Assembly (NCBI GenBank): GCA_030016635.1 | Contig: JASEJQ010000008.1 | Coordinates: forward strand, 1-51,821 | Length of the DNA stretch: 51,821 nucleotides | Direction of reading: 5' to 3' | From: Thermoanaerobacteraceae bacterium | GTDB taxonomy: Bacteria; Bacillota; Thermoanaerobacteria; Thermoanaerobacterales; UBA4877 | Shown here: piece by piece, positions 1 through 51,821 of the stretch | How the letters are laid out: each line of letters opens with the position of its first letter | How positions within the stretch are numbered: position 1 is the stretch's first letter | Position numbers and translations under genes: made by a program | The notes under the pieces: model-generated | Told to the model about the DNA's origin: nothing | Seen by the model: the letters and a program-made list of their open reading frames with translations, nothing else | Database searches by the model: none

Positions 1-39
1 GCGTTGTAAATCTTACCATGAGTAGTCTATTTTCGTGTT

Positions 40-86
40 AAGGTTGCATTTGATGTTACATATCATTCTCAACATGGTTCTTACAC
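40..86 (+). repeat. 3' fragment of the dispersed structured repeat
   Basis: This stretch matches the 3' end of the repeat copy at 19481-19711 and the fragment at 33395-33442. All three share AAGGTTGCATTTGA, then an A/T-rich CTATnATTCT-like block, and finish near GTTCTTACA. Only the 3' part is visible here, so the copy is either truncated or too diverged upstream. From 87 to 305 the DNA is A/T-rich and I see no gene or clear signal in it. Confidence 0.6.
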
Positions 87-305
87 CTAAATCAAATATA
101 ATTATACTTTAATTTCATTAAATTGTAATTATATTCTGTCTTTTTATGTTCATTATATCACACTACATGCAGAAAAAATTAAAAAAAGTTAAATTTTTCG
201 TATTTATTATTAGATGCGACTATCACGAAATGGAATTAGAAGGTTTTAAATTTCAATTTAAATGATGAGAACTGTTATGAAACGGAAAATGAAGTCACAG
301 CATTA

Positions 306-341
306 TATTTTAAAGCCCGGGGATGGTAAGCACCCGGGCTC
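306..341 (-). terminator. Terminator of the M42 operon
   Basis: Arms AGCCCGGG (314-321) and CCCGGGCT (333-340) form an 8-bp GC-rich stem just past the stop codon of the last M42 gene. On the minus strand it is followed by TTTAAAATA, so the U-run is weak. Confidence 0.65.
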
Positions 342-357
342 TAAACAAAAAGTATCT

Positions 358-1350
358 CTATAGTCTTATGCCATCCTGAAGTATTCCTGTCAGGAGCTTT
401 ACTCCGTTTTCTATATCGGATATGTCCACCATCTCGCTGTCGGAGTGGATATATCTGCAGGGTATGGAGAGGCATCCTGTGGGCACACCGCTTTTGCTCA
501 AGGCTATGGCTCCCGAGTCGGTGCCGCCTGTCTTTAAGACCTCCATTTGATAAGGTATGCCAAGTTTCTCTGCCTCCTCTATCATTATATTCTTTATGGC
601 AGGATGTACCATGACTGATTGGTCTAATACCTTTATGGCCGGGCCAGCCCCAAGCTTCACAGCCATAGGGAGAGACTTGGGTGTATCCCCTGTGTCAGTC
701 ACATCTACAGCTATAGCGGCATAGGGCTCTATGGCATAGGCTGCTGTGGTAGCACCGCGAAGGCCAAGTTCTTCCTGTACTGTAAATACAAAGTATATCT
801 CATGGGGCGAATCTTTTAGGCTTTTAATTACCTCCACAAGCAGGGCGCAGGCTGCCCTGTTGTCCATAGCGCATGATGTGCACTTGCCGTTATTCTCGCC
901 AAAAGGGGTATAGTAGACGGCCACATCTCCCACCTTCACCATGGAGATGGCCTCTTCACGGCTTGAAGCTCCGATGTCTATATACATGTTGTTGAGTGTG
1001 ACGTCCTTTATTTCCTTGATCTCATTTTCATAGCTTACCACACCCACAGTACCATTCTTAAACCTCACCTTCCTGTCCACCAGGTCCGTAACGTTAAACC
1101 CTCCCACGGGTGCAAACCTCAGGAATCCTTTGTCATCTATGTATGTGACGATAAGGCCTATCTGGTCCATGTGGGCAGCCAGCATCACCTTGGGCCCATT
1201 GCCCTTCTTTACGGCTATGAGGTTTCCCATGGTATCTGCCCTTATCTCATCCACATAGCCTTTTATCTCCTCTTTTATAGCCTCCTTTATCTCCTCCTCA
1301 TTACCTGATGGTCCATATATAGAGATGAGCCTCCTTAAAAGTTTTTTCAT
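358..1350 (-). CDS. M42 family metallopeptidase (third gene of trio)
   Basis: This is a cytosolic aminopeptidase of family M42 (TET/glutamyl aminopeptidase-like), whose members form dodecameric tetrahedra that trim peptides with a co-catalytic metal pair. At 330 aa it is full length. The expected ligands are visible: H60 in AAHMDQIG, D163 in AMDNRAA, catalytic E193 and E194 in VQEELGLRGA, D216 in AVDVTDTGD and H302 in RYIHS. The residue before the Arg at position 164 is Asn instead of the Asp seen in its two neighbours. It starts with ATG directly after the stop of the upstream M42 gene, behind AAGGAG, so it is translationally linked to it. Substrate preference cannot be read from sequence. 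An endoglucanase annotation, common for this family, would be misleading. Confidence 0.93.
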   Translation of the reverse strand: MKKLLRRLISIYGPSGNEEEIKEAIKEEIKGYVDEIRADTMGNLIAVKKGNGPKVMLAAHMDQIGLIVTYIDDKGFLRFAPVGGFNVTDLVDRKVRFKNGTVGVVSYENEIKEIKDVTLNNMYIDIGASSREEAISMVKVGDVAVYYTPFGENNGKCTSCAMDNRAACALLVEVIKSLKDSPHEIYFVFTVQEELGLRGATTAAYAIEPYAAIAVDVTDTGDTPKSLPMAVKLGAGPAIKVLDQSVMVHPAIKNIMIEEAEKLGIPYQMEVLKTGGTDSGAIALSKSGVPTGCLSIPCRYIHSDSEMVDISDIENGVKLLTGILQDGIRL

Positions 1351-2364
1351 CTAAAGCACACTCCTTTTTAAAAATTCTTTTATGAGTTTCACTGTATTTT
1401 CATAGTCATTCAAGTCCATTATGGCAGCAGGTGAGTGTATATATCTTACAGGCACTGAGACAACGCCGGTCTTTACACCTTCGTGGATACGCTGAATCAT
1501 ACCGGCATCATTGCCGCCTGTCATTGTCCTCTTTATCTGGTATGGTATACCGAAAGTTTCGGCAGCCTCTATCAAAGAATTCACTATCTCCTTTGTGGAG
1601 TATGAACTCCTGTCTATGAGGGATATGGCCGGGCCCTCGCCCATAACAGTGGAATACATGTGCTCATCTGCTCCGGGCACATCGGAGCATGTGGTACCCT
1701 CTATGGCTATGCCCACATCAGGATTTATTTGATAGGCCGCTACACCTGCTCCCCTGAGACCCACTTCCTCCTGCACTGCAAAGCAGGCATATAGATCGTG
1801 TGGATATCTCTCTTTTAGCACCTCAATAAGGGCTGCGCAGCCGCAGCGGTCATCTAAGGCCTTGGCCTTTACCTTGCCTTCCCCAATTTGCTCAAATTCA
1901 GTGACAAATGTTGCATAATCTCCCGGCTTAACCAGCTTTTCTGCCTCTTCCTTTGAGGTTGCACCTATGTCTATGTACATGTTCTCTGCCTTTATGACAT
2001 TTTGCCTCTCCTCTTTCTCCTGCAGGTGGATGGCCTTTACACCTATGACCCCCGGCACCTTTTCTGCTATGATTACCCTCTTGGATAGGAGAACCCTCTG
2101 GTCTATGCCTATGACTCCAAACTTGAGCATGCCGTCATCGCCTATCCTGGTTATGATGAGCCCAACCTCATCCATATGGGCATCCAGCATTATCTTTTTG
2201 CCGTTATCTGATGTCCCCTTTTTATACGCTATGAGGTTTCCCATCTTATCTACGTACATACTGTCCACATGAGCAGCTATCTCTTCCTTTATAATGTTCC
2301 TGACTTTAGTCTCGTTTCCCGAGACACCATTGGCCTCTGTAAGCCGCTTTAATAGTTCAACCAT
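1351..2364 (-). CDS. M42 family metallopeptidase (second gene of trio)
   Basis: This M42 aminopeptidase paralog has 337 aa. Metal-site residues are H63 (DAHMDEVG), D171/D172 (ALDDRCG), E199 and E200 (VQEEVGLRGA) and H310 (RYIHS). The fourth ligand position reads IEGTTCSD, with Glu222 where the two sister proteins carry Asp in a DVT motif, which marks a different subgroup of the family. The start overlaps the upstream M42 gene by 16 bp and follows AAGGAGG seven bases ahead of ATG. Its stop abuts the next gene. The tight coupling suggests the three subunits are made together and might co-assemble. Confidence 0.93.
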   Translation of the reverse strand: MVELLKRLTEANGVSGNETKVRNIIKEEIAAHVDSMYVDKMGNLIAYKKGTSDNGKKIMLDAHMDEVGLIITRIGDDGMLKFGVIGIDQRVLLSKRVIIAEKVPGVIGVKAIHLQEKEERQNVIKAENMYIDIGATSKEEAEKLVKPGDYATFVTEFEQIGEGKVKAKALDDRCGCAALIEVLKERYPHDLYACFAVQEEVGLRGAGVAAYQINPDVGIAIEGTTCSDVPGADEHMYSTVMGEGPAISLIDRSSYSTKEIVNSLIEAAETFGIPYQIKRTMTGGNDAGMIQRIHEGVKTGVVSVPVRYIHSPAAIMDLNDYENTVKLIKEFLKRSVL

Positions 2365-3392
2365 TCGTTTTCCTCCTTAAGTGAGGCTATAAAAAGCGCA
2401 ATGAGCCTGCCTGCTTTTTTCACGTCCTCTATATTTAATGTCTCCACTGTGGTGTGCATATACCTCAATGGTACAGAAACCAGCACTGTGGGCACTCCTG
2501 CCCTTGATACCTGCATAACCCAGGCGTCAGTCCCGCTGTGTCCTGGTATGACCTCCGGCTGATATTCTATGCCGTATTCTTTTGCTGTATTGATGAGCTT
2601 TTGGGTGAGGACAGGATGCATATTTGGCCCCATGCCAATGGCAGGGCCTTTACCCAAAGGATATGTCCTCTCCTTCGGGGCATCTGGGGTATCGCCATGA
2701 GTGACATCAATAGCTATACCCACATCAGGAGATACAGCATATGTACTTATCTTGGCTCCCCGGCTTCCCAGTTCCTCCTGTGTTGTGGCCACGAAATATA
2801 CATCGCTGTTGTAATTTAATTTGTCGAGCTCCTTCATTGCCTCTAACATAACGGCAACCCCGGCTCTGTCATCCAAGGATTTGCCATTTATAAACCCGCC
2901 ATTCATCTCGATAATCGGACTCTTAAATGTTATGGGATCGCCTACCCGCACTATCTCTTTCACCTTTTCTGCATCCATACCCACATCTATGGCCATGTCC
3001 TTTATATCCACAGCCTTGTCTGCCTCTCCAGGTTTTTGCAGATGGGGCGGTTTAGCACCTATAATACCCAGAAGTTCGCTTTTGCCATACACCCTTACCT
3101 CCTGGCCTGGCAGAATCCTCTGGTCTATCCCTATACCTGTAAACCTTATGAAACCTTTGTCATCTATGTCCGTCACCACCATGCCCACCTCGTCCATATG
3201 GGCAGCCAGCATTACCTTAAGCCTTTTATCCTCTCCCATGGACTTTCTGGCTACGATGTTGTAAAACCTGTCCACGGCAACCTCATCGCAGTATCCCTTA
3301 AAGATTTCTGCAACTACATTGGATACGCCATTCTCATATCCAGATATGCCGGAAAGGTTATTGACCGTGGATAAAAACTCAATTGTATCCAT
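2349..3392 (-). CDS. M42 family metallopeptidase (first gene of trio)
   Basis: This 347-aa M42 aminopeptidase is the promoter-proximal gene of three. Visible ligands are H65 (AAHMDEVG), D174 (SLDDRAG), E206 and E207 (TQEELGSRGA), D229 (AIDVTHGD) and H313 (RYMHT). GGAG lies about nine bases before ATG. All three paralogs keep the catalytic set, so none looks decayed. They probably act in the last steps of intracellular peptide breakdown, together with oligoendopeptidase F 3 kb away, but that link is inference. No consensus promoter was recognised upstream; the region holds a transposon remnant. Confidence 0.93.
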   Translation of the reverse strand: MDTIEFLSTVNNLSGISGYENGVSNVVAEIFKGYCDEVAVDRFYNIVARKSMGEDKRLKVMLAAHMDEVGMVVTDIDDKGFIRFTGIGIDQRILPGQEVRVYGKSELLGIIGAKPPHLQKPGEADKAVDIKDMAIDVGMDAEKVKEIVRVGDPITFKSPIIEMNGGFINGKSLDDRAGVAVMLEAMKELDKLNYNSDVYFVATTQEELGSRGAKISTYAVSPDVGIAIDVTHGDTPDAPKERTYPLGKGPAIGMGPNMHPVLTQKLINTAKEYGIEYQPEVIPGHSGTDAWVMQVSRAGVPTVLVSVPLRYMHTTVETLNIEDVKKAGRLIALFIASLKEENEWLNY

Positions 3393-3422
3393 TTTCTCAG
3401 CTCCTTTAGCAATTGATTTCGA

Positions 3423-3521
3423 TTATCGCAGGTTATGAATAATGTTTAACTTAGTGAATTTAGCTAAATATTCTTGTTGTTCTTTTGTTGGGTATATTCT
3501 ATATTTATAAGATTTAAGCAC
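3423..3521 (-). pseudogene. TnpB (IS200/IS605 family) N-terminal remnant
   Basis: A GTG-started frame of 32 codons reads LKSYKYRIYPTKEQQEYL after the initiator, the typical beginning of TnpB, the RNA-guided nuclease relative carried by IS200/IS605 and IS1341-type elements. It stops at TAA immediately upstream of the M42 operon, so the remaining 300 or more residues, including the RuvC domain, are missing. GGAGG lies ahead of the start. The conserved hairpin at 3579-3596 upstream fits the left end of such an element. This is a deletion relic rather than a functional gene. Confidence 0.75.
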
Positions 3522-3578
3522 ATCTACACCTCCTCTCTTTGATTTTCGAGGAAAGAAATTATCAAGCGACATTCATCA

Positions 3579-3596
3579 CCCACTTATGGAAGTGGG
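3579..3596 (-). other. Hairpin, probable IS200/IS605-type left end
   Basis: CCCACTTATGGAAGTGGG is a 7-bp stem with a 4-nt loop, 58 bp upstream of the TnpB remnant. IS200/IS605 elements carry imperfect subterminal hairpins that their transposase binds, and this lies where the left end would be. The assignment rests on position and shape; no right end was found. Confidence 0.45.
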
Positions 3597-3694
3597 CGAC
3601 TTCTATCGATAGATAGGTTAAAAATTTAATATACTTTAATTTATTTTTTAATTTTTAATACCATATATGTCCAGAGAGGAAGCAAAATTCTCTT

Positions 3695-3775
3695 TTATAT
3701 ATTTACTGGAAAAAGTTTCTTTGAGCCTATAACATCGGCTGTTATCCCAGCGTACACAGCCACTCCTCCCAGCAT
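3695..3775 (-). other. 26-codon frame, possible gene-start relic
   Basis: A short ATG frame behind AGGG contains AVYAGITADVIGSKKL. The block ITADVIGSK resembles the N-terminus of SatD-like proteins, but the frame stops after 26 codons and I cannot confirm the relation. It sits among other gene relics, so a truncated gene is plausible. It could also be meaningless. Confidence 0.2.
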
Positions 3776-3852
3776 CACCCTTTAAAAGGTTATATCTGAT
3801 TTTTACCCTCTCATGGGTTATATTTATATTTTCATCCCCTGTGGGGTAACTA
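3776..3852. repeat. Three imperfect hairpin units, about 30-bp period
   Basis: On the minus strand three consecutive units of about 30 bp each hold a small palindrome: TTACCCCACAGGGGATGA, then ATAACCCATGAGAGGGTAA, then ATAACCTTTTAAAGGGTGA. The shared shape is ATAACCC, a short loop, GGGTRA. They lie between the asparagine synthetase fragment and the 26-codon frame. Loops and flanks differ between units, unlike a CRISPR array. Confidence 0.4.
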
Positions 3853-3889
3853 CATTCTTATTGTATCCTGCCATTCTACTAATGTCAAT

Positions 3890-4231
3890 TTAAACCACAA
3901 TCCGAACCCCATATTCCTTTAGCCGGGTATCCACCTGTATCAGATAGGCCATCATCTGCGGGCTTGTCATAAGCTGGCCGTACCAGGGTCTTGTGATATA
4001 CCTGCCTTCAGTCTCGATGAGGTCTTCCACGGCTTTCCTGTCTATCACCTGGATAAGAGGCGACGTATTGTCATCTGTTATGGACTTAAGCCAGGCCTTT
4101 AATATTTGTGTGTACTCAGGGTTATGGGTCTTGGGATAAGGACTCTTCCTCCTCATGCGGACATCATCAGGCAGCAATCCCTTTAGAGCCTCTCTCAATA
4201 TCCCTTTTTCCCTCCCACCATAAAACTTCAT
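3890..4231 (-). pseudogene. asnB: Asparagine synthetase (glutamine-hydrolysing), C-terminal fragment
   Basis: The 113 residues match the extreme C-terminus of AsnB: YGGREKGILREALKGLLPDD, then RRKSPYPKTHNPEY, a signature of the synthetase domain end. The intact enzyme has roughly 600 aa, with an N-terminal glutaminase (Cys2) and an ATP-pyrophosphatase domain. All of that is missing, so the fragment cannot be catalytic. The truncation point near 4231 lies next to the truncated start of a divergently oriented fragment at 4239, which suggests both were cut by one rearrangement. The reading frame is still open, so the loss may be recent. Confidence 0.85.
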
Positions 4232-4238
4232 AAATAAC

Positions 4239-4394
4239 TTGAAAAAGGCCCGCTATAACCTGGAGAAGTTTTCCAAAGAGACTGACGAAGCAAGTCTCCA
4301 AATAGCATACCACAACTATGCAGAGCAGATTGGCACAATGCTAAAGGGACTGGAAGCGAAGGTAGATGAGGGTTGGTACGGTATAGACAAGTAG
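4239..4394 (+). pseudogene. C-terminal tail of an unidentified gene
   Basis: A plus-strand open frame of 51 codons (LKKARYNLEKFSKETDEASL and onward, ending WYGID-K) stops at TAG and runs straight into a strong terminator at 4399. It has no ribosome binding site or convincing start and reads like the charged, helical end of a larger protein. I do not recognise the family. It is one of very few plus-strand coding signals here and meets the asparagine synthetase fragment head to head. Confidence 0.5.
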
Positions 4395-4398
4395 GATC

Positions 4399-4424
4399 AA
4401 TAAGAGGCTAAAAGCCTCTTATTG
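4399..4424 (+). terminator. Rho-independent terminator
   Basis: AATAAGAGGC and GCCTCTTATT form a perfect 10-bp stem with a short A-rich loop, followed by GTTTGTG. It follows the TAG of the plus-strand gene tail at once, which supports that fragment being the true 3' end of a former gene. Confidence 0.85.
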
Positions 4425-4457
4425 TTTGTGTGAACAGAAAGAAGTCATGATATACCT

Positions 4458-4715
4458 GGCAATAGCATCCCGGCATCTAGGCGCTCGTCTTGATACAACA
4501 AGTTCAAGGGACACTCCTCTACTTTGATGATGGGCTACGCAGATGAGAAGTGTCCCTATTCCACTCATGTCTGCATTCCGCCGGGTGCGCCTCCATGCGG
4601 CGTCCATGCCAAGGCTTAAACTCAGCAGGCGCCCTTGCCTGCTGCCCCGGCTTCATTTGCCACTCATTAAGAGGGTCATAGACTCGCTTTAAGGATGCCT
4701 TGGATGCTATATGCC
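4458..4715 (+). repeat. Dispersed structured repeat, copy A
   Basis: The copy is bounded by inverted arms TAGCATCC (4463-4470) and GGATGCTA (4702-4709). Inside it shares with the other copies GGCGCTCGTCTTGATAC, CATTCCGCCGGGTGCGCCTC, a CAGGCG...GCCTGCTG hairpin, CCCCGGCT, CATTTGCCACTCATTAAGAG and GACTCGCTTTAAGG. It carries about 60 extra bases with their own hairpin (AGGGACACT and AGTGTCCCT), making it the longest copy. It lies between the pseudogene cluster and the beta-CASP hydrolase gene. No long protein frame is shared among copies. Confidence 0.75.
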
Positions 4716-4758
4716 ATGCATGACATGATTTTAGTGTAAATTTACTTATTTTAGATAA

Positions 4759-6357
4759 CTATTTTAAAAGTTCTTTAAGCCTCCTATATGATTCCCTAAT
4801 CTTTCCAATTTCTCTATTTATATCTGCAATTTTTTTATCATCTCCTGCTCTGGATATGGCACTGACAAGCTCAGGCCAATCCACACCAATCTCCTCTATG
4901 CTTGCAGCGGCATCTCTCATGGTCTCTGCCTGCACCCCTGCCATAGCAGGCTGGATATTGGCAAGATCATAGGTCTCTCCCAGTGCTGGTATAACGGTTT
5001 TTATTCCGTATCTACTGTTCAAGAGGGAAGAGAAGGAGTTTATAGACTCACCCTCTCCATGTACTACAAAGGCAACACTTGGTTTATGCTCAAAGTGGTC
5101 TATCCAATCAATGAGGCCGTTTCTGTCCGCATGACCCGACAGGCTGTCTATATTGTATATGTGTGCCTTTACTGAGATCTCTTCACCCAGTATCTTTACA
5201 TTCTTACGGCCATCCAAGAGCATCCTGCCCAATGTGCCTTCTGCCTGGTAGCCCACAAATATTATACTGCACTCAGGCCGCCAGAGGTTGTGCTTCAGGT
5301 GATGCCTTATCCTTCCCGCATCGCACATGCCGCTGGCTGATATTATAATCTTGCTCTCTGGAGTGGCATTGAGCGCCTTTGACTCCTCCACGCTGGCTGT
5401 AAAGTGCAGTCCCTTAAACTCCAATGGGTCATCCCCGCTCATTATCAGCGCCATAGCCTCTTCATCAAAGTACCCTTGCCTGTATTTCTTAAACACCTCA
5501 GTGGCAGCGCTGGCCAGTGGGCTGTCTATATACACTGGCATTTTAAATATTCCCTTAAGCATTCCTTTCTCCACCATGATATTGAGCTCGTATATTATCT
5601 CCTGAGTCCTACCCACCGCAAAGGATGGTATTACAACATTTCCACCCTTCTTAAATGTCTCATCAATAATCCTCAATAGCCCATTGAGACTATCTCCCAT
5701 ACTCTTATGCAGCCTGTCGCCGTATGTGGACTCAATAAAAAGGTAATCAGCATCTTTAATGTATGTTGGGTCCTTGATTATAGGCTGATTTTTATTGCCC
5801 AGGTCTCCAGAAAACACTATCTTGATTCCCTCATCCCTTACCCACATCTCAATGATGGCAGAACCCAGTACATGCCCTGCATCCCTGAAGCTTACTGAAA
5901 TGTTGTCGGAGAGATTTATCATCCTATCGTATCCTACTCCCTCAAAATACTTCATACACTCCGCAGCATAATCAGCAGTATATAAGGGTTCAACCGGTTC
6001 TCTCCCCGCCCTCATGGCTTTCCTGTTTGCCCACTCAGCATCCATCTCCTGTATATGGCCGCTGTCGGGAAGCATGATGCCGCAGAGAGCAACAGTAGCC
6101 TCTGTAGCTATTATCCGGCCCTTAAAACCCCTCTTGCAAAGGACAGGTATCCTTCCCGTATGGTCTATATGTGCATGGGTAACGAGAAGATAATCAATGG
6201 AGGCGGGGTCAAAAGGGAAATCAGCCCTGTTTAGCTCCTCCACCTCTTTGCCTCCCTGAAACATGCCGCAGTCTATCAATATCCTTGTCTTACCATCGTC
6301 CAGGTAGTAACATGAGCCTGTCACCATGCCTGCAGCACCGCAAAACGTCACCTTCAT
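4759..6357 (-). CDS. MBL-fold beta-CASP RNA-type metallo-hydrolase
   Basis: This 532-aa protein has an N-terminal metallo-beta-lactamase domain with H61-A-H63-I-D65-H66 and a beta-CASP insertion, the layout of the YSH1/CPSF73-like hydrolases of bacteria and archaea. Later motifs include SGDLGNK, VIPSFAVGRTQEI, ISASGMCDAGRIRHH, and SGHAD in the C-terminal part. Relatives are zinc-dependent RNA endo- or exonucleases, so a role in RNA processing is likely but unproven. GGAGG precedes ATG closely. It is alone between repeat copy A and pepF, separated from pepF by a terminator. Confidence 0.9.
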   Translation of the reverse strand: MKVTFCGAAGMVTGSCYYLDDGKTRILIDCGMFQGGKEVEELNRADFPFDPASIDYLLVTHAHIDHTGRIPVLCKRGFKGRIIATEATVALCGIMLPDSGHIQEMDAEWANRKAMRAGREPVEPLYTADYAAECMKYFEGVGYDRMINLSDNISVSFRDAGHVLGSAIIEMWVRDEGIKIVFSGDLGNKNQPIIKDPTYIKDADYLFIESTYGDRLHKSMGDSLNGLLRIIDETFKKGGNVVIPSFAVGRTQEIIYELNIMVEKGMLKGIFKMPVYIDSPLASAATEVFKKYRQGYFDEEAMALIMSGDDPLEFKGLHFTASVEESKALNATPESKIIISASGMCDAGRIRHHLKHNLWRPECSIIFVGYQAEGTLGRMLLDGRKNVKILGEEISVKAHIYNIDSLSGHADRNGLIDWIDHFEHKPSVAFVVHGEGESINSFSSLLNSRYGIKTVIPALGETYDLANIQPAMAGVQAETMRDAAASIEEIGVDWPELVSAISRAGDDKKIADINREIGKIRESYRRLKELLK

Positions 6358-6412
6358 ATTTTCTCCTCCCAGTAGTACGTTATTATTTAATTATACTACT
6401 TTTATATAGGGA

Positions 6413-6445
6413 AACAAAAAAGAAAAATCCTACATCAGTAGGATT
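6413..6445 (-). terminator. Terminator of pepF
   Basis: AATCCTA (426-432 of the 6-kb block) pairs with TAGGATT, followed on the minus strand by TTTTTCTTTTTT. It lies just after the pepF stop codon. Confidence 0.85.
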
Positions 6446-6455
6446 GTATCTCTGT

Positions 6456-8243
6456 TCATATAAGCTTTTCAAACTCATCTAAAAGCCTGCCGAAGAAATT
6501 CAGTGCCTCTCGTATGGGCTCAGGCCGGGTCAGGTCCACCCCCACACGGCTTAATATATTCATGGGGTAGTCGGATCCTCCGCTCTTTAAAAACTCTATA
6601 TATCTATCTACTGCCGGTTTACCCTCCTTCAGTATCATTTGAGATATGGCTATGGCTGCTGAAAACCCCGTAGCATACTTGTATACATAAAAGCTGTTGT
6701 AGAAGTGAGGAATCCTGGCCCACTCGTAGTCTATCTCTTTATCTATCACAGCATTTGGGCCAAAATATGCCGAGTTCAGATCGTGGTATACATTGCAGAG
6801 GACATCGGGAGTAATGGCTTCTCCAGCCTCCGCCATCCCGTGGGTGATTTTCTCAAACTCAGCAAACATGGTCTGTCTGTAAAGGGTGCTCTTAAACTGG
6901 TCCATAAAGTGGTTTAAGAGGTACTTCCTCTCCTCCTTTGAGGATGCCCTATCCAGCAGATAATTTATCAGCAGGGCCTCATTGCACGTGGAGGCAATCT
7001 CTGCCAGGAATATCGGATAACTCTTGTATATAAAGGGCTGCGCCTTATCTGAATAGTAGGTATGGACCGAGTGGCCCATCTCATGGGCCAGGGTGAACAC
7101 ATCGTTTAGTTTACCCTGGTAATTCAGCAGGATATATGGATGCACTCCATAAGCCCATGACGAATATCCCCCGCTGGTCTTTCCCCTTGTCTCATACACA
7201 TCTATCCAACCCGACTCAAACCCCTCTTTCACAATGCCGAGGTACTTGTCGCCCAGTGCACCCAGACCCTCAAAAACCATGTCTTTCGCTTCCTCATATG
7301 TAAACTCCCTGTCGTATTCCCTCACCATGGGCACATACATATCATATAGATGGATCTCATCAAGACCCAATACCTTCTTCCTGAGCAAGACATACCTATG
7401 CATAAGGGAAAGAGACTCATGGACAGAATTTATGAGGTTGTCATAGACCTCTACAGGTATGTTGTCCCCAAAAAGGGCAGCCTCTAAAGATGAGCTAAAT
7501 CCCCTCTGGTTTTTATTGAAAATGTCAGCCTTGATGTTTGCCCTGGTTGTAGCTGTAATTGTGTTGATATAACTGCCGTAGGTGTTGTGAAACACCTTGA
7601 AGGCATTTTCCCTTACATCCCTGTCAAAACTGGATATCATCCTTGAATATCTTCCCTTGGATAGCTCTACATCCTTCCCGCTCTCATCCTTTATAACAGG
7701 AAACCTAATGTCTGCATCTGTGAGCATCCTGTATATGTCCCCCGGTGAAGACAGGACCTCCTGAGACTCAGCCAACATCCTCTCCTTGTCTGCATCCAGT
7801 ATGTGTTCCTTCTGCCTTATGAGATTTTCTATGTAGTGCCTGTATACCCTCATGTCTTCGTCTTCATTGATTCTATTTACAAGTTCCTCTTCCGGCAGCT
7901 TGAGTATCTCAGGCTCTATAAATGAAAGCCTGCCTGAAGCCTCCGCATAAAGGCTCATGGCACGGTCCGTAAGCCCCTGGTATGCTGCCTTTGTATTATC
8001 CTCATCCTTCCTCATGTGTGCGTAGGAATACAGCCTCTCCACCAGCATAAAGGCCTCGTCCCTGGCCTTTAGGGCGTCTAAGAGATTGTCTGTCGTTATC
8101 TTACCCTTAAACCCCTCCGCTCTGCCGATTAACTCATCCGCTTTTTTGTAGTCCTCCTCCCAGAGCCTGTCGTCGGCATAGATGTCCTCCAGTCTCCATT
8201 TGTACCTTGCGTCAATATCTTCCCTGGATGGCAGCTTTTCCAT
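6456..8243 (-). CDS. pepF: Oligoendopeptidase F
   Basis: This M3B zinc metallopeptidase cleaves internal bonds of oligopeptides of roughly 7-17 residues in the cytosol. It has 595 aa, as usual for the family. The zinc motif is HEMGH at 387-391, followed by SVHTYYSD, with the third ligand expected in the downstream EIASTCNEALL region. The helical N-terminal M3 domain occupies about the first 200 residues. ATG follows AAGGGG by eight bases. It is transcribed alone and terminated. With the three M42 enzymes it makes a coherent peptide-degradation set near the left end of the window. Confidence 0.95.
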   Translation of the reverse strand: MEKLPSREDIDARYKWRLEDIYADDRLWEEDYKKADELIGRAEGFKGKITTDNLLDALKARDEAFMLVERLYSYAHMRKDEDNTKAAYQGLTDRAMSLYAEASGRLSFIEPEILKLPEEELVNRINEDEDMRVYRHYIENLIRQKEHILDADKERMLAESQEVLSSPGDIYRMLTDADIRFPVIKDESGKDVELSKGRYSRMISSFDRDVRENAFKVFHNTYGSYINTITATTRANIKADIFNKNQRGFSSSLEAALFGDNIPVEVYDNLINSVHESLSLMHRYVLLRKKVLGLDEIHLYDMYVPMVREYDREFTYEEAKDMVFEGLGALGDKYLGIVKEGFESGWIDVYETRGKTSGGYSSWAYGVHPYILLNYQGKLNDVFTLAHEMGHSVHTYYSDKAQPFIYKSYPIFLAEIASTCNEALLINYLLDRASSKEERKYLLNHFMDQFKSTLYRQTMFAEFEKITHGMAEAGEAITPDVLCNVYHDLNSAYFGPNAVIDKEIDYEWARIPHFYNSFYVYKYATGFSAAIAISQMILKEGKPAVDRYIEFLKSGGSDYPMNILSRVGVDLTRPEPIREALNFFGRLLDEFEKLI

Positions 8244-8289
8244 TATGAATACCCCTTCCCATTTTAAATATAATATTTTTATCTAAATA

Positions 8290-8318
8290 GGTCTAATTAT
8301 GGTATAATATTCCAGACC
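8290..8318. other. Nested inverted repeat between aroE and pepF
   Basis: GGTCT and AGACC flank an inner ATTAT-GGT-ATAAT palindrome in the gap between aroE (end 8348) and pepF (start 8243). It could be an operator for pepF or the transcript end of aroE. It lacks a U-run. Confidence 0.35.
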
Positions 8319-8347
8319 CTCTCTACGTTATTATACCGCAATTTAAA

Positions 8348-9217
8348 TTAAGTACAAGGGGCTTTTAGTACATCATATGCCACCTCATAGAGTTCATCAT
8401 AGTCGGGCTCTATCCCCGTCCATATCCTGAATGACTCTATGGCCTGGTATATGAGCATCCCAAGGCCTGTCAGTATGTCGCAGCCCTTATCCGCAGCATC
8501 TCTTAAGAGCGCTGTCATGAGGGGGTTGTACACCGCATCGCATACCAGCTGATTTTTGTCTATGATTTCCGTGGGAATTGGCCTGGCCTCCGTATCCGGA
8601 TACATACCCACTGTTGTTGCGTTTACTATCATATCCGACCTGCGGGATGCCTCTTTCAGTTCATCATAATTAAGCCGTACAGGCACTGCCCTGCCCTCTG
8701 CAATCATGTTTACGGCTTCGGAAAGCCTCTCTGCCCTTTCAAATGTCCTGTTGGTTATGTAAACCCTTTCTGCACCGTTCATTACAAGAGAAAACGCAAT
8801 AGCCCTCGCCGCGCCTCCGCTACCAATGATAAGGGCATTTAAGCCTCCGAGTTCTGTCCCCGCATTTTCTTTAAGTGACCTGATAAACCCGTCGCCGTCG
8901 GTGTTGTATCCCTTCAGGATGCCGTCCTCGTATGATATCACGTTCACTGCGCCGATAAGCTTCGCTTTCCGGTCTATCTCATCTAAGTATCTCATAACTT
9001 CCGTCTTATAGGGGACGGTCACGTTGGCACCGGCTATCCTGAAACAGTCAAAGGAGCGGATGGCCCTCTCAAACTGGTCTTGTGCCAGTTCAAAGGGTAT
9101 ATATATGAGGTTTAGCCCCATCCTTTCAAAGGCTGTGTTGTGTATCAGCGGGGATACGGAGTGTCCTAAAGGATTTCCAAGTAGTCCTATTATCCTTGTA
9201 TCTTTGTCCGCCCTCAC
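8348..9217 (-). CDS. aroE: Shikimate dehydrogenase
   Basis: It reduces 3-dehydroshikimate with NADPH in aromatic amino acid synthesis. At 289 aa it is standard length. The substrate-binding start GNPLGHSVSPLIHN, catalytic K71 in VTVPYK, D107 in NTDGDG and the glycine-rich NADP loop GSGGAARA at 132-139 are intact. It starts with GTG behind AAAGGGGG. It follows the PrsW-like gene by four bases, so it belongs to the operon epimerase, PrsW-like protein, aroE, which is an unusual setting for a shikimate gene. Confidence 0.95.
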   Translation of the reverse strand: MRADKDTRIIGLLGNPLGHSVSPLIHNTAFERMGLNLIYIPFELAQDQFERAIRSFDCFRIAGANVTVPYKTEVMRYLDEIDRKAKLIGAVNVISYEDGILKGYNTDGDGFIRSLKENAGTELGGLNALIIGSGGAARAIAFSLVMNGAERVYITNRTFERAERLSEAVNMIAEGRAVPVRLNYDELKEASRRSDMIVNATTVGMYPDTEARPIPTEIIDKNQLVCDAVYNPLMTALLRDAADKGCDILTGLGMLIYQAIESFRIWTGIEPDYDELYEVAYDVLKAPCT

Positions 9218-9221
9218 TAGC

Positions 9222-9605
9222 TTAATCCCCCTTTACCATAGTCATGTTGTATATGGAGTGTATAATTATGGCGCAGGAAACGGCCAGGCCTGGCCTGTAC
9301 CCCATGGCAAGAGCGGTAACGGCCCCAAAAAGCAGGTGACTTGCAGCCCCGACTATTGCCGCCCTTGCGTTTATCTTATCCGGTAAGGCAATATAATCAT
9401 TCAGTGCCTCTGCCACCCCGAAGATGCCGTGGGATAAAATTATATCCCCGCCAAGGAGTATGGCCAGGCCGCTCTTTAGTATCTCCTCTACCACAGTGGA
9501 AACTGTGTATATGAACCTGCCGCCGAAGCGCCTTACAAGGCAAGTGTTTAAGAAATAAGCAATGATTGAAGCGGCCAGGCCGGAACGTTCCCCTCTCAGC
9601 AGCAT
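9222..9605 (-). CDS. Small PrsW-like intramembrane protease homolog
   Basis: This 127-aa membrane protein has about four hydrophobic segments. Conserved residues fall in the pattern of PrsW/CPBP-type glutamic intramembrane proteases: EEILK (40-44, the EExxK motif), FGVAE (62-66, FxxxE), H90, and HSIYN (116-120). It is much shorter than typical PrsW, so it may be a minimal core or act with a partner. It overlaps the end of the upstream dipeptide epimerase gene by 10 bp and is followed at once by aroE. Three GGCCWGGCC 9-mers, plus an overlapping fourth, lie within this short gene. Confidence 0.6.
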   Translation of the reverse strand: MLLRGERSGLAASIIAYFLNTCLVRRFGGRFIYTVSTVVEEILKSGLAILLGGDIILSHGIFGVAEALNDYIALPDKINARAAIVGAASHLLFGAVTALAMGYRPGLAVSCAIIIHSIYNMTMVKGD

Positions 9606-10669
9606 TTCAGCCCCTCAATGCCAAGGCCTGGCCCTGCCTCAAAGCTGATATCCGGACCATCGTATCTTATACCTCCCGCCACAGGGTCCTCGGCTAAAAG
9701 ATATGCCGCATCTAAGTCGAGCCTTGTTACATTGTGAGTAGAGGCGGCAAAATGAGCGGCAGCCGTAACCGATACCTTGCATTCCATCATGCTCCCCACC
9801 ATGCACTCAATCCCTGCAGCCTCAGCCATGGAGTTAATCTTTATGGCATTGTGAATACCTCCTGCCTTCATCAGCTTAATGTTCAATATGTCGCACGTCC
9901 TCATGGATATTAGCCTTATGGCATCATTGGGGGTAAAGAGAGCCTCGTCGGCCATTACGGGAACGGATACGGCCCTCGTAACTTCGGCCAGGCCCTCCAC
10001 ATCCCATGCCGGCACAGGCTGCTCCACCAGTTCAATATCATACCTCTCTAAGGCATTAATTGCCCTTACGGCATCCTTAGCCCTCCACCCCTGATTGGCG
10101 TCCAGCCTTATCTTCACATCCGGCCCCACTGCATCCCTTATGGCCTTTACCCTTTCGATATCCTTCCTGTAGTCACCCCCAACCTTTGTCTTTAAGGTAT
10201 CAAATCCCTCTTTTACAGCCCTCACCGAGTCCTCCACCATCTCATCAATCTCATTAATGCTGATGGTAATGTCGGTCCTTATCCTGTCGGTATACCCGCC
10301 GAGCAGCCTGTATAGCGGCACATTGTAGTATTTACCCAGAATGTCGTATACGGCCATGTCCACTGCTGCCTTTGCACTGGGGTTATGAAGTATGCACCTA
10401 TCCATGGCAAGAAATACCCTGTCCGTGTCAAGTACATCAATTCCCAGTATTGCAGGCCTTATGTAGCTCATTACGGCATCCTCTATGGAACCCAGTATGT
10501 CACCCGTTATCACCGCGGTAGGTGCAGCCTCTCCCATACCAATATAGCCGTCATCCGTCTCCACATAAACCAGTACATCCTCTACGAAGTCCACCGTCCT
10601 CAAGGCTGTCTTAAAAGGCTTTTTAAGCGGCGCCTTTATCCTCGATACCCTTACATCTTTTATTTTCAA
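9596..10669 (-). CDS. Dipeptide epimerase (enolase superfamily)
   Basis: This member of the muconate-lactonizing-enzyme subgroup is most like L-Ala-D/L-Glu epimerase, which converts murein-derived dipeptides for reuse. Counting from the ATG at 10678, the catalytic and metal residues are K163-T-K165, D193 in DANQGW, E219 in EQPVP, D244 in ADE and K268 in IKLMKAGG. That ATG touches its AAGGGG, so the TTG at 10669 (nine-base spacing) is the better start. Exact dipeptide specificity cannot be told from sequence. It heads the operon with the PrsW-like protein and aroE. Confidence 0.88.
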   Translation of the reverse strand: MKIKDVRVSRIKAPLKKPFKTALRTVDFVEDVLVYVETDDGYIGMGEAAPTAVITGDILGSIEDAVMSYIRPAILGIDVLDTDRVFLAMDRCILHNPSAKAAVDMAVYDILGKYYNVPLYRLLGGYTDRIRTDITISINEIDEMVEDSVRAVKEGFDTLKTKVGGDYRKDIERVKAIRDAVGPDVKIRLDANQGWRAKDAVRAINALERYDIELVEQPVPAWDVEGLAEVTRAVSVPVMADEALFTPNDAIRLISMRTCDILNIKLMKAGGIHNAIKINSMAEAAGIECMVGSMMECKVSVTAAAHFAASTHNVTRLDLDAAYLLAEDPVAGGIRYDGPDISFEAGPGLGIEGLKCC

Positions 10670-10797
10670 TACACTCATCCCCTTAAATCTTTTGGTCTAT
10701 CACCTTTATCTAGTCAATTCATAACTTGATTACACAATTTAGTATAACACGTTTTCTCATGCATCACCAAGCATATTCATTGAAAATTAAGTATATA

Positions 10798-10826
10798 TTG
10801 TATAACCGATGCTTTAAGAGTATAAT
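10798..10826 (+). promoter_or_regulatory. Promoter of the ECF S-component gene
   Basis: TTGTAT (10798-10803), a 17-bp spacer and TATAAT (10821-10826) form a good sigma-A-type promoter 40 bp before the start codon on the plus strand. Confidence 0.7.
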
Positions 10827-10866
10827 ATAATTATGGTAGTTAATTAAATAACAAAGGGATGATATT

Positions 10867-11394
10867 ATGGAAAAGAATGCCTTAAAGCCGTTCAGCGTGC
10901 GCTGGCTCACACGCACTGCCCTTCTATTAGCTGTCACGCTGGTCTTTCAGATGTTCGGCTTTCCTCAAATGGTGACCGGCCCTGCAGTAAATGCCATGCT
11001 GATGATTTCCGGCACCTATGTCGGCCCTCTTGGCGGTATCATAATAGGTCTGCTTACCCCATGGATTGCCTTCATGAGAGGTACATTGGCGCCTCCCCTT
11101 GCCCCTATGATACCCTTCATCATGTTGGGCAATGCTGTGATTGTCATACTGTGGGTCTTATTCCGTATGCTTATTAAGAATGTCTACATTGGCTCTATAG
11201 CCGGCATGGTTATAGGTGCTGTGGCCAAGTTTCTAATCCTTTCGACCGCTGTGAGGCTCATCGTGAGCGTACCTCCTCCTGTGGCGCAGGCCATGCAGAT
11301 ACCTCAGCTCTACACTGCTCTCCTTGGGGGTGTTATTGCTCTGGTCGTGGATAGGCTCTTGAGTGTGGCTTTTAAAAACTATAACGAGGATTGA
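10867..11394 (+). CDS. Putative ECF transporter S component
   Basis: This 175-aa integral membrane protein has about five to six hydrophobic segments, the size and profile of the substrate-binding S subunits of energy-coupling-factor vitamin transporters. Such S units work with shared EcfA1, EcfA2 and EcfT proteins encoded elsewhere. A conserved-looking stretch is APPLAPMIPFIMLGN. No riboswitch precedes it and the neighbours do not reveal the substrate, so no vitamin is assigned. It has its own promoter and terminator and is divergent from the epimerase operon. Confidence 0.65.
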   Translation: MEKNALKPFSVRWLTRTALLLAVTLVFQMFGFPQMVTGPAVNAMLMISGTYVGPLGGIIIGLLTPWIAFMRGTLAPPLAPMIPFIMLGNAVIVILWVLFRMLIKNVYIGSIAGMVIGAVAKFLILSTAVRLIVSVPPPVAQAMQIPQLYTALLGGVIALVVDRLLSVAFKNYNED

Positions 11395-11419
11395 CCCCGA
11401 AAATCGGGGTTATTTTTTT
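11394..11419 (+). terminator. Terminator of the ECF S-component gene
   Basis: CCCCGA pairs with TCGGGG across an AAA loop, followed by TTATTTTTTT. Confidence 0.9.
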
Positions 11420-11445
11420 GTAAAATTACCCATGTGGGGTATAAT
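11418..11445 (+). promoter_or_regulatory. Promoter of the nitroreductase gene
   Basis: TTGTAA (11418-11423), a 16-bp spacer and TATAAT (11440-11445). The -35 box overlaps the end of the preceding terminator U-run. Confidence 0.65.
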
Positions 11446-11482
11446 ATATATGGAAAATATACTATAAGAGGAGGCAGATAAA

Positions 11483-12100
11483 GTGAAAGACCTTAAAGAA
11501 GTCTATGAGGAGAGGCGTTCCGTCAATTTTTTTGACAGCAGCAAGGATTTGGATGAGGAAACCCTCAAGAAGATTATGGATTTAGCTGTGCTTGCCCCAT
11601 CAGCCTTCAACCTGCAGCCATGGGAGGTCATAGCTGTAAAGTCGCCTGAGGCAAAGCAGAGGCTATACGATGCAGCTTTAAAGCAGCCCAAAATACTGGC
11701 AGCTCCTGTCACCCTGATAATGGTTGGCGACAAGGATGCCTATACAGAGGCCAATGAGGCATGGTGGTACATGAGGGACGTGGGCATACCCGATGACAAG
11801 ATACTGGGAAATATCGACTTTGCTAAAAATGTCCTCTATAATACGGATCTTAAGAGGAATAACTTTGCGGTGAGAAACACCTCATTCCTCTGCATGTCCT
11901 TAATGTATGCTGCAAAATACTATGGTGTGGAGTCCCATGCCATGATAGGCTTTGAGGAGGATAAGATAAAAAGGGAGTTTAATATACCCGACAACAAGGT
12001 GGTAGTCCTTCTGATATCCTTAGGATACTTCGATGAGAGCAAGACATTGTACCCAAGGCTGAGACGCAAAAAATACGAAGAGATAGTAAAGGTAGTTTAA
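11483..12100 (+). CDS. Nitroreductase family protein
   Basis: This is a 205-aa FMN-dependent oxidoreductase of the nitroreductase fold, which uses NAD(P)H on quinones, nitro compounds or flavins. The N-terminal ERRSVNFFD and LDEETLKKIMDLAVLAPSAF segments carry the typical RRS and APSAFNLQPW flavin-binding residues. It starts with GTG behind AGGAGG. It is monocistronic with its own promoter and shares a terminator with the convergent lipM. The physiological substrate is unknown. Confidence 0.9.
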   Translation: MKDLKEVYEERRSVNFFDSSKDLDEETLKKIMDLAVLAPSAFNLQPWEVIAVKSPEAKQRLYDAALKQPKILAAPVTLIMVGDKDAYTEANEAWWYMRDVGIPDDKILGNIDFAKNVLYNTDLKRNNFAVRNTSFLCMSLMYAAKYYGVESHAMIGFEEDKIKREFNIPDNKVVVLLISLGYFDESKTLYPRLRRKKYEEIVKVV

Positions 12101-12102
12101 AT

Positions 12103-12129
12103 AAAAACCCACCAAACGGCGGGTTTTTA
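12103..12129. terminator. Bidirectional terminator between nitroreductase and lipM
   Basis: AAAAACCC and GGGTTTTT arms with a short loop give an A-run and U-run on both strands. It overlaps the last codons of lipM (stop at 12127), serving the convergent pair. Confidence 0.8.
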
Positions 12130-12936
12130 TCTCATGAGGTTCCATTCATCACCCATATACTTTTCTTTTAGCTCATCTGCCCTTTTGGTTTCTTTTTCTG
12201 TGAGGTTTGACCGAATAATCTCTAAATCAAAGGCCTTTTTAAATCCTTCTGCAATGGCCTGGCCTGCCTCGCTGTATCCTATCTCTCTGCCGGCCATCTC
12301 CGACAGGCTCCCTGCCTTCTTAGAGAGCATTACTGCCAGCCTATCCCTTGCCCTGTCATCCACATTCATTATAGATGCCAGCTTCTTAGGGTCAAACCTC
12401 AGCATGATAGATCCATGCTGGAGGATAGCGCCGTATCTCCTTACCTGTGCGCTTCCAATGAGTTTTTTACCTCTTGCAACCACCTCATACCACGAGGGAG
12501 AGTCAAAGCAGGCAGAGGTCAATGCCTTACCCGTTCCGCTTTCCTTAAGTGATGCCACCTCTGCCTCGATGTCAAGGAGTTTTAATCCCTCCACAAGGCC
12601 TAGGCTCAACGCCCTGTATGTTTCTATGACAGAACCCGGCAGTTCCTCCTCCCTTATGGAGACGCTGTATGTAATCTCCTCATCATGGAGGACCGCCCTG
12701 CCGCCGGTGGGCCTCCTCACGAAGCCAAATCCAAGCTCCTTTATCCTCCTTAAGTCTACCTCCTTCTCTGCTCTCTGGAAGTAGCCTATGGAAAGGGTGG
12801 GGGTAACCCAGCCAAAAAACCTGATCACAGGTGGACTATCCCCTGCAGCCACCGACTCCATAAGCGTCTCGTCTACCGCCATGTTGTAGGCTCCATCATT
12901 AAAACCTGTATCAATAAGTCTCCATATCTTTACCAT
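12127..12936 (-). CDS. lipM: Octanoyltransferase, LipM type
   Basis: This 269-aa protein has the biotin/lipoate ligase catalytic fold. RRPTGGRAVLHDEEITYS (75-91) is the acyl-AMP/acyl-site motif, and C143 in TSACFDSPSWYE matches the catalytic cysteine that sets LipM octanoyltransferases apart from ATP-using LplA. K159 in GKKLIGSAQ is the conserved lysine. LipM moves octanoate from acyl carrier protein to GcvH. It is the last gene of the glycine-cleavage cluster, right behind the two radical SAM proteins, which fits octanoylation followed by sulfur insertion. A lipoate-scavenging ligase is the alternative; the Cys argues against it. Confidence 0.8.
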   Translation of the reverse strand: MVKIWRLIDTGFNDGAYNMAVDETLMESVAAGDSPPVIRFFGWVTPTLSIGYFQRAEKEVDLRRIKELGFGFVRRPTGGRAVLHDEEITYSVSIREEELPGSVIETYRALSLGLVEGLKLLDIEAEVASLKESGTGKALTSACFDSPSWYEVVARGKKLIGSAQVRRYGAILQHGSIMLRFDPKKLASIMNVDDRARDRLAVMLSKKAGSLSEMAGREIGYSEAGQAIAEGFKKAFDLEIIRSNLTEKETKRADELKEKYMGDEWNLMR

Positions 12937-12955
12937 GACGCCTCACATTCTTTCC

Positions 12956-13903
12956 TTATCCAAAGATACCCGTCTCCCGCAAGGCCTTTTCTGCCTCTTC
13001 TTCAGTTAATGGTCTGGGGTAGTTATACATGACCCCTCCTGGCCGCTCATTATAGTATGGCCTGTTGCAATCCTGACAGCCTGATGTCATGAATGCATTT
13101 CCGTCCTTCACCCGTTTTAATAATATATCCGAACCCCTCACGTCCTTGAGCTCCTCATCCACAAAAATAAAATCATCTATGGAAACAAGATTATTTATTA
13201 TGAGATATCGTGCAAGCTGAATTCTCCTGTAGCTATCAAGAGGCGGCTGACTCTTATCCTCCATGGGTGTCCCCCGTACCGGAGTGAAAGCAAAGAGCGC
13301 TGTGGATACGCCGTGGTTATGGAGTTCATATATGAGCCGTATCATCTCCTCCTCTGTCTCGCCAAGACCTGCTATGAGGTGAGTGTTTACCCTGCCCGGA
13401 TACCTTTCCGCCAGGCCATATATCATATCCAAAAGCCTGTCTAAGGAGCCGCCCTTTATTCTGCTGTATAGCTCTCTTGAGGCAACGTCAATGGGCAGGG
13501 ATATGGTATCTATGCCCAGGCCGAAGAGCGCCTCCGCCTCCTCTGGTGAGGTGATATAGACTGAGGCGTTTATGGGGATATCCCCTGCACCTTTGAGCTT
13601 CTTTATGGTCTCTATGGCGGCCTCCATGCTCTCCCTGCTGTCCACCACCTGAAGGCAAGCCCTTTTGAGGCTGCCTCTTCTGCAGGCTTCGGCCAGGCCG
13701 GCCACAGCAATCTCATCGTCAAACTCCGGCCACGTCACCCTGGAGAGGTAGTCCCTCCGGCTGTCTGACCTTATGCTCTGTGTGCAAAAGCTGCATCCCC
13801 TCCTGCAGCTCTCCCCTACCATTATATACGCTGTAGTGGGTAGAGAATCTGCCTTTATCCTGTTTAACCCCATAACCTTAGCTGTACCCGCTGATAACCT
13901 CAT
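12956..13903 (-). CDS. Radical SAM protein, likely lipoyl synthase half (LipS1/LipS2-like)
   Basis: A 315-aa radical SAM enzyme with the cluster motif C33-x3-C37-x2-C40 (SCRRGCSFC). A second Cys pair near the end (SGCQDC, before PYYNERPGG) may hold an auxiliary cluster. It is related to biotin synthase. Some archaea and bacteria lack classical LipA and make lipoyl groups with a pair of such proteins, LipS1 and LipS2. The partner is directly upstream, with a 4-bp ATGA overlap, and lipM and the gcv genes flank the pair. I infer lipoyl synthesis from this context and do not decide which half it is. The ATGA start was chosen over an upstream GTG that touches its Shine-Dalgarno. Confidence 0.72.
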   Translation of the reverse strand: MRLSAGTAKVMGLNRIKADSLPTTAYIMVGESCRRGCSFCTQSIRSDSRRDYLSRVTWPEFDDEIAVAGLAEACRRGSLKRACLQVVDSRESMEAAIETIKKLKGAGDIPINASVYITSPEEAEALFGLGIDTISLPIDVASRELYSRIKGGSLDRLLDMIYGLAERYPGRVNTHLIAGLGETEEEMIRLIYELHNHGVSTALFAFTPVRGTPMEDKSQPPLDSYRRIQLARYLIINNLVSIDDFIFVDEELKDVRGSDILLKRVKDGNAFMTSGCQDCNRPYYNERPGGVMYNYPRPLTEEEAEKALRETGIFG

Positions 13904-14697
13904 AGCACACAGCACTCCTCTTTGATATTTATGCCGTACCCCAGTTCCTCAGCATATCTAACCGCAGACGGGGTTGGGTTTACTATGCCGTCCACACCAA
14001 TCTCCACCGCCATCCTGTCAATCCTATCCCTGTATGAGCCGCCTGGCCTCATGCACCCCAGGGTTATATATCCATCGGGCACCAGTCCCCTGGCAAACTC
14101 CAGCACTTTCGCTGCATCCTCCGCCCCAGGCGGCCTCCTGTCTGAAAATGGTGTACCGAATGTGGGCTTAAATATGATAAAGGCCATCTTCTCCGTGCTC
14201 ATCTCCTTTAAAACCCTCACAGCCTCATACTCCTTATCTATTATCCCGCCCTTCAGGCCTATAAGTATATGGGGCACCACTTCTGTATATTTTTTCAGGT
14301 ATCCATAGGACCTTATATAGTCCGCACCACTTTTATTAAGGCCAAAGACATCTCTGATGGCATCGTCATCCACAGTAAAGTCAAAGGACACCTTATCGGC
14401 GACCTCGCTTATGGCCTTAGCCTCCTCCTCATCCACCAGACCGCAGTGGATGTTCAGCCTGGCCCTGTTTTTAAGGGATCTGATTTCATCCATAAACCTT
14501 GTTATAGGTACCTTCCCCTCCCTATCGCAGCCACCACTGATAAGGAAGCTGGAGGAATCTGTCTCCTCCGCTTCCTTGAGGCTTATCATGTCCCTTAGAT
14601 AGTGGCCGCTGCAGTGGGAGCAATTTAAAGAGCATATCGCCCCTGTCACGCTCACAGACCTGGTCTTCCCGGGATAATATATGTCGATTGTCCTCAA
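13900..14697 (-). CDS. Radical SAM protein, likely lipoyl synthase half (LipS1/LipS2-like)
   Basis: This 265-aa radical SAM protein carries C22-x3-C26-x2-C29 (ICSLNCSHC), right after a short N-terminal beta strand, so the radical SAM core starts at once. A second cysteine group lies in TLGCMRPGG, and KEECCVL ends the chain. The ATG at 14703 touches AGGAGG, so the TTG two codons later, seven bases away, is preferred. It overlaps the next radical SAM gene by ATGA, implying equal production of the two. With LipM and GcvH encoded alongside, a two-protein lipoyl synthase is the best explanation. Confidence 0.7.
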   Translation of the reverse strand: MRTIDIYYPGKTRSVSVTGAICSLNCSHCSGHYLRDMISLKEAEETDSSSFLISGGCDREGKVPITRFMDEIRSLKNRARLNIHCGLVDEEEAKAISEVADKVSFDFTVDDDAIRDVFGLNKSGADYIRSYGYLKKYTEVVPHILIGLKGGIIDKEYEAVRVLKEMSTEKMAFIIFKPTFGTPFSDRRPPGAEDAAKVLEFARGLVPDGYITLGCMRPGGSYRDRIDRMAVEIGVDGIVNPTPSAVRYAEELGYGINIKEECCVL

Positions 14698-14725
14698 CGT
14701 CATTCCTCCTGATTCTTTTGAACGC

Positions 14726-16174
14726 TTAGTCCTTCTTATACCTCAGCACCGGATGTCTCGCTGCCCTTGTCTCATCCAATCTACCCACAGGTGTATCATG
14801 TGGTGCACTCTTTACAAAGTCAGGGTCCTCCGCCGCCTCCTTGGCTATCTGCCTCATGACGCTGATGAAGGTATCCAGTGTTTCTTTGCTCTCAGTCTCG
14901 GTAGGCTCTATCATGAGGGCCTCCTCAACAATGAGTGGGAAGTACACTGTGGGCGGATGTATACCAAAGTCCAGGAGCCTCTTGGCTACGTCGGTGGTCC
15001 TGACGCTATTTTTCTGTTTCTGCCATTTTGAGCTTACAACAAACTCATGCTTGCAGTATCTGTCATAGGGCAGATAGTAGAGGTCCTTCAGGTTCTCCAT
15101 TATATAGTTGGCATTTAATACAGCGTTCTCACATACACTGCGCAGACCATCGGGGCCATTAAACAGGATATAGGCATAGGCCTTAACCACCACATCAAAG
15201 TTGCCGTAGAAGCTCCTCACCTTACCTATGGTATGGGGCACATTATAGTTGAAGTAGTATTTTTCTCCATCATAGTCCACCAGCGGCACCGGTAGGAAAT
15301 CTATGAGCTCTTTCTTTACGCCCACTGGGCCTGCACCAGGTCCGCCGCCGCCATGGGGTGTGGAGAAGGTCTTGTGCAGGTTTATATGCACCACGTCGAA
15401 GCCCATATCACCCGGCCTGGCCTTGCCCAGGGTGCCGTTGAGGTTTGCCCCGTCGTAGTAACAGAGTGCCCCTACGCTGTGCACCAACTCGGTTATCTTA
15501 TCTATATTTTCGTCAAAAAGTCCAAGTGTATTGGGGTTGGTAAGCATCAGGGCTGCCACCTCATCATCTAAGGCATCCTGCAGCTTATCCAAGTCTATAC
15601 CGCCCCTCTCATCCGACTCCACCTTAACAACCCTGTAGCCACACATGGTCGCTGTAGCGGGGTTGGTGCCGTGGGCAGAATCGGGGATTATGACCTTGGT
15701 CTTTTTATTGCCCCTATGCTCATGATAGGCCCTTATGATGCTTATCCCGGTAAACTCACCGTGGGCGCCGGCAGCAGGCTGCAGGGTAACCCTGTCCATG
15801 CCGGAGACCTCTGCAAGGAATTTTTCCATGTCATATATCAGCCTCAAGTTGCCCTGGGAGACAGACTCCGGCTGATATGGGTGGCTCTCGGTAAAGCCTG
15901 CCAGTTTAGCCACATCCTCATTCAGCTTGGGGTTATACTTCATGGTGCAGGAACCCAAGGGGTAAAAGCCCGTATCCACACCATGGTTTAAATGGGAGAG
16001 GTTTGTAAAATGTCTTATCACGTCCACCTCGGAGACCTCTGGAAGGTTTGGTTCGCTGCCGCGCACCATATCGGCAGGTATGGCGTCATCCACTTTTGGA
16101 ACATCCAGAGCGGGCAGTGAATATCCGCATCTTCCTTCCCTGCTCATCTCAAAAATCAATGGTACCAGCTTCAT
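14726..16174 (-). CDS. gcvPB: Glycine dehydrogenase (decarboxylating) subunit 2
   Basis: This is the C-terminal half of the split P-protein. With GcvPA it decarboxylates glycine and passes the aminomethyl group to lipoyl-GcvH. At 482 aa it is standard. The PLP lysine is K268 in [24 protein letters not shown] and the HGTNPA region are also conserved. Its ATG overlaps the gcvPA stop (ATGA) and lies behind GGAGG. Continuing co-transcription leads into the radical SAM pair 23 bp downstream. Confidence 0.97.
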
Positions 16175-17505
16175 CTCAATCCCTCCAATCCAGCTACCAG
16201 CTCATCCATTTCCTGTTTTGTACGCTTCTCGGTGACAGCTATCATCATGCAGCCCTTAAGCTCAGGGTAAAAACGGGAAAGGTCAATGCCGGCTATGATC
16301 TTTTTCTTCAGGAGGCTATCTATAACGGGAGTGGCGTCCTTATCCAGCTTTATGACAAACTCCTTGAAGAAGGGCTTATCAAAGGCCATGCCAAAACCAG
16401 CCTTTTTCAGCTCACCGGCTAAGTAGTGGGATTTTGACACGCACTGCTCCCCTACCTCCTTAAGCCCCTTCTTGCCCATCAGAGAGAGATAGACTGTGGC
16501 CGCCAGTGCACATAACGCCTGGTTGGAACAGATGTTGGATGTGGCCTTCTCCCTCCTTATGTGCTGCTCCCTGGTCTGCAGGGTGAGCACATAGCCTGTA
16601 TTGCCCCTGTTATCCACTGTCTGGCCCACAATCCTGCCTGGCATATACCTTACAAACTGCTCCTTTGTGGCCAGAAATCCAAGATGGGGTCCGCCAAAGT
16701 TCATGGGATTGCCCAGGGCCTGGCCATCACCGCAGACTATGTCTGCCCCATATTCTCCAGGGGCTTTCAAAACCCCAAGGGATATGGGGTCTGCCACTGT
16801 TATAAAGAGACCGCCAGCATCATGGATAAGGGAAGATAGTGCCTCCATATCCTCAAGACAGCCAAAAAAGTTGGGATTTTGCACAATAAGGCCGTCCACA
16901 TCCTTTAGCTTTGTCTTAAGGTCCTCAATATCAGTCACTCCATCCCTATAATCCACCTCTATTATGTCTATATCCATGCCTGCAGTATATGTCTCCAAGA
17001 CCCTCCTGTATTCGGGGTGGACAGTCTTTGATACCAGTATCCTGCCCTTATCCTTTACCTTCACAGCCATAATCCCTGCCTCAGCCATTGCTGATGCCCC
17101 ATCATAAATGGAGGCGTTGGATACATCCATACCCGTAAGTTCGCAGATCATGGTCTGATACTCAAATATGGACTGCAAAGTGCCCTGGCTTATCTCAGGC
17201 TGATACGGGGTGTAGGCCGTATAGAACTCAGACCTGCCAATAATATGAGATACCGCTGAGGGTATATAGTGGTCATAAATGCCGCCACCTATAAAGTAGG
17301 TGTAGTGCTCTGCCTCAGCATTGCTCTCGGCAAGGGCCGCCATCTGCCTCTTTACCTCCAGCTCCGACATGGCCTCCGGCAGGTTCAGTCTGCTGTTGAA
17401 TTTAACATTATCCGGTATATCAGAAAACAGGTCTTCAATAGAGGAAACGCCGATGGACTTCAGCATCTCCTCCCTTTCCCTATCAGTGTTCGGGATATAG
17501 TCCAT
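16171..17505 (-). CDS. gcvPA: Glycine dehydrogenase (decarboxylating) subunit 1
   Basis: The N-terminal half of the split P-protein has 444 aa from the chosen start. The start [15 protein letters not shown] lies one base past the gcvH stop and 10 bases after AAGGAG. A longer in-frame start at 17547 would lie inside gcvH and lacks support. Motifs such as [19 protein letters not shown] and [10 protein letters not shown] fit the family. This subunit lacks the PLP lysine, which GcvPB provides. It sits between gcvH and gcvPB in the order seen in many Bacillota. Confidence 0.96.
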
Positions 17506-17506
17506 A

Positions 17507-17893
17507 TCACTCACTCTCCTTGACAAAGGCCTCATATTCAGAAGCACTCATGAGGTCTGATGTCTCCTCAGGGTCAGTCATCTCCACCACAATCATCCAG
17601 CCTTTTCCATAGGGGTCCTCATTTACCAGCTCAGGAGCCCCATCCAGATCTTCGTTTATCTCCACCACCCTGCCGCTTACGGGTATATACATATCGGAGA
17701 CGGACTTTACTGACTCCACTACCCCGAAGTTATCCCCCGCCTTAAACTCTTCTCCCACCGACGGCAGTTCTACAAAGACCACATCGCCCAGCTCCTCCTG
17801 AGCATAGTCGGTGATGCCTATGATGCCCCTGTTGCCCTCAACCCTCAGCCACTCATGGTCCTCAGAATATAAAAGATCGTCTGGAAAATTCAT
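17507..17893 (-). CDS. gcvH: Glycine cleavage system H protein
   Basis: The 128-aa lipoyl carrier shuttles the aminomethyl intermediate from P to T protein. The lipoyl lysine is K63 in VVESVKSVSD, in the usual hairpin. EDHEWLRVEG at the start is typical. AGGAGG precedes ATG. It is the evident substrate of the downstream LipM and LipS-like enzymes. The intergenic space to gcvT holds repeat copy B, so the cluster is interrupted there; no separate promoter for gcvH was recognised. Confidence 0.97.
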   Translation of the reverse strand: MNFPDDLLYSEDHEWLRVEGNRGIIGITDYAQEELGDVVFVELPSVGEEFKAGDNFGVVESVKSVSDMYIPVSGRVVEINEDLDGAPELVNEDPYGKGWMIVVEMTDPEETSDLMSASEYEAFVKESE

Positions 17894-17941
17894 ATCCTAT
17901 TCCTCCTAATTATTTATAGTTTAATTAAAATCAGATATATG

Positions 17942-18147
17942 CATGTCAATAACATCTCGGCACCTGATCGCTCTTCCTGATACTCTACAATTCGTGTTTA
18001 CACTTCGCCGGGTGCACCTTCATTCGGCGCCACAAGCCTTAAGCGTCGGCTCAGCAGGCGTCCATGCCAGATGCCCCGGCTGCATTTGTCTCTCATTAAG
18101 AGTATCATGGACTCGCTTTAAGGCTGCCTTTGGATGTTATATGCCAC
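17942..18147 (+). repeat. Dispersed structured repeat, copy B
   Basis: Arms TAACATC (17950-17956) and GATGTTA (18133-18139) bound this copy. Inside them a second stem GATACTC/GAGTATC, then TTCGCCGGGTGCACC, ATTCGGCG, AGCAGGCG, CCCCGGCTGC and ACTCGCTTTAAGGCTGCC align with copies A, C and D. It lies inside the glycine-cleavage operon, between gcvT and gcvH, in antisense orientation relative to the other plus-oriented copies' neighbours. It might affect how much message reaches gcvH. Confidence 0.78.
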
Positions 18148-18203
18148 GCTTTGTAAATAATTGCGGTTAAATTGTGTGCATAGAATAACATCCAGCCCTG
18201 TTG

Positions 18204-19310
18204 CTATACCTGCCTTTTATAGAAGGGTGTCTTTACCACCACAGCCCTGTTGGCCTTGCCTCTTATCATTATAGAGAGTTCCTCACCCGCCTTAGCAAGC
18301 CCCGGCTTTACATAGGCCAGGCCGATGTTCTTTTCCAAGGTGGGAGAGTGTGTCCCTGTTGTCACATAGCCTACCTTCTCTCCATCCCTGTATACCTCAT
18401 AGTCCTTCCTGGGTATACCCTTATCCACCATCTCAAAGCCCACCAGCTTCTTCTTTAGGCCCTCCTCCTTTTCCTTTAAGAGTGCATCCTTTCCTATAAA
18501 GTCCTTGTCAAAGGATACAGCAAAAGACAAGCCAGCCTCCAGCGGCGTGGTGTTTTCATCCAGCTCATGTCCATATAGAGGCATTCTTGCTTCAAAGCGC
18601 AGGGTATCCCTGGCCCCAAGGCCGCACGGCAGTATATCATACTCCTTCCCTGCCTCCATTATCGCCTCCCATAGCTCCCCTGCTTTATCAGGGGCCATAT
18701 AGACCTCAAAACCATCCTCCCCGGTGTATCCCGTACGGGATATCAGCACCTTTATGCCGGATATCCCTATATCCTCTTTAAACCCATAGTAAGGTATGCT
18801 CTTAAGGTCAAAATCCGTTAGTTTCTGCAGAGTGGCCTCCGCCTTTGGCCCCTGCACTGCCACCTCGCCATACATCGATGAAATATTATCCATTTCCACC
18901 TCAAAACCTTGAGCATGTTCTTTAATCCAGTTAAAATCCTTCTCCGTGTTGGAAGCATTAACCACAAGTAGGTAATCGTTTTCTCCAATCTGGTAAACCA
19001 GAAGGTCGTCCACTGTGCCTCCACTCTCATAAAGCATAAGCGAATAGACTATCTTGCCGGGCTCAAGTTTACCCATATTGTTGGTCAGTACATACTGCAA
19101 GAAGTCAAAAGCATCCCTGCCCTTGACACTTATCTCGCCCATGTGAGACACGTCAAAAATGCCAACCCTCTCTCTTACGGCCCTATGCTCTTCCAGTATG
19201 CTCGAATACTGTACCGGCATCGCCCAACCACCAAACTCAACTATCTTTGCCCCCAGTTTATTATGCAGCTCAAAGAGCGGTGTCTTTTTTAACCCATCCA
19301 GTTCGTTCAA
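18204..19310 (-). CDS. gcvT: Aminomethyltransferase (glycine cleavage T protein)
   Basis: It transfers the methylene group from aminomethyl-GcvH to tetrahydrofolate and releases ammonia. At 368 aa it is normal length. It begins with TTG behind GGGGGTGA, giving NELDGLKKTPLFELH; the conserved TPL and EFGGWAMPVQY segments follow. VFDVSHMGE-like (IFDVSHMGEI) and SRTGYTGEDGFEVY folate-site motifs are intact. It is the first gene of the cluster. No glycine riboswitch was recognised in the 170 bp upstream, although a long imperfect hairpin (AACAGGATTTTATTTCGACA against its partner) is there. Confidence 0.97.
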   Translation of the reverse strand: MNELDGLKKTPLFELHNKLGAKIVEFGGWAMPVQYSSILEEHRAVRERVGIFDVSHMGEISVKGRDAFDFLQYVLTNNMGKLEPGKIVYSLMLYESGGTVDDLLVYQIGENDYLLVVNASNTEKDFNWIKEHAQGFEVEMDNISSMYGEVAVQGPKAEATLQKLTDFDLKSIPYYGFKEDIGISGIKVLISRTGYTGEDGFEVYMAPDKAGELWEAIMEAGKEYDILPCGLGARDTLRFEARMPLYGHELDENTTPLEAGLSFAVSFDKDFIGKDALLKEKEEGLKKKLVGFEMVDKGIPRKDYEVYRDGEKVGYVTTGTHSPTLEKNIGLAYVKPGLAKAGEELSIMIRGKANRAVVVKTPFYKRQV

Positions 19311-19480
19311 TCTATCACCCCCATTATATATAACAGGATTTTATTTCGACATGAGCGGGTTAATATCCTGCTATATTTTTTTAAATAATCTAAAATACTT
19401 TTTTATCAAACTATGTTTGTTATTTAACTATTTATCTCCAAATCATTACTTGATTTTAGTGTACAAAGCAGTATTCCACG

Positions 19481-19683
19481 AATGATAGCAACATCTATGC
19501 ACCTGATCGCTCGTCTTGATACTCTAATAATTCGTGGCTGCGTTCCGCCGGGTGCGCCTCCATTCGGCGTCCATGCCTCAAAGTCGGCCTCTTAAGTCCA
19601 TGCCAAATGCCCCGGCTGCACTTGCCCCTCATTCAGAGTATCATAGACTCACTCTAAGGTTGCATTTGATGCTCACTATCATC
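19481..19683 (+). repeat. Dispersed structured repeat, copy C
   Basis: This copy lies upstream of gcvT. Its core matches the others (CACCTGATCGCTCGTCTTGA, TTCCGCCGGGTGCGCCTC, ATTCGGCGTCCATGCC, GAGTATCATAGACTC). The outer arms differ: ATGATAG (19482-19488) faces CTATCAT (19676-19682), so the pairing is kept with new bases. A further 3' tail to about 19711, ending GGGTTCTTACATAC, is shared with the fragments at 40-86 and 33395-33442. Confidence 0.75.
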
Positions 19684-19711
19684 CTCCATAAGGGTTCTTA
19701 CATACCAATCA

Positions 19712-20602
19712 TTACTTACGATAAAAATAAAGCTTGCCATCTTGGACATCGCATGCTATCTCTTCCTTATCCAAAAGGTATGAAACAAAAGCCTTTATAC
19801 CAGCCATGCAGGTATAGTAGCGCATTAGGTCGATATTTATGTCCTTAAGAATGAATACCTCACTGGCCAGGCCTTCCATTGTCTTAGGCTGGTCTAAAAG
19901 CTCAATTATTATCCCAATATACTCATCTAAGTTTTCCCTGTTTAGCCTTACAAGAGGTTTGATATCCTCAAAAACCCTGTCTGCATGCCCCAACACAAAA
20001 AAGTCAGCTTCTATGTTCTCCAGCAGCTCAAGTGTCTTAAGCTCGGCCTCTACATCATAGAGAAACGGCACGTAAATATCTAGCCTCTTCTCATCAAACA
20101 GTGCATCTCCTATATATGCCACCTTGTCATCGGTTACAATACCTATCTGCCCTATGGTATGTCCCCTGAGAGGCAAAACATTAAACCTCTTATCGTCAAT
20201 CTCAACCTCCCCGGGCAAAAGTTCCCAGTCTACATTAAATTCTTTGGCGTAGAACATTTCATCCTTCATCTTTCTGTATGGATTTGCCCCGTATAGTGAA
20301 TAGCTCTCCAGTTCATTGACTTTCATAAATACAGACTCCATCGGCGAAACAAAAAAAGATAGGCCGGGATACAGTTCCTTAAGCACTCGGTTTCCCCCAT
20401 AGTGGTCTGTATGTGCATGGGTATTAACCATATATTTAGGCTTTAACCCGCTACCTTCGAGTACCTCAGATATCCTCCTGCCTGCTGTATTGTTTATACC
20501 GGAGTCCACAAGCAGGCAGTAGCCATTTTTATATGTGTATACACCCACGTTGGTATTCCCGGGTATATAACTACTGTGTCCGTTTATCTTTATTATATCC
20601 AA
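19712..20602 (-). CDS. MBL-fold metallo-hydrolase
   Basis: A 296-aa metallo-beta-lactamase-fold hydrolase of the glyoxalase II-like branch. NTHAHTDHYGG is the HxHxDH metal motif; RGHTIGQIGI, YIGDALFDEK and FVLGHAD supply the other ligands. TTG at 20602 has a proper distance from AGGAG, whereas the in-frame GTG at 20611 is one base from it. The C-terminal 80 residues look like a winged-helix-type extension (LASEVFILKDINIDLMRYY), seen in some family members. The substrate is unknown. It is transcribed alone, towards repeat copy C. Confidence 0.82.
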   Translation of the reverse strand: MDIIKINGHSSYIPGNTNVGVYTYKNGYCLLVDSGINNTAGRRISEVLEGSGLKPKYMVNTHAHTDHYGGNRVLKELYPGLSFFVSPMESVFMKVNELESYSLYGANPYRKMKDEMFYAKEFNVDWELLPGEVEIDDKRFNVLPLRGHTIGQIGIVTDDKVAYIGDALFDEKRLDIYVPFLYDVEAELKTLELLENIEADFFVLGHADRVFEDIKPLVRLNRENLDEYIGIIIELLDQPKTMEGLASEVFILKDINIDLMRYYTCMAGIKAFVSYLLDKEEIACDVQDGKLYFYRK

Positions 20603-20710
20603 GTAGACCACACTCCTAAGATTTCTTTTCTAAATACCATATTAAAATTGTCTCTTTATTTTTATCTTTGTATTTTAGTTTTTTTTTGGAAGTTTTATTC
20701 CTTTCCTATA

Positions 20711-22039
<1,329 letters not shown>

Positions 22040-22080
22040 CGAACCTTAATATTTCACTCCATAAATCAATTAATTACATG

Positions 22081-22215
22081 GTAATAACATCCTATACCTG
22101 AGTACTTTATATGCATGACAATCATTCATCATTTTGATATATAAAGTCCATATCGACATGCCAGCAACATCCATGCACCTTTAGTTCTTACAGCAGACTC
22201 ACCCATACTTATATG
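22081..22215 (+). repeat. Degenerate copies of the dispersed repeat
   Basis: GGTAATAACATCC at 22080 resembles the 5' arm of copies B and D. ACTTTATAT and ATATAAAGT (around 22103-22151) form a new inner stem. A second start-like block, CATGCCAGCAACATCCATGCACC, follows, and TAGTTCTTACA ends the stretch. It looks like two nested or decayed copies beside the IS30 element. Confidence 0.45.
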
Positions 22216-22229
22216 TTAATAATAGAAGA

Positions 22230-22259
22230 AAAATAAAAAGGTACTCAAAAAGAGTACCT
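22230..22259 (-). terminator. Terminator of the alaS-ireB-ruvX-DUF1292 cluster
   Basis: AGGTACTC and GAGTACCT arms with an A/T loop, followed on the minus strand by TTTTTATTTTT. It touches the stop of the DUF1292 gene. Confidence 0.9.
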
Positions 22260-22608
22260 AATCTTCATCATCAAAATCGTCTAAATCATCCAAATCGTCT
22301 TCATCAAATTCCTCATCATCTTCATCATCAAAAACCTCATCGTCATAGTCTTCATCGTCGTATTCATCCATTAATTCATTATACGCTTCTACCACTGTAT
22401 CAAATTCCTCGTCGTCCTCTACCCCTACAAATATGTCCTCACCATTGTTATCCTTCTCGACTCTAAGTATATAGCCATCTTCTGAATCTTCCTCTTCTAT
22501 TGGTCTTACCACAACATAATCCTTGTCTTCTACTGTTAATGACGCAATCAGCTCGAACTCCTGCTCCTCGCCGTTTTCATCATACAGAACTATGGTCTCA
22601 TCATCCAT
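22258..22608 (-). CDS. DUF1292 family protein (YrzB-like)
   Basis: A 116-aa small acidic protein. The conserved DUF1292 part (MDDETIVLYDENGEEQEFEL, then DKDYVVVRPIEEE and DGYILRVEKD) fills the first 75 residues; the rest is an Asp/Glu-rich tail (EDDEEFDEDDLDDLDDFDDE). Function is unknown in the family, which is nearly always encoded after ruvX, as here. The start at 22608 has GAGGTG seven bases ahead; an upstream start would add an AT-rich, unrelated leader of 27 codons. Confidence 0.88.
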   Translation of the reverse strand: MDDETIVLYDENGEEQEFELIASLTVEDKDYVVVRPIEEEDSEDGYILRVEKDNNGEDIFVGVEDDEEFDTVVEAYNELMDEYDDEDYDDEVFDDEDDEEFDEDDLDDLDDFDDED

Positions 22609-22692
22609 TGGTTTACACCTCACTCTTATTAAGATATTGTTATTGTATAATACATAGTAATATATGTCAATATTGAAATTTATATTCAAATT

Positions 22693-23103
22693 TCATCGCT
22701 GGCTTTCAAGATAACCCTGCAATATAATCGATGCAGCTACACTGTCTATTACCCTTTTTCTCTTTTTTCTGCTGAGATCCGCCTCCAGAAGAACCTTTTC
22801 TGCAGCTACAGTAGTAAGCCTCTCATCCCAGAGGACCACCTCTAAGCCTGTGACCTCTTTTAACGAGTTCGCAAATTGCATAATCTTTTCAGACTGAGGC
22901 CCAAGACTTCCATTCATATTCCTGGGTAGGCCAATCACAATTTTCTCTATCTGATATTCAGTAATAACTTCTTTTACTGCCTCTATGTCTTTCTTTATCC
23001 CAATCCTGTTAAGTGTTTTCACCGGCTGCGAAAAAAGACCGGTTGGATCACTTACAGCCAGGCCTATGGTCTTATCTCCCAGGTCAATGCCAAGTATCCT
23101 CAA
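22693..23103 (-). CDS. ruvX: Holliday junction resolvase-like RuvX (YqgF)
   Basis: A 136-aa RNase H-fold nuclease with roles suggested in Holliday junction resolution and pre-16S rRNA processing. The TTG at 23103 gives the family's RILGIDLGDKTIG start and lies seven bases after AAGGTGG; a GTG two codons earlier is too close. The acidic residues D in GIDLGDKT and DERLTT, and D in VIDSVAA, form the active site. It overlaps no gene but starts three bases beyond the stop of the aldo/keto reductase, so it is co-translated with it. Confidence 0.94.
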   Translation of the reverse strand: MRILGIDLGDKTIGLAVSDPTGLFSQPVKTLNRIGIKKDIEAVKEVITEYQIEKIVIGLPRNMNGSLGPQSEKIMQFANSLKEVTGLEVVLWDERLTTVAAEKVLLEADLSRKKRKRVIDSVAASIILQGYLESQR

Positions 23104-23105
23104 GA

Positions 23106-24056
23106 TCACACCACCTTAATATAGAAATGGGGACATGTGCCTACACAATAGCTGCACAGATTACACTTTTCCATATCAACCACTACAGAATCGCCTTCTA
23201 TCCTTAAGGCATTCTGGACACATCTATCGATACATGCACCACACATGTCACACCACTCCTCAATGACCAGTTTCCTTACCTTTTTATTAAGTCGTGCAGC
23301 GACATCATCTGGTACATCTCTGCCCGATACCATATACACATCTGCTATGACTTCATCCTCTGACTGCATGCCAATAGCAATAGAACTAATCTCGTCAATA
23401 GAGTTGACAAAATCAATGGAAGGCCTGGCCTGGCCAATGAGATGTCCACCGCCAAGTGCCTTCATGGCATATATACCCTTGCCGAACTCGTGTGCCCTCC
23501 GTATGGCATAAAGCATATCCTCCCTGCTGCCACCCAGTATACCTATTCCACCCATATTTATTATTGGGTGAATTACCTCTATTTCATTCATAGTGGCTGC
23601 TGCTTTCACTGCATCCACAGTATGGGTTGAAATACCAAATGCCCTGATATATCCCTTATCCTTCGCTCTCATGAAATACTCAATGGCCTCGGCATGGCCT
23701 CTTAAGGTATATATGCTCTCCTGCTCATGAAGCAAAAAAATATCTATATAATCTCTATTTAGTGCCTTCAAAGCTTCTACAAGGCTTTTTTCAGCCATTT
23801 CAGCAGTATATGCGTAGCACTTTGTAGCTATTACCACGTCAGCAGGGCGATAGCTTTTAAGAAACTCTGCTATCACATCATAGTTTTCATATATCTCAGC
23901 CGTATCTATAAAGTTTACACCATAATCAAAGGCACAAGACAGCACCTTCACAGCCTTCTCCTTAGTGATATTAGACTGCAAAGGGCTGATGGAAAGAGAA
24001 CCGAAGCAAACCTTCGATACCCTTATCCCTGTATTGCCAAGAAGATTATATATCAT
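23106..24056 (-). CDS. Aldo/keto reductase with C-terminal 2[4Fe-4S] ferredoxin domain
   Basis: The 316-aa protein has an AKR TIM barrel (DTAEIYENYD, ATKCYAY, FLLHEQES, AFGISTH) to about residue 265. It then has two cluster motifs, CDMCGACIDRC and CNLCSYCVGTCP. Such fusions occur in anaerobes and suggest electron transfer between ferredoxin-type clusters and an NAD(P)H-dependent carbonyl reduction; the substrate is unknown. It sits between ireB and ruvX, which are usually adjacent. The spacing is zero on one side and two bases on the other, so it is embedded in the operon. Confidence 0.9.
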   Translation of the reverse strand: MIYNLLGNTGIRVSKVCFGSLSISPLQSNITKEKAVKVLSCAFDYGVNFIDTAEIYENYDVIAEFLKSYRPADVVIATKCYAYTAEMAEKSLVEALKALNRDYIDIFLLHEQESIYTLRGHAEAIEYFMRAKDKGYIRAFGISTHTVDAVKAAATMNEIEVIHPIINMGGIGILGGSREDMLYAIRRAHEFGKGIYAMKALGGGHLIGQARPSIDFVNSIDEISSIAIGMQSEDEVIADVYMVSGRDVPDDVAARLNKKVRKLVIEEWCDMCGACIDRCVQNALRIEGDSVVVDMEKCNLCSYCVGTCPHFYIKVV

Positions 24057-24314
24057 TTAGTCCCTCACCTGAAGATAATATTTTACAAGTTCCTCTACAA
24101 GTTCATCCCGTTCCAGCTTTTTTATTAGACCTCTGGCGTTTTTATAACTTGTAATATATGTAGGGTCTCCCGACAGAAGGTAACCTACAATCTGGTTTAC
24201 AGGGTTATACCCCTTTTCTTTTAATGCATTGTATACTTCTTTTAATATCTCCCTAGCCTGATCGGCTTTCATTTTATCTATACTGTATTTCATGGTGTCC
24301 TGATTATCCGTCAT
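24057..24314 (-). CDS. ireB: IreB family regulatory phosphoprotein (UPF0297)
   Basis: An 85-aa all-helical protein. Family members in Gram-positive bacteria (IreB, YrzL) are phosphorylated near the N-terminus by the PASTA kinase and affect cephalosporin tolerance; threonines at 2 and 7 ([11 protein letters not shown]) are candidates here. Core motifs are [19 protein letters not shown] and [17 protein letters not shown]. The start at 24314 has GGAGGTG eight bases ahead and gives the family's length. It lies between alaS and the rest of the cluster, as in Bacillus and Clostridium. Confidence 0.92.
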
Positions 24315-24383
24315 ATATAAGCACCTCCAATCTCTTATCATTTTATCATATTTTGGCAATAAGTGATAGTAATTATAAAATTA

Positions 24384-24427
24384 AAAAGTTAAAATAGAGA
24401 GGGTTATTCCCTCTCTATTTTAACTTT
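24384..24427 (-). terminator. Terminator behind alaS
   Basis: A long stem of AGTTAAAATAGAGAGGG with its complement overlaps the last codons of alaS, followed on the minus strand by TTTTTAATTTT. It would partly separate alaS from ireB. Confidence 0.88.
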
Positions 24428-27048
24428 TCTTCAATATATCTCCGGCACACGTCGAAGGCTTCTTCTATTTTAGACCTGTCCTTGCCACCGCCCTGGGCCA
24501 TATCGGGTCTTCCTCCTCCGCTCCCATTTAAGATGGCGGATACCTCTTTTATAATATCTCCAGCCTTTATACCTTTATCTATAATATCCTGTGTAACACT
24601 TGCCACGAGGTTTACCTTATCATCCTCTATGCCGGCTAATAGTATGACACCCGACTTTAATCTTGTTTTCAACATGTCATTTAAATCCCGGAGGTCTTTA
24701 TTTGTATAGGCATCAAGCTTGAGTGTCAAAAGTTTTACTCCATAAACATCAACTGACCTCTTAATGTATTCCTCAGCAGATATGCTCATCAGCTTTTGCT
24801 TTAATGCTTCTATCTCTCTATCCTTATCTTTTAGCAAATTTACCATTTCGTTTACCTTGTTTTCTACATCACTCTCTCTGATCTTAAGAAAATTTGCAAT
24901 GCTTGATACTATATTTTTATACTCGCTTAAATACGCATATGCTCTTGGCCCTGTATATGCCTCAATCCTTCTCAGGCCAGCACCTATTGCGCCTTCAGAA
25001 ACTATCTTGAATATACCTACCTCAGATGTATTCTTAAGATGTGTGCCACCGCAAAGTTCCTTGCTGTAGTCTCCCGCTTTAACCAGTCTTACCACATCAC
25101 CATATTTTTCAGAGAAAAGAGCCATGGCACCCATCTTCTGTGCCTCTTCCAAGGTAGTTTCCTCAACAGCCACTGGAAGAGCCTCATATATCTTTTCATT
25201 CACCTTTTTCTCTATCTCCTCGAGCTGTTCATAAGTCAAACCCTGGTAATGAGAAAAATCAAATCTCAGGTACTCAGAAGTCACAAGAGAGCCAGACTGA
25301 TGTACGTGTTCACCCAGCACCTCTCTTAAAGCCTTATGGAGAAGGTGAGTAGCAGTATGGTTTCGTGCCGTATTCATCCTGAGGCTTTTATCCACCTCAG
25401 CACCTACCATATCACCAACACTTACCATACCCCTCTTTATCTTCCCTATATGGATATATTTATTTAATGCCTTCTTGCAATCTGAGATAACTATCTCTAC
25501 ATTGTTGTTGTATAATACACCTCTGTCTCCTACCTGCCCGCCGCTCTCAGCATAAAACGGGGTTACATCCAGCAGCACCCCTACCTCTTCTCCGTCTGAA
25601 GCGCTTGAAACCAGTTCCCTATCCTTAATTATAGCAAGCACACGTCCTTCGGCTTTTAATGTCTCATATCCAACAAATTTCGTATTATAGAGCTTTAATT
25701 CTTCCATGAGGGCATCGTTGGCCCAAAGTGAACTATCCTCAATCTTATTTGCCCTGGCCCTCTCTCTCTGGATGTTCATTTCTCTGTTGAAGCCTTCCTC
25801 ATCTACCTCTATACCCTGTTCCTCCAGTATCTCTTTTGTAAGGTCAAGTGGAAATCCATAGGTGTCATATAATTTAAAGGCATCCACTCCCGATAAAGTT
25901 TTTTTACCTTCTTCTTTCAGCCTATCTATATATAGCTGCAGTTTGCTGATACCCTGGTCTACGGTCTCGTTAAACCTTTCTTCCTCAAGTCTTACAACCT
26001 CCTTAATATATCCAAGCCTAACCGTCAGCTCAGGATATACACCTCTATAGGTCTCAGCTACGCTGTCAACAAGTTTGTAAAGGAAAGGGTCATTCAGTCC
26101 CAGGAGTTTACCGTGTCTTGCAGCTCTCCTTAAAATTCTCCTTAATACATAGCCCCTACCCTCATTGGATGGCAGTATTCCATCACCTATCATAAACGTT
26201 ATGCCCCTTATATGGTCTGTAATCACCCTGATACTGACATCCTTTTTGGGGTCTTCATTGTATTTAGTACCACTGACCTTTAGTACACTATCCATTATTC
26301 TCTTAACCACATCGACCTCAAAGATGTTATCCACACCCTGCATAATAGCTGCAATCCTCTCAAGCCCCATACCGGTATCTATATTTGGATGAGCCAGTCT
26401 GTTATAATTGCCTGCTTCATCCTTATCAAACTGCGTAAAGACAAGGTTCCAGAACTCCATAAACCTGTCGCAGTCACAACCCGGCGCACAGTCGGGCTTA
26501 CCGCAGCCTTTTTCTTCTCCTCTGTCGAAATACAGTTCAGAGCACGGACCACATGGGCCAAGCCCTATCTCCCAGAAATTGTCCTCCTTGCCCATCCTAA
26601 CTATTCTTTCTGCAGGAACACCAACTACCTTATTCCATATCTCAAATGCCTCATCATCATCCTCATATATAGTCACCCAGAGTTTGTCTTCAGGAAGTTT
26701 AAGCCACTCTGTAGCAAATTCCCATGCCCACGGTATGGCGCTCTCTTTAAAATAATCCCCAAAAGAGAAATTCCCCAACATCTCAAAAAATGTAGCGTGT
26801 CTGGCTGTCTTACCTACTCTTTCGATATCCGGCGTCCTGATACACTTCTGGCATGTGGTCACCCTTTTCCGAGGTGGTATTTCCTTACCGGTAAAATAGG
26901 GCTTCAGTGGGGCCATACCTGAATTTATCAGGAGAAGGCTTTTATCATTATGAGGTATAAGAGGAAAACTCTTTAGCCTGAGATGCTCTTTGCTCTCAAA
27001 AAAACTTAAAAACTTTTCCCTTATTTCGTCCATTGACATCCATTCCAT
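24415..27048 (-). CDS. alaS: Alanyl-tRNA synthetase
   Basis: The 877-aa class II synthetase charges tRNA-Ala. The catalytic core begins with [33 protein letters not shown] marks the zinc-binding editing domain, with CGGTH completing it; the C-terminal coiled coil and DHHA1-type end ([15 protein letters not shown]) are complete. The ATG at 27048 lies seven bases after AGGAGG. Expression is controlled by the T-box leader just upstream, responding to uncharged tRNA-Ala. Confidence 0.98.
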
Positions 27049-27075
27049 TCTCTATTCCTCCTTTTTGTATAATAT

Positions 27076-27306
27076 AAAAAAGCCCCTAAAACACAATGTT
27101 TTAGGGGCGAGGGTTCCCGTGGTACCACCCTATTTGCCATACGGCCTCTTATCTGTTAACGGATAATCCCGGCACCGGTTACTATAATTTCCCCGGTGCA
27201 GCTCAGAGACGGCGTTCGATAGGTATGCCGGAAACTTTCACCAACCGCTTCCTCTCTAAAGGTCATAGAGCTATCTACTCTTTCTCTTCATAGCTTTTAG
27301 TAGTGA
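27076..27306 (-). ncRNA. T-box leader of alaS
   Basis: The conserved antiterminator bulge sequence AGGGTGGTACCACGGG is present (RNA sense), followed by terminator GCCCCTAAAAC/GTTTTAGGGGC and a U-run. Upstream are an AGTA-type loop (AAGAGTAGATAG), the distal GGTTGGTGAAAG loop, and the specifier strand GAACGCCG flanked by helices GATAG/CTATC and AGAGA/TCTCT. The codon GCC (plus-strand 27211-27213) reads alanine. Uncharged tRNA-Ala would stabilise the antiterminator and let alaS be transcribed. Confidence 0.93.
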
Positions 27307-27311
27307 TTTCA

Positions 27312-27340
27312 ATTATACAAAATATATCGAAATCTGTCAA
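27312..27340 (-). promoter_or_regulatory. Promoter of the alaS T-box
   Basis: TTGACA (27340-27335), a 17-bp spacer and TATAAT (27317-27312), a perfect consensus sigma-A promoter. Confidence 0.92.
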
Positions 27341-27395
27341 TGCAATTTTTAGTTCTTTTTCTATTAAGGCAATTTCTATATAGCGATGTTACTAA

Positions 27396-28412
27396 TCATA
27401 TCTGGGCTAAACGCATCAGTATTACGCGTATAACTGCAGCTAAAGGTACAGAGACAAGCATACCTGTAATACCAAAAAACTCTTGACCCAAAAGAAGAAG
27501 AAACATTACCATAAGTGGATGCAACCCTACATTTTCACTCAATATCCTCGGGGCCAGAATACCACTCTCTACCTGCTGTACAATCAGATATATAATCAAG
27601 GCATAGATTGCCTTTTGAGGTGAGTCCAGAAGAGCCATAATAACTGTAGGTATGGCAGCCAGTATGGGCCCAAAATAAGGGATAAAGTTAAATATCCCTG
27701 TCAATATACCCAATAAGACAGCAAGTTTAACATTTATTATTAATAGTCCTATAGAGGTAAATGAGGCAACGAATAAATTAATATAAAACTGACCTCTTAT
27801 ATACCCATCTATTACCCTGTCAATATCCTTTATTATCGACTCAACTGTTTTTCTGTTTTTCTCAGGAATTAAAAGATAAAAGTTAGTATATATCCTCTCT
27901 CTATCCAGTAAAATGTAAAACGCAATTATTGGGGAAAGGATAGCATTTAAAAATGATGAAAAAATTGAACTCAATCTGTCAGGCAGCCCCTTCAATGCGT
28001 TTAAAAATATATCGTTTATTCTGGTATATAAATTGAAGATTGCTTCATTCGCACCAGGTATAGACCTTAATCTCCCCTTCAAAATATTTAACTCTTTTTC
28101 TACACTGGTTCTGATTGCCGGTAGTTCGTCAATAAAGGTGTTTATTTCTGCTGTTACATATGGAGCCAAAAACCAAAACAAAATTAATACTGCAAGCAAT
28201 ATTGATAAAAAAGTCATGATAATGCTGTGGCTGCGTTTTATACCTCTTTTTTCCAGATAATATGTAATGGGATAGAGCAGGTAAGCCATGATTATACCTA
28301 TTATAAAAGGTGTAAAGATATTTAACAACTTATGTCTATAAATGTATATTATAATGACAAATAGAGCGGCTATCAGGTATCTTATTGCTTTCTTTATAAT
28401 ATCATGTCTCAC
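27396..28412 (-). CDS. AI-2E family transporter-like membrane protein
   Basis: The 338-aa polytopic membrane protein has about seven to eight hydrophobic segments. Members of the AI-2E/UPF0118 family include sodium/proton antiporters and permeases; autoinducer export is proven for few, so no substrate is claimed. Motifs such as PFIIGIIMAYLLYP near the start, DRVIDGYIRGQ, GIFNFIPYFGPILAAIP and the C-terminal PRILSENVGLHPLMVMF are characteristic. It starts with GTG seven bases after AGGAG. In many Clostridia this gene lies beside alaS, as here. Confidence 0.93.
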   Translation of the reverse strand: MRHDIIKKAIRYLIAALFVIIIYIYRHKLLNIFTPFIIGIIMAYLLYPITYYLEKRGIKRSHSIIMTFLSILLAVLILFWFLAPYVTAEINTFIDELPAIRTSVEKELNILKGRLRSIPGANEAIFNLYTRINDIFLNALKGLPDRLSSIFSSFLNAILSPIIAFYILLDRERIYTNFYLLIPEKNRKTVESIIKDIDRVIDGYIRGQFYINLFVASFTSIGLLIINVKLAVLLGILTGIFNFIPYFGPILAAIPTVIMALLDSPQKAIYALIIYLIVQQVESGILAPRILSENVGLHPLMVMFLLLLGQEFFGITGMLVSVPLAAVIRVILMRLAQI

Positions 28413-28448
28413 ATATATTCTCCTTACTGAGGTGATTTTAAAACATTA

Positions 28449-28487
28449 ATAAAAAGGTGCATAAAAAGTATACTTTCTATGCACCAG
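28449..28487 (-). terminator. Terminator of the nifS-mnmA operon
   Basis: GGTGCATAaaaAGTATACTTTCTATGCACC forms a long stem, followed on the minus strand by TTTTTATT. It lies eight bases beyond the stop of the small gene at 28495. Confidence 0.87.
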
Positions 28488-28494
28488 TAAAAAA

Positions 28495-28650
28495 TTAATC
28501 CATAATGTCAACTATTCTGTGATACAATCTCTTGCCCTTCCTCATTAGTCTTTTTTTCTCTCTCTTGTTCATCATCACAGGCATTACTTTTTTTGCCACG
28601 ATAGCTCCCACTGCCATCCCTAAAAGAAGCCTTTTGGCAAGTTTCCTCAT
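28495..28650 (-). CDS. Small basic membrane-anchored protein, 51 aa
   Basis: A short frame starts with ATG seven bases after GGAGGGG and ends just ahead of a terminator. The product has a hydrophobic span (LLLGMAVGAIVAKKVMPVMM, residues 8-27) and a strongly basic tail (NKREKKRLMRKGKRLYHR, 28-45). This is an N-terminally anchored, positively charged cytoplasmic tail, loosely like YtxH-type small proteins. A longer overlapping frame in another phase has no ribosome binding site and was discarded. The gene lies four bases after the PRC-barrel gene and is probably co-translated. Confidence 0.75.
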   Translation of the reverse strand: MRKLAKRLLLGMAVGAIVAKKVMPVMMNKREKKRLMRKGKRLYHRIVDIMD

Positions 28651-28653
28651 TCC

Positions 28654-29163
28654 TTACCCCTCCCTGTTTATTATATTTTTTATACCACCAGTATATACTT
28701 CCAACCCTTTTTGAGAAGGGCATTTGATAAACGTATCTTTTACTTCGATACCTCCAAAGAGAATCATCTGCAGCCCATTATAGACATCCATTAAAAAGCC
28801 TTTGCTTATCCCAATCCCTGTAACACTTCTTTGCCGCAAATTAAAATATACATCTTCGACAATACCTATAACCTTATCCTCAGACTTTACAACCATACCT
28901 ATGATATTGGCAGTGGATAAAGCATCATCCTTAGTTTTTGTCTCATATCTCACGTCGTCTTTAATTTCGATAGAATCTTTAGTGAAGCTTTTCACATTGC
29001 TGCTTTCATATATCCTTTCACCGTTTAAAATATTGCCTGTGTTAACAACAATATAAAGCAGACGGCCTTCATGGTCAAAAAGAATATCCTTAAGGCTACC
29101 AATTATATTGCCATTTTTCAGAGAGCGTAATTCTTTTTTGTAGAGGGCTTTAAAACCCCTCAA
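28654..29163 (-). CDS. PRC-barrel domain protein
   Basis: The 169-aa protein contains two PRC-barrel-like halves: GNIIGSLKDILFDHEGRLLY near residue 18 and GMVVKSEDKVIGIVEDVYFN near residue 88. These beta-barrels bind RNA or protein partners in RimM, PRC-H and spore proteins; the role here is unknown. It starts with TTG eight bases after AAGGGG. It follows mnmA in the same direction in many Clostridia, which suggests but does not show a link with tRNA or iron-sulfur metabolism. Confidence 0.82.
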   Translation of the reverse strand: MRGFKALYKKELRSLKNGNIIGSLKDILFDHEGRLLYIVVNTGNILNGERIYESSNVKSFTKDSIEIKDDVRYETKTKDDALSTANIIGMVVKSEDKVIGIVEDVYFNLRQRSVTGIGISKGFLMDVYNGLQMILFGGIEVKDTFIKCPSQKGLEVYTGGIKNIINREG

Positions 29164-29222
29164 TTTAAATTCCCCTTTTTTAGTTTTTTTATATAAATTA
29201 TTTTCCCTTTATTTTATAAAGA

Positions 29223-30323
29223 TCATACATGGAAATACAGATTTTTTGATATGGTACCGCCGCCTACCAGAATGTCACCATCATAGAAAGCTACTGCCTG
29301 GCCTGGTGTTATTGCCCTTTGTTTTTTGAAAAATTTAACAGTTACTTTATCATGTCCATCAGGATAGATTATCGAAGGGTTCTCTTCACTCTTATAGCGT
29401 ATCTTTGCATCTACCCTCATATCTGTATCAAGGCTTTCAAAAGGCATAAAGTTCAGGTCCTCAGCAGTAAGGGTATCACCCAGCAGGTCATCATTGTCAC
29501 CCACAACCACCAGATTCTTTTCAGGGTCTATATCAATCACGTATAGGGGACGGCCTGCTGCAATTCCCAGGCCCTTTCTCTGACCTATAGTGTAATAGGC
29601 TATACCCTTGTGCCTGCCCAGGATATGGCCATTTTTATCGACTATATCCCCTTCAAGTAGTCTTTCACCTGCCTCTTTCTCTATAAAACCAGCATAATCA
29701 TTGTCCTCTACAAAGCATATCTCCTGACTGTCAGGCTTTTCTGCCACCTGAAGGCCAAGCTCTCTTGCTATACCTCTTATCTCGCTTTTCTCATAGTCAC
29801 CCAGTGGAAATAACGTGTGTTCCAACTGAAATTGGGTTAGATTGTAAAGGACATAGGTCTGATCTTTGTTTTTATCCTTTGCTTTTCTGATAAAATACCT
29901 GCCGGTCGATCCGTTATAATCAAGCCTTGCATAATGCCCTGTGGCCACATAAAAGGCATCCAGTTCCAGCGCCTTTTTCAGCAATGCGTCAAATTTTATA
30001 TACCTGTTGCAGGCTATACATGGATTTGGGGTGCGTCCATGTACATATTCATCTACAAAATAGTCAATAACCTTTTCTTGAAAAATATCTTTAAAATTAA
30101 GCACATAATGTCTTATACCGAGGCTGGATGCAACCCTCCTGGCATCCTCTGCAGCAGAGAGAGAGCAGCACCCTCCCTCTCTTTCTACCCTTTCCCCTGG
30201 CATATCTGGCCATATCTGCATTGTCACACCTATGACCTCATATCCCTGTTTTTTCAAAAGATAAGCGGCTACGGAGCTGTCTACCCCGCCGCTCATACCC
30301 AGTACAACCCTCTTCTTGTTCAT
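29223..30323 (-). CDS. mnmA: tRNA-specific 2-thiouridylase MnmA
   Basis: It thiolates U34 of Glu, Gln and Lys tRNAs using ATP and sulfur from a cysteine desulfurase. The 366-aa length is standard. The PP-loop GMSGGVDSSVAAYLL is at the start; the two catalytic cysteines lie in NPCIACNRYIKF and SQEICFVED; TPGQAVAFYDGD closes the C-terminal barrel. GAGGTG is six bases from ATG. The gene is 18 bp after nifS, so the sulfur donor and acceptor are co-expressed; no NifU/IscU scaffold gene lies between them. Confidence 0.96.
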   Translation of the reverse strand: MNKKRVVLGMSGGVDSSVAAYLLKKQGYEVIGVTMQIWPDMPGERVEREGGCCSLSAAEDARRVASSLGIRHYVLNFKDIFQEKVIDYFVDEYVHGRTPNPCIACNRYIKFDALLKKALELDAFYVATGHYARLDYNGSTGRYFIRKAKDKNKDQTYVLYNLTQFQLEHTLFPLGDYEKSEIRGIARELGLQVAEKPDSQEICFVEDNDYAGFIEKEAGERLLEGDIVDKNGHILGRHKGIAYYTIGQRKGLGIAAGRPLYVIDIDPEKNLVVVGDNDDLLGDTLTAEDLNFMPFESLDTDMRVDAKIRYKSEENPSIIYPDGHDKVTVKFFKKQRAITPGQAVAFYDGDILVGGGTISKNLYFHV

Positions 30324-30341
30324 GTCTCACCTCATATCATC

Positions 30342-31478
30342 TTAACTGTTTCTTAACCTGCCAACCAATTCGGCAAGTTTTTCAACTGCCTCATATATTT
30401 CCTCAATCTCATTATATCTTCCCAGAGAAAACCTTATGGAAGACCTGGCCTCTTCTTCAGTAAGCCCCATAGCCAGAAGGACGTGGGATGGCTCTAATGA
30501 GCCCGAGGTGCAGGCAGATCCACTGGAGGCATATATACCTGCCATATCCAAGTTTAGCAAAAGCGTATCACCGCTTACACCATCTATACATATATTTATT
30601 ATACCTGGCAGCCTCTTTTCAGGATGTCCATTTAGCTTCACGCCACTTATAGACGAGAAAATTTTATCTATCATCCTGTCCCTCAAATATATTATTCTTT
30701 CATTCTCATCATCAAATCCTTTCAATGCCAGCTCAATGGCGCAACCCATTCCTACTATACCGGGTACATTTTCCGTTCCCGCCCTGCGGTTTCTCTCCTG
30801 GCCACCACCATGAATGAGTGGGTAAATCTCTGTACCCTCCCTTATATAAAGGGCGCCTATGCCCTTTGGTCCATAGAACTTGTGGGCTGAAATAGACAAA
30901 AGGTCTATCATATCTTCATTCACATCTATGGGAATATGGCCCGCAGCCTGTACCGCATCTGTATGAAGATATATACCGTTCTCATGAGCAATCCTGCCTA
31001 TTTCTCTTATGGGCTCCACTGTACCAACTTCATTATTGGCATACATAATAGAAATTAGGATTGTGTCTTTGCTTATTGCCCTTTTAATATCGTCGGGATC
31101 AACCATGCCATATTTGTCAACCGGCAGATATGTCACCCTAAATCCTGAACCCTCTAAGAAACGTGCTACATTGAGAACTGCATGGTGTTCAATGGATGTG
31201 GTTATGATGTGATTGCCCTTATACTTTAATGCAGATGCTATCCCTTTCAACGCCCAGTTGTCGGCTTCACTGCCTCCACTGGTGAAAAAGATTTCAGACG
31301 GCCTGGCCTTTATAGCCCTGGCCACCTTCTGCCTTGCATTGTCTATAGCATCCCTGCATGCAGCAGAAAAATAATATATGCTGGAAGGATTGCCATAATG
31401 CTCCTCATAATATGATACCATTTCTTTTAAGACCTCAGGGGCCACTTTTGTTGTTGCTGCATTGTCAAGATAAATCAT
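30342..31478 (-). CDS. nifS: Cysteine desulfurase (NifS/IscS class)
   Basis: The PLP enzyme removes sulfur from cysteine for tRNA thiolation and iron-sulfur clusters. At 378 aa it is typical. The PLP lysine is in SISAHKFYGPKG, and the catalytic loop cysteine is in SGSACTSGSLEPSHVL, the class I signature. YLDNAATTKVAPEV begins the chain. The gene follows the IscR-like regulator by 18 bp and precedes mnmA by 18 bp, the usual Clostridial rrf2-nifS-mnmA arrangement. It may serve both MnmA and cluster assembly. Confidence 0.96.
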   Translation of the reverse strand: MIYLDNAATTKVAPEVLKEMVSYYEEHYGNPSSIYYFSAACRDAIDNARQKVARAIKARPSEIFFTSGGSEADNWALKGIASALKYKGNHIITTSIEHHAVLNVARFLEGSGFRVTYLPVDKYGMVDPDDIKRAISKDTILISIMYANNEVGTVEPIREIGRIAHENGIYLHTDAVQAAGHIPIDVNEDMIDLLSISAHKFYGPKGIGALYIREGTEIYPLIHGGGQERNRRAGTENVPGIVGMGCAIELALKGFDDENERIIYLRDRMIDKIFSSISGVKLNGHPEKRLPGIINICIDGVSGDTLLLNLDMAGIYASSGSACTSGSLEPSHVLLAMGLTEEEARSSIRFSLGRYNEIEEIYEAVEKLAELVGRLRNS

Positions 31479-31496
31479 AATATGAATTCCACCAAC

Positions 31497-31946
31497 CTAT
31501 ATATAAAACATGTAGGACTCATCAGGATGCATTTTTCTGTAGTCATCCACCATATCTTGAAGAGTGATAGAATCTACCACCTGGTTTATGCTGTCCCTTA
31601 TTTTCTTCCATACTATTCTGGTAGGACAGTACCCAGACCTATCACAGACCGATTCCTCATCATCAATCACACACTCCACAGGAGCCAATGGTCCTTCCAG
31701 AACCCTTATCACCTGACCGACCGTTATCTCTTCTGGAGACCTGGAGAGGACATATCCACCCTGTGCACCCCTTGTGCTGCTAACCAATCCTGCTTTCCTC
31801 ATGGTGGCTATCAGCTGCTCGAGATAATGCTCAGATATATACTGCCTATCTGCAATAGTCTTGAGGGAAAGTGGTCCCTCTCCATAGTTTATAGCCAGTT
31901 CAAACATAGCACGAAGTCCATATTGACCCTTTGTTGATAATCTCAT
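31497..31946 (-). CDS. Rrf2 family regulator, IscR-like
   Basis: The 149-aa regulator has an N-terminal winged helix (MRLSTKGQYGLRAMFELA, YLEQLIATMRKAGLV, RGAQGGYVLSR). Cysteines at 92, 101 and 107 lie in the loop where IscR binds a [2Fe-2S] cluster, although IscR itself spaces them more tightly. It most likely senses iron-sulfur status and controls nifS and mnmA. The palindrome between its promoter and start resembles a type 1 IscR site, so it may repress itself. CymR-type cysteine sensing is the alternative; the three cysteines argue for a cluster. Confidence 0.9.
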   Translation of the reverse strand: MRLSTKGQYGLRAMFELAINYGEGPLSLKTIADRQYISEHYLEQLIATMRKAGLVSSTRGAQGGYVLSRSPEEITVGQVIRVLEGPLAPVECVIDDEESVCDRSGYCPTRIVWKKIRDSINQVVDSITLQDMVDDYRKMHPDESYMFYI

Positions 31947-31963
31947 AGGATCACCGCCTTTTA

Positions 31964-31986
31964 ATGCCTACTAATATACTCGGAAT
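31964..31986. promoter_or_regulatory. Possible IscR-like operator
   Basis: On the minus strand, ATTCCGAGTATATTAGTAGG has the CCGA...TAGT-GG layout of IscR type 1 sites, with symmetric CCnAnTA/TAnTnGG halves. It is 10-30 bp downstream of the -10 box, a place where binding would block transcription. Confidence 0.55.
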
Positions 31987-31995
31987 TACAAAATA

Positions 31996-32024
31996 AAGAT
32001 AACATATATATCTGCTATAGTCAA
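31996..32024 (-). promoter_or_regulatory. Promoter of the rrf2-nifS-mnmA operon
   Basis: TTGACT (32024-32019), a 17-bp spacer and TATCTT (32001-31996). The -35 box overlaps the rarA stop codon. Confidence 0.75.
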
Positions 32025-33343
32025 TAACTCGACCTTAAGAATTCAAGCCACTCTTTTATCTTCGCCTCATATCCCTGCTCTGTCGGTACATAATACCTCT
32101 TGCCCTCAAACCCTTCCGGCAGATACTGCTGTTTTATATAATGATTGGGAAAGTCATGGGCATATTTATAACCTATTCCATTTCCCAATTTACCAGCCCC
32201 ATCATAATGCGCATCTTTGAGGTGAGCTGGTACCTCTCCACCTGGATTTTTCTTCACATCCCCGGCGGCCATATCAATGCCCATGATAGTAGAGTTGCTC
32301 TTAGGAGCACAGGCCACATAAAGGGCTGCCTGAGCCAATATAATCCTTCCCTCCGGCATACCAATCCTTTCCACCGCTAAAGAGGCTGCAGTAGCAACCA
32401 TGATGGCTCTTGGATCGGCATTGCCCACATCCTCCGATGCACATATCATAATTCTCCTGGCTATAAATTGGGGATCCTCCCCTGCCTCTATCATCCTGGC
32501 CAGCCAGTATAGAACCGCATCAGGGTCAGATCCCCTCATGCTTTTGATGAAGGCAGAGATTATATCATAATGATTATCTCCATTTTTATCGTATTTCAGT
32601 ATCTTATGCTGGGCAGAGTCCGCAATGGTATCCATATCTATGTGGATTGTGCCATCACTATCAGGTGTTGTAGTAAGATATGCCAGTTCCAGTGCATTTA
32701 GCGCTACCCTGGCATCACCGTCTGATACCTGTGCAAGATATCCTAGAGCCTCATCGTTGATATCGATTTTTGACCTACCCAGCCCTTTATTTTCATCCTT
32801 GACAGCCCTCATCACAATGCTCATTACATCATCTTCCGTAAGTTTCTTTAGCTCTACAACAAGGGAACGGGATATGAGGGCACTGTTTACCTCAAAATAA
32901 GGGTTTTCAGTGGTAGCACCGATAAGTATTATTGTGCCGTCTTCCACCGCAGGTAGAAGGGCATCCTGCTGGGCCTTATTGAAGCGGTGTATCTCATCTA
33001 TAAAGACGATGGTCTTTTTATTATACATGCCCAGGCGATCAGCAGCTTCCTGTATGACCCTTTTTATATCAGCCACACCTGATGTTACTGCGTTTATCCT
33101 CTCAAAGTGTGATTTAGTGGTATTGGCTATAATATGGGCAAGCGTCGTCTTTCCTGTACCAGGTGGCCCATATAGTATAAGGGATGTAAGCCTATCCGCC
33201 TCTATCGCCCTCCTGAGGACCTTTCCTTTGCCCAGTATATGTTCCTGTCCGACAAACTCCTCTAAGCTATCAGGCCTCATCCTCATGGCAAGAGGCATTG
33301 AAGATTTTGCATTCTTTTGTCTTGAATACTCAAAGAGGTCCAT
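32021..33343 (-). CDS. rarA: Replication-associated recombination protein A
   Basis: The 440-aa AAA+ ATPase (MgsA/RarA, clamp-loader-like) acts at stalled replication forks. Walker A is GPPGTGKTTLA, Walker B VFIDEIHRFNKAQQD, sensor 1 GATTENPYF; ISRSLVVELKKL and the C-terminal KSMRGSDPDAVLYWLARM tetramerisation region are present. The start MDLFEYSRQ at 33343 follows AAGGGG; a frame extending to 33364 has no ribosome binding site. The gene often adjoins the rrf2-nifS genes in Clostridia, as here. Confidence 0.95.
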   Translation of the reverse strand: MDLFEYSRQKNAKSSMPLAMRMRPDSLEEFVGQEHILGKGKVLRRAIEADRLTSLILYGPPGTGKTTLAHIIANTTKSHFERINAVTSGVADIKRVIQEAADRLGMYNKKTIVFIDEIHRFNKAQQDALLPAVEDGTIILIGATTENPYFEVNSALISRSLVVELKKLTEDDVMSIVMRAVKDENKGLGRSKIDINDEALGYLAQVSDGDARVALNALELAYLTTTPDSDGTIHIDMDTIADSAQHKILKYDKNGDNHYDIISAFIKSMRGSDPDAVLYWLARMIEAGEDPQFIARRIMICASEDVGNADPRAIMVATAASLAVERIGMPEGRIILAQAALYVACAPKSNSTIMGIDMAAGDVKKNPGGEVPAHLKDAHYDGAGKLGNGIGYKYAHDFPNHYIKQQYLPEGFEGKRYYVPTEQGYEAKIKEWLEFLRSSY

Positions 33344-33394
33344 AAGAACATCCCCTTGAAACAAATATGATTTGGGTGTTTGAAGGTATTTTAC

Positions 33395-33442
33395 TAAGGT
33401 TGCATTTGACGCTTACTATTATTCTACACTATGCTCTTACAT
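33395..33442 (+). repeat. 3' fragment of the dispersed structured repeat
   Basis: TAAGGTTGCATTTGACGCTT, then an ACTATTATTCTAC-like block and GCTCTTACATG align with the 3' tail of copy C and the fragment at 40-86. No 5' part is visible, so this is a relic. Confidence 0.55.
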
Positions 33443-33453
33443 GAGAATCGTTT

Positions 33454-34500
33454 TTAGATACCAACCAATTCATGTGATATATCCTGTACTGCCTTTAGGA
33501 CAGTGTATACGTCTTCTCTCTGCACATCCTTGTGTGTGACAAACCTCATGCCGTAGTCCGGAGAACCGTTGGCCTTTATTCCCCTATCATACAGCATAGA
33601 GACAAACCTATCGCCGTTTATACCCAGGCCTTCTATGCTAAAGACTATTATGTTGGTCTGTACTGTCTCCATATTTATGTTTATACCCTTTATGTTGGCC
33701 AGGCCATCAGCCAGTATCCGGGCATTTTCATGGTCCTCAGCCAACCTATCCACCATTTCTGTCAGGGCAACAATACCAGCCGCAGCAAGAAAGCCGGACT
33801 GCCTTAAGCCACCGCCAAGCATCTTGCGGTATTTACGCGCCCTCTTTATAAAATCCTTTGTACCTACCAGAAGTGAACCAACCGGAGCACACAGTCCTTT
33901 AGAAAGGCAGAATTGGACGCTGTCTGCATACTGTGCAATCTCTCTGGCAGGTACACCGAGGTATATGGCTGCATTAAATATCCTCGCTCCATCCAGGTGG
34001 ATGGGTATACCATGTCTGTGGGCCATTTCATATATATTTTTCATGCGCTCCAGAGGGGTAACAGTACCTCCAGCCCTGTTATGTGTATTTTCCAGACATA
34101 TAAGTGCGGTCTTAGGATAGTGTATGTTCTCCGGCCTTATAGCCTTTTCTATATCCCCTACCTCCATCATACCGTTATGGCCTTTTATGGATTTTACCTG
34201 CACTCCTGAGAGAAATGCTGTGCCTGCAACCTCATGGGTAAATATGTGGGCTGTCTCTTCCAGTATTATTTCATCACCGCGGTTTGTATGGGTCAAGACC
34301 GCTGTTTGATTTCCCTGTGTGCCGCTGGTGACAAAAATGGCAGCCTCTTTACCCATTATTTCGGCAGCCATTTCCTCTAACCGATTTACTGTAGGGTCTT
34401 CACCATAAACGTCATCCCCCACCTCTGCACTGTACATGGCCTCTCTCATGGCCTGGGTAGGCTGTGTAACAGTGTCGCTTCTGATATCAATATACCTCAT
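33454..34500 (-). CDS. Low-specificity L-threonine aldolase
   Basis: This 348-aa PLP enzyme splits threonine or allo-threonine into glycine and acetaldehyde. RSDTVTQPT near the start, SGTQGNQTAV, HLDGARIFNA (the aspartate under the PLP ring) and SVQFCLSKGLCAPVGS (PLP lysine) are typical of the GLY1/LtaE group. The start at 34500 has GAGGAGG ahead; an upstream start would add 21 unrelated codons. Flanked by repeat copies, it is probably monocistronic. The glycine it produces could feed the glycine cleavage genes at 14.7-19.3 kb. Confidence 0.93.
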   Translation of the reverse strand: MRYIDIRSDTVTQPTQAMREAMYSAEVGDDVYGEDPTVNRLEEMAAEIMGKEAAIFVTSGTQGNQTAVLTHTNRGDEIILEETAHIFTHEVAGTAFLSGVQVKSIKGHNGMMEVGDIEKAIRPENIHYPKTALICLENTHNRAGGTVTPLERMKNIYEMAHRHGIPIHLDGARIFNAAIYLGVPAREIAQYADSVQFCLSKGLCAPVGSLLVGTKDFIKRARKYRKMLGGGLRQSGFLAAAGIVALTEMVDRLAEDHENARILADGLANIKGININMETVQTNIIVFSIEGLGINGDRFVSMLYDRGIKANGSPDYGMRFVTHKDVQREDVYTVLKAVQDISHELVGI

Positions 34501-34548
34501 TTCAATTCCTCCTCGTATTATTTTAATTTTCCTGGAATGTTTTACAAG

Positions 34549-34752
34549 CATGTCATATAACATCCAAGGCAGCCTTAAAGCGAGTCTATGATACTCTTAA
34601 TGAGTGGCAAATGTAGCCAGGGCAGCAGGCAAGGACGCCTGTTGAGCCGATACTGAGGCATGGACGCCGAATAGAGGCGTATCCGGCGGAATGCAGAGAC
34701 GAATCTTAGAGTATCAAGACGAACGCCCAGGTACCGGGATGTTATTGACAAG
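34549..34752 (-). repeat. Dispersed structured repeat, copy D
   Basis: This copy lies in inverted orientation relative to A-C. Read on the minus strand, it starts GTCAATAACATCCCGG, contains GGGCGTTCGTCTTGATACTC, TTCCGCCGGATACGCCTC, ATTCGGCGTCCATGCC, an AGCAGGC/GCCTGCT hairpin and CATTTGCCACTCATTAAGAG, and ends GGATGTTATATGACATG. Arms TAACATCC and GGATGTTA pair perfectly. It lies between the DUF3048 gene and threonine aldolase. Confidence 0.8.
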
Positions 34753-34760
34753 CATATTTA

Positions 34761-35774
34761 TTAATCAATCTTTATATCAAGCCCTGTAGGGACTATGTTT
34801 ATCCATGTCTTACCTGGATTTAATAAAACCTCCTCGCCATTTTCATCATAGTATTTCACCGGAGATGTCTCTCCTGTCCTCTCCCATAGGCATTTAATCT
34901 CCCTGCCTCCACTAATTATCACTGCATCACCACTGCCAGCCATGGTGATTTCCAATCTTCCCTCATTGTCAAGTACCCTATGCCTGTGAAACTCTATTAT
35001 CATATTATCTGCATAAAGCTGTTTGCCACTTTCTCTATCTGTATGGGCTTTATCCCCTATATACCTCATATAGTGTCCATCTTCTTCATCATAAATATAT
35101 TTAATATCAAAGTCTTTGTTGTATGGTATATCTATTGATGATACCTCTCTGCTATTTCCTTTATCATTGAATTTAAACTGATAGTTATAACCATTTGATA
35201 CGCTCTTTATTTCTTTCAGTGCTTTAAGTGAGATATATGTTGCATGGGGGTCCTTTCTGCTTTTGTCCTTAAAGAAAGGCTTATCCATGTGCATAGCGTC
35301 AAAATCTCCAAGCTTGAGCTTCTGGATATCAATATAGGCCTGGGTAGATCCCCCCACATGCACAAACTCGGCACCCCAGCCTTTAGCTATATCCACAAAA
35401 TATGGTCTGGCACTTCTTACAGGCCCTACTACTTCAGGGTATGTATTGTTAAATAGTGCAAGAAATCTTGTGATACCGCCTTCTGCCAAAACCTCATAGA
35501 CTATATCCGCATCAATAAGGCCTGACTGCGGCCTGGCCGCTGGGGTATTCTCAATAATTACAGCAAATAGCCTGTCTCCAGGCAAACTATCAGATATTCC
35601 CGTAGTCTTAGAAGCATATGTACGTACCTCCTCTTTCTCGCCGCTGTTATCTTTGGCCATATCTTCAGCCTGAGATACGTTGTTCTTCGAAGGTTCAACC
35701 TCATTCTTTCCACCATTACTGCAGCCAGAAATCAATAGAGCTAATATTAAAAAAAGCAGAATGAATCTTTTCAT
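34761..35774 (-). CDS. DUF3048 domain lipoprotein (YerB-like)
   Basis: The 337-aa protein has a lipoprotein signal (MKRFILLFLILALLISGCSN, lipobox LISGC, Cys18), so it is anchored outside the membrane. A short Asn/Ser/Glu linker precedes the DUF3048 domain. The domain starts near GISDSLPGDRLFAVIIENTP and includes ARPQSGLIDADIVYEVLAEG and RSARPYFVDIAKGWGAEFVH. The molecular role of the family is unknown; extracellular location suggests work at the cell envelope. It is followed by repeat copy D. Confidence 0.9.
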   Translation of the reverse strand: MKRFILLFLILALLISGCSNGGKNEVEPSKNNVSQAEDMAKDNSGEKEEVRTYASKTTGISDSLPGDRLFAVIIENTPAARPQSGLIDADIVYEVLAEGGITRFLALFNNTYPEVVGPVRSARPYFVDIAKGWGAEFVHVGGSTQAYIDIQKLKLGDFDAMHMDKPFFKDKSRKDPHATYISLKALKEIKSVSNGYNYQFKFNDKGNSREVSSIDIPYNKDFDIKYIYDEEDGHYMRYIGDKAHTDRESGKQLYADNMIIEFHRHRVLDNEGRLEITMAGSGDAVIISGGREIKCLWERTGETSPVKYYDENGEEVLLNPGKTWINIVPTGLDIKID

Positions 35775-35840
35775 TTAGGTCTTCAGCCTCCGTAAGTTTA
35801 TTGTTTAATCTAATTATCCCTTCACAAAAAATTATTGTCA

Positions 35841-35867
35841 ATAAAAAAATAGCGCTGTGCGCTATTT
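35841..35867 (-). terminator. Terminator of the csoR-rseC unit
   Basis: AAATAGCGC and GCGCTATTT form a perfect 9-bp stem with a TGT loop; a seven-base U-run follows on the minus strand. It overlaps the last codons of the rseC-like gene. Confidence 0.92.
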
Positions 35868-36284
35868 GACAACATATTTTATTACCGGTTTAAATCTGCG
35901 GCTTTCTTTAAACCTGGGTTCGAAATAACGTATCAGAAGATAGGATATTATTGTGAACGCAAATCCAGAAAGAGCAGCTATTATCTCATTGGGTTTGCTT
36001 AACCCAAAGATGGGAAAAGCAAAGTATCCTGCAAAAACCCCCAGAAAGAATGACAACAATGGTATCCCGTAGATAATCATAGATGCACCCAGAAAATCAT
36101 TATTTTCCATCTCTACCTCTACCTCGTCGCCCTCCTGAGCGCCAGCCTCATTGTAAACATCCAGATAAAATTCCTCGCCCTTGCTCACAGGACACGCATG
36201 GCAGCCACCACACATTTCCCCTCTTATCACCATAATCCTGGCCATCTTATCATAGGTTTTTATTACCCTCGCTTTTTCCAGCAT
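35862..36284 (-). CDS. SoxR-reducing system RseC/MucC family protein
   Basis: The 140-aa membrane protein begins MLEKARVIKTYDKMARI, with cysteines C25, C28 and C31 (MCGGCHAC), a small beta domain, and two transmembrane helices around residues 69-120. RseC proteins assist the Rnf-type SoxR-reducing system in proteobacteria; in Clostridia they often lie near Rnf or stand alone, and here no Rnf genes are in view. The start at 36284 is six bases after GAGGTG. It is 10 bp downstream of the CsoR-type regulator, so it is probably co-regulated with it. Confidence 0.87.
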   Translation of the reverse strand: MLEKARVIKTYDKMARIMVIRGEMCGGCHACPVSKGEEFYLDVYNEAGAQEGDEVEVEMENNDFLGASMIIYGIPLLSFFLGVFAGYFAFPIFGLSKPNEIIAALSGFAFTIISYLLIRYFEPRFKESRRFKPVIKYVVK

Positions 36285-36294
36285 ACAGATCACC

Positions 36295-36594
36295 TCACTT
36301 CATGAATTTGAGGACAGTGTCAACAAGCTCATCCAGCATATCGTCCTGCTTTTCCGTATTTAAGGCATTTTTAACGCAGCCCATAGCATGACTTTTTAAA
36401 AGAATCGCCCCTACCTTTTCCAACGCTGACTTAGCTGCTGCCACCTGCACCAAAACATCCACGCAGTATTTGTCCTCTTTTATCATATTCTGTATACCTT
36501 TAACCTGTCCTTCTATCTTGCTTAGCCTCCTTAAGAGGTCATCCTTTTTATCCTCATAGGAGTATGTGTTATGACAGTACTCCCTATCATCCAT
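36295..36594 (-). CDS. CsoR family metal-sensing repressor
   Basis: A 99-aa all-helical DUF156 regulator. C44, H69 and C73 form the Cys-His-Cys set that binds Cu(I) in CsoR, so copper is the likely signal. DLLRRLSKIEGQVKGIQNMI is the conserved DNA-contact helix. The start MDDREYC has GGGGGG ahead; the upstream extension is discarded. Its operator overlaps the promoter. No CopA or CopZ gene is visible downstream; instead the only partner is the RseC-like protein, which may be a metal- or thiol-linked target. Confidence 0.9.
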   Translation of the reverse strand: MDDREYCHNTYSYEDKKDDLLRRLSKIEGQVKGIQNMIKEDKYCVDVLVQVAAAKSALEKVGAILLKSHAMGCVKNALNTEKQDDMLDELVDTVLKFMK

Positions 36595-36610
36595 GTCACT
36601 CACCCCCCTA

Positions 36611-36627
36611 ATACCCCTCACGGGTAT
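36611..36627. promoter_or_regulatory. CsoR-type operator
   Basis: ATACCC-CTCAC-GGGTAT is a 17-bp palindrome with perfect six-base arms, like known CsoR operators (TACCC...GGGTA). It lies just downstream of the -10 box, so binding of the repressor would block its own transcription. Confidence 0.75.
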
Positions 36628-36635
36628 CTATAATA

Positions 36636-36664
36636 ATTATATGTTTTATTAGTACAGAAGTCAA
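36636..36664 (-). promoter_or_regulatory. Promoter of csoR
   Basis: TTGACT (36664-36659), a 17-bp spacer and TATAAT (36641-36636). The -35 box touches the U-run of the 6S RNA terminator. Confidence 0.85.
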
Positions 36665-36857
36665 TAAAAAAACTCCCCACGGTGCCGATCATTGAGTGGT
36701 TGTTGAACCTGTTCTCTCACAGGTGGGTGCCCTCCTGACTGCCGCACATTTCCACTCTAAGGAGGCTTATGTTTGGGCAACCAGAGTCCAGGCCCCTTTA
36801 TATTGGTGTTGGCCCAATATCTCACTCAACTCCCGAACACTGCAGGGTCTTTCTTCG
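36662..36857 (-). ncRNA. ssrS: 6S RNA
   Basis: The minus-strand transcript of about 195 nt folds into one long rod. CCCTGCAGTGTTCG and GTTGAGTG at the 5' end pair with CACTCAA, CGGCACC and GTGGGG at the 3' end. A large central bubble follows, then an upper arm with GGACTCTGG/CCAGAGTCC-like pairing. The 3' end runs into TTTTTTT. Location directly behind aspS matches bsrA (6S-1 RNA) in Bacillus. 6S RNA traps sigma-A RNA polymerase by mimicking an open promoter. Its own promoter is at 36864-36892. Confidence 0.85.
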
Positions 36858-36863
36858 ATTTAT

Positions 36864-36892
36864 ATAATAACACTTTTTTAAAGCTATTTCAA
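36864..36892 (-). promoter_or_regulatory. Promoter of 6S RNA
   Basis: TTGAAA (36892-36887), a 17-bp spacer and TATTAT (36869-36864), seven bases before the predicted start of 6S RNA near 36857. From 36893 to 36990 a weak hairpin (AAGGAAA/TTTCCTT) may end the aspS message. Confidence 0.75.
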
Positions 36893-36990
36893 GGAAAAAG
36901 GTTTCCTTTTATTGTTTTCAAGCTAAGAGACACACCCTCTCAGGCTGCAATGTGTTGATCAATGACTGAAGATTTGTCCCTTAAAGTACA

Positions 36991-38772
36991 TTAAATATCC
37001 AGCTTAACATGCAGCTCCTTGAGCTGTTTGGCATCTACCTCTGATGGAGCCTCACTCATAAGACATGAAGCATTCTGCGTCTTGGGAAAAGCTATAACAT
37101 CTCTTATGCTTTCGCTGCCTGTAAGCAGCATTACCATGCGGTCGAATCCATAAGCAATGCCACCATGGGGAGGGACGCCGTACTTGAATGCCTCAAGGAA
37201 GAACCCAAACCTGTTTTGAGCATCCTCATCAGAAAAGCCAAGCACATTAAACATTTTTTTCTGCATCTCTCTGGTGTGGATTCTTATACTTCCACCTCCA
37301 AGCTCTGTACCGTTTAATACCATGTCATATGCCTTTGCCCTTACTTTGCCGGGATCGGTATCTAAGAGAGGTATATCCTCATCCTTTGGTGAGGTAAAGG
37401 GGTGATGCTTTGCAACATATCTGTTCTCTTCTTCACTCCACTCCAGAAGTGGGAAATCCACTATCCAGAGGAGTTCATACCGGTCTCTATCAATAAGGTT
37501 CAACCTGTTGCCAAGTTCAAGTCTCACATGACCCATAGCATCGCATGTCTTTTCAAATTCGCCTGCTGCAATAAGAATGAGGTCGCCAGGTTCGGCCGAT
37601 ACAGTCTTTAATATGCCATTGACTTCATCGCTGGTTAGATATTTAGTGAGTGATGATCTGACCTCCCCTTCCTGCGTATACATCACCCAAAGCAGGCCCT
37701 TAGCACCATAGGTTTTTGCCACCTCGGCCAGGCCATCTATCTCTTTCCTTGCGAGGCCAGCACATCCTTTTGCGTTAATGGCTTTTATACATCCTCCAGA
37801 GCTTATTGCTTCCTTAAAAGCATTGAATGATGAGCCCTTTAAAACATCCGAAATCTCCACAAGTTCCAGTCCGAACCTTACATCGGGCTTATCTGAACCA
37901 TACCTGTTCATCGCCTCATTATAGCTCATCCTCGTTAACGGAAGGCTTAACTCTATTCCAAGTATTTCTTTAAAAACCTCTGCGATGAGTTTCTCATTTA
38001 TATCCAATACATTATCCATATCAACAAAAGACATTTCTATGTCAATCTGAGTAAACTCAGGCTGCCTGTCTGCCCTGAGGTCCTCATCCCTGAAGCAGCG
38101 TACTATCTGATAATATTTGTCAAAACCGGATATCATAAGGAGCTGCTTGAAAAGCTGCGGAGATTGCGGCAGAGCGTAAAACTTGCCTGGCTGCACACGG
38201 CTAGGTACCAGATAATCTCTGGCTCCTTCAGGGGTGCTTTTGGTAAGCATGGGGGTCTCTATTTCTATGAAACCATTATTATACAAAAAATCCCGCACCA
38301 CTTTGGCTATTCTGTGCCTTGTTATAATGTTTTTTTGCATAGCAGGCCTTCTAAGGTCAAGATATCTGTATTTGAGCCTGACATTATCTGAAACTTTCGT
38401 GTTATCCTCAACCAGGAATGGTGGCGTTTCAGCCCTGCTTAATATCTTTAGTTCTTTTGCCTTTACCTCTATACAGCCGGTAGACAATTTATCATTCACC
38501 GCCTCTGGCGATCTCTTTACCACAGTACCTGATACTGCTATTACGAACTCATTCCTCAGATCACCAGCCCGTGAAAATAAATCCTTATCCCATTCCTCAT
38601 TAAACACTATCTGAATGATACCTGTCTTGTCTCTCAGGTCAATAAATATTAGGCTTCCCAGATCTCTCCTTCTGTTGACCCATCCCATTAGTGTCACTTC
38701 TCTGTCGACATCTTTTAAATCTAAAGTACCACACATATCTGTCCGCTTCATTCCACCTAAAAGTTCAGTCAT
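36991..38772 (-). CDS. aspS: Aspartyl-tRNA synthetase
   Basis: The 593-aa bacterial-type class IIb synthetase has an N-terminal OB-fold anticodon domain (VDREVTLMGWVNRRRDLGSL), the catalytic core with motif 2 (QIVRCFRDEDLRADRQPEFT), a GAD insertion domain near residues 280-410, and motif 3 (GIAYGFDRMVMLL). Length is normal. It overlaps hisS by 8 bp behind AGGAGG and shares its T-box leader. Whether it also mischarges Asn tRNA (non-discriminating type) cannot be read here. Confidence 0.97.
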   Translation of the reverse strand: MTELLGGMKRTDMCGTLDLKDVDREVTLMGWVNRRRDLGSLIFIDLRDKTGIIQIVFNEEWDKDLFSRAGDLRNEFVIAVSGTVVKRSPEAVNDKLSTGCIEVKAKELKILSRAETPPFLVEDNTKVSDNVRLKYRYLDLRRPAMQKNIITRHRIAKVVRDFLYNNGFIEIETPMLTKSTPEGARDYLVPSRVQPGKFYALPQSPQLFKQLLMISGFDKYYQIVRCFRDEDLRADRQPEFTQIDIEMSFVDMDNVLDINEKLIAEVFKEILGIELSLPLTRMSYNEAMNRYGSDKPDVRFGLELVEISDVLKGSSFNAFKEAISSGGCIKAINAKGCAGLARKEIDGLAEVAKTYGAKGLLWVMYTQEGEVRSSLTKYLTSDEVNGILKTVSAEPGDLILIAAGEFEKTCDAMGHVRLELGNRLNLIDRDRYELLWIVDFPLLEWSEEENRYVAKHHPFTSPKDEDIPLLDTDPGKVRAKAYDMVLNGTELGGGSIRIHTREMQKKMFNVLGFSDEDAQNRFGFFLEAFKYGVPPHGGIAYGFDRMVMLLTGSESIRDVIAFPKTQNASCLMSEAPSEVDAKQLKELHVKLDI

Positions 38773-40039
38773 CCTGCCTTCCTCCTATTATATCTTTTAC
38801 TGACTTTATTCCTTCATCATCAAGAGTAATTTGGACCGTTGATCCATCAAACATATTTTTAACTGCTGCTATACCATTTTTTATTTCATCATCACCTATG
38901 ACAATGGCATATCTTGCATTTAACCTATCCGCATATTTCATTTGAGCCTTGATGCTCCTGCCCATATAATCACTTTCTGCAGAAATACCCATGCCCCTTA
39001 ATGTATAAAGTACCTTTAAAGCAATCTTTTTACCTTCATCACCCATAGGAGCAATATAAACATCAAGCATTGGTTGGTCAGGTATTTTTATACCGTACGC
39101 ATCTATTACGTTTAGAAGTCTTTCTATGCCGAGTCCAAACCCGATACCCGGCATATCAGGGCCACCACACTCCTTTACAAGGCCATCGTACCTCCCACCG
39201 CCGCATACCGTCCCCTGGGCGTTATTATTTTCTGAAATGATTTCAAAAGCAGTTTTGGTGTAGTAATCCAACCCTCTAACTATTCTTGGATCTATCTCAT
39301 AGGCTATGTTCAACACCTCAAGATAATCTTTTAACCTGTCAAAATGTGTCTTGCAGTCATCGCACAAATAATCCAGCATGAGCGGGGCATCATTTAGTTT
39401 TTCACTATCCACCTTGCAGTCCAATACCCTCATTGGATTTCTTTCATACCTTATCTTGCAGTCTGAGCACAGCTCTTGAAGTTTTGGCTTTAAATATTCC
39501 TTTAATGCGTTGTTATACTCTTTTCTGCACTCGGGGCATCCCACGCTGTTGATATGAAGCTTTAAACCCCTTATACCCAATCTTTCGAAAAAGTTTACTG
39601 CCAGTGCTATAACCTCTGCATCTATTGCAGGGTCGCTGCTTCCAAAAGCCTCTATTCCAAACTGGTGAAATTCTCTTAACCTGCCTGATTGCGGCTTTTC
39701 ATAACGGAAAGCAGGTATAATATAGAAAAATTTTGATGGCTGTTGATCTGCATAAATATTGTTTTCTATAAATGCTCTTACAACCGGGGCTGTACCTTCA
39801 GGTTTTAGAGTTATACTCCTTCCGCCTTTGTCCTCAAATGTATACATTTCTTTTTTAACTATATCTGTTGTCTCCCCCACGCCTCTCTGAAATAGCTCGG
39901 TGTGTTCAAATGTAGGGGTGCGGATTTCTTTATAATTGAAATCCCTGCATATCTCTGCAAACTTTTGTTCTACAAATCTCCACTTATATACCTCCTGAGG
40001 AAGTATATCTTTTGTCCCTCGGGGAGCTTTAGTTAACAT
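38765..40039 (-). CDS. hisS: Histidyl-tRNA synthetase
   Basis: The 424-aa class II synthetase charges tRNA-His. Core motifs are APRGTKDILPQE, TLKPEGTAPVVRAF, YEKPQSGRLREFHQFG (motif 2), VRGLDYYTKTAFEI (HisA motif) and GIGFGLGIERL (motif 3). The C-terminal anticodon domain ends the chain. A zinc-like Cys group (CPECRK, CSDCK, CDDCK) lies in the insertion domain. GGAGG precedes ATG. The leader at 40108-40362 controls it together with aspS. Confidence 0.97.
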   Translation of the reverse strand: MLTKAPRGTKDILPQEVYKWRFVEQKFAEICRDFNYKEIRTPTFEHTELFQRGVGETTDIVKKEMYTFEDKGGRSITLKPEGTAPVVRAFIENNIYADQQPSKFFYIIPAFRYEKPQSGRLREFHQFGIEAFGSSDPAIDAEVIALAVNFFERLGIRGLKLHINSVGCPECRKEYNNALKEYLKPKLQELCSDCKIRYERNPMRVLDCKVDSEKLNDAPLMLDYLCDDCKTHFDRLKDYLEVLNIAYEIDPRIVRGLDYYTKTAFEIISENNNAQGTVCGGGRYDGLVKECGGPDMPGIGFGLGIERLLNVIDAYGIKIPDQPMLDVYIAPMGDEGKKIALKVLYTLRGMGISAESDYMGRSIKAQMKYADRLNARYAIVIGDDEIKNGIAAVKNMFDGSTVQITLDDEGIKSVKDIIGGRQDD

Positions 40040-40107
40040 TTACCATACCTCCCATGTAATAGGCAAATTATAGTAATTCTTAGGCCTGACATATGTCTGC
40101 ATCTTAA

Positions 40108-40362
40108 TATACAAATACCCCCGTCCTCGGCTTACTCTGCCAGGGACGGGGGTTACCCGCGGTGCCACCCTGATTGGTTTTACCCAACTCGGTTTAAATA
40201 ACGCAGAAAATGCGTACAGACCTACTATAACCTTCGGCCTGTAAACTCCCGGGTGTCTTTCACGAATAACTGCTGCCTGAAAGGACTCTCAGTCACGGCC
40301 CCTTCTCCCTGTAGGTAATTATCCGTTACTCTCCCGTTCATAGTTTTTCTCTGTAGTTAAGT
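40108..40362 (-). ncRNA. T-box leader of hisS-aspS
   Basis: The antiterminator element AGGGTGGCACCGCGGG is followed by a CCCCCGTCC/GGACGGGGG terminator stem with a weak U-run. Upstream, helix ACGGATAA/TTATTCGT and helix CGGG/CCCG frame an internal loop whose 3' strand is GAAAGACAC. That strand contains GAC (Asp; plus strand 40255-40257) and CAC (His; 40253-40255), overlapping by one base. This could let the leader sense either tRNA, matching the two genes it controls. Confidence 0.9.
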
Positions 40363-40370
40363 TATTATAT

Positions 40371-40399
40371 ATAATAATCGATATCCTCCATATTGTCAA
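40371..40399 (-). promoter_or_regulatory. Promoter of the hisS-aspS T-box
   Basis: TTGACA (40399-40394), a 17-bp spacer and TATTAT (40376-40371), just upstream of the leader and 19 bp past the stop of the MBL-fold gene. Confidence 0.85.
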
Positions 40400-40417
40400 T
40401 AAAAAATTGAGTTTGCA

Positions 40418-41041
40418 CTATTTCATAAAGGGATTTAACTTTCTTTCCCTACCTATGGTAGTAGATGGCCCATGGCCTGGCCATACCTCCATTTTATCCG
40501 GCAGCTTTTTAAAAACCACATCAAGGGTATTTCGCAGGACATGTGGTGACCCCCCGGGAAAATCTGTCCTACCCACCGATCCTGCAAACAGGGCATCGCC
40601 GCAAATACACTTGCCATCAAATATAAGGGAAATGCTTCCAGGAGTATGCCCCGGCGTATGTCTTATCGTAACTTCTATATCGCCGATCTTAATAATATCG
40701 CCATCCTCAACCAGTTTATCTCCCTTAAGCGATACATTTTGCCCCGATATCCATGGTGAAAGGTTCAGCTCTGGATTTTCCAGCACCTCTTCCTCAAGCC
40801 TGTGCAGAATAACCTCCCTGCAGCCGGTCATAGTTTTGATCTCTTCGAGGGCTCCACAGTGGTCATAGTGGGCATGGGTAAGTACAATGTATACAATGTC
40901 AATACCAACTTTATTTATCACGTCTATTATTTTTTTAGGTTCGTCTCCAGGGTCTACAATGATTCCTTCCTTTTTTACCTCATCAGCAAGTAGATAACAG
41001 TTTGTCATGCCCATTCCTACCGATATCTTTTCAAAAATCAT
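40418..41041 (-). CDS. MBL-fold hydrolase, glyoxalase II-like (YqgX type)
   Basis: A 207-aa single-domain metallo-beta-lactamase. LTHAHYDHCGAL is the HxHxDH motif; HTPGHTPGSISL, GDALFAGSVGRTDFPGG and WPGHGPST complete the two-metal site. The short length and the GRTDFPGG block fit the YqgX/glyoxalase II-like subgroup; substrate unknown. It lies 12 bp after dtd and is the last gene before the hisS leader, the usual rel-dtd-MBL-hisS order in Clostridia. AGGAGG is nine bases before ATG. Confidence 0.92.
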   Translation of the reverse strand: MIFEKISVGMGMTNCYLLADEVKKEGIIVDPGDEPKKIIDVINKVGIDIVYIVLTHAHYDHCGALEEIKTMTGCREVILHRLEEEVLENPELNLSPWISGQNVSLKGDKLVEDGDIIKIGDIEVTIRHTPGHTPGSISLIFDGKCICGDALFAGSVGRTDFPGGSPHVLRNTLDVVFKKLPDKMEVWPGHGPSTTIGRERKLNPFMK

Positions 41042-41053
41042 TATCGTTGCCTC

Positions 41054-41503
41054 CTAAAACTGCTTCTCACTGTCCATCAGAATAGTTACTGGCCCATCAT
41101 TCTCTATCTTAACAAGCATCATAGCCTGGAATATTCCTGTTTCCACCCTTACATCATACTCCCTGCATTTTTTCGTAAAGTATTCATACAGGGTCTTTGC
41201 CTTTTCTGCACCCGCAGCCTTCATATAGTTTGGTCGTCTGCCTTTTTTGCAGTCTCCATACAGAGTGAATTGGGAGACAATCAAAAGCTCACCTTTAACA
41301 TCAAGAAGAGATAGATTCATTTTGCCTTCGCTGTCATCGAATATCCTTAAATTCACCAATTTTTCTACAAGATAATCCGCATCTACTTCTGTATCATCCT
41401 CTTTAACACCCAAAAGTACAACCAGACCTTTACCTATATTTCCAACGGTTTTCCCGTCAACTTCAACACTGCCCGACACAACCCTCTGTATTACAAGTCT
41501 CAT
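41054..41503 (-). CDS. dtd: D-aminoacyl-tRNA deacylase
   Basis: The 149-aa DTD hydrolyses D-amino acids and achiral glycine wrongly bound to t[18 protein letters not shown] and the cross-subunit [11 protein letters not shown] (Gly-Pro motif) are intact. The start MRLVIQRV at 41503 has GAGGGG ahead; the extended frame to 41518 overlaps the rel stop without its own signal. Placement behind rel and near the two tRNA synthetase genes is common. Confidence 0.95.
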
Positions 41504-41514
41504 CTTAGCACCCC

Positions 41515-43728
41515 TCAAACAGCATTTATCCTGAATACGTCCCTTACCCCATTTAATCCCTTGAGGCGATTCATTATCTTTTCCAATTCATCTTTGGTAT
41601 TTATTTCTACAGTCATATTTATAACTGCACGGTTATCTCTGCCTGTCTTTGCATTCACCGCTTTTACAGGTACCTTATTGTCCGACAGCACACCGGTAAT
41701 TTCTGAAGGAAGGCCATACCTGTCTACTGCATATACCTGAATGTCGGCCTGATATCCTTCTGATACCTTGCTGCCCCAGTCAACAGCTATGAGTTTACTT
41801 TTATCTACATTTACCCCATTCACATTCGGGCAGTCAACCCTGTGTACAGACACACCCCTGCCCTTGGTTATATAGCCAATTATCTCATCACCGGGAACGG
41901 GGCTACAACATTTAGCTATTCTAATGAGGACATTATCCACACCGGGTACACGTATGCCATTTTCTGTCTTCTCGCGTCTCTCTTTTTTCGACTTTGTTTC
42001 AGGCCTGGCCTCTTCAACAATATCCTTTGTCAATTCCTTCCGTTCTCTGTATATCTCGCGAATTCGCGGCATCACCTGAGAAGTAGCCAGACCACCGTAT
42101 CCTAAAGCCGCATATAGGTCCTCCACGCTCTTAATCCCAATCCTCTTTGCCGCTTCTTCAAGGATTTCATCAGTGGAAATATACTTCGGCCTGCGCAGTC
42201 TATTCAGTTCATGCTCCAGTATTTCTTTACCTCTGGCAATATTCTCTTCTCTTCTTTCTTTCTTAAACCACTGTTTTATCTTGTTCTTTGCCTGGGAACT
42301 TTTTACAACGCTCAGCCAGTCACGACTTGGACCTCTCTCCGTATTTGTAGAAGTGATAATCGATACTATATCTCCATTGTTCAGTTTATAGTCCAGCGGC
42401 ACCAGTTTGCCATTTACCTTGGCGCCAACACATCTGTGTCCAATATCCGTATGGATAGTATATGCAAAGTCTATGGGAGTTGAGCCAATCGGCAGGTTTA
42501 TCACATCGCCCTTTGGTGTAAAGACATATACCTCGTCTGTAAACAGGTCAATCTTAAGAGTCTCCATAAATTCTCTTGCATCCTTTAATTCTCCCTGCCA
42601 CTCAAGAAGCTGTCTCAGCCATGAAAGTTTCTCGTCAAATTGATCTTCATTCTTTTTACCCTCTTTATATTTCCAGTGGGCAGCTATTCCATATTCAGCA
42701 GTCCTATGCATTTCCCATGTCCTAATCTGCACTTCAAAGGTCTCTCCGCCTGGCCCGATCAGCGTGGTATGAAGTGATTGATACATATTAGGTTTAGGCA
42801 TGGCTATATAATCTTTAAAACGGCCTGGTATAGGTTTCCACATGGTATGCACTATACCCAGGACGCCATAGCAATCCTTTACTGTATCCACAATTACCCT
42901 AATGGCTGTAAGGTCAAATATCTGTTCAAAATTTTTGTCCTGTTCTTTCATCTTCTTATATATACTATAAAAATGTTTAGGACGGCCGTCTATGGTGGCC
43001 TTGATACCAATTTCATCCAGTTTTGCCTTCAATTCGGCAATAATATTCTTTATATACTCTTCTCTCTGGGCTCTTTTTTTGGCTATCTTCTCAACCAGAT
43101 CGTAATAACCCTCCGGGTCCAGGTAGCGAAGAGATAAATCCTCTAACTCCCATTGTATCTTAGATATGCCCAGCCTATGAGCGATAGGAGCATAAATCTC
43201 CAGGGTTTCCTGGGCTTTTTCCCTCTGCTTATCCGGCGGTATATATTTGAGTGTCCTCATGTTATGAAGTCTGTCTGCCAGCTTGATGAGTATAACCCGT
43301 ATATCTTTCGACATGGCCAGGAGCATCTTGCGCATATTCTCCGCCTGCTCCTCAACCTTGGAGCTGCTGTCCTTATTGTCCTTTCTATCCTGGTCATCTA
43401 CCTTAGAACCACTATCTATCTTGCCCAGTTTTGTAACCCCATCCACCAGATCAGCTATCTCCTTGCCGAAATCATTTTTTATTTTCTCATAGGTAACTTC
43501 CGTATCCTCAATGACATCATGAAGCAACCCCGCACAGATAGTAGGGGTATCCATCTGAAGATCAGCCAGAATTTCTGCTACTGCTGTAGGATGAACAATA
43601 TACGGTTCTCCAGAAAAACGCTTCTGCATAGCGTGCTTTTCCATTGCATAGCTATATGCCTTATCTATAAGCTCAATATCTGCTTTTTTGTTATACTCCA
43701 TGACTTTGTCCAGAAGGTCATCTAACAT
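41515..43728 (-). CDS. rel: Bifunctional (p)ppGpp synthase/hydrolase
   Basis: The 737-aa Rel/SpoT protein makes and degrades (p)ppGpp. An N-terminal HD hydrolase domain ([36 protein letters not shown]) is followed by the synthetase domain ([27 protein letters not shown]), a TGS domain ([20 protein letters not shown]), a zinc-finger-like [13 protein letters not shown] region and an ACT domain at the end. Both catalytic regions look intact. The start at 43728 is preceded by GGGTGG; 20 further upstream codons in the open frame are unsupported. Confidence 0.96.
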
Positions 43729-43872
43729 ATTTCCACCCTTTTTATATTTTAATTTATTAAAACATATAACATCAAAATACTTAGACATTATATGTAATAA
43801 TTATTAAGTCAATGATTATCACTGGCTTATGCACGGATACCTGTTACCTATTAAGTTATATAATATCAAATA

Positions 43873-44400
43873 CTATACAGGATACTGAACTAAACTCTTC
43901 ACATTATACTTTTTAAGGCGCTCTCTGCCACCCAATTCTGTAAGCTCAATCATAAAAACAAATGCTTCTACTATACCGCCCAGCGATTCCACAAGATGTG
44001 CTGTGGCTGACACAGTCCCTCCTGTAGCCAGGAGGTCATCCACGATAATTACTTTCTGTCCTGGTTTTATTGCATCCTTATGTACCTCAAGGGCATCCAT
44101 ACCGTATTCCAGTTGATATTCATATTTTTCAACTTCTGCAGGCAGTTTACCTGGTTTCCTTACAGGCACAAAACCAGTACCCAGTTCATAAGCAACCGCA
44201 GAACCCATTATAAACCCTCTTGCCTCAGGTCCAACTACAAGGTCAATTTCACTGCCATAAAAGTCTTCACATAATTTTTTAATTACATATCGGAAAGCCT
44301 TAGCATCATTTATCACGGGAGTAATGTCTTTAAAACTAATACCTTTTTTGGGAAAATCTTCTTTAATCCTTATCATTGACTTTATGACCGCAAGATCCAC
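43873..44400 (-). CDS. apt: Adenine phosphoribosyltransferase
   Basis: The 175-aa enzyme recycles adenine to AMP with PRPP. The PRPP motif VIIVDDLLATGGT, the hood region KKGISFKDITPVI, and GPEARGFIMGSAVAYELG are present. The GTG at 44400 lies six bases after AGGAGGG and aligns with family N-termini; a longer frame from 44421 would include the Shine-Dalgarno. Upstream of rel, apt is standard in Bacillota; the usual recJ gene before it is absent here. Confidence 0.94.
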   Translation of the reverse strand: MDLAVIKSMIRIKEDFPKKGISFKDITPVINDAKAFRYVIKKLCEDFYGSEIDLVVGPEARGFIMGSAVAYELGTGFVPVRKPGKLPAEVEKYEYQLEYGMDALEVHKDAIKPGQKVIIVDDLLATGGTVSATAHLVESLGGIVEAFVFMIELTELGGRERLKKYNVKSLVQYPV

Positions 44401-44512
44401 GTTATACCCTCCTAACCACAATTTATTTTGCTTTAACTAAATAATTATAATCTATAAATGAAAGTATATCAAGAACATTAATAGTCACTAATTAATTTAT
44501 ATTCGGATTTAT

Positions 44513-44881
44513 TTATTCCTCCACTGAATTACTTTTTCCAACATCTCCATTCATTGGTTTGAATTCTTTGTTTGCAGCATGTTGCACCTGTTGTTCCAAT
44601 TCTTGCATTTTCTTCATTAACTCTTCATTTTCTTTTTCCATAGTCTTTATTTTGTTATTAAGTCCTTTTATTCTCAAGCTACTTCTTATCTGGCCAAAAA
44701 TACCTACTATGCCTATGGCAAGAGCACCTATGGCTGCAGATAATAAAATTACCAGTGCCTGCGATATGGTATAGTGCCAGTATAAGAAATTGATATTGAC
44801 CGGAGCTGCATTAGATATGGCAAAAATAGATACAAGTATTGCAAATATAAGCACAAGAATTATATAATATTGTCCTTTCAT
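44513..44881 (-). CDS. LapA family membrane protein (DUF1049)
   Basis: The 122-aa protein has two hydrophobic helices (residues 3-24 and about 37-60), then a coiled-coil tail rich in Glu and Lys (IKTMEKENEELMKKMQELEQ). This is the layout of LapA/YciS proteins, which assist envelope assembly in proteobacteria; in Clostridia the function is unknown. The start at 44881 is six to seven bases past GGGGGG. It lies between apt and a UbiB-like kinase gene. Confidence 0.82.
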   Translation of the reverse strand: MKGQYYIILVLIFAILVSIFAISNAAPVNINFLYWHYTISQALVILLSAAIGALAIGIVGIFGQIRSSLRIKGLNNKIKTMEKENEELMKKMQELEQQVQHAANKEFKPMNGDVGKSNSVEE

Positions 44882-44918
44882 AATACTTCCCCCCTTATAC
44901 AAATTATATTTGGTCTTA

Positions 44919-46571
44919 TTATCCTGGCCTGTGAAATATCACACTGAATAAAAGCCAAAGCCCAAGTATAACGGTTATGCAAAATGTCAAGAAACCTATA
45001 AAAGGCATACCAAAGATATATGGCCTCATATCTATCTGCATGAACATTGCTGAAGCAATTGACAAAGCAGCAACCAGCACACTCAAGGACAGCTTGTTGG
45101 ATGCATAGTTAATATCATCTCGTATCTTCTGGGTCTCAATAAAGCGGATCTTTAGGTCCAGGTCGTTATTTTCCAGCCTCCTTAAAACCCTGGATATGTG
45201 TGTGGGCATCCTTGCTATATTTCCAACAGAGTCTTTGATACTGTCAAAACCTTCTTTAATCATTGACCTATAGTCATATATATATTTTAGGTTCTCTCGT
45301 AAAAATTGTGAAGCTGCCTCGGATAGTTTGAACTCCGGGTCAAGCTTTCTGCCCACCCCTTCAATTGTAATAAGGGTTTTCACCAGAAGAGTAAAATCAG
45401 CGGGCAGATGAACATAATATTTATATATTATGTTCATAAAACTGCGCAAAATTTCCTCCATGTTCACATTCTCAAGAGGGTTAATATAAAGTTCATCAAA
45501 CATCTGGTACAGTTCCCTTGAAAACCCAAGGTAGTCTGTATTGCTGTCAACGGCATGTATCTCTTCCAGTCCTTCTAACACCATATCTACATCTTGATAT
45601 ATGAAGGACATGAAAAGCGTCCTCACAAACCTCATAAGATGCCTGTCCAGTCGTCCTACAACACCAAAATCAATTAGCGCTATTCTTTCATCTGATAGAA
45701 CCAGAATGTTGGAAGGGTGGGGGTCGCCATGAAAGTATCCAAAAATAAAGACCTGTTTCATAAAGCTAAATGCCCCTAATTTTGCTATTTTTTTAATATC
45801 ATAGCCTTCATCTTTGATTTTTTCTATATCTTTAACCGGTATTCCAACAATCTTTTCCATGGTAAGTACTCTTCTGCTGGTATAGTTCCAGTATATTTCA
45901 GGGATATATACCGACGTATCGTCCTTAAAAAGTTCTTTAAACCTTTCAGCATTTCTTCCCTCCTGGTGATAATCCAGCTCGCCTCTTATACCCCTTGATA
46001 TCTCTTCCACTACCTCAGTGTATGATATGGGCCTGTCCTCATCTCTCTTATCCAGAAATCTTGCAATCGCAAATAAAATATCCAGGTCGCTGTTTATAAT
46101 TTCTTCAACGTCAGGTCGCTGTATTTTTACTATAACCTTACTGCCATCCTTAAGTACAGCATTATACACCTGTCCTATGGATGCAGAGGCCAAAGGCACC
46201 TCATCAAATCTCACAAAAACATCTTCAACCGATAAGCCAATCTCTTCTTTAAAAATATGGTATGCAACAGCAGTTTCAAAAGGTTCTACTTTATCCTGCA
46301 GATGTGAAAGTTCGTCCGCCAGTTTTTCAGGTATTATGTCTGTCCTAGTACTTAAAAGCTGACCGAACTTAATAAAGGTAGGCCCCAGTTCCTGAAAGCA
46401 TTGCCTCACTCTCACTTCAAATGGTACTTTTCTCTCTATTCCATTCCTCGGAATTATTCTGTAAGTAAGCTTATCTACGAGCTCATATAAGCCGTATTTG
46501 ATAAAGGTATCAATAATACTGCTGAACCTCAGCACATTCCTTTTGTTAACATGTATTTTAAATATATCCAT
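44919..46571 (-). CDS. UbiB/ABC1-type atypical kinase
   Basis: The 550-aa protein has the ABC1/AarF kinase-like domain: FGQLLSTRTDIIPEKLADEL (the KxGQ-type N-terminal motif, here KFGQ), VIVKIQRPDV, YFHGDPHPSNIL and ALIDFGVVGRL. Two C-terminal transmembrane helices end it. Relatives help ubiquinone or other prenyl-lipid metabolism as ATPases. An anaerobic Clostridium need not make ubiquinone, so its lipid partner is unknown. It is downstream of a small phasin-like gene, separated by a long hairpin. Confidence 0.9.
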   Translation of the reverse strand: MDIFKIHVNKRNVLRFSSIIDTFIKYGLYELVDKLTYRIIPRNGIERKVPFEVRVRQCFQELGPTFIKFGQLLSTRTDIIPEKLADELSHLQDKVEPFETAVAYHIFKEEIGLSVEDVFVRFDEVPLASASIGQVYNAVLKDGSKVIVKIQRPDVEEIINSDLDILFAIARFLDKRDEDRPISYTEVVEEISRGIRGELDYHQEGRNAERFKELFKDDTSVYIPEIYWNYTSRRVLTMEKIVGIPVKDIEKIKDEGYDIKKIAKLGAFSFMKQVFIFGYFHGDPHPSNILVLSDERIALIDFGVVGRLDRHLMRFVRTLFMSFIYQDVDMVLEGLEEIHAVDSNTDYLGFSRELYQMFDELYINPLENVNMEEILRSFMNIIYKYYVHLPADFTLLVKTLITIEGVGRKLDPEFKLSEAASQFLRENLKYIYDYRSMIKEGFDSIKDSVGNIARMPTHISRVLRRLENNDLDLKIRFIETQKIRDDINYASNKLSLSVLVAALSIASAMFMQIDMRPYIFGMPFIGFLTFCITVILGLWLLFSVIFHRPG

Positions 46572-46583
46572 ATACTCACCTAT

Positions 46584-46635
46584 TTTTAAAGGGCGGCATA
46601 ATACCTATCTTTTGTATTATAGCCACCCTTTAAAA
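46584..46635 (-). other. Long intergenic hairpin between phasin-like and UbiB genes
   Basis: TTTTAAAGGGTGGCTATAAT pairs with its near complement ATTATGCCGCCCTTTAAAA over about 19 bp, with a short A/T loop. There is no long U-run after it, so it may be an attenuator, processing or mRNA-stability element rather than a simple terminator. Confidence 0.6.
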
Positions 46636-46638
46636 GCT

Positions 46639-46950
46639 TTAATCCTTATTAAGTTTATTTTCTAATTCTACAATCCTTGCGTTCAATTCATTTACCTTTG
46701 AAAGCAGCTCGTTATACTCATCCCGGGTGATTAGATTGGCTTCCTTTACCATGGAGTTTAACTCCTCTTCAAATTTCTCCTTCAGCCTGCTCTTTTGTTT
46801 TTCCATATCGTCCATCAGTCTCGCAACGAAGTCGCTCCTATCTTCCTTTGCCAATTCGCCCCTCTTTATCAGCTCCTGTGCTATCTTTTCAGCCTTATCT
46901 TTGGTCAAATAGACAGCACCCATCCCGGCCAGAAAGGCTTCTTTTAACAT
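46639..46950 (-). CDS. Phasin-like coiled-coil protein
   Basis: A 103-aa protein. The start MLKEAFLAGMGAVYLTKDKA resembles small phasin-superfamily or polyhydroxyalkanoate-granule-type proteins, followed by a charged coiled coil over about residues 45-103 (MEKQKSRLKEKFEEELNS; LSKVNELNARIVELENKL). In Bacillota such genes regularly precede ubiB-like genes, so a shared membrane-lipid role is plausible but unproven. GGAGGTG is seven bases upstream. Confidence 0.78.
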   Translation of the reverse strand: MLKEAFLAGMGAVYLTKDKAEKIAQELIKRGELAKEDRSDFVARLMDDMEKQKSRLKEKFEEELNSMVKEANLITRDEYNELLSKVNELNARIVELENKLNKD

Positions 46951-46965
46951 ACTTGCACCTCCAAA

Positions 46966-47871
46966 TTATGTGGTCCTTAGACCTGATTTAGCAGTAGATT
47001 TTACGCCTTTTTCAGTCCTTTTCCATAGGTACCAAATCGGCGACGCAATAAAAATGGAAGAATATGCACCACTGGTTATACCAACAATAAGCGGCAGTGC
47101 AAACTCCTTAATAGAACTTGGACCAATGAAATAAAGGATTGTTATTGTAACCAGTGTGGTTAACGCTGTATTTATTGACCTTGTCATTGTTTGAGTTATA
47201 CTGGTATTTATGAGCTCTTCAAGACCCATTTTTCTTTTGCCGTTCTTCAGATTTTCCCTTATTCTATCAAAGATGACTATAGTATCATTAATAGAATAAC
47301 CGAGTATTGTCAGCATAGCAGCTACAAATGAGCTGTTAATCGGTATCTTGAATAAAGCATATACCGCATAAGTAACCAAAAGGTCATGTATTAAGGCCAC
47401 TATGGCTGCTACACCAAACTTATACTCAAACCTGATGGCTATATATATCAGCATGGCCACAGAGGCTATAACCACAGCCATCAATGCATTCCTGCGGAGC
47501 TCACTGCCTATAGTTGGGCCGACATTGTTTACTGCAAGTATGGCATCGGTCTTCAAATCATATTTTTTTAGTATATCATTAATAATATTCTGCCTCTCGC
47601 TATCAGGCATATCCACAGTTTTAATTATAACCTCATGTTTATAATCTCCCGCCTGCTGGACAAAGCTGTCCTTGCCAACATTGTATTTGTTTAAAATGTC
47701 ATATATGTCACTATTGTTAAACTCTTTCCCAATATTTATCTGGATTACAGTACCACCGGTAAAGTCTATACCGAACTGCGGTCCATTTATCATCGTTGCT
47801 ATTATTCCTGCCAGTATAACTATCAGAGATATAACAAAAAATATATTTCTTTTCCCAATAAAGTCAAACAT
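46966..47871 (-). CDS. secF: Protein translocase subunit SecF
   Basis: The 301-aa membrane protein works with SecD to pull exported proteins across using the proton motive force. Six helices are expected; GIDFTGGTVIQINIGKEF follows the first; NDTIVIFDRIRENLK is the conserved cytoplasmic motif. AAGGAGG is about eight bases before ATG. It is 12 bp after secD. In many Clostridia recJ follows; here the phasin-like and ubiB genes do. Confidence 0.96.
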   Translation of the reverse strand: MFDFIGKRNIFFVISLIVILAGIIATMINGPQFGIDFTGGTVIQINIGKEFNNSDIYDILNKYNVGKDSFVQQAGDYKHEVIIKTVDMPDSERQNIINDILKKYDLKTDAILAVNNVGPTIGSELRRNALMAVVIASVAMLIYIAIRFEYKFGVAAIVALIHDLLVTYAVYALFKIPINSSFVAAMLTILGYSINDTIVIFDRIRENLKNGKRKMGLEELINTSITQTMTRSINTALTTLVTITILYFIGPSSIKEFALPLIVGITSGAYSSIFIASPIWYLWKRTEKGVKSTAKSGLRTT

Positions 47872-47883
47872 CTTCAGGCCTCC

Positions 47884-49119
47884 TTATAGACCGAATAATT
47901 TCGGGTTCTTTGTGATATTCATCCCTACAACAGTATCCAGTATATATCTTGTTATTATTACTGCTGTCAACATACTGGCAAGTACACCTATTGAAAGGGT
48001 TACTGCAAATCCCTTAATAGGGCCAGTTCCAAGGTAAAAAAGCACTGCGCATGCTATGAGTGTTGTAACATTTGAATCCACAACAGTTGCCAAAGCTCTG
48101 TGAAAACCCTGGTCTATAGAAGCCCTGAGACTCTTGCCATTCCTTAACTCCTCTTTTAATCTTTCAAATATAATTACATTGGCATCCACTGCCATACCAA
48201 TAGAAAGTATGATTCCTGCTATACCAGGAAGTGTCATTGTCACTTTGATAGCGGCAAAAACAATGAAGGATATTATTATATATATCAATAGGGCAATGTC
48301 AGCCACCAGGCCTGGCAGCTTGTAATATGCCAACATAAACAGCATGACCAGCAGTACCCCATAAATACCAGCCTGCAGGCTCTTTGTCAAAGCATCTTGT
48401 CCCAGTGTGGGACCAACAGTCCTTATCTCAATAGGCTTTAATGTAACAGGTAGCGCACCTGACCTTATCTGAATAGCCAGCTTTGATGCCTCGTCGAAGC
48501 TCTCAAGCCCGGTTATCACTGCATCGCCGCCTGTAATTTTGGACTGAACTACAGGAGCAGAAATTACCTTGTCATCAAGGACTATGGCTATCTGCTGTCC
48601 AATAAATTTTTCTGTAGCGTCGGCAAACTTTTTAGCCCCATCAGAGTTAAGACTAAGTGTCACCTGGGGAGCTTCTACCCCCATATTGTCCCTTCCCATC
48701 ACAGCCTTGGAGTCCTTTATATCTGCACCTGTCAGGACTACTTTCCCGTCAGGCCCGATAAACTGAAGCTGAGCTGTCTGACCCAAAAAGTTTATTGCAC
48801 TCTCCGGGTCGCTTACACCTGGCAACTCTACACGTATCCTGTTTGTCCCTTCAGCAACTATGACGGGTTCTGTAACACCAAGGGCATTTACCCTGTTATC
48901 GATTATGGCTATGGCCTTGGATATGTCATCAGGTGTTACCTTACCCTGTGCCTCCATAACAGCATATACGCCGCCCTTTAAATCCAAACCCTGTCGAATA
49001 TTTTTTTGAATGGGCTCAATTTTAAAGCTTCCTATTGTTATACCCTCTAACATAACATAAGATACTATAGCTATGATTGCTACAATTACAACAAACTTTA
49101 CTGTATTTTTTACATTCAT
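47884..49119 (-). CDS. secD: Protein translocase subunit SecD
   Basis: The 411-aa partner of SecF. The first helix is followed by GLDLKGGVYAVMEAQG; the extracellular P1 domain covers roughly residues 40-215; NRVNALGVTEP and VELPGVSDPE are conserved. Five C-terminal helices include GMAVDANVIIFERLKEEL. The length is typical of Gram-positive SecD with a reduced P1 domain. GGGGG lies ahead of ATG. Confidence 0.96.
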   Translation of the reverse strand: MNVKNTVKFVVIVAIIAIVSYVMLEGITIGSFKIEPIQKNIRQGLDLKGGVYAVMEAQGKVTPDDISKAIAIIDNRVNALGVTEPVIVAEGTNRIRVELPGVSDPESAINFLGQTAQLQFIGPDGKVVLTGADIKDSKAVMGRDNMGVEAPQVTLSLNSDGAKKFADATEKFIGQQIAIVLDDKVISAPVVQSKITGGDAVITGLESFDEASKLAIQIRSGALPVTLKPIEIRTVGPTLGQDALTKSLQAGIYGVLLVMLFMLAYYKLPGLVADIALLIYIIISFIVFAAIKVTMTLPGIAGIILSIGMAVDANVIIFERLKEELRNGKSLRASIDQGFHRALATVVDSNVTTLIACAVLFYLGTGPIKGFAVTLSIGVLASMLTAVIITRYILDTVVGMNITKNPKLFGL

Positions 49120-49289
49120 CTAAGGATGACCCCCTTCTCCAAACATAAGTACATTATAAACTTTTTGCACAGGAGCGTCAATAAATTAACCATTATACAC
49201 CCCATAAACGGATAAACCTATATTATTTTACTTCAACATTTCTATAACTTCAATAAATTTTATTTATTTTTCCCATGGTATATATTATC

Positions 49290-49796
49290 TCAAATGTTAA
49301 TATGCTCAGATGCCAATCTGGTATAGTTAAAAGCACTTCCTCTTATATGTTCAATTTCTTCTTCTGTTAATTCCCTTACAATCCGGGCAGGATCGCCATA
49401 CACCATGCTATTTGATGGTATCTCTTTTCCGCCTGTTATAAGTGTACCTGCACCTATTATAACATTATCTCCTATTGCCACGTTATCCAATACTACTGTA
49501 CCCATCCCGATGAGTACGTAATTCCCTATCTTACAACCGTGGATTATGGCTCTGTGACCTACAGTAACATAATCTCCAATAACAGTATCTGCGTTACTGC
49601 TCACATGCACGATACAGCCATCTTGAATGTTTGAATATCTTCCCACTATAATTTTATTGACATCACCCCTGAGGACGCTGCCATACCAAATGCTTGAAAA
49701 ATCACCAATACTGACATCACCAATTACCGTCGTATCTTTTAGCACATATGCCTTTGGGCTTATCTGCGGAAGCTTGTCCTTATATTGTAATATCAT
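49290..49796 (-). CDS. Gamma carbonic anhydrase-like hexapeptide protein
   Basis: A 168-aa left-handed beta-helix protein with repeated I/V-G-D-x turns. Three histidines, H64 (IVHVSS), H81 (VGHRAI) and H86 (IIHGCKI), match the metal ligands of gamma carbonic anhydrases. Related YrdA/PaaY proteins may have other or no activity, since the acidic proton shuttle of Cam is not apparent. It starts two bases from the scfB stop, so it is made with the SCIFF maturase in this genome. Confidence 0.9.
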   Translation of the reverse strand: MILQYKDKLPQISPKAYVLKDTTVIGDVSIGDFSSIWYGSVLRGDVNKIIVGRYSNIQDGCIVHVSSNADTVIGDYVTVGHRAIIHGCKIGNYVLIGMGTVVLDNVAIGDNVIIGAGTLITGGKEIPSNSMVYGDPARIVRELTEEEIEHIRGSAFNYTRLASEHINI

Positions 49797-49798
49797 AA

Positions 49799-51148
49799 CT
49801 ATTCTCCCATCAATCTTTCAACCTGCAGGGCTATAGCACACTCCAGCCTCTTTTTAGTTATATCGCATCCCAACCTGTAAGTTTTTTCAAGCCCGCCGCC
49901 CAGCTTTAGGTTGGAGGCATGACAACCGCCACTGCAATAAAATTTTGCCCAGCAGTTTTTACATTCTTGTTTTGTATATATATTGTTATTTAAAAAAATG
50001 TTGCCCAGCCCACCGTCTTTTATACCATCAAAAACATTGCCCATCATATATTCATCCATTCCCACAAACTGATGGCATGGATAAATTTTACCTGCTGGAT
50101 CAACAGCAAGATATTCAAAACCAGCGCCACAGCCGGTAATCCTTTTAAGAGTACACGGGCCACCATTCAAGTCTATATTAAAATGATAAAAATTTATAGG
50201 GTCACTTTCTTTTTCCTTTTGGATACAGTAGTTCATAAGCCTCTCATATTCATTAAAAATCAGCGGTAGGTCTTCCTCTCTTATGGCATATTTACTATCT
50301 TCAGAAACTACCGGTTCTAAAGAAATTTCTCTGTAACCCAGGTCAGCAATAGCTTTCACATCCTCGGTAAAATCAAGGTTATAACGTGTGTAAGTACCTC
50401 TAATGTAATATTCTTTTTCTCCTCTGTCTTTTAGAAGTTTTTGTATATTCTTAACAATAGTTTCATAGGTGCCTACATTAGCATAATTGTGTCTGAATCT
50501 GTCGTTTATTTCTTTCCTACCATCTAAACTTAATACAACATTATACATATTTTTGTTTATAAATTCCACGGACTCATCATCCAGAAGGGTTGCATTCGTT
50601 GTTATGGTAAAGCTAAACTCTTTATCGTGTTCTTTACCCTTCTGCTTAGCGTAGTTTACCATATCCTTTACAACTTCAAAGTTTAAAAGAGGTTCTCCTC
50701 CAAAAAAGTCTATTTCAAGCAGCCTATTATTGCCCGAATTATCAATCAGAAAATCTATGCATCGTCTCCCGGTTTCAATGGCCATGTGACTTTTTTGCTG
50801 ATTATAGCTGCCCGACGAGGCAAAACAGTAATCACAATTTAGGTTGCAGTCGTGGGCAGGATGAACACATAAAGCCCTGACTGATGGTTTATAATTATCC
50901 AAGCTATAACTCATATCCACATCTTTGGAAAACAAGAGACCATTTTCTACCAGTTCATTAATCTCATTTAAGGACTCGAGTATTTCGTCAATATCGTATT
51001 TATCCTTTAAAATTTCAATTATGTCATTTTCCATGTATTCAAGGTAAAGACCCAGTATATCATACGTAAGGTCATCTACCGTATGAATAGTTCCTGAATT
51101 AACATCCAATACAATGTTGCGTCCGTTTAACCTAAACCTGTGTATCAT
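49799..51148 (-). CDS. scfB: SCIFF peptide radical SAM maturase
   Basis: The 449-aa enzyme forms Cys-to-Thr thioether links in the SCIFF peptide. Residues 1-85 form a peptide-binding (PqqD-like) region. The radical SAM motif is C101-x3-C105-x2-C108 (HDCNLNCDYC). A SPASM-type C-terminus (CGAGFEYLAVDPAGKIYPC; CKNCWAKFYCSGGCH) holds auxiliary clusters. The peptide gene scfA is 83 bp upstream on the same strand. The pair is nearly universal in Clostridia and normally precedes secD-secF, as here. Confidence 0.96.
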   Translation of the reverse strand: MIHRFRLNGRNIVLDVNSGTIHTVDDLTYDILGLYLEYMENDIIEILKDKYDIDEILESLNEINELVENGLLFSKDVDMSYSLDNYKPSVRALCVHPAHDCNLNCDYCFASSGSYNQQKSHMAIETGRRCIDFLIDNSGNNRLLEIDFFGGEPLLNFEVVKDMVNYAKQKGKEHDKEFSFTITTNATLLDDESVEFINKNMYNVVLSLDGRKEINDRFRHNYANVGTYETIVKNIQKLLKDRGEKEYYIRGTYTRYNLDFTEDVKAIADLGYREISLEPVVSEDSKYAIREEDLPLIFNEYERLMNYCIQKEKESDPINFYHFNIDLNGGPCTLKRITGCGAGFEYLAVDPAGKIYPCHQFVGMDEYMMGNVFDGIKDGGLGNIFLNNNIYTKQECKNCWAKFYCSGGCHASNLKLGGGLEKTYRLGCDITKKRLECAIALQVERLMGE

Positions 51149-51231
51149 CTATTTATTCATCCTCCAGGAAAAAATTTAAAAAGCAGTATATATTAGATAG
51201 ACTAATATTTACTGCTTATCTGCCCATTGTT

Positions 51232-51366
51232 TCAGTTCTTGGGGCATTTCTGATTTGCAACTGTACAGGAGGTTTTACATGCAGACTGGCATGAAGCATG
51301 ACATCCCTCGCACTCGAATACTGTTGCTTTATTCTGGGGTCCATTTAAGGTTTTTATATGTTTCAA
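51232..51366 (-). CDS. scfA: SCIFF ribosomally made peptide precursor
   Basis: The 44-aa precursor begins with TTG six bases after GGAGGG: KHIKTLNGPQNKATVFE, followed by six cysteines at 19, 22, 26, 30, 34 and 41 (CEGCHASCQSACKTSCTV). This fits the name: six cysteines in forty-five residues. The KHIKTLN leader and SACKTSCTVANQ core match the family. Thr32 and Thr35 or neighbours are candidate thioether acceptors for ScfB. The gene is too short to be caught by usual length cut-offs. Confidence 0.95.
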   Translation of the reverse strand: MKHIKTLNGPQNKATVFECEGCHASCQSACKTSCTVANQKCPKN

Positions 51367-51399
51367 ATAAATCCCTCCTTACTGTTTAAATCATTCATT

Positions 51400-51408
51400 A
51401 TTATACCA
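51400..51408 (-). promoter_or_regulatory. Extended -10 promoter of scfA
   Basis: TGGTATAAT on the minus strand (51408-51400) is an extended -10 element 34 bases before the scfA start. No good -35 box is visible. Confidence 0.6.
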
Positions 51409-51449
51409 CAACTTGAGCAACATGGAAAACAATTTTATATATTTATGCC

Positions 51450-51517
51450 CCCAAGTTTAACAGTTCAACATACCCAAAATCCTCCCAAGTTTAACAGTTC
51501 AACATACCCAAAATCCT
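51450..51517. repeat. Direct tandem duplication of 34 bp
   Basis: Two perfect copies of a 34-bp unit (CCCAAGTTTAACAGTTCAAC, then ATACCCAAAATCCT) stand head to tail at 51450-51483 and 51484-51517. The unit contains the near-palindrome AACAGTTCAACA and its last part belongs to the adjacent hairpin. It is probably related to the end of the transposon to the right. Confidence 0.9.
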
Positions 51518-51548
51518 CTGTTATCATTGAGATCACAGGGGATTTTGG
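51508..51548 (-). terminator. Hairpin downstream of the transposase fragment
   Basis: CCAAAATCCTCTGT (51508-51521) and ACAGGGGATTTTGG (51535-51548) pair with one mismatch. The stem lies 27 bp past the transposase stop and may end its transcript or form part of the element's terminal structure. Confidence 0.55.
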
Positions 51549-51574
51549 TTATGTAATGAAGAATATAATTATGG

Positions 51575-51821
51575 TTACATAACAGGCGCTTTATCGAAGC
51601 TGTATTTAAGTTGCCTAAGTTCGCTGACAGTTGGCAGCCTGAGGTCAGCATGGATGTCCAAGGATTCAAGGATCAGCTGCAAATCTTCAGTGGGTTTTGT
51701 GAGACGGTAGTAACCACCGGGAAGTGCGTCGGCCTTAAAAGAAGCAAGTGCATTTTTTATCCTTTCGGCAGTGATGCCTGCTTCCCAACCGTCTTCATTT
51801 ACAGTGTCCTTACCTTGAAAT
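51575..51821 (-). CDS. Transposase C-terminus, partial at the window edge
   Basis: An open frame of 81 codons enters from the right edge and stops with TAA at 51575. It includes ALPGGYYRLTKPTEDLQLIL and LRLPTVSELRQLKYSFDKAP. The style fits the C-terminal part of an IS4/IS1634-type DDE transposase, but no catalytic residue is in view, so the family is uncertain. A tandem repeat and hairpin between this frame and scfA would be the element's end. Confidence 0.5.
   Translation of the reverse strand, partial: FQGKDTVNEDGWEAGITAERIKNALASFKADALPGGYYRLTKPTEDLQLILESLDIHADLRLPTVSELRQLKYSFDKAPVM

Follow-up and report, generated by a model that had tools for sequence, protein, structure and literature searches.

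A hisS-aspS T-box leader with overlapping Asp and His codons, of a known kind and most likely Asp-responsive

Where the genes for histidyl- and aspartyl-tRNA synthetase stand behind a single leader, the question arises which uncharged tRNA that leader answers to. The case examined here lies in a stretch of 51,821 nucleotides from a Thermoanaerobacteraceae bacterium, which is called the window below. The specifier strand of its hisS-aspS leader contains both GAC (Asp) and CAC (His), and the preliminary description of this DNA suggested that the leader may answer to either tRNA by a shift of the codon register. Our analysis indicates that the leader is of a known kind and most likely Asp-responsive.

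Leader anatomy and the specifier strand

The leader matches the Rfam covariance model RF00230 over its full length with a score of 118.4 bits (E 1.1e-25), exceeding the gathering score of 93 bits, and the two genes downstream on the same strand are identified by TIGR00442 and TIGR00459 (Table 1), which bears out the earlier assignment of a T-box before hisS-aspS. The genes overlap by 8 bases, the start of aspS lying inside the end of hisS. Stem I with its AGTA/GAA specifier loop, the antiterminator with UGGN and the terminator are shared with the RF00230 T-box, and the differences amount to normal variation only. The terminator hairpin excludes the antiterminator, with which it shares bases 40152-40142; it is absent from a simple terminator pattern scan because of its T-poor tail. 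The promoter-like sequence upstream of the leader is weak by itself, with a chance expectation of about one per stretch.

Table 1. Leader elements and operon genes, in window coordinates.
Feature	Positions	Strand	Basis
Promoter-like TTGACA - 17 nt - TATTAT	40371..40399	-	pattern scan, 11/12 matches
T-box leader	40139..40350	-	RF00230, model 1-219
Lower stem I helix, 5' arm CGGG	40333..40336	-	fold and sequence
AGAGTA, specifier loop left side (AGTA motif)	40327..40332	-	RF00230 alignment and sequence
Upper helix, 5' arm ACGGATAA	40319..40326	-	fold and sequence
Upper helix, 3' arm TTATTCGT	40262..40269	-	fold and sequence
Specifier strand GAAAGACA, unpaired in fold	40254..40261	-	fold and sequence
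GAC, Asp codon, canonical specifier frame	40255..40257	-	RF00230 alignment
CAC, His codon, +2 frame	40253..40255	-	sequence and fold; C40253 is the first paired base of the lower helix
Lower stem I helix, 3' arm CCCG	40250..40253	-	fold and sequence
Antiterminator region AGGGTGGCACCGCGGG...CCCCCGTCCCT	40142..40171	-	RF00230 alignment and sequence
UGGC bulge, complementary to GCCA (G73) of tRNA-Asp	40164..40167	-	RF00230 alignment and tRNA comparison
Terminator hairpin CCCCCGTCC.../GGACGGGGG	40118..40152	-	-34.0 kcal/mol, z -3.6
hisS, histidyl-tRNA synthetase, 424 aa	38765..40039	-	TIGR00442, 515 bits
aspS, aspartyl-tRNA synthetase, 593 aa	36991..38772	-	TIGR00459, 826 bits

On the minus strand, positions 40263-40246 read GTGAAAGACACCCGGGAG, and the specifier strand between the helices is GAA-A-GAC-A-CCCG, in which GAC and CAC share C40255 and are offset by two bases, as had been described. 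Both helices named in the preliminary description exist in the sequence and appear in the minimum-free-energy fold of stem I, where the unpaired GAAAGACA is bordered by ACGGATAA/TTATTCGT (eight pairs, one of them G-U) and CGGG/CCCG. The covariance-model alignment that had been proposed as a check sets the RF00230 consensus GAAauucaCCcu against GAAAGACACCCG of the window, and therefore places GAC at the specifier position (uuc in the consensus); the following A is the conserved base after the specifier and the C is the first helix base. At the place of the window's CAC, the consensus too reads c-a-C. In the model fold the opening cost is 0.3 kcal/mol for GAC and 3.7 kcal/mol for CAC, the latter because C40253 is paired. 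As a discriminator the cost of the +2 codon failed, since its median in presumed His-only leaders (1.74) is similar to, and not lower than, that in overlapping leaders (2.06).

The GAC predicted as specifier in the canonical frame matches the downstream aspS. The tRNA-Asp of the window's genome ends in GCCA (G73), and the tRNA-His of a sister genus in CCCA (C73) with a genome-encoded G-1, so that UGGC fits tRNA-Asp. Among the tRNA loci read in the window's genome, four long places of 84-88 bases excepted, there was no tRNA-His gene, which probably reflects an assembly gap.

We consider it probable that this is a standard transcription-attenuating T-box whose ligand is uncharged tRNA-Asp. The tRNA would pair through its anticodon GUC with GAC in the canonical frame and through its free 3' GCCA end with the UGGC bulge, and the antiterminator would thereby be held, allowing polymerase to pass the hairpin into hisS-aspS. 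This reading draws on the observed anatomy, frame and discriminator match and on the comparative statistics given below, from which we infer both the ligand and the switching of the leader. The +2 CAC would offer tRNA-His no more than a weak, secondary site, where binding is possible after the first helix pair opens; the presence of this CAC follows from the T-box consensus of a C-ending codon, then A, then a helix whose first base is C.

Frequency of the overlap in control leaders

As controls we parsed 87 non-hisS leaders from 101 loci of the window's genome and 12 other genomes. The parsing was done by script and is uncurated, with leaders scoring below 8 removed before the count; one leader before a metS-like gene (L380) was read one base off. 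The canonical frame yields family-typical specifiers in these leaders. Where the canonical specifier ends in C, the +2 frame contains CAC or CAU in 32 of 54 leaders (CAC in 25), a figure that counts one ATC leader twice, as L358 and L344 have two core matches each with the same specifier. The window's genome alone gives six of nine such controls, four of them with CAC, at Ile, Cys, Thr and Pro specifiers. An asnS leader of another genome (L383 of G417) contains AACAC, where no His role would be claimed.

The T-box itself is beyond chance and the GAC/CAC overlap is not, because the T-box consensus alone yields CAC or CAU at this rate. T-boxes favour a C-ending specifier, then A, then a helix that begins with C or U, so that a +2 His codon taken alone is not evidence. 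This provides a yardstick for claims of overlapping codons: a +2 His codon is to be expected in about six of ten leaders with a C-ending specifier.

Two further observations concern T-boxes of these genomes. In G417, AACAC occurs in two leaders, that of asnS and that of hisS-aspS (L154), presumably in different reading frames. The window holds a second T-box at 27100-27300 (-) with 139.7 bits, specifier GCC and UGGU, upstream of alaS (24415-27048).

hisS-aspS leaders in other genomes and competing readings

We examined 243 hisS loci (30 + 80 + 53 + 80), of which 153 could be read as T-boxes, 89 were without a T-box core and one (L077) fell in neither class; for poorly scored leaders the states were set by eye from the sequence, after which the presence of the five-mer and of UGGN upstream of the gene was checked. 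An aspS gene lies downstream of hisS at all 153 T-box loci. GAC is kept in 106 leaders, as GACAC in 51 and as GACAU in 20, and 35 are without a His codon (GACCU 9, GACAA 8, GACGC 5, GACUU 5, GACCC 4, GACAG 2, GACGA 1, GACGU 1). The 47 leaders without GAC always have AAC, reading AACAC in 44 cases and AACAU, AACAA and AACGC in one case each.

An unlikely alternative, though well short of negligible, is dual specificity: tRNA-Asp would read GAC, tRNA-His would read CAC once the lower helix opens at its first pair, and shortage of either would raise both synthetases. It is consistent with a single leader serving two genes, the second starting within the end of the first, and GAC and CAC are present as overlapping codons that match the tRNAs of the operon's products. 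Among the GAC leaders, however, CAC or CAU occurs in 71 of 106, with no excess over the 32 of 54 controls that would indicate conservation beyond the T-box consensus (Fisher p=0.38), and in 12 of the 47 families or singletons having GAC leaders it is absent from those leaders. A family of the window's order (f2, 18 leaders) comprises 14 GACAC and four GACGC leaders, and within one genus GACCC (L172) stands against GACAC (L168). In six families some GAC leaders have a His codon and others lack it; six mix GAC and AAC leaders. An A follows GAC in 81 of 106 leaders and the specifier in 33 of 54 controls (p=0.06), a result that we counted against the reading as an Asp sensor.

An excess is found in the leaders without GAC, 45 of which keep CAC or CAU (p=1e-5 against controls, with rows treated as independent though related; 19 of 21 by family or singleton). 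This favours dual specificity and counts against a purely Asp-directed view, since it indicates that CAC can matter in this operon. Because 47 leaders have lost GAC and 45 of them keep the His codon, hisS-aspS leaders seem, to judge from their codons, to fall into three forms: Asp-only, His-only and overlapping. Only two of the 153 lack both GAC and a His codon at the usual position (L165 and L282, with AACAA and AACGC). A quick HisRS tree of the 153 rows implies no fewer than 18 changes of GAC and 14 of CAC/CAU, and independent contrasts on this tree were significant neither for GAC against CAC/CAU (median p 1), which weighs against dual specificity, nor for GAC against UGGC (median p 0.625). 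The apparent rule that the two codons are rarely lost together is therefore suggestive only.

Of the earlier either-tRNA proposal, the presence of both codons is borne out, and a shift to tRNA-His may occur, given that 45 of the 47 leaders without GAC retain CAC or CAU. An equal standing of the two codons is not supported: GAC is canonical and unpaired and CAC requires the first lower-helix pair to be opened, UGGC fits G73 of tRNA-Asp, the frequency of CAC after GAC does not exceed that in unrelated T-boxes, and CAC has been lost in species of the window's order.

A related and doubtful scenario takes GACAC as a working dual sensor and an evolutionary hinge, from which lineages would repeatedly have settled as Asp-only (GACGC, GACCC, GACCU, GACUU, GACAA) or His-only (AACAC or AACAU, with relaxed UGGN), a single substitution or insertion changing the sensed tRNA without loss of operon control; the present leader would still be overlapping. 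Should dual reading prove correct, a single riboswitch would keep two synthetases in balance, and the operon would offer a natural series, from Asp-only through overlapping to His-only, for a change of riboswitch ligand.

The UGGN bulge bears on these readings unevenly. It is UGGC in 65 and UGGU in 41 of the 106 GAC leaders, both of which can pair with G73, and never UGGA or UGGG. Leaders without GAC have UGGC (25), UGGU (13) or UGGA (9). Since UGGC is also found there, it does not exclude tRNA-His, and the discriminator mismatch alone was dropped as grounds for exclusion, as UGGC, UGGU and UGGA all occur in the presumed His-only leaders and UGGG never does. UGGA, present in nine leaders of family f88, cannot pair with G73 and is used by a dedicated His leader (L438, described below), which supports a His reading of these nine and at the same time means that UGGN says little about tRNA-His. 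TBDB, according to the available part of PMC7778990, disregards the discriminator for His.

It is very improbable that the present leader reads tRNA-His alone through CAC, with GAC accidental. Such a reading agrees with hisS being the first gene, with the homologous Bacillus-like, f88 and Staphylococcus-like leaders that keep only CAC, and with the S. aureus operon leader being called a histidine T-box (PMC7927825, accessible part), which accords with the GAACAC seen in family f147; here, however, GAC occupies the canonical frame, UGGC pairs with tRNA-Asp, and close relatives keep GAC where CAC is lost. In the f147 leaders (L258-L263, inferred to be Staphylococcus-like) GAACAC directly adjoins the lower helix and a clear AGTA motif is missing; one of them, L259, has a weak RF00230 score of 66 bits.

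The least probable reading, barely credible in our view, makes AAC an Asn codon in lineages where AspRS also charges tRNA-Asn, the family varying between Asp and Asn and CAC being irrelevant: AAC does occupy the canonical frame, AACAC also precedes asnS in G417, and the two leaders without GAC and His codon read AACAA and AACGC, but among the genomes tested AsnRS was found in 12 of 16 of the AAC type against 11 of 19 of the GAC type, opposite to what this reading predicts, and the UGGA of the nine f88 leaders, shared with the dedicated His leader, cannot pair with G73 of tRNA-Asn. The Asn reading was rejected as unsupported by AsnRS presence. In the two genomes whose leader has neither GAC nor a His codon, AsnRS was found once.

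Relation to described T-boxes

The reading as an Asp sensor has a precedent in print. In the available parts of PMC5313534, a specifier loop with GACAC is described as a hallmark of hisS-aspS T-boxes, and Gutierrez-Preciado et al. 2009 are reported to have suggested that it interacts mainly with tRNA-Asp; a passage of PMC4342826, citing the same work, suggests that this T-box can sense both tRNAs, a point in favour of dual specificity. The statement in the preliminary description that overlapping specifiers had already been proposed for this operon is thus correct, and with GACAC and a possible dual reading both in print the finding is already known in kind. The published GACAC T-box belongs to the same operon in another genome, and the excerpts contain no difference from ours; those of PMC2494555 and PMC7583486 have nothing on the GAC/CAC overlap. 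TBDB considers frames -1, 0 and +1 only (PMC7778990, in part), so a +2 codon would go unlisted. The present analysis adds the control level for the overlap and the count of single-codon forms, and among open-licence papers we found no such count in print.

In the two-codon T-box of Clostridium acetobutylicum the codons are reportedly shifted by a single base, against two here. That Asn/Glu leader (Saad et al. 2013, in the available text of PMC4052509) likewise has two overlapping codons in one specifier strand, and its reported two-codon reading favours dual specificity; both tRNAs were shown to bind there.

For leaders under His control, a convincing T-box was found in none of the best 30 hisZ loci, and the comparison used hisS leaders of plasmid-borne histidine-decarboxylase clusters instead. 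The one from L. reuteri (L437) gave no T-box match. The dedicated His T-box of a Tetragenococcus plasmid (L438) also has CAC in its specifier strand, in the canonical frame (GUCACA, then UCUA) and with UGGA, unlike the present leader with CAC in the +2 frame and UGGC; its canonical placement of CAC argues against dual specificity here. A histidine response is reported for the L. buchneri relative (PMC5313534, in part).

Several Bacilli hisS-aspS leaders (L130, L132, L145, L146, L197, L245 and others) carry a variant T-box core that reads UGGNAACRCG instead of UGGNACCRCG. Within the window, a 6S RNA (36670-36851, minus strand, 67.9 bits) lies directly downstream of aspS, and a TwoAYGGAY RNA match (34575-34729, plus strand, 49.7 bits against a gathering score of 43) lies on the opposite strand from its two neighbouring genes, one of which encodes a GntG-type PLP aldolase.
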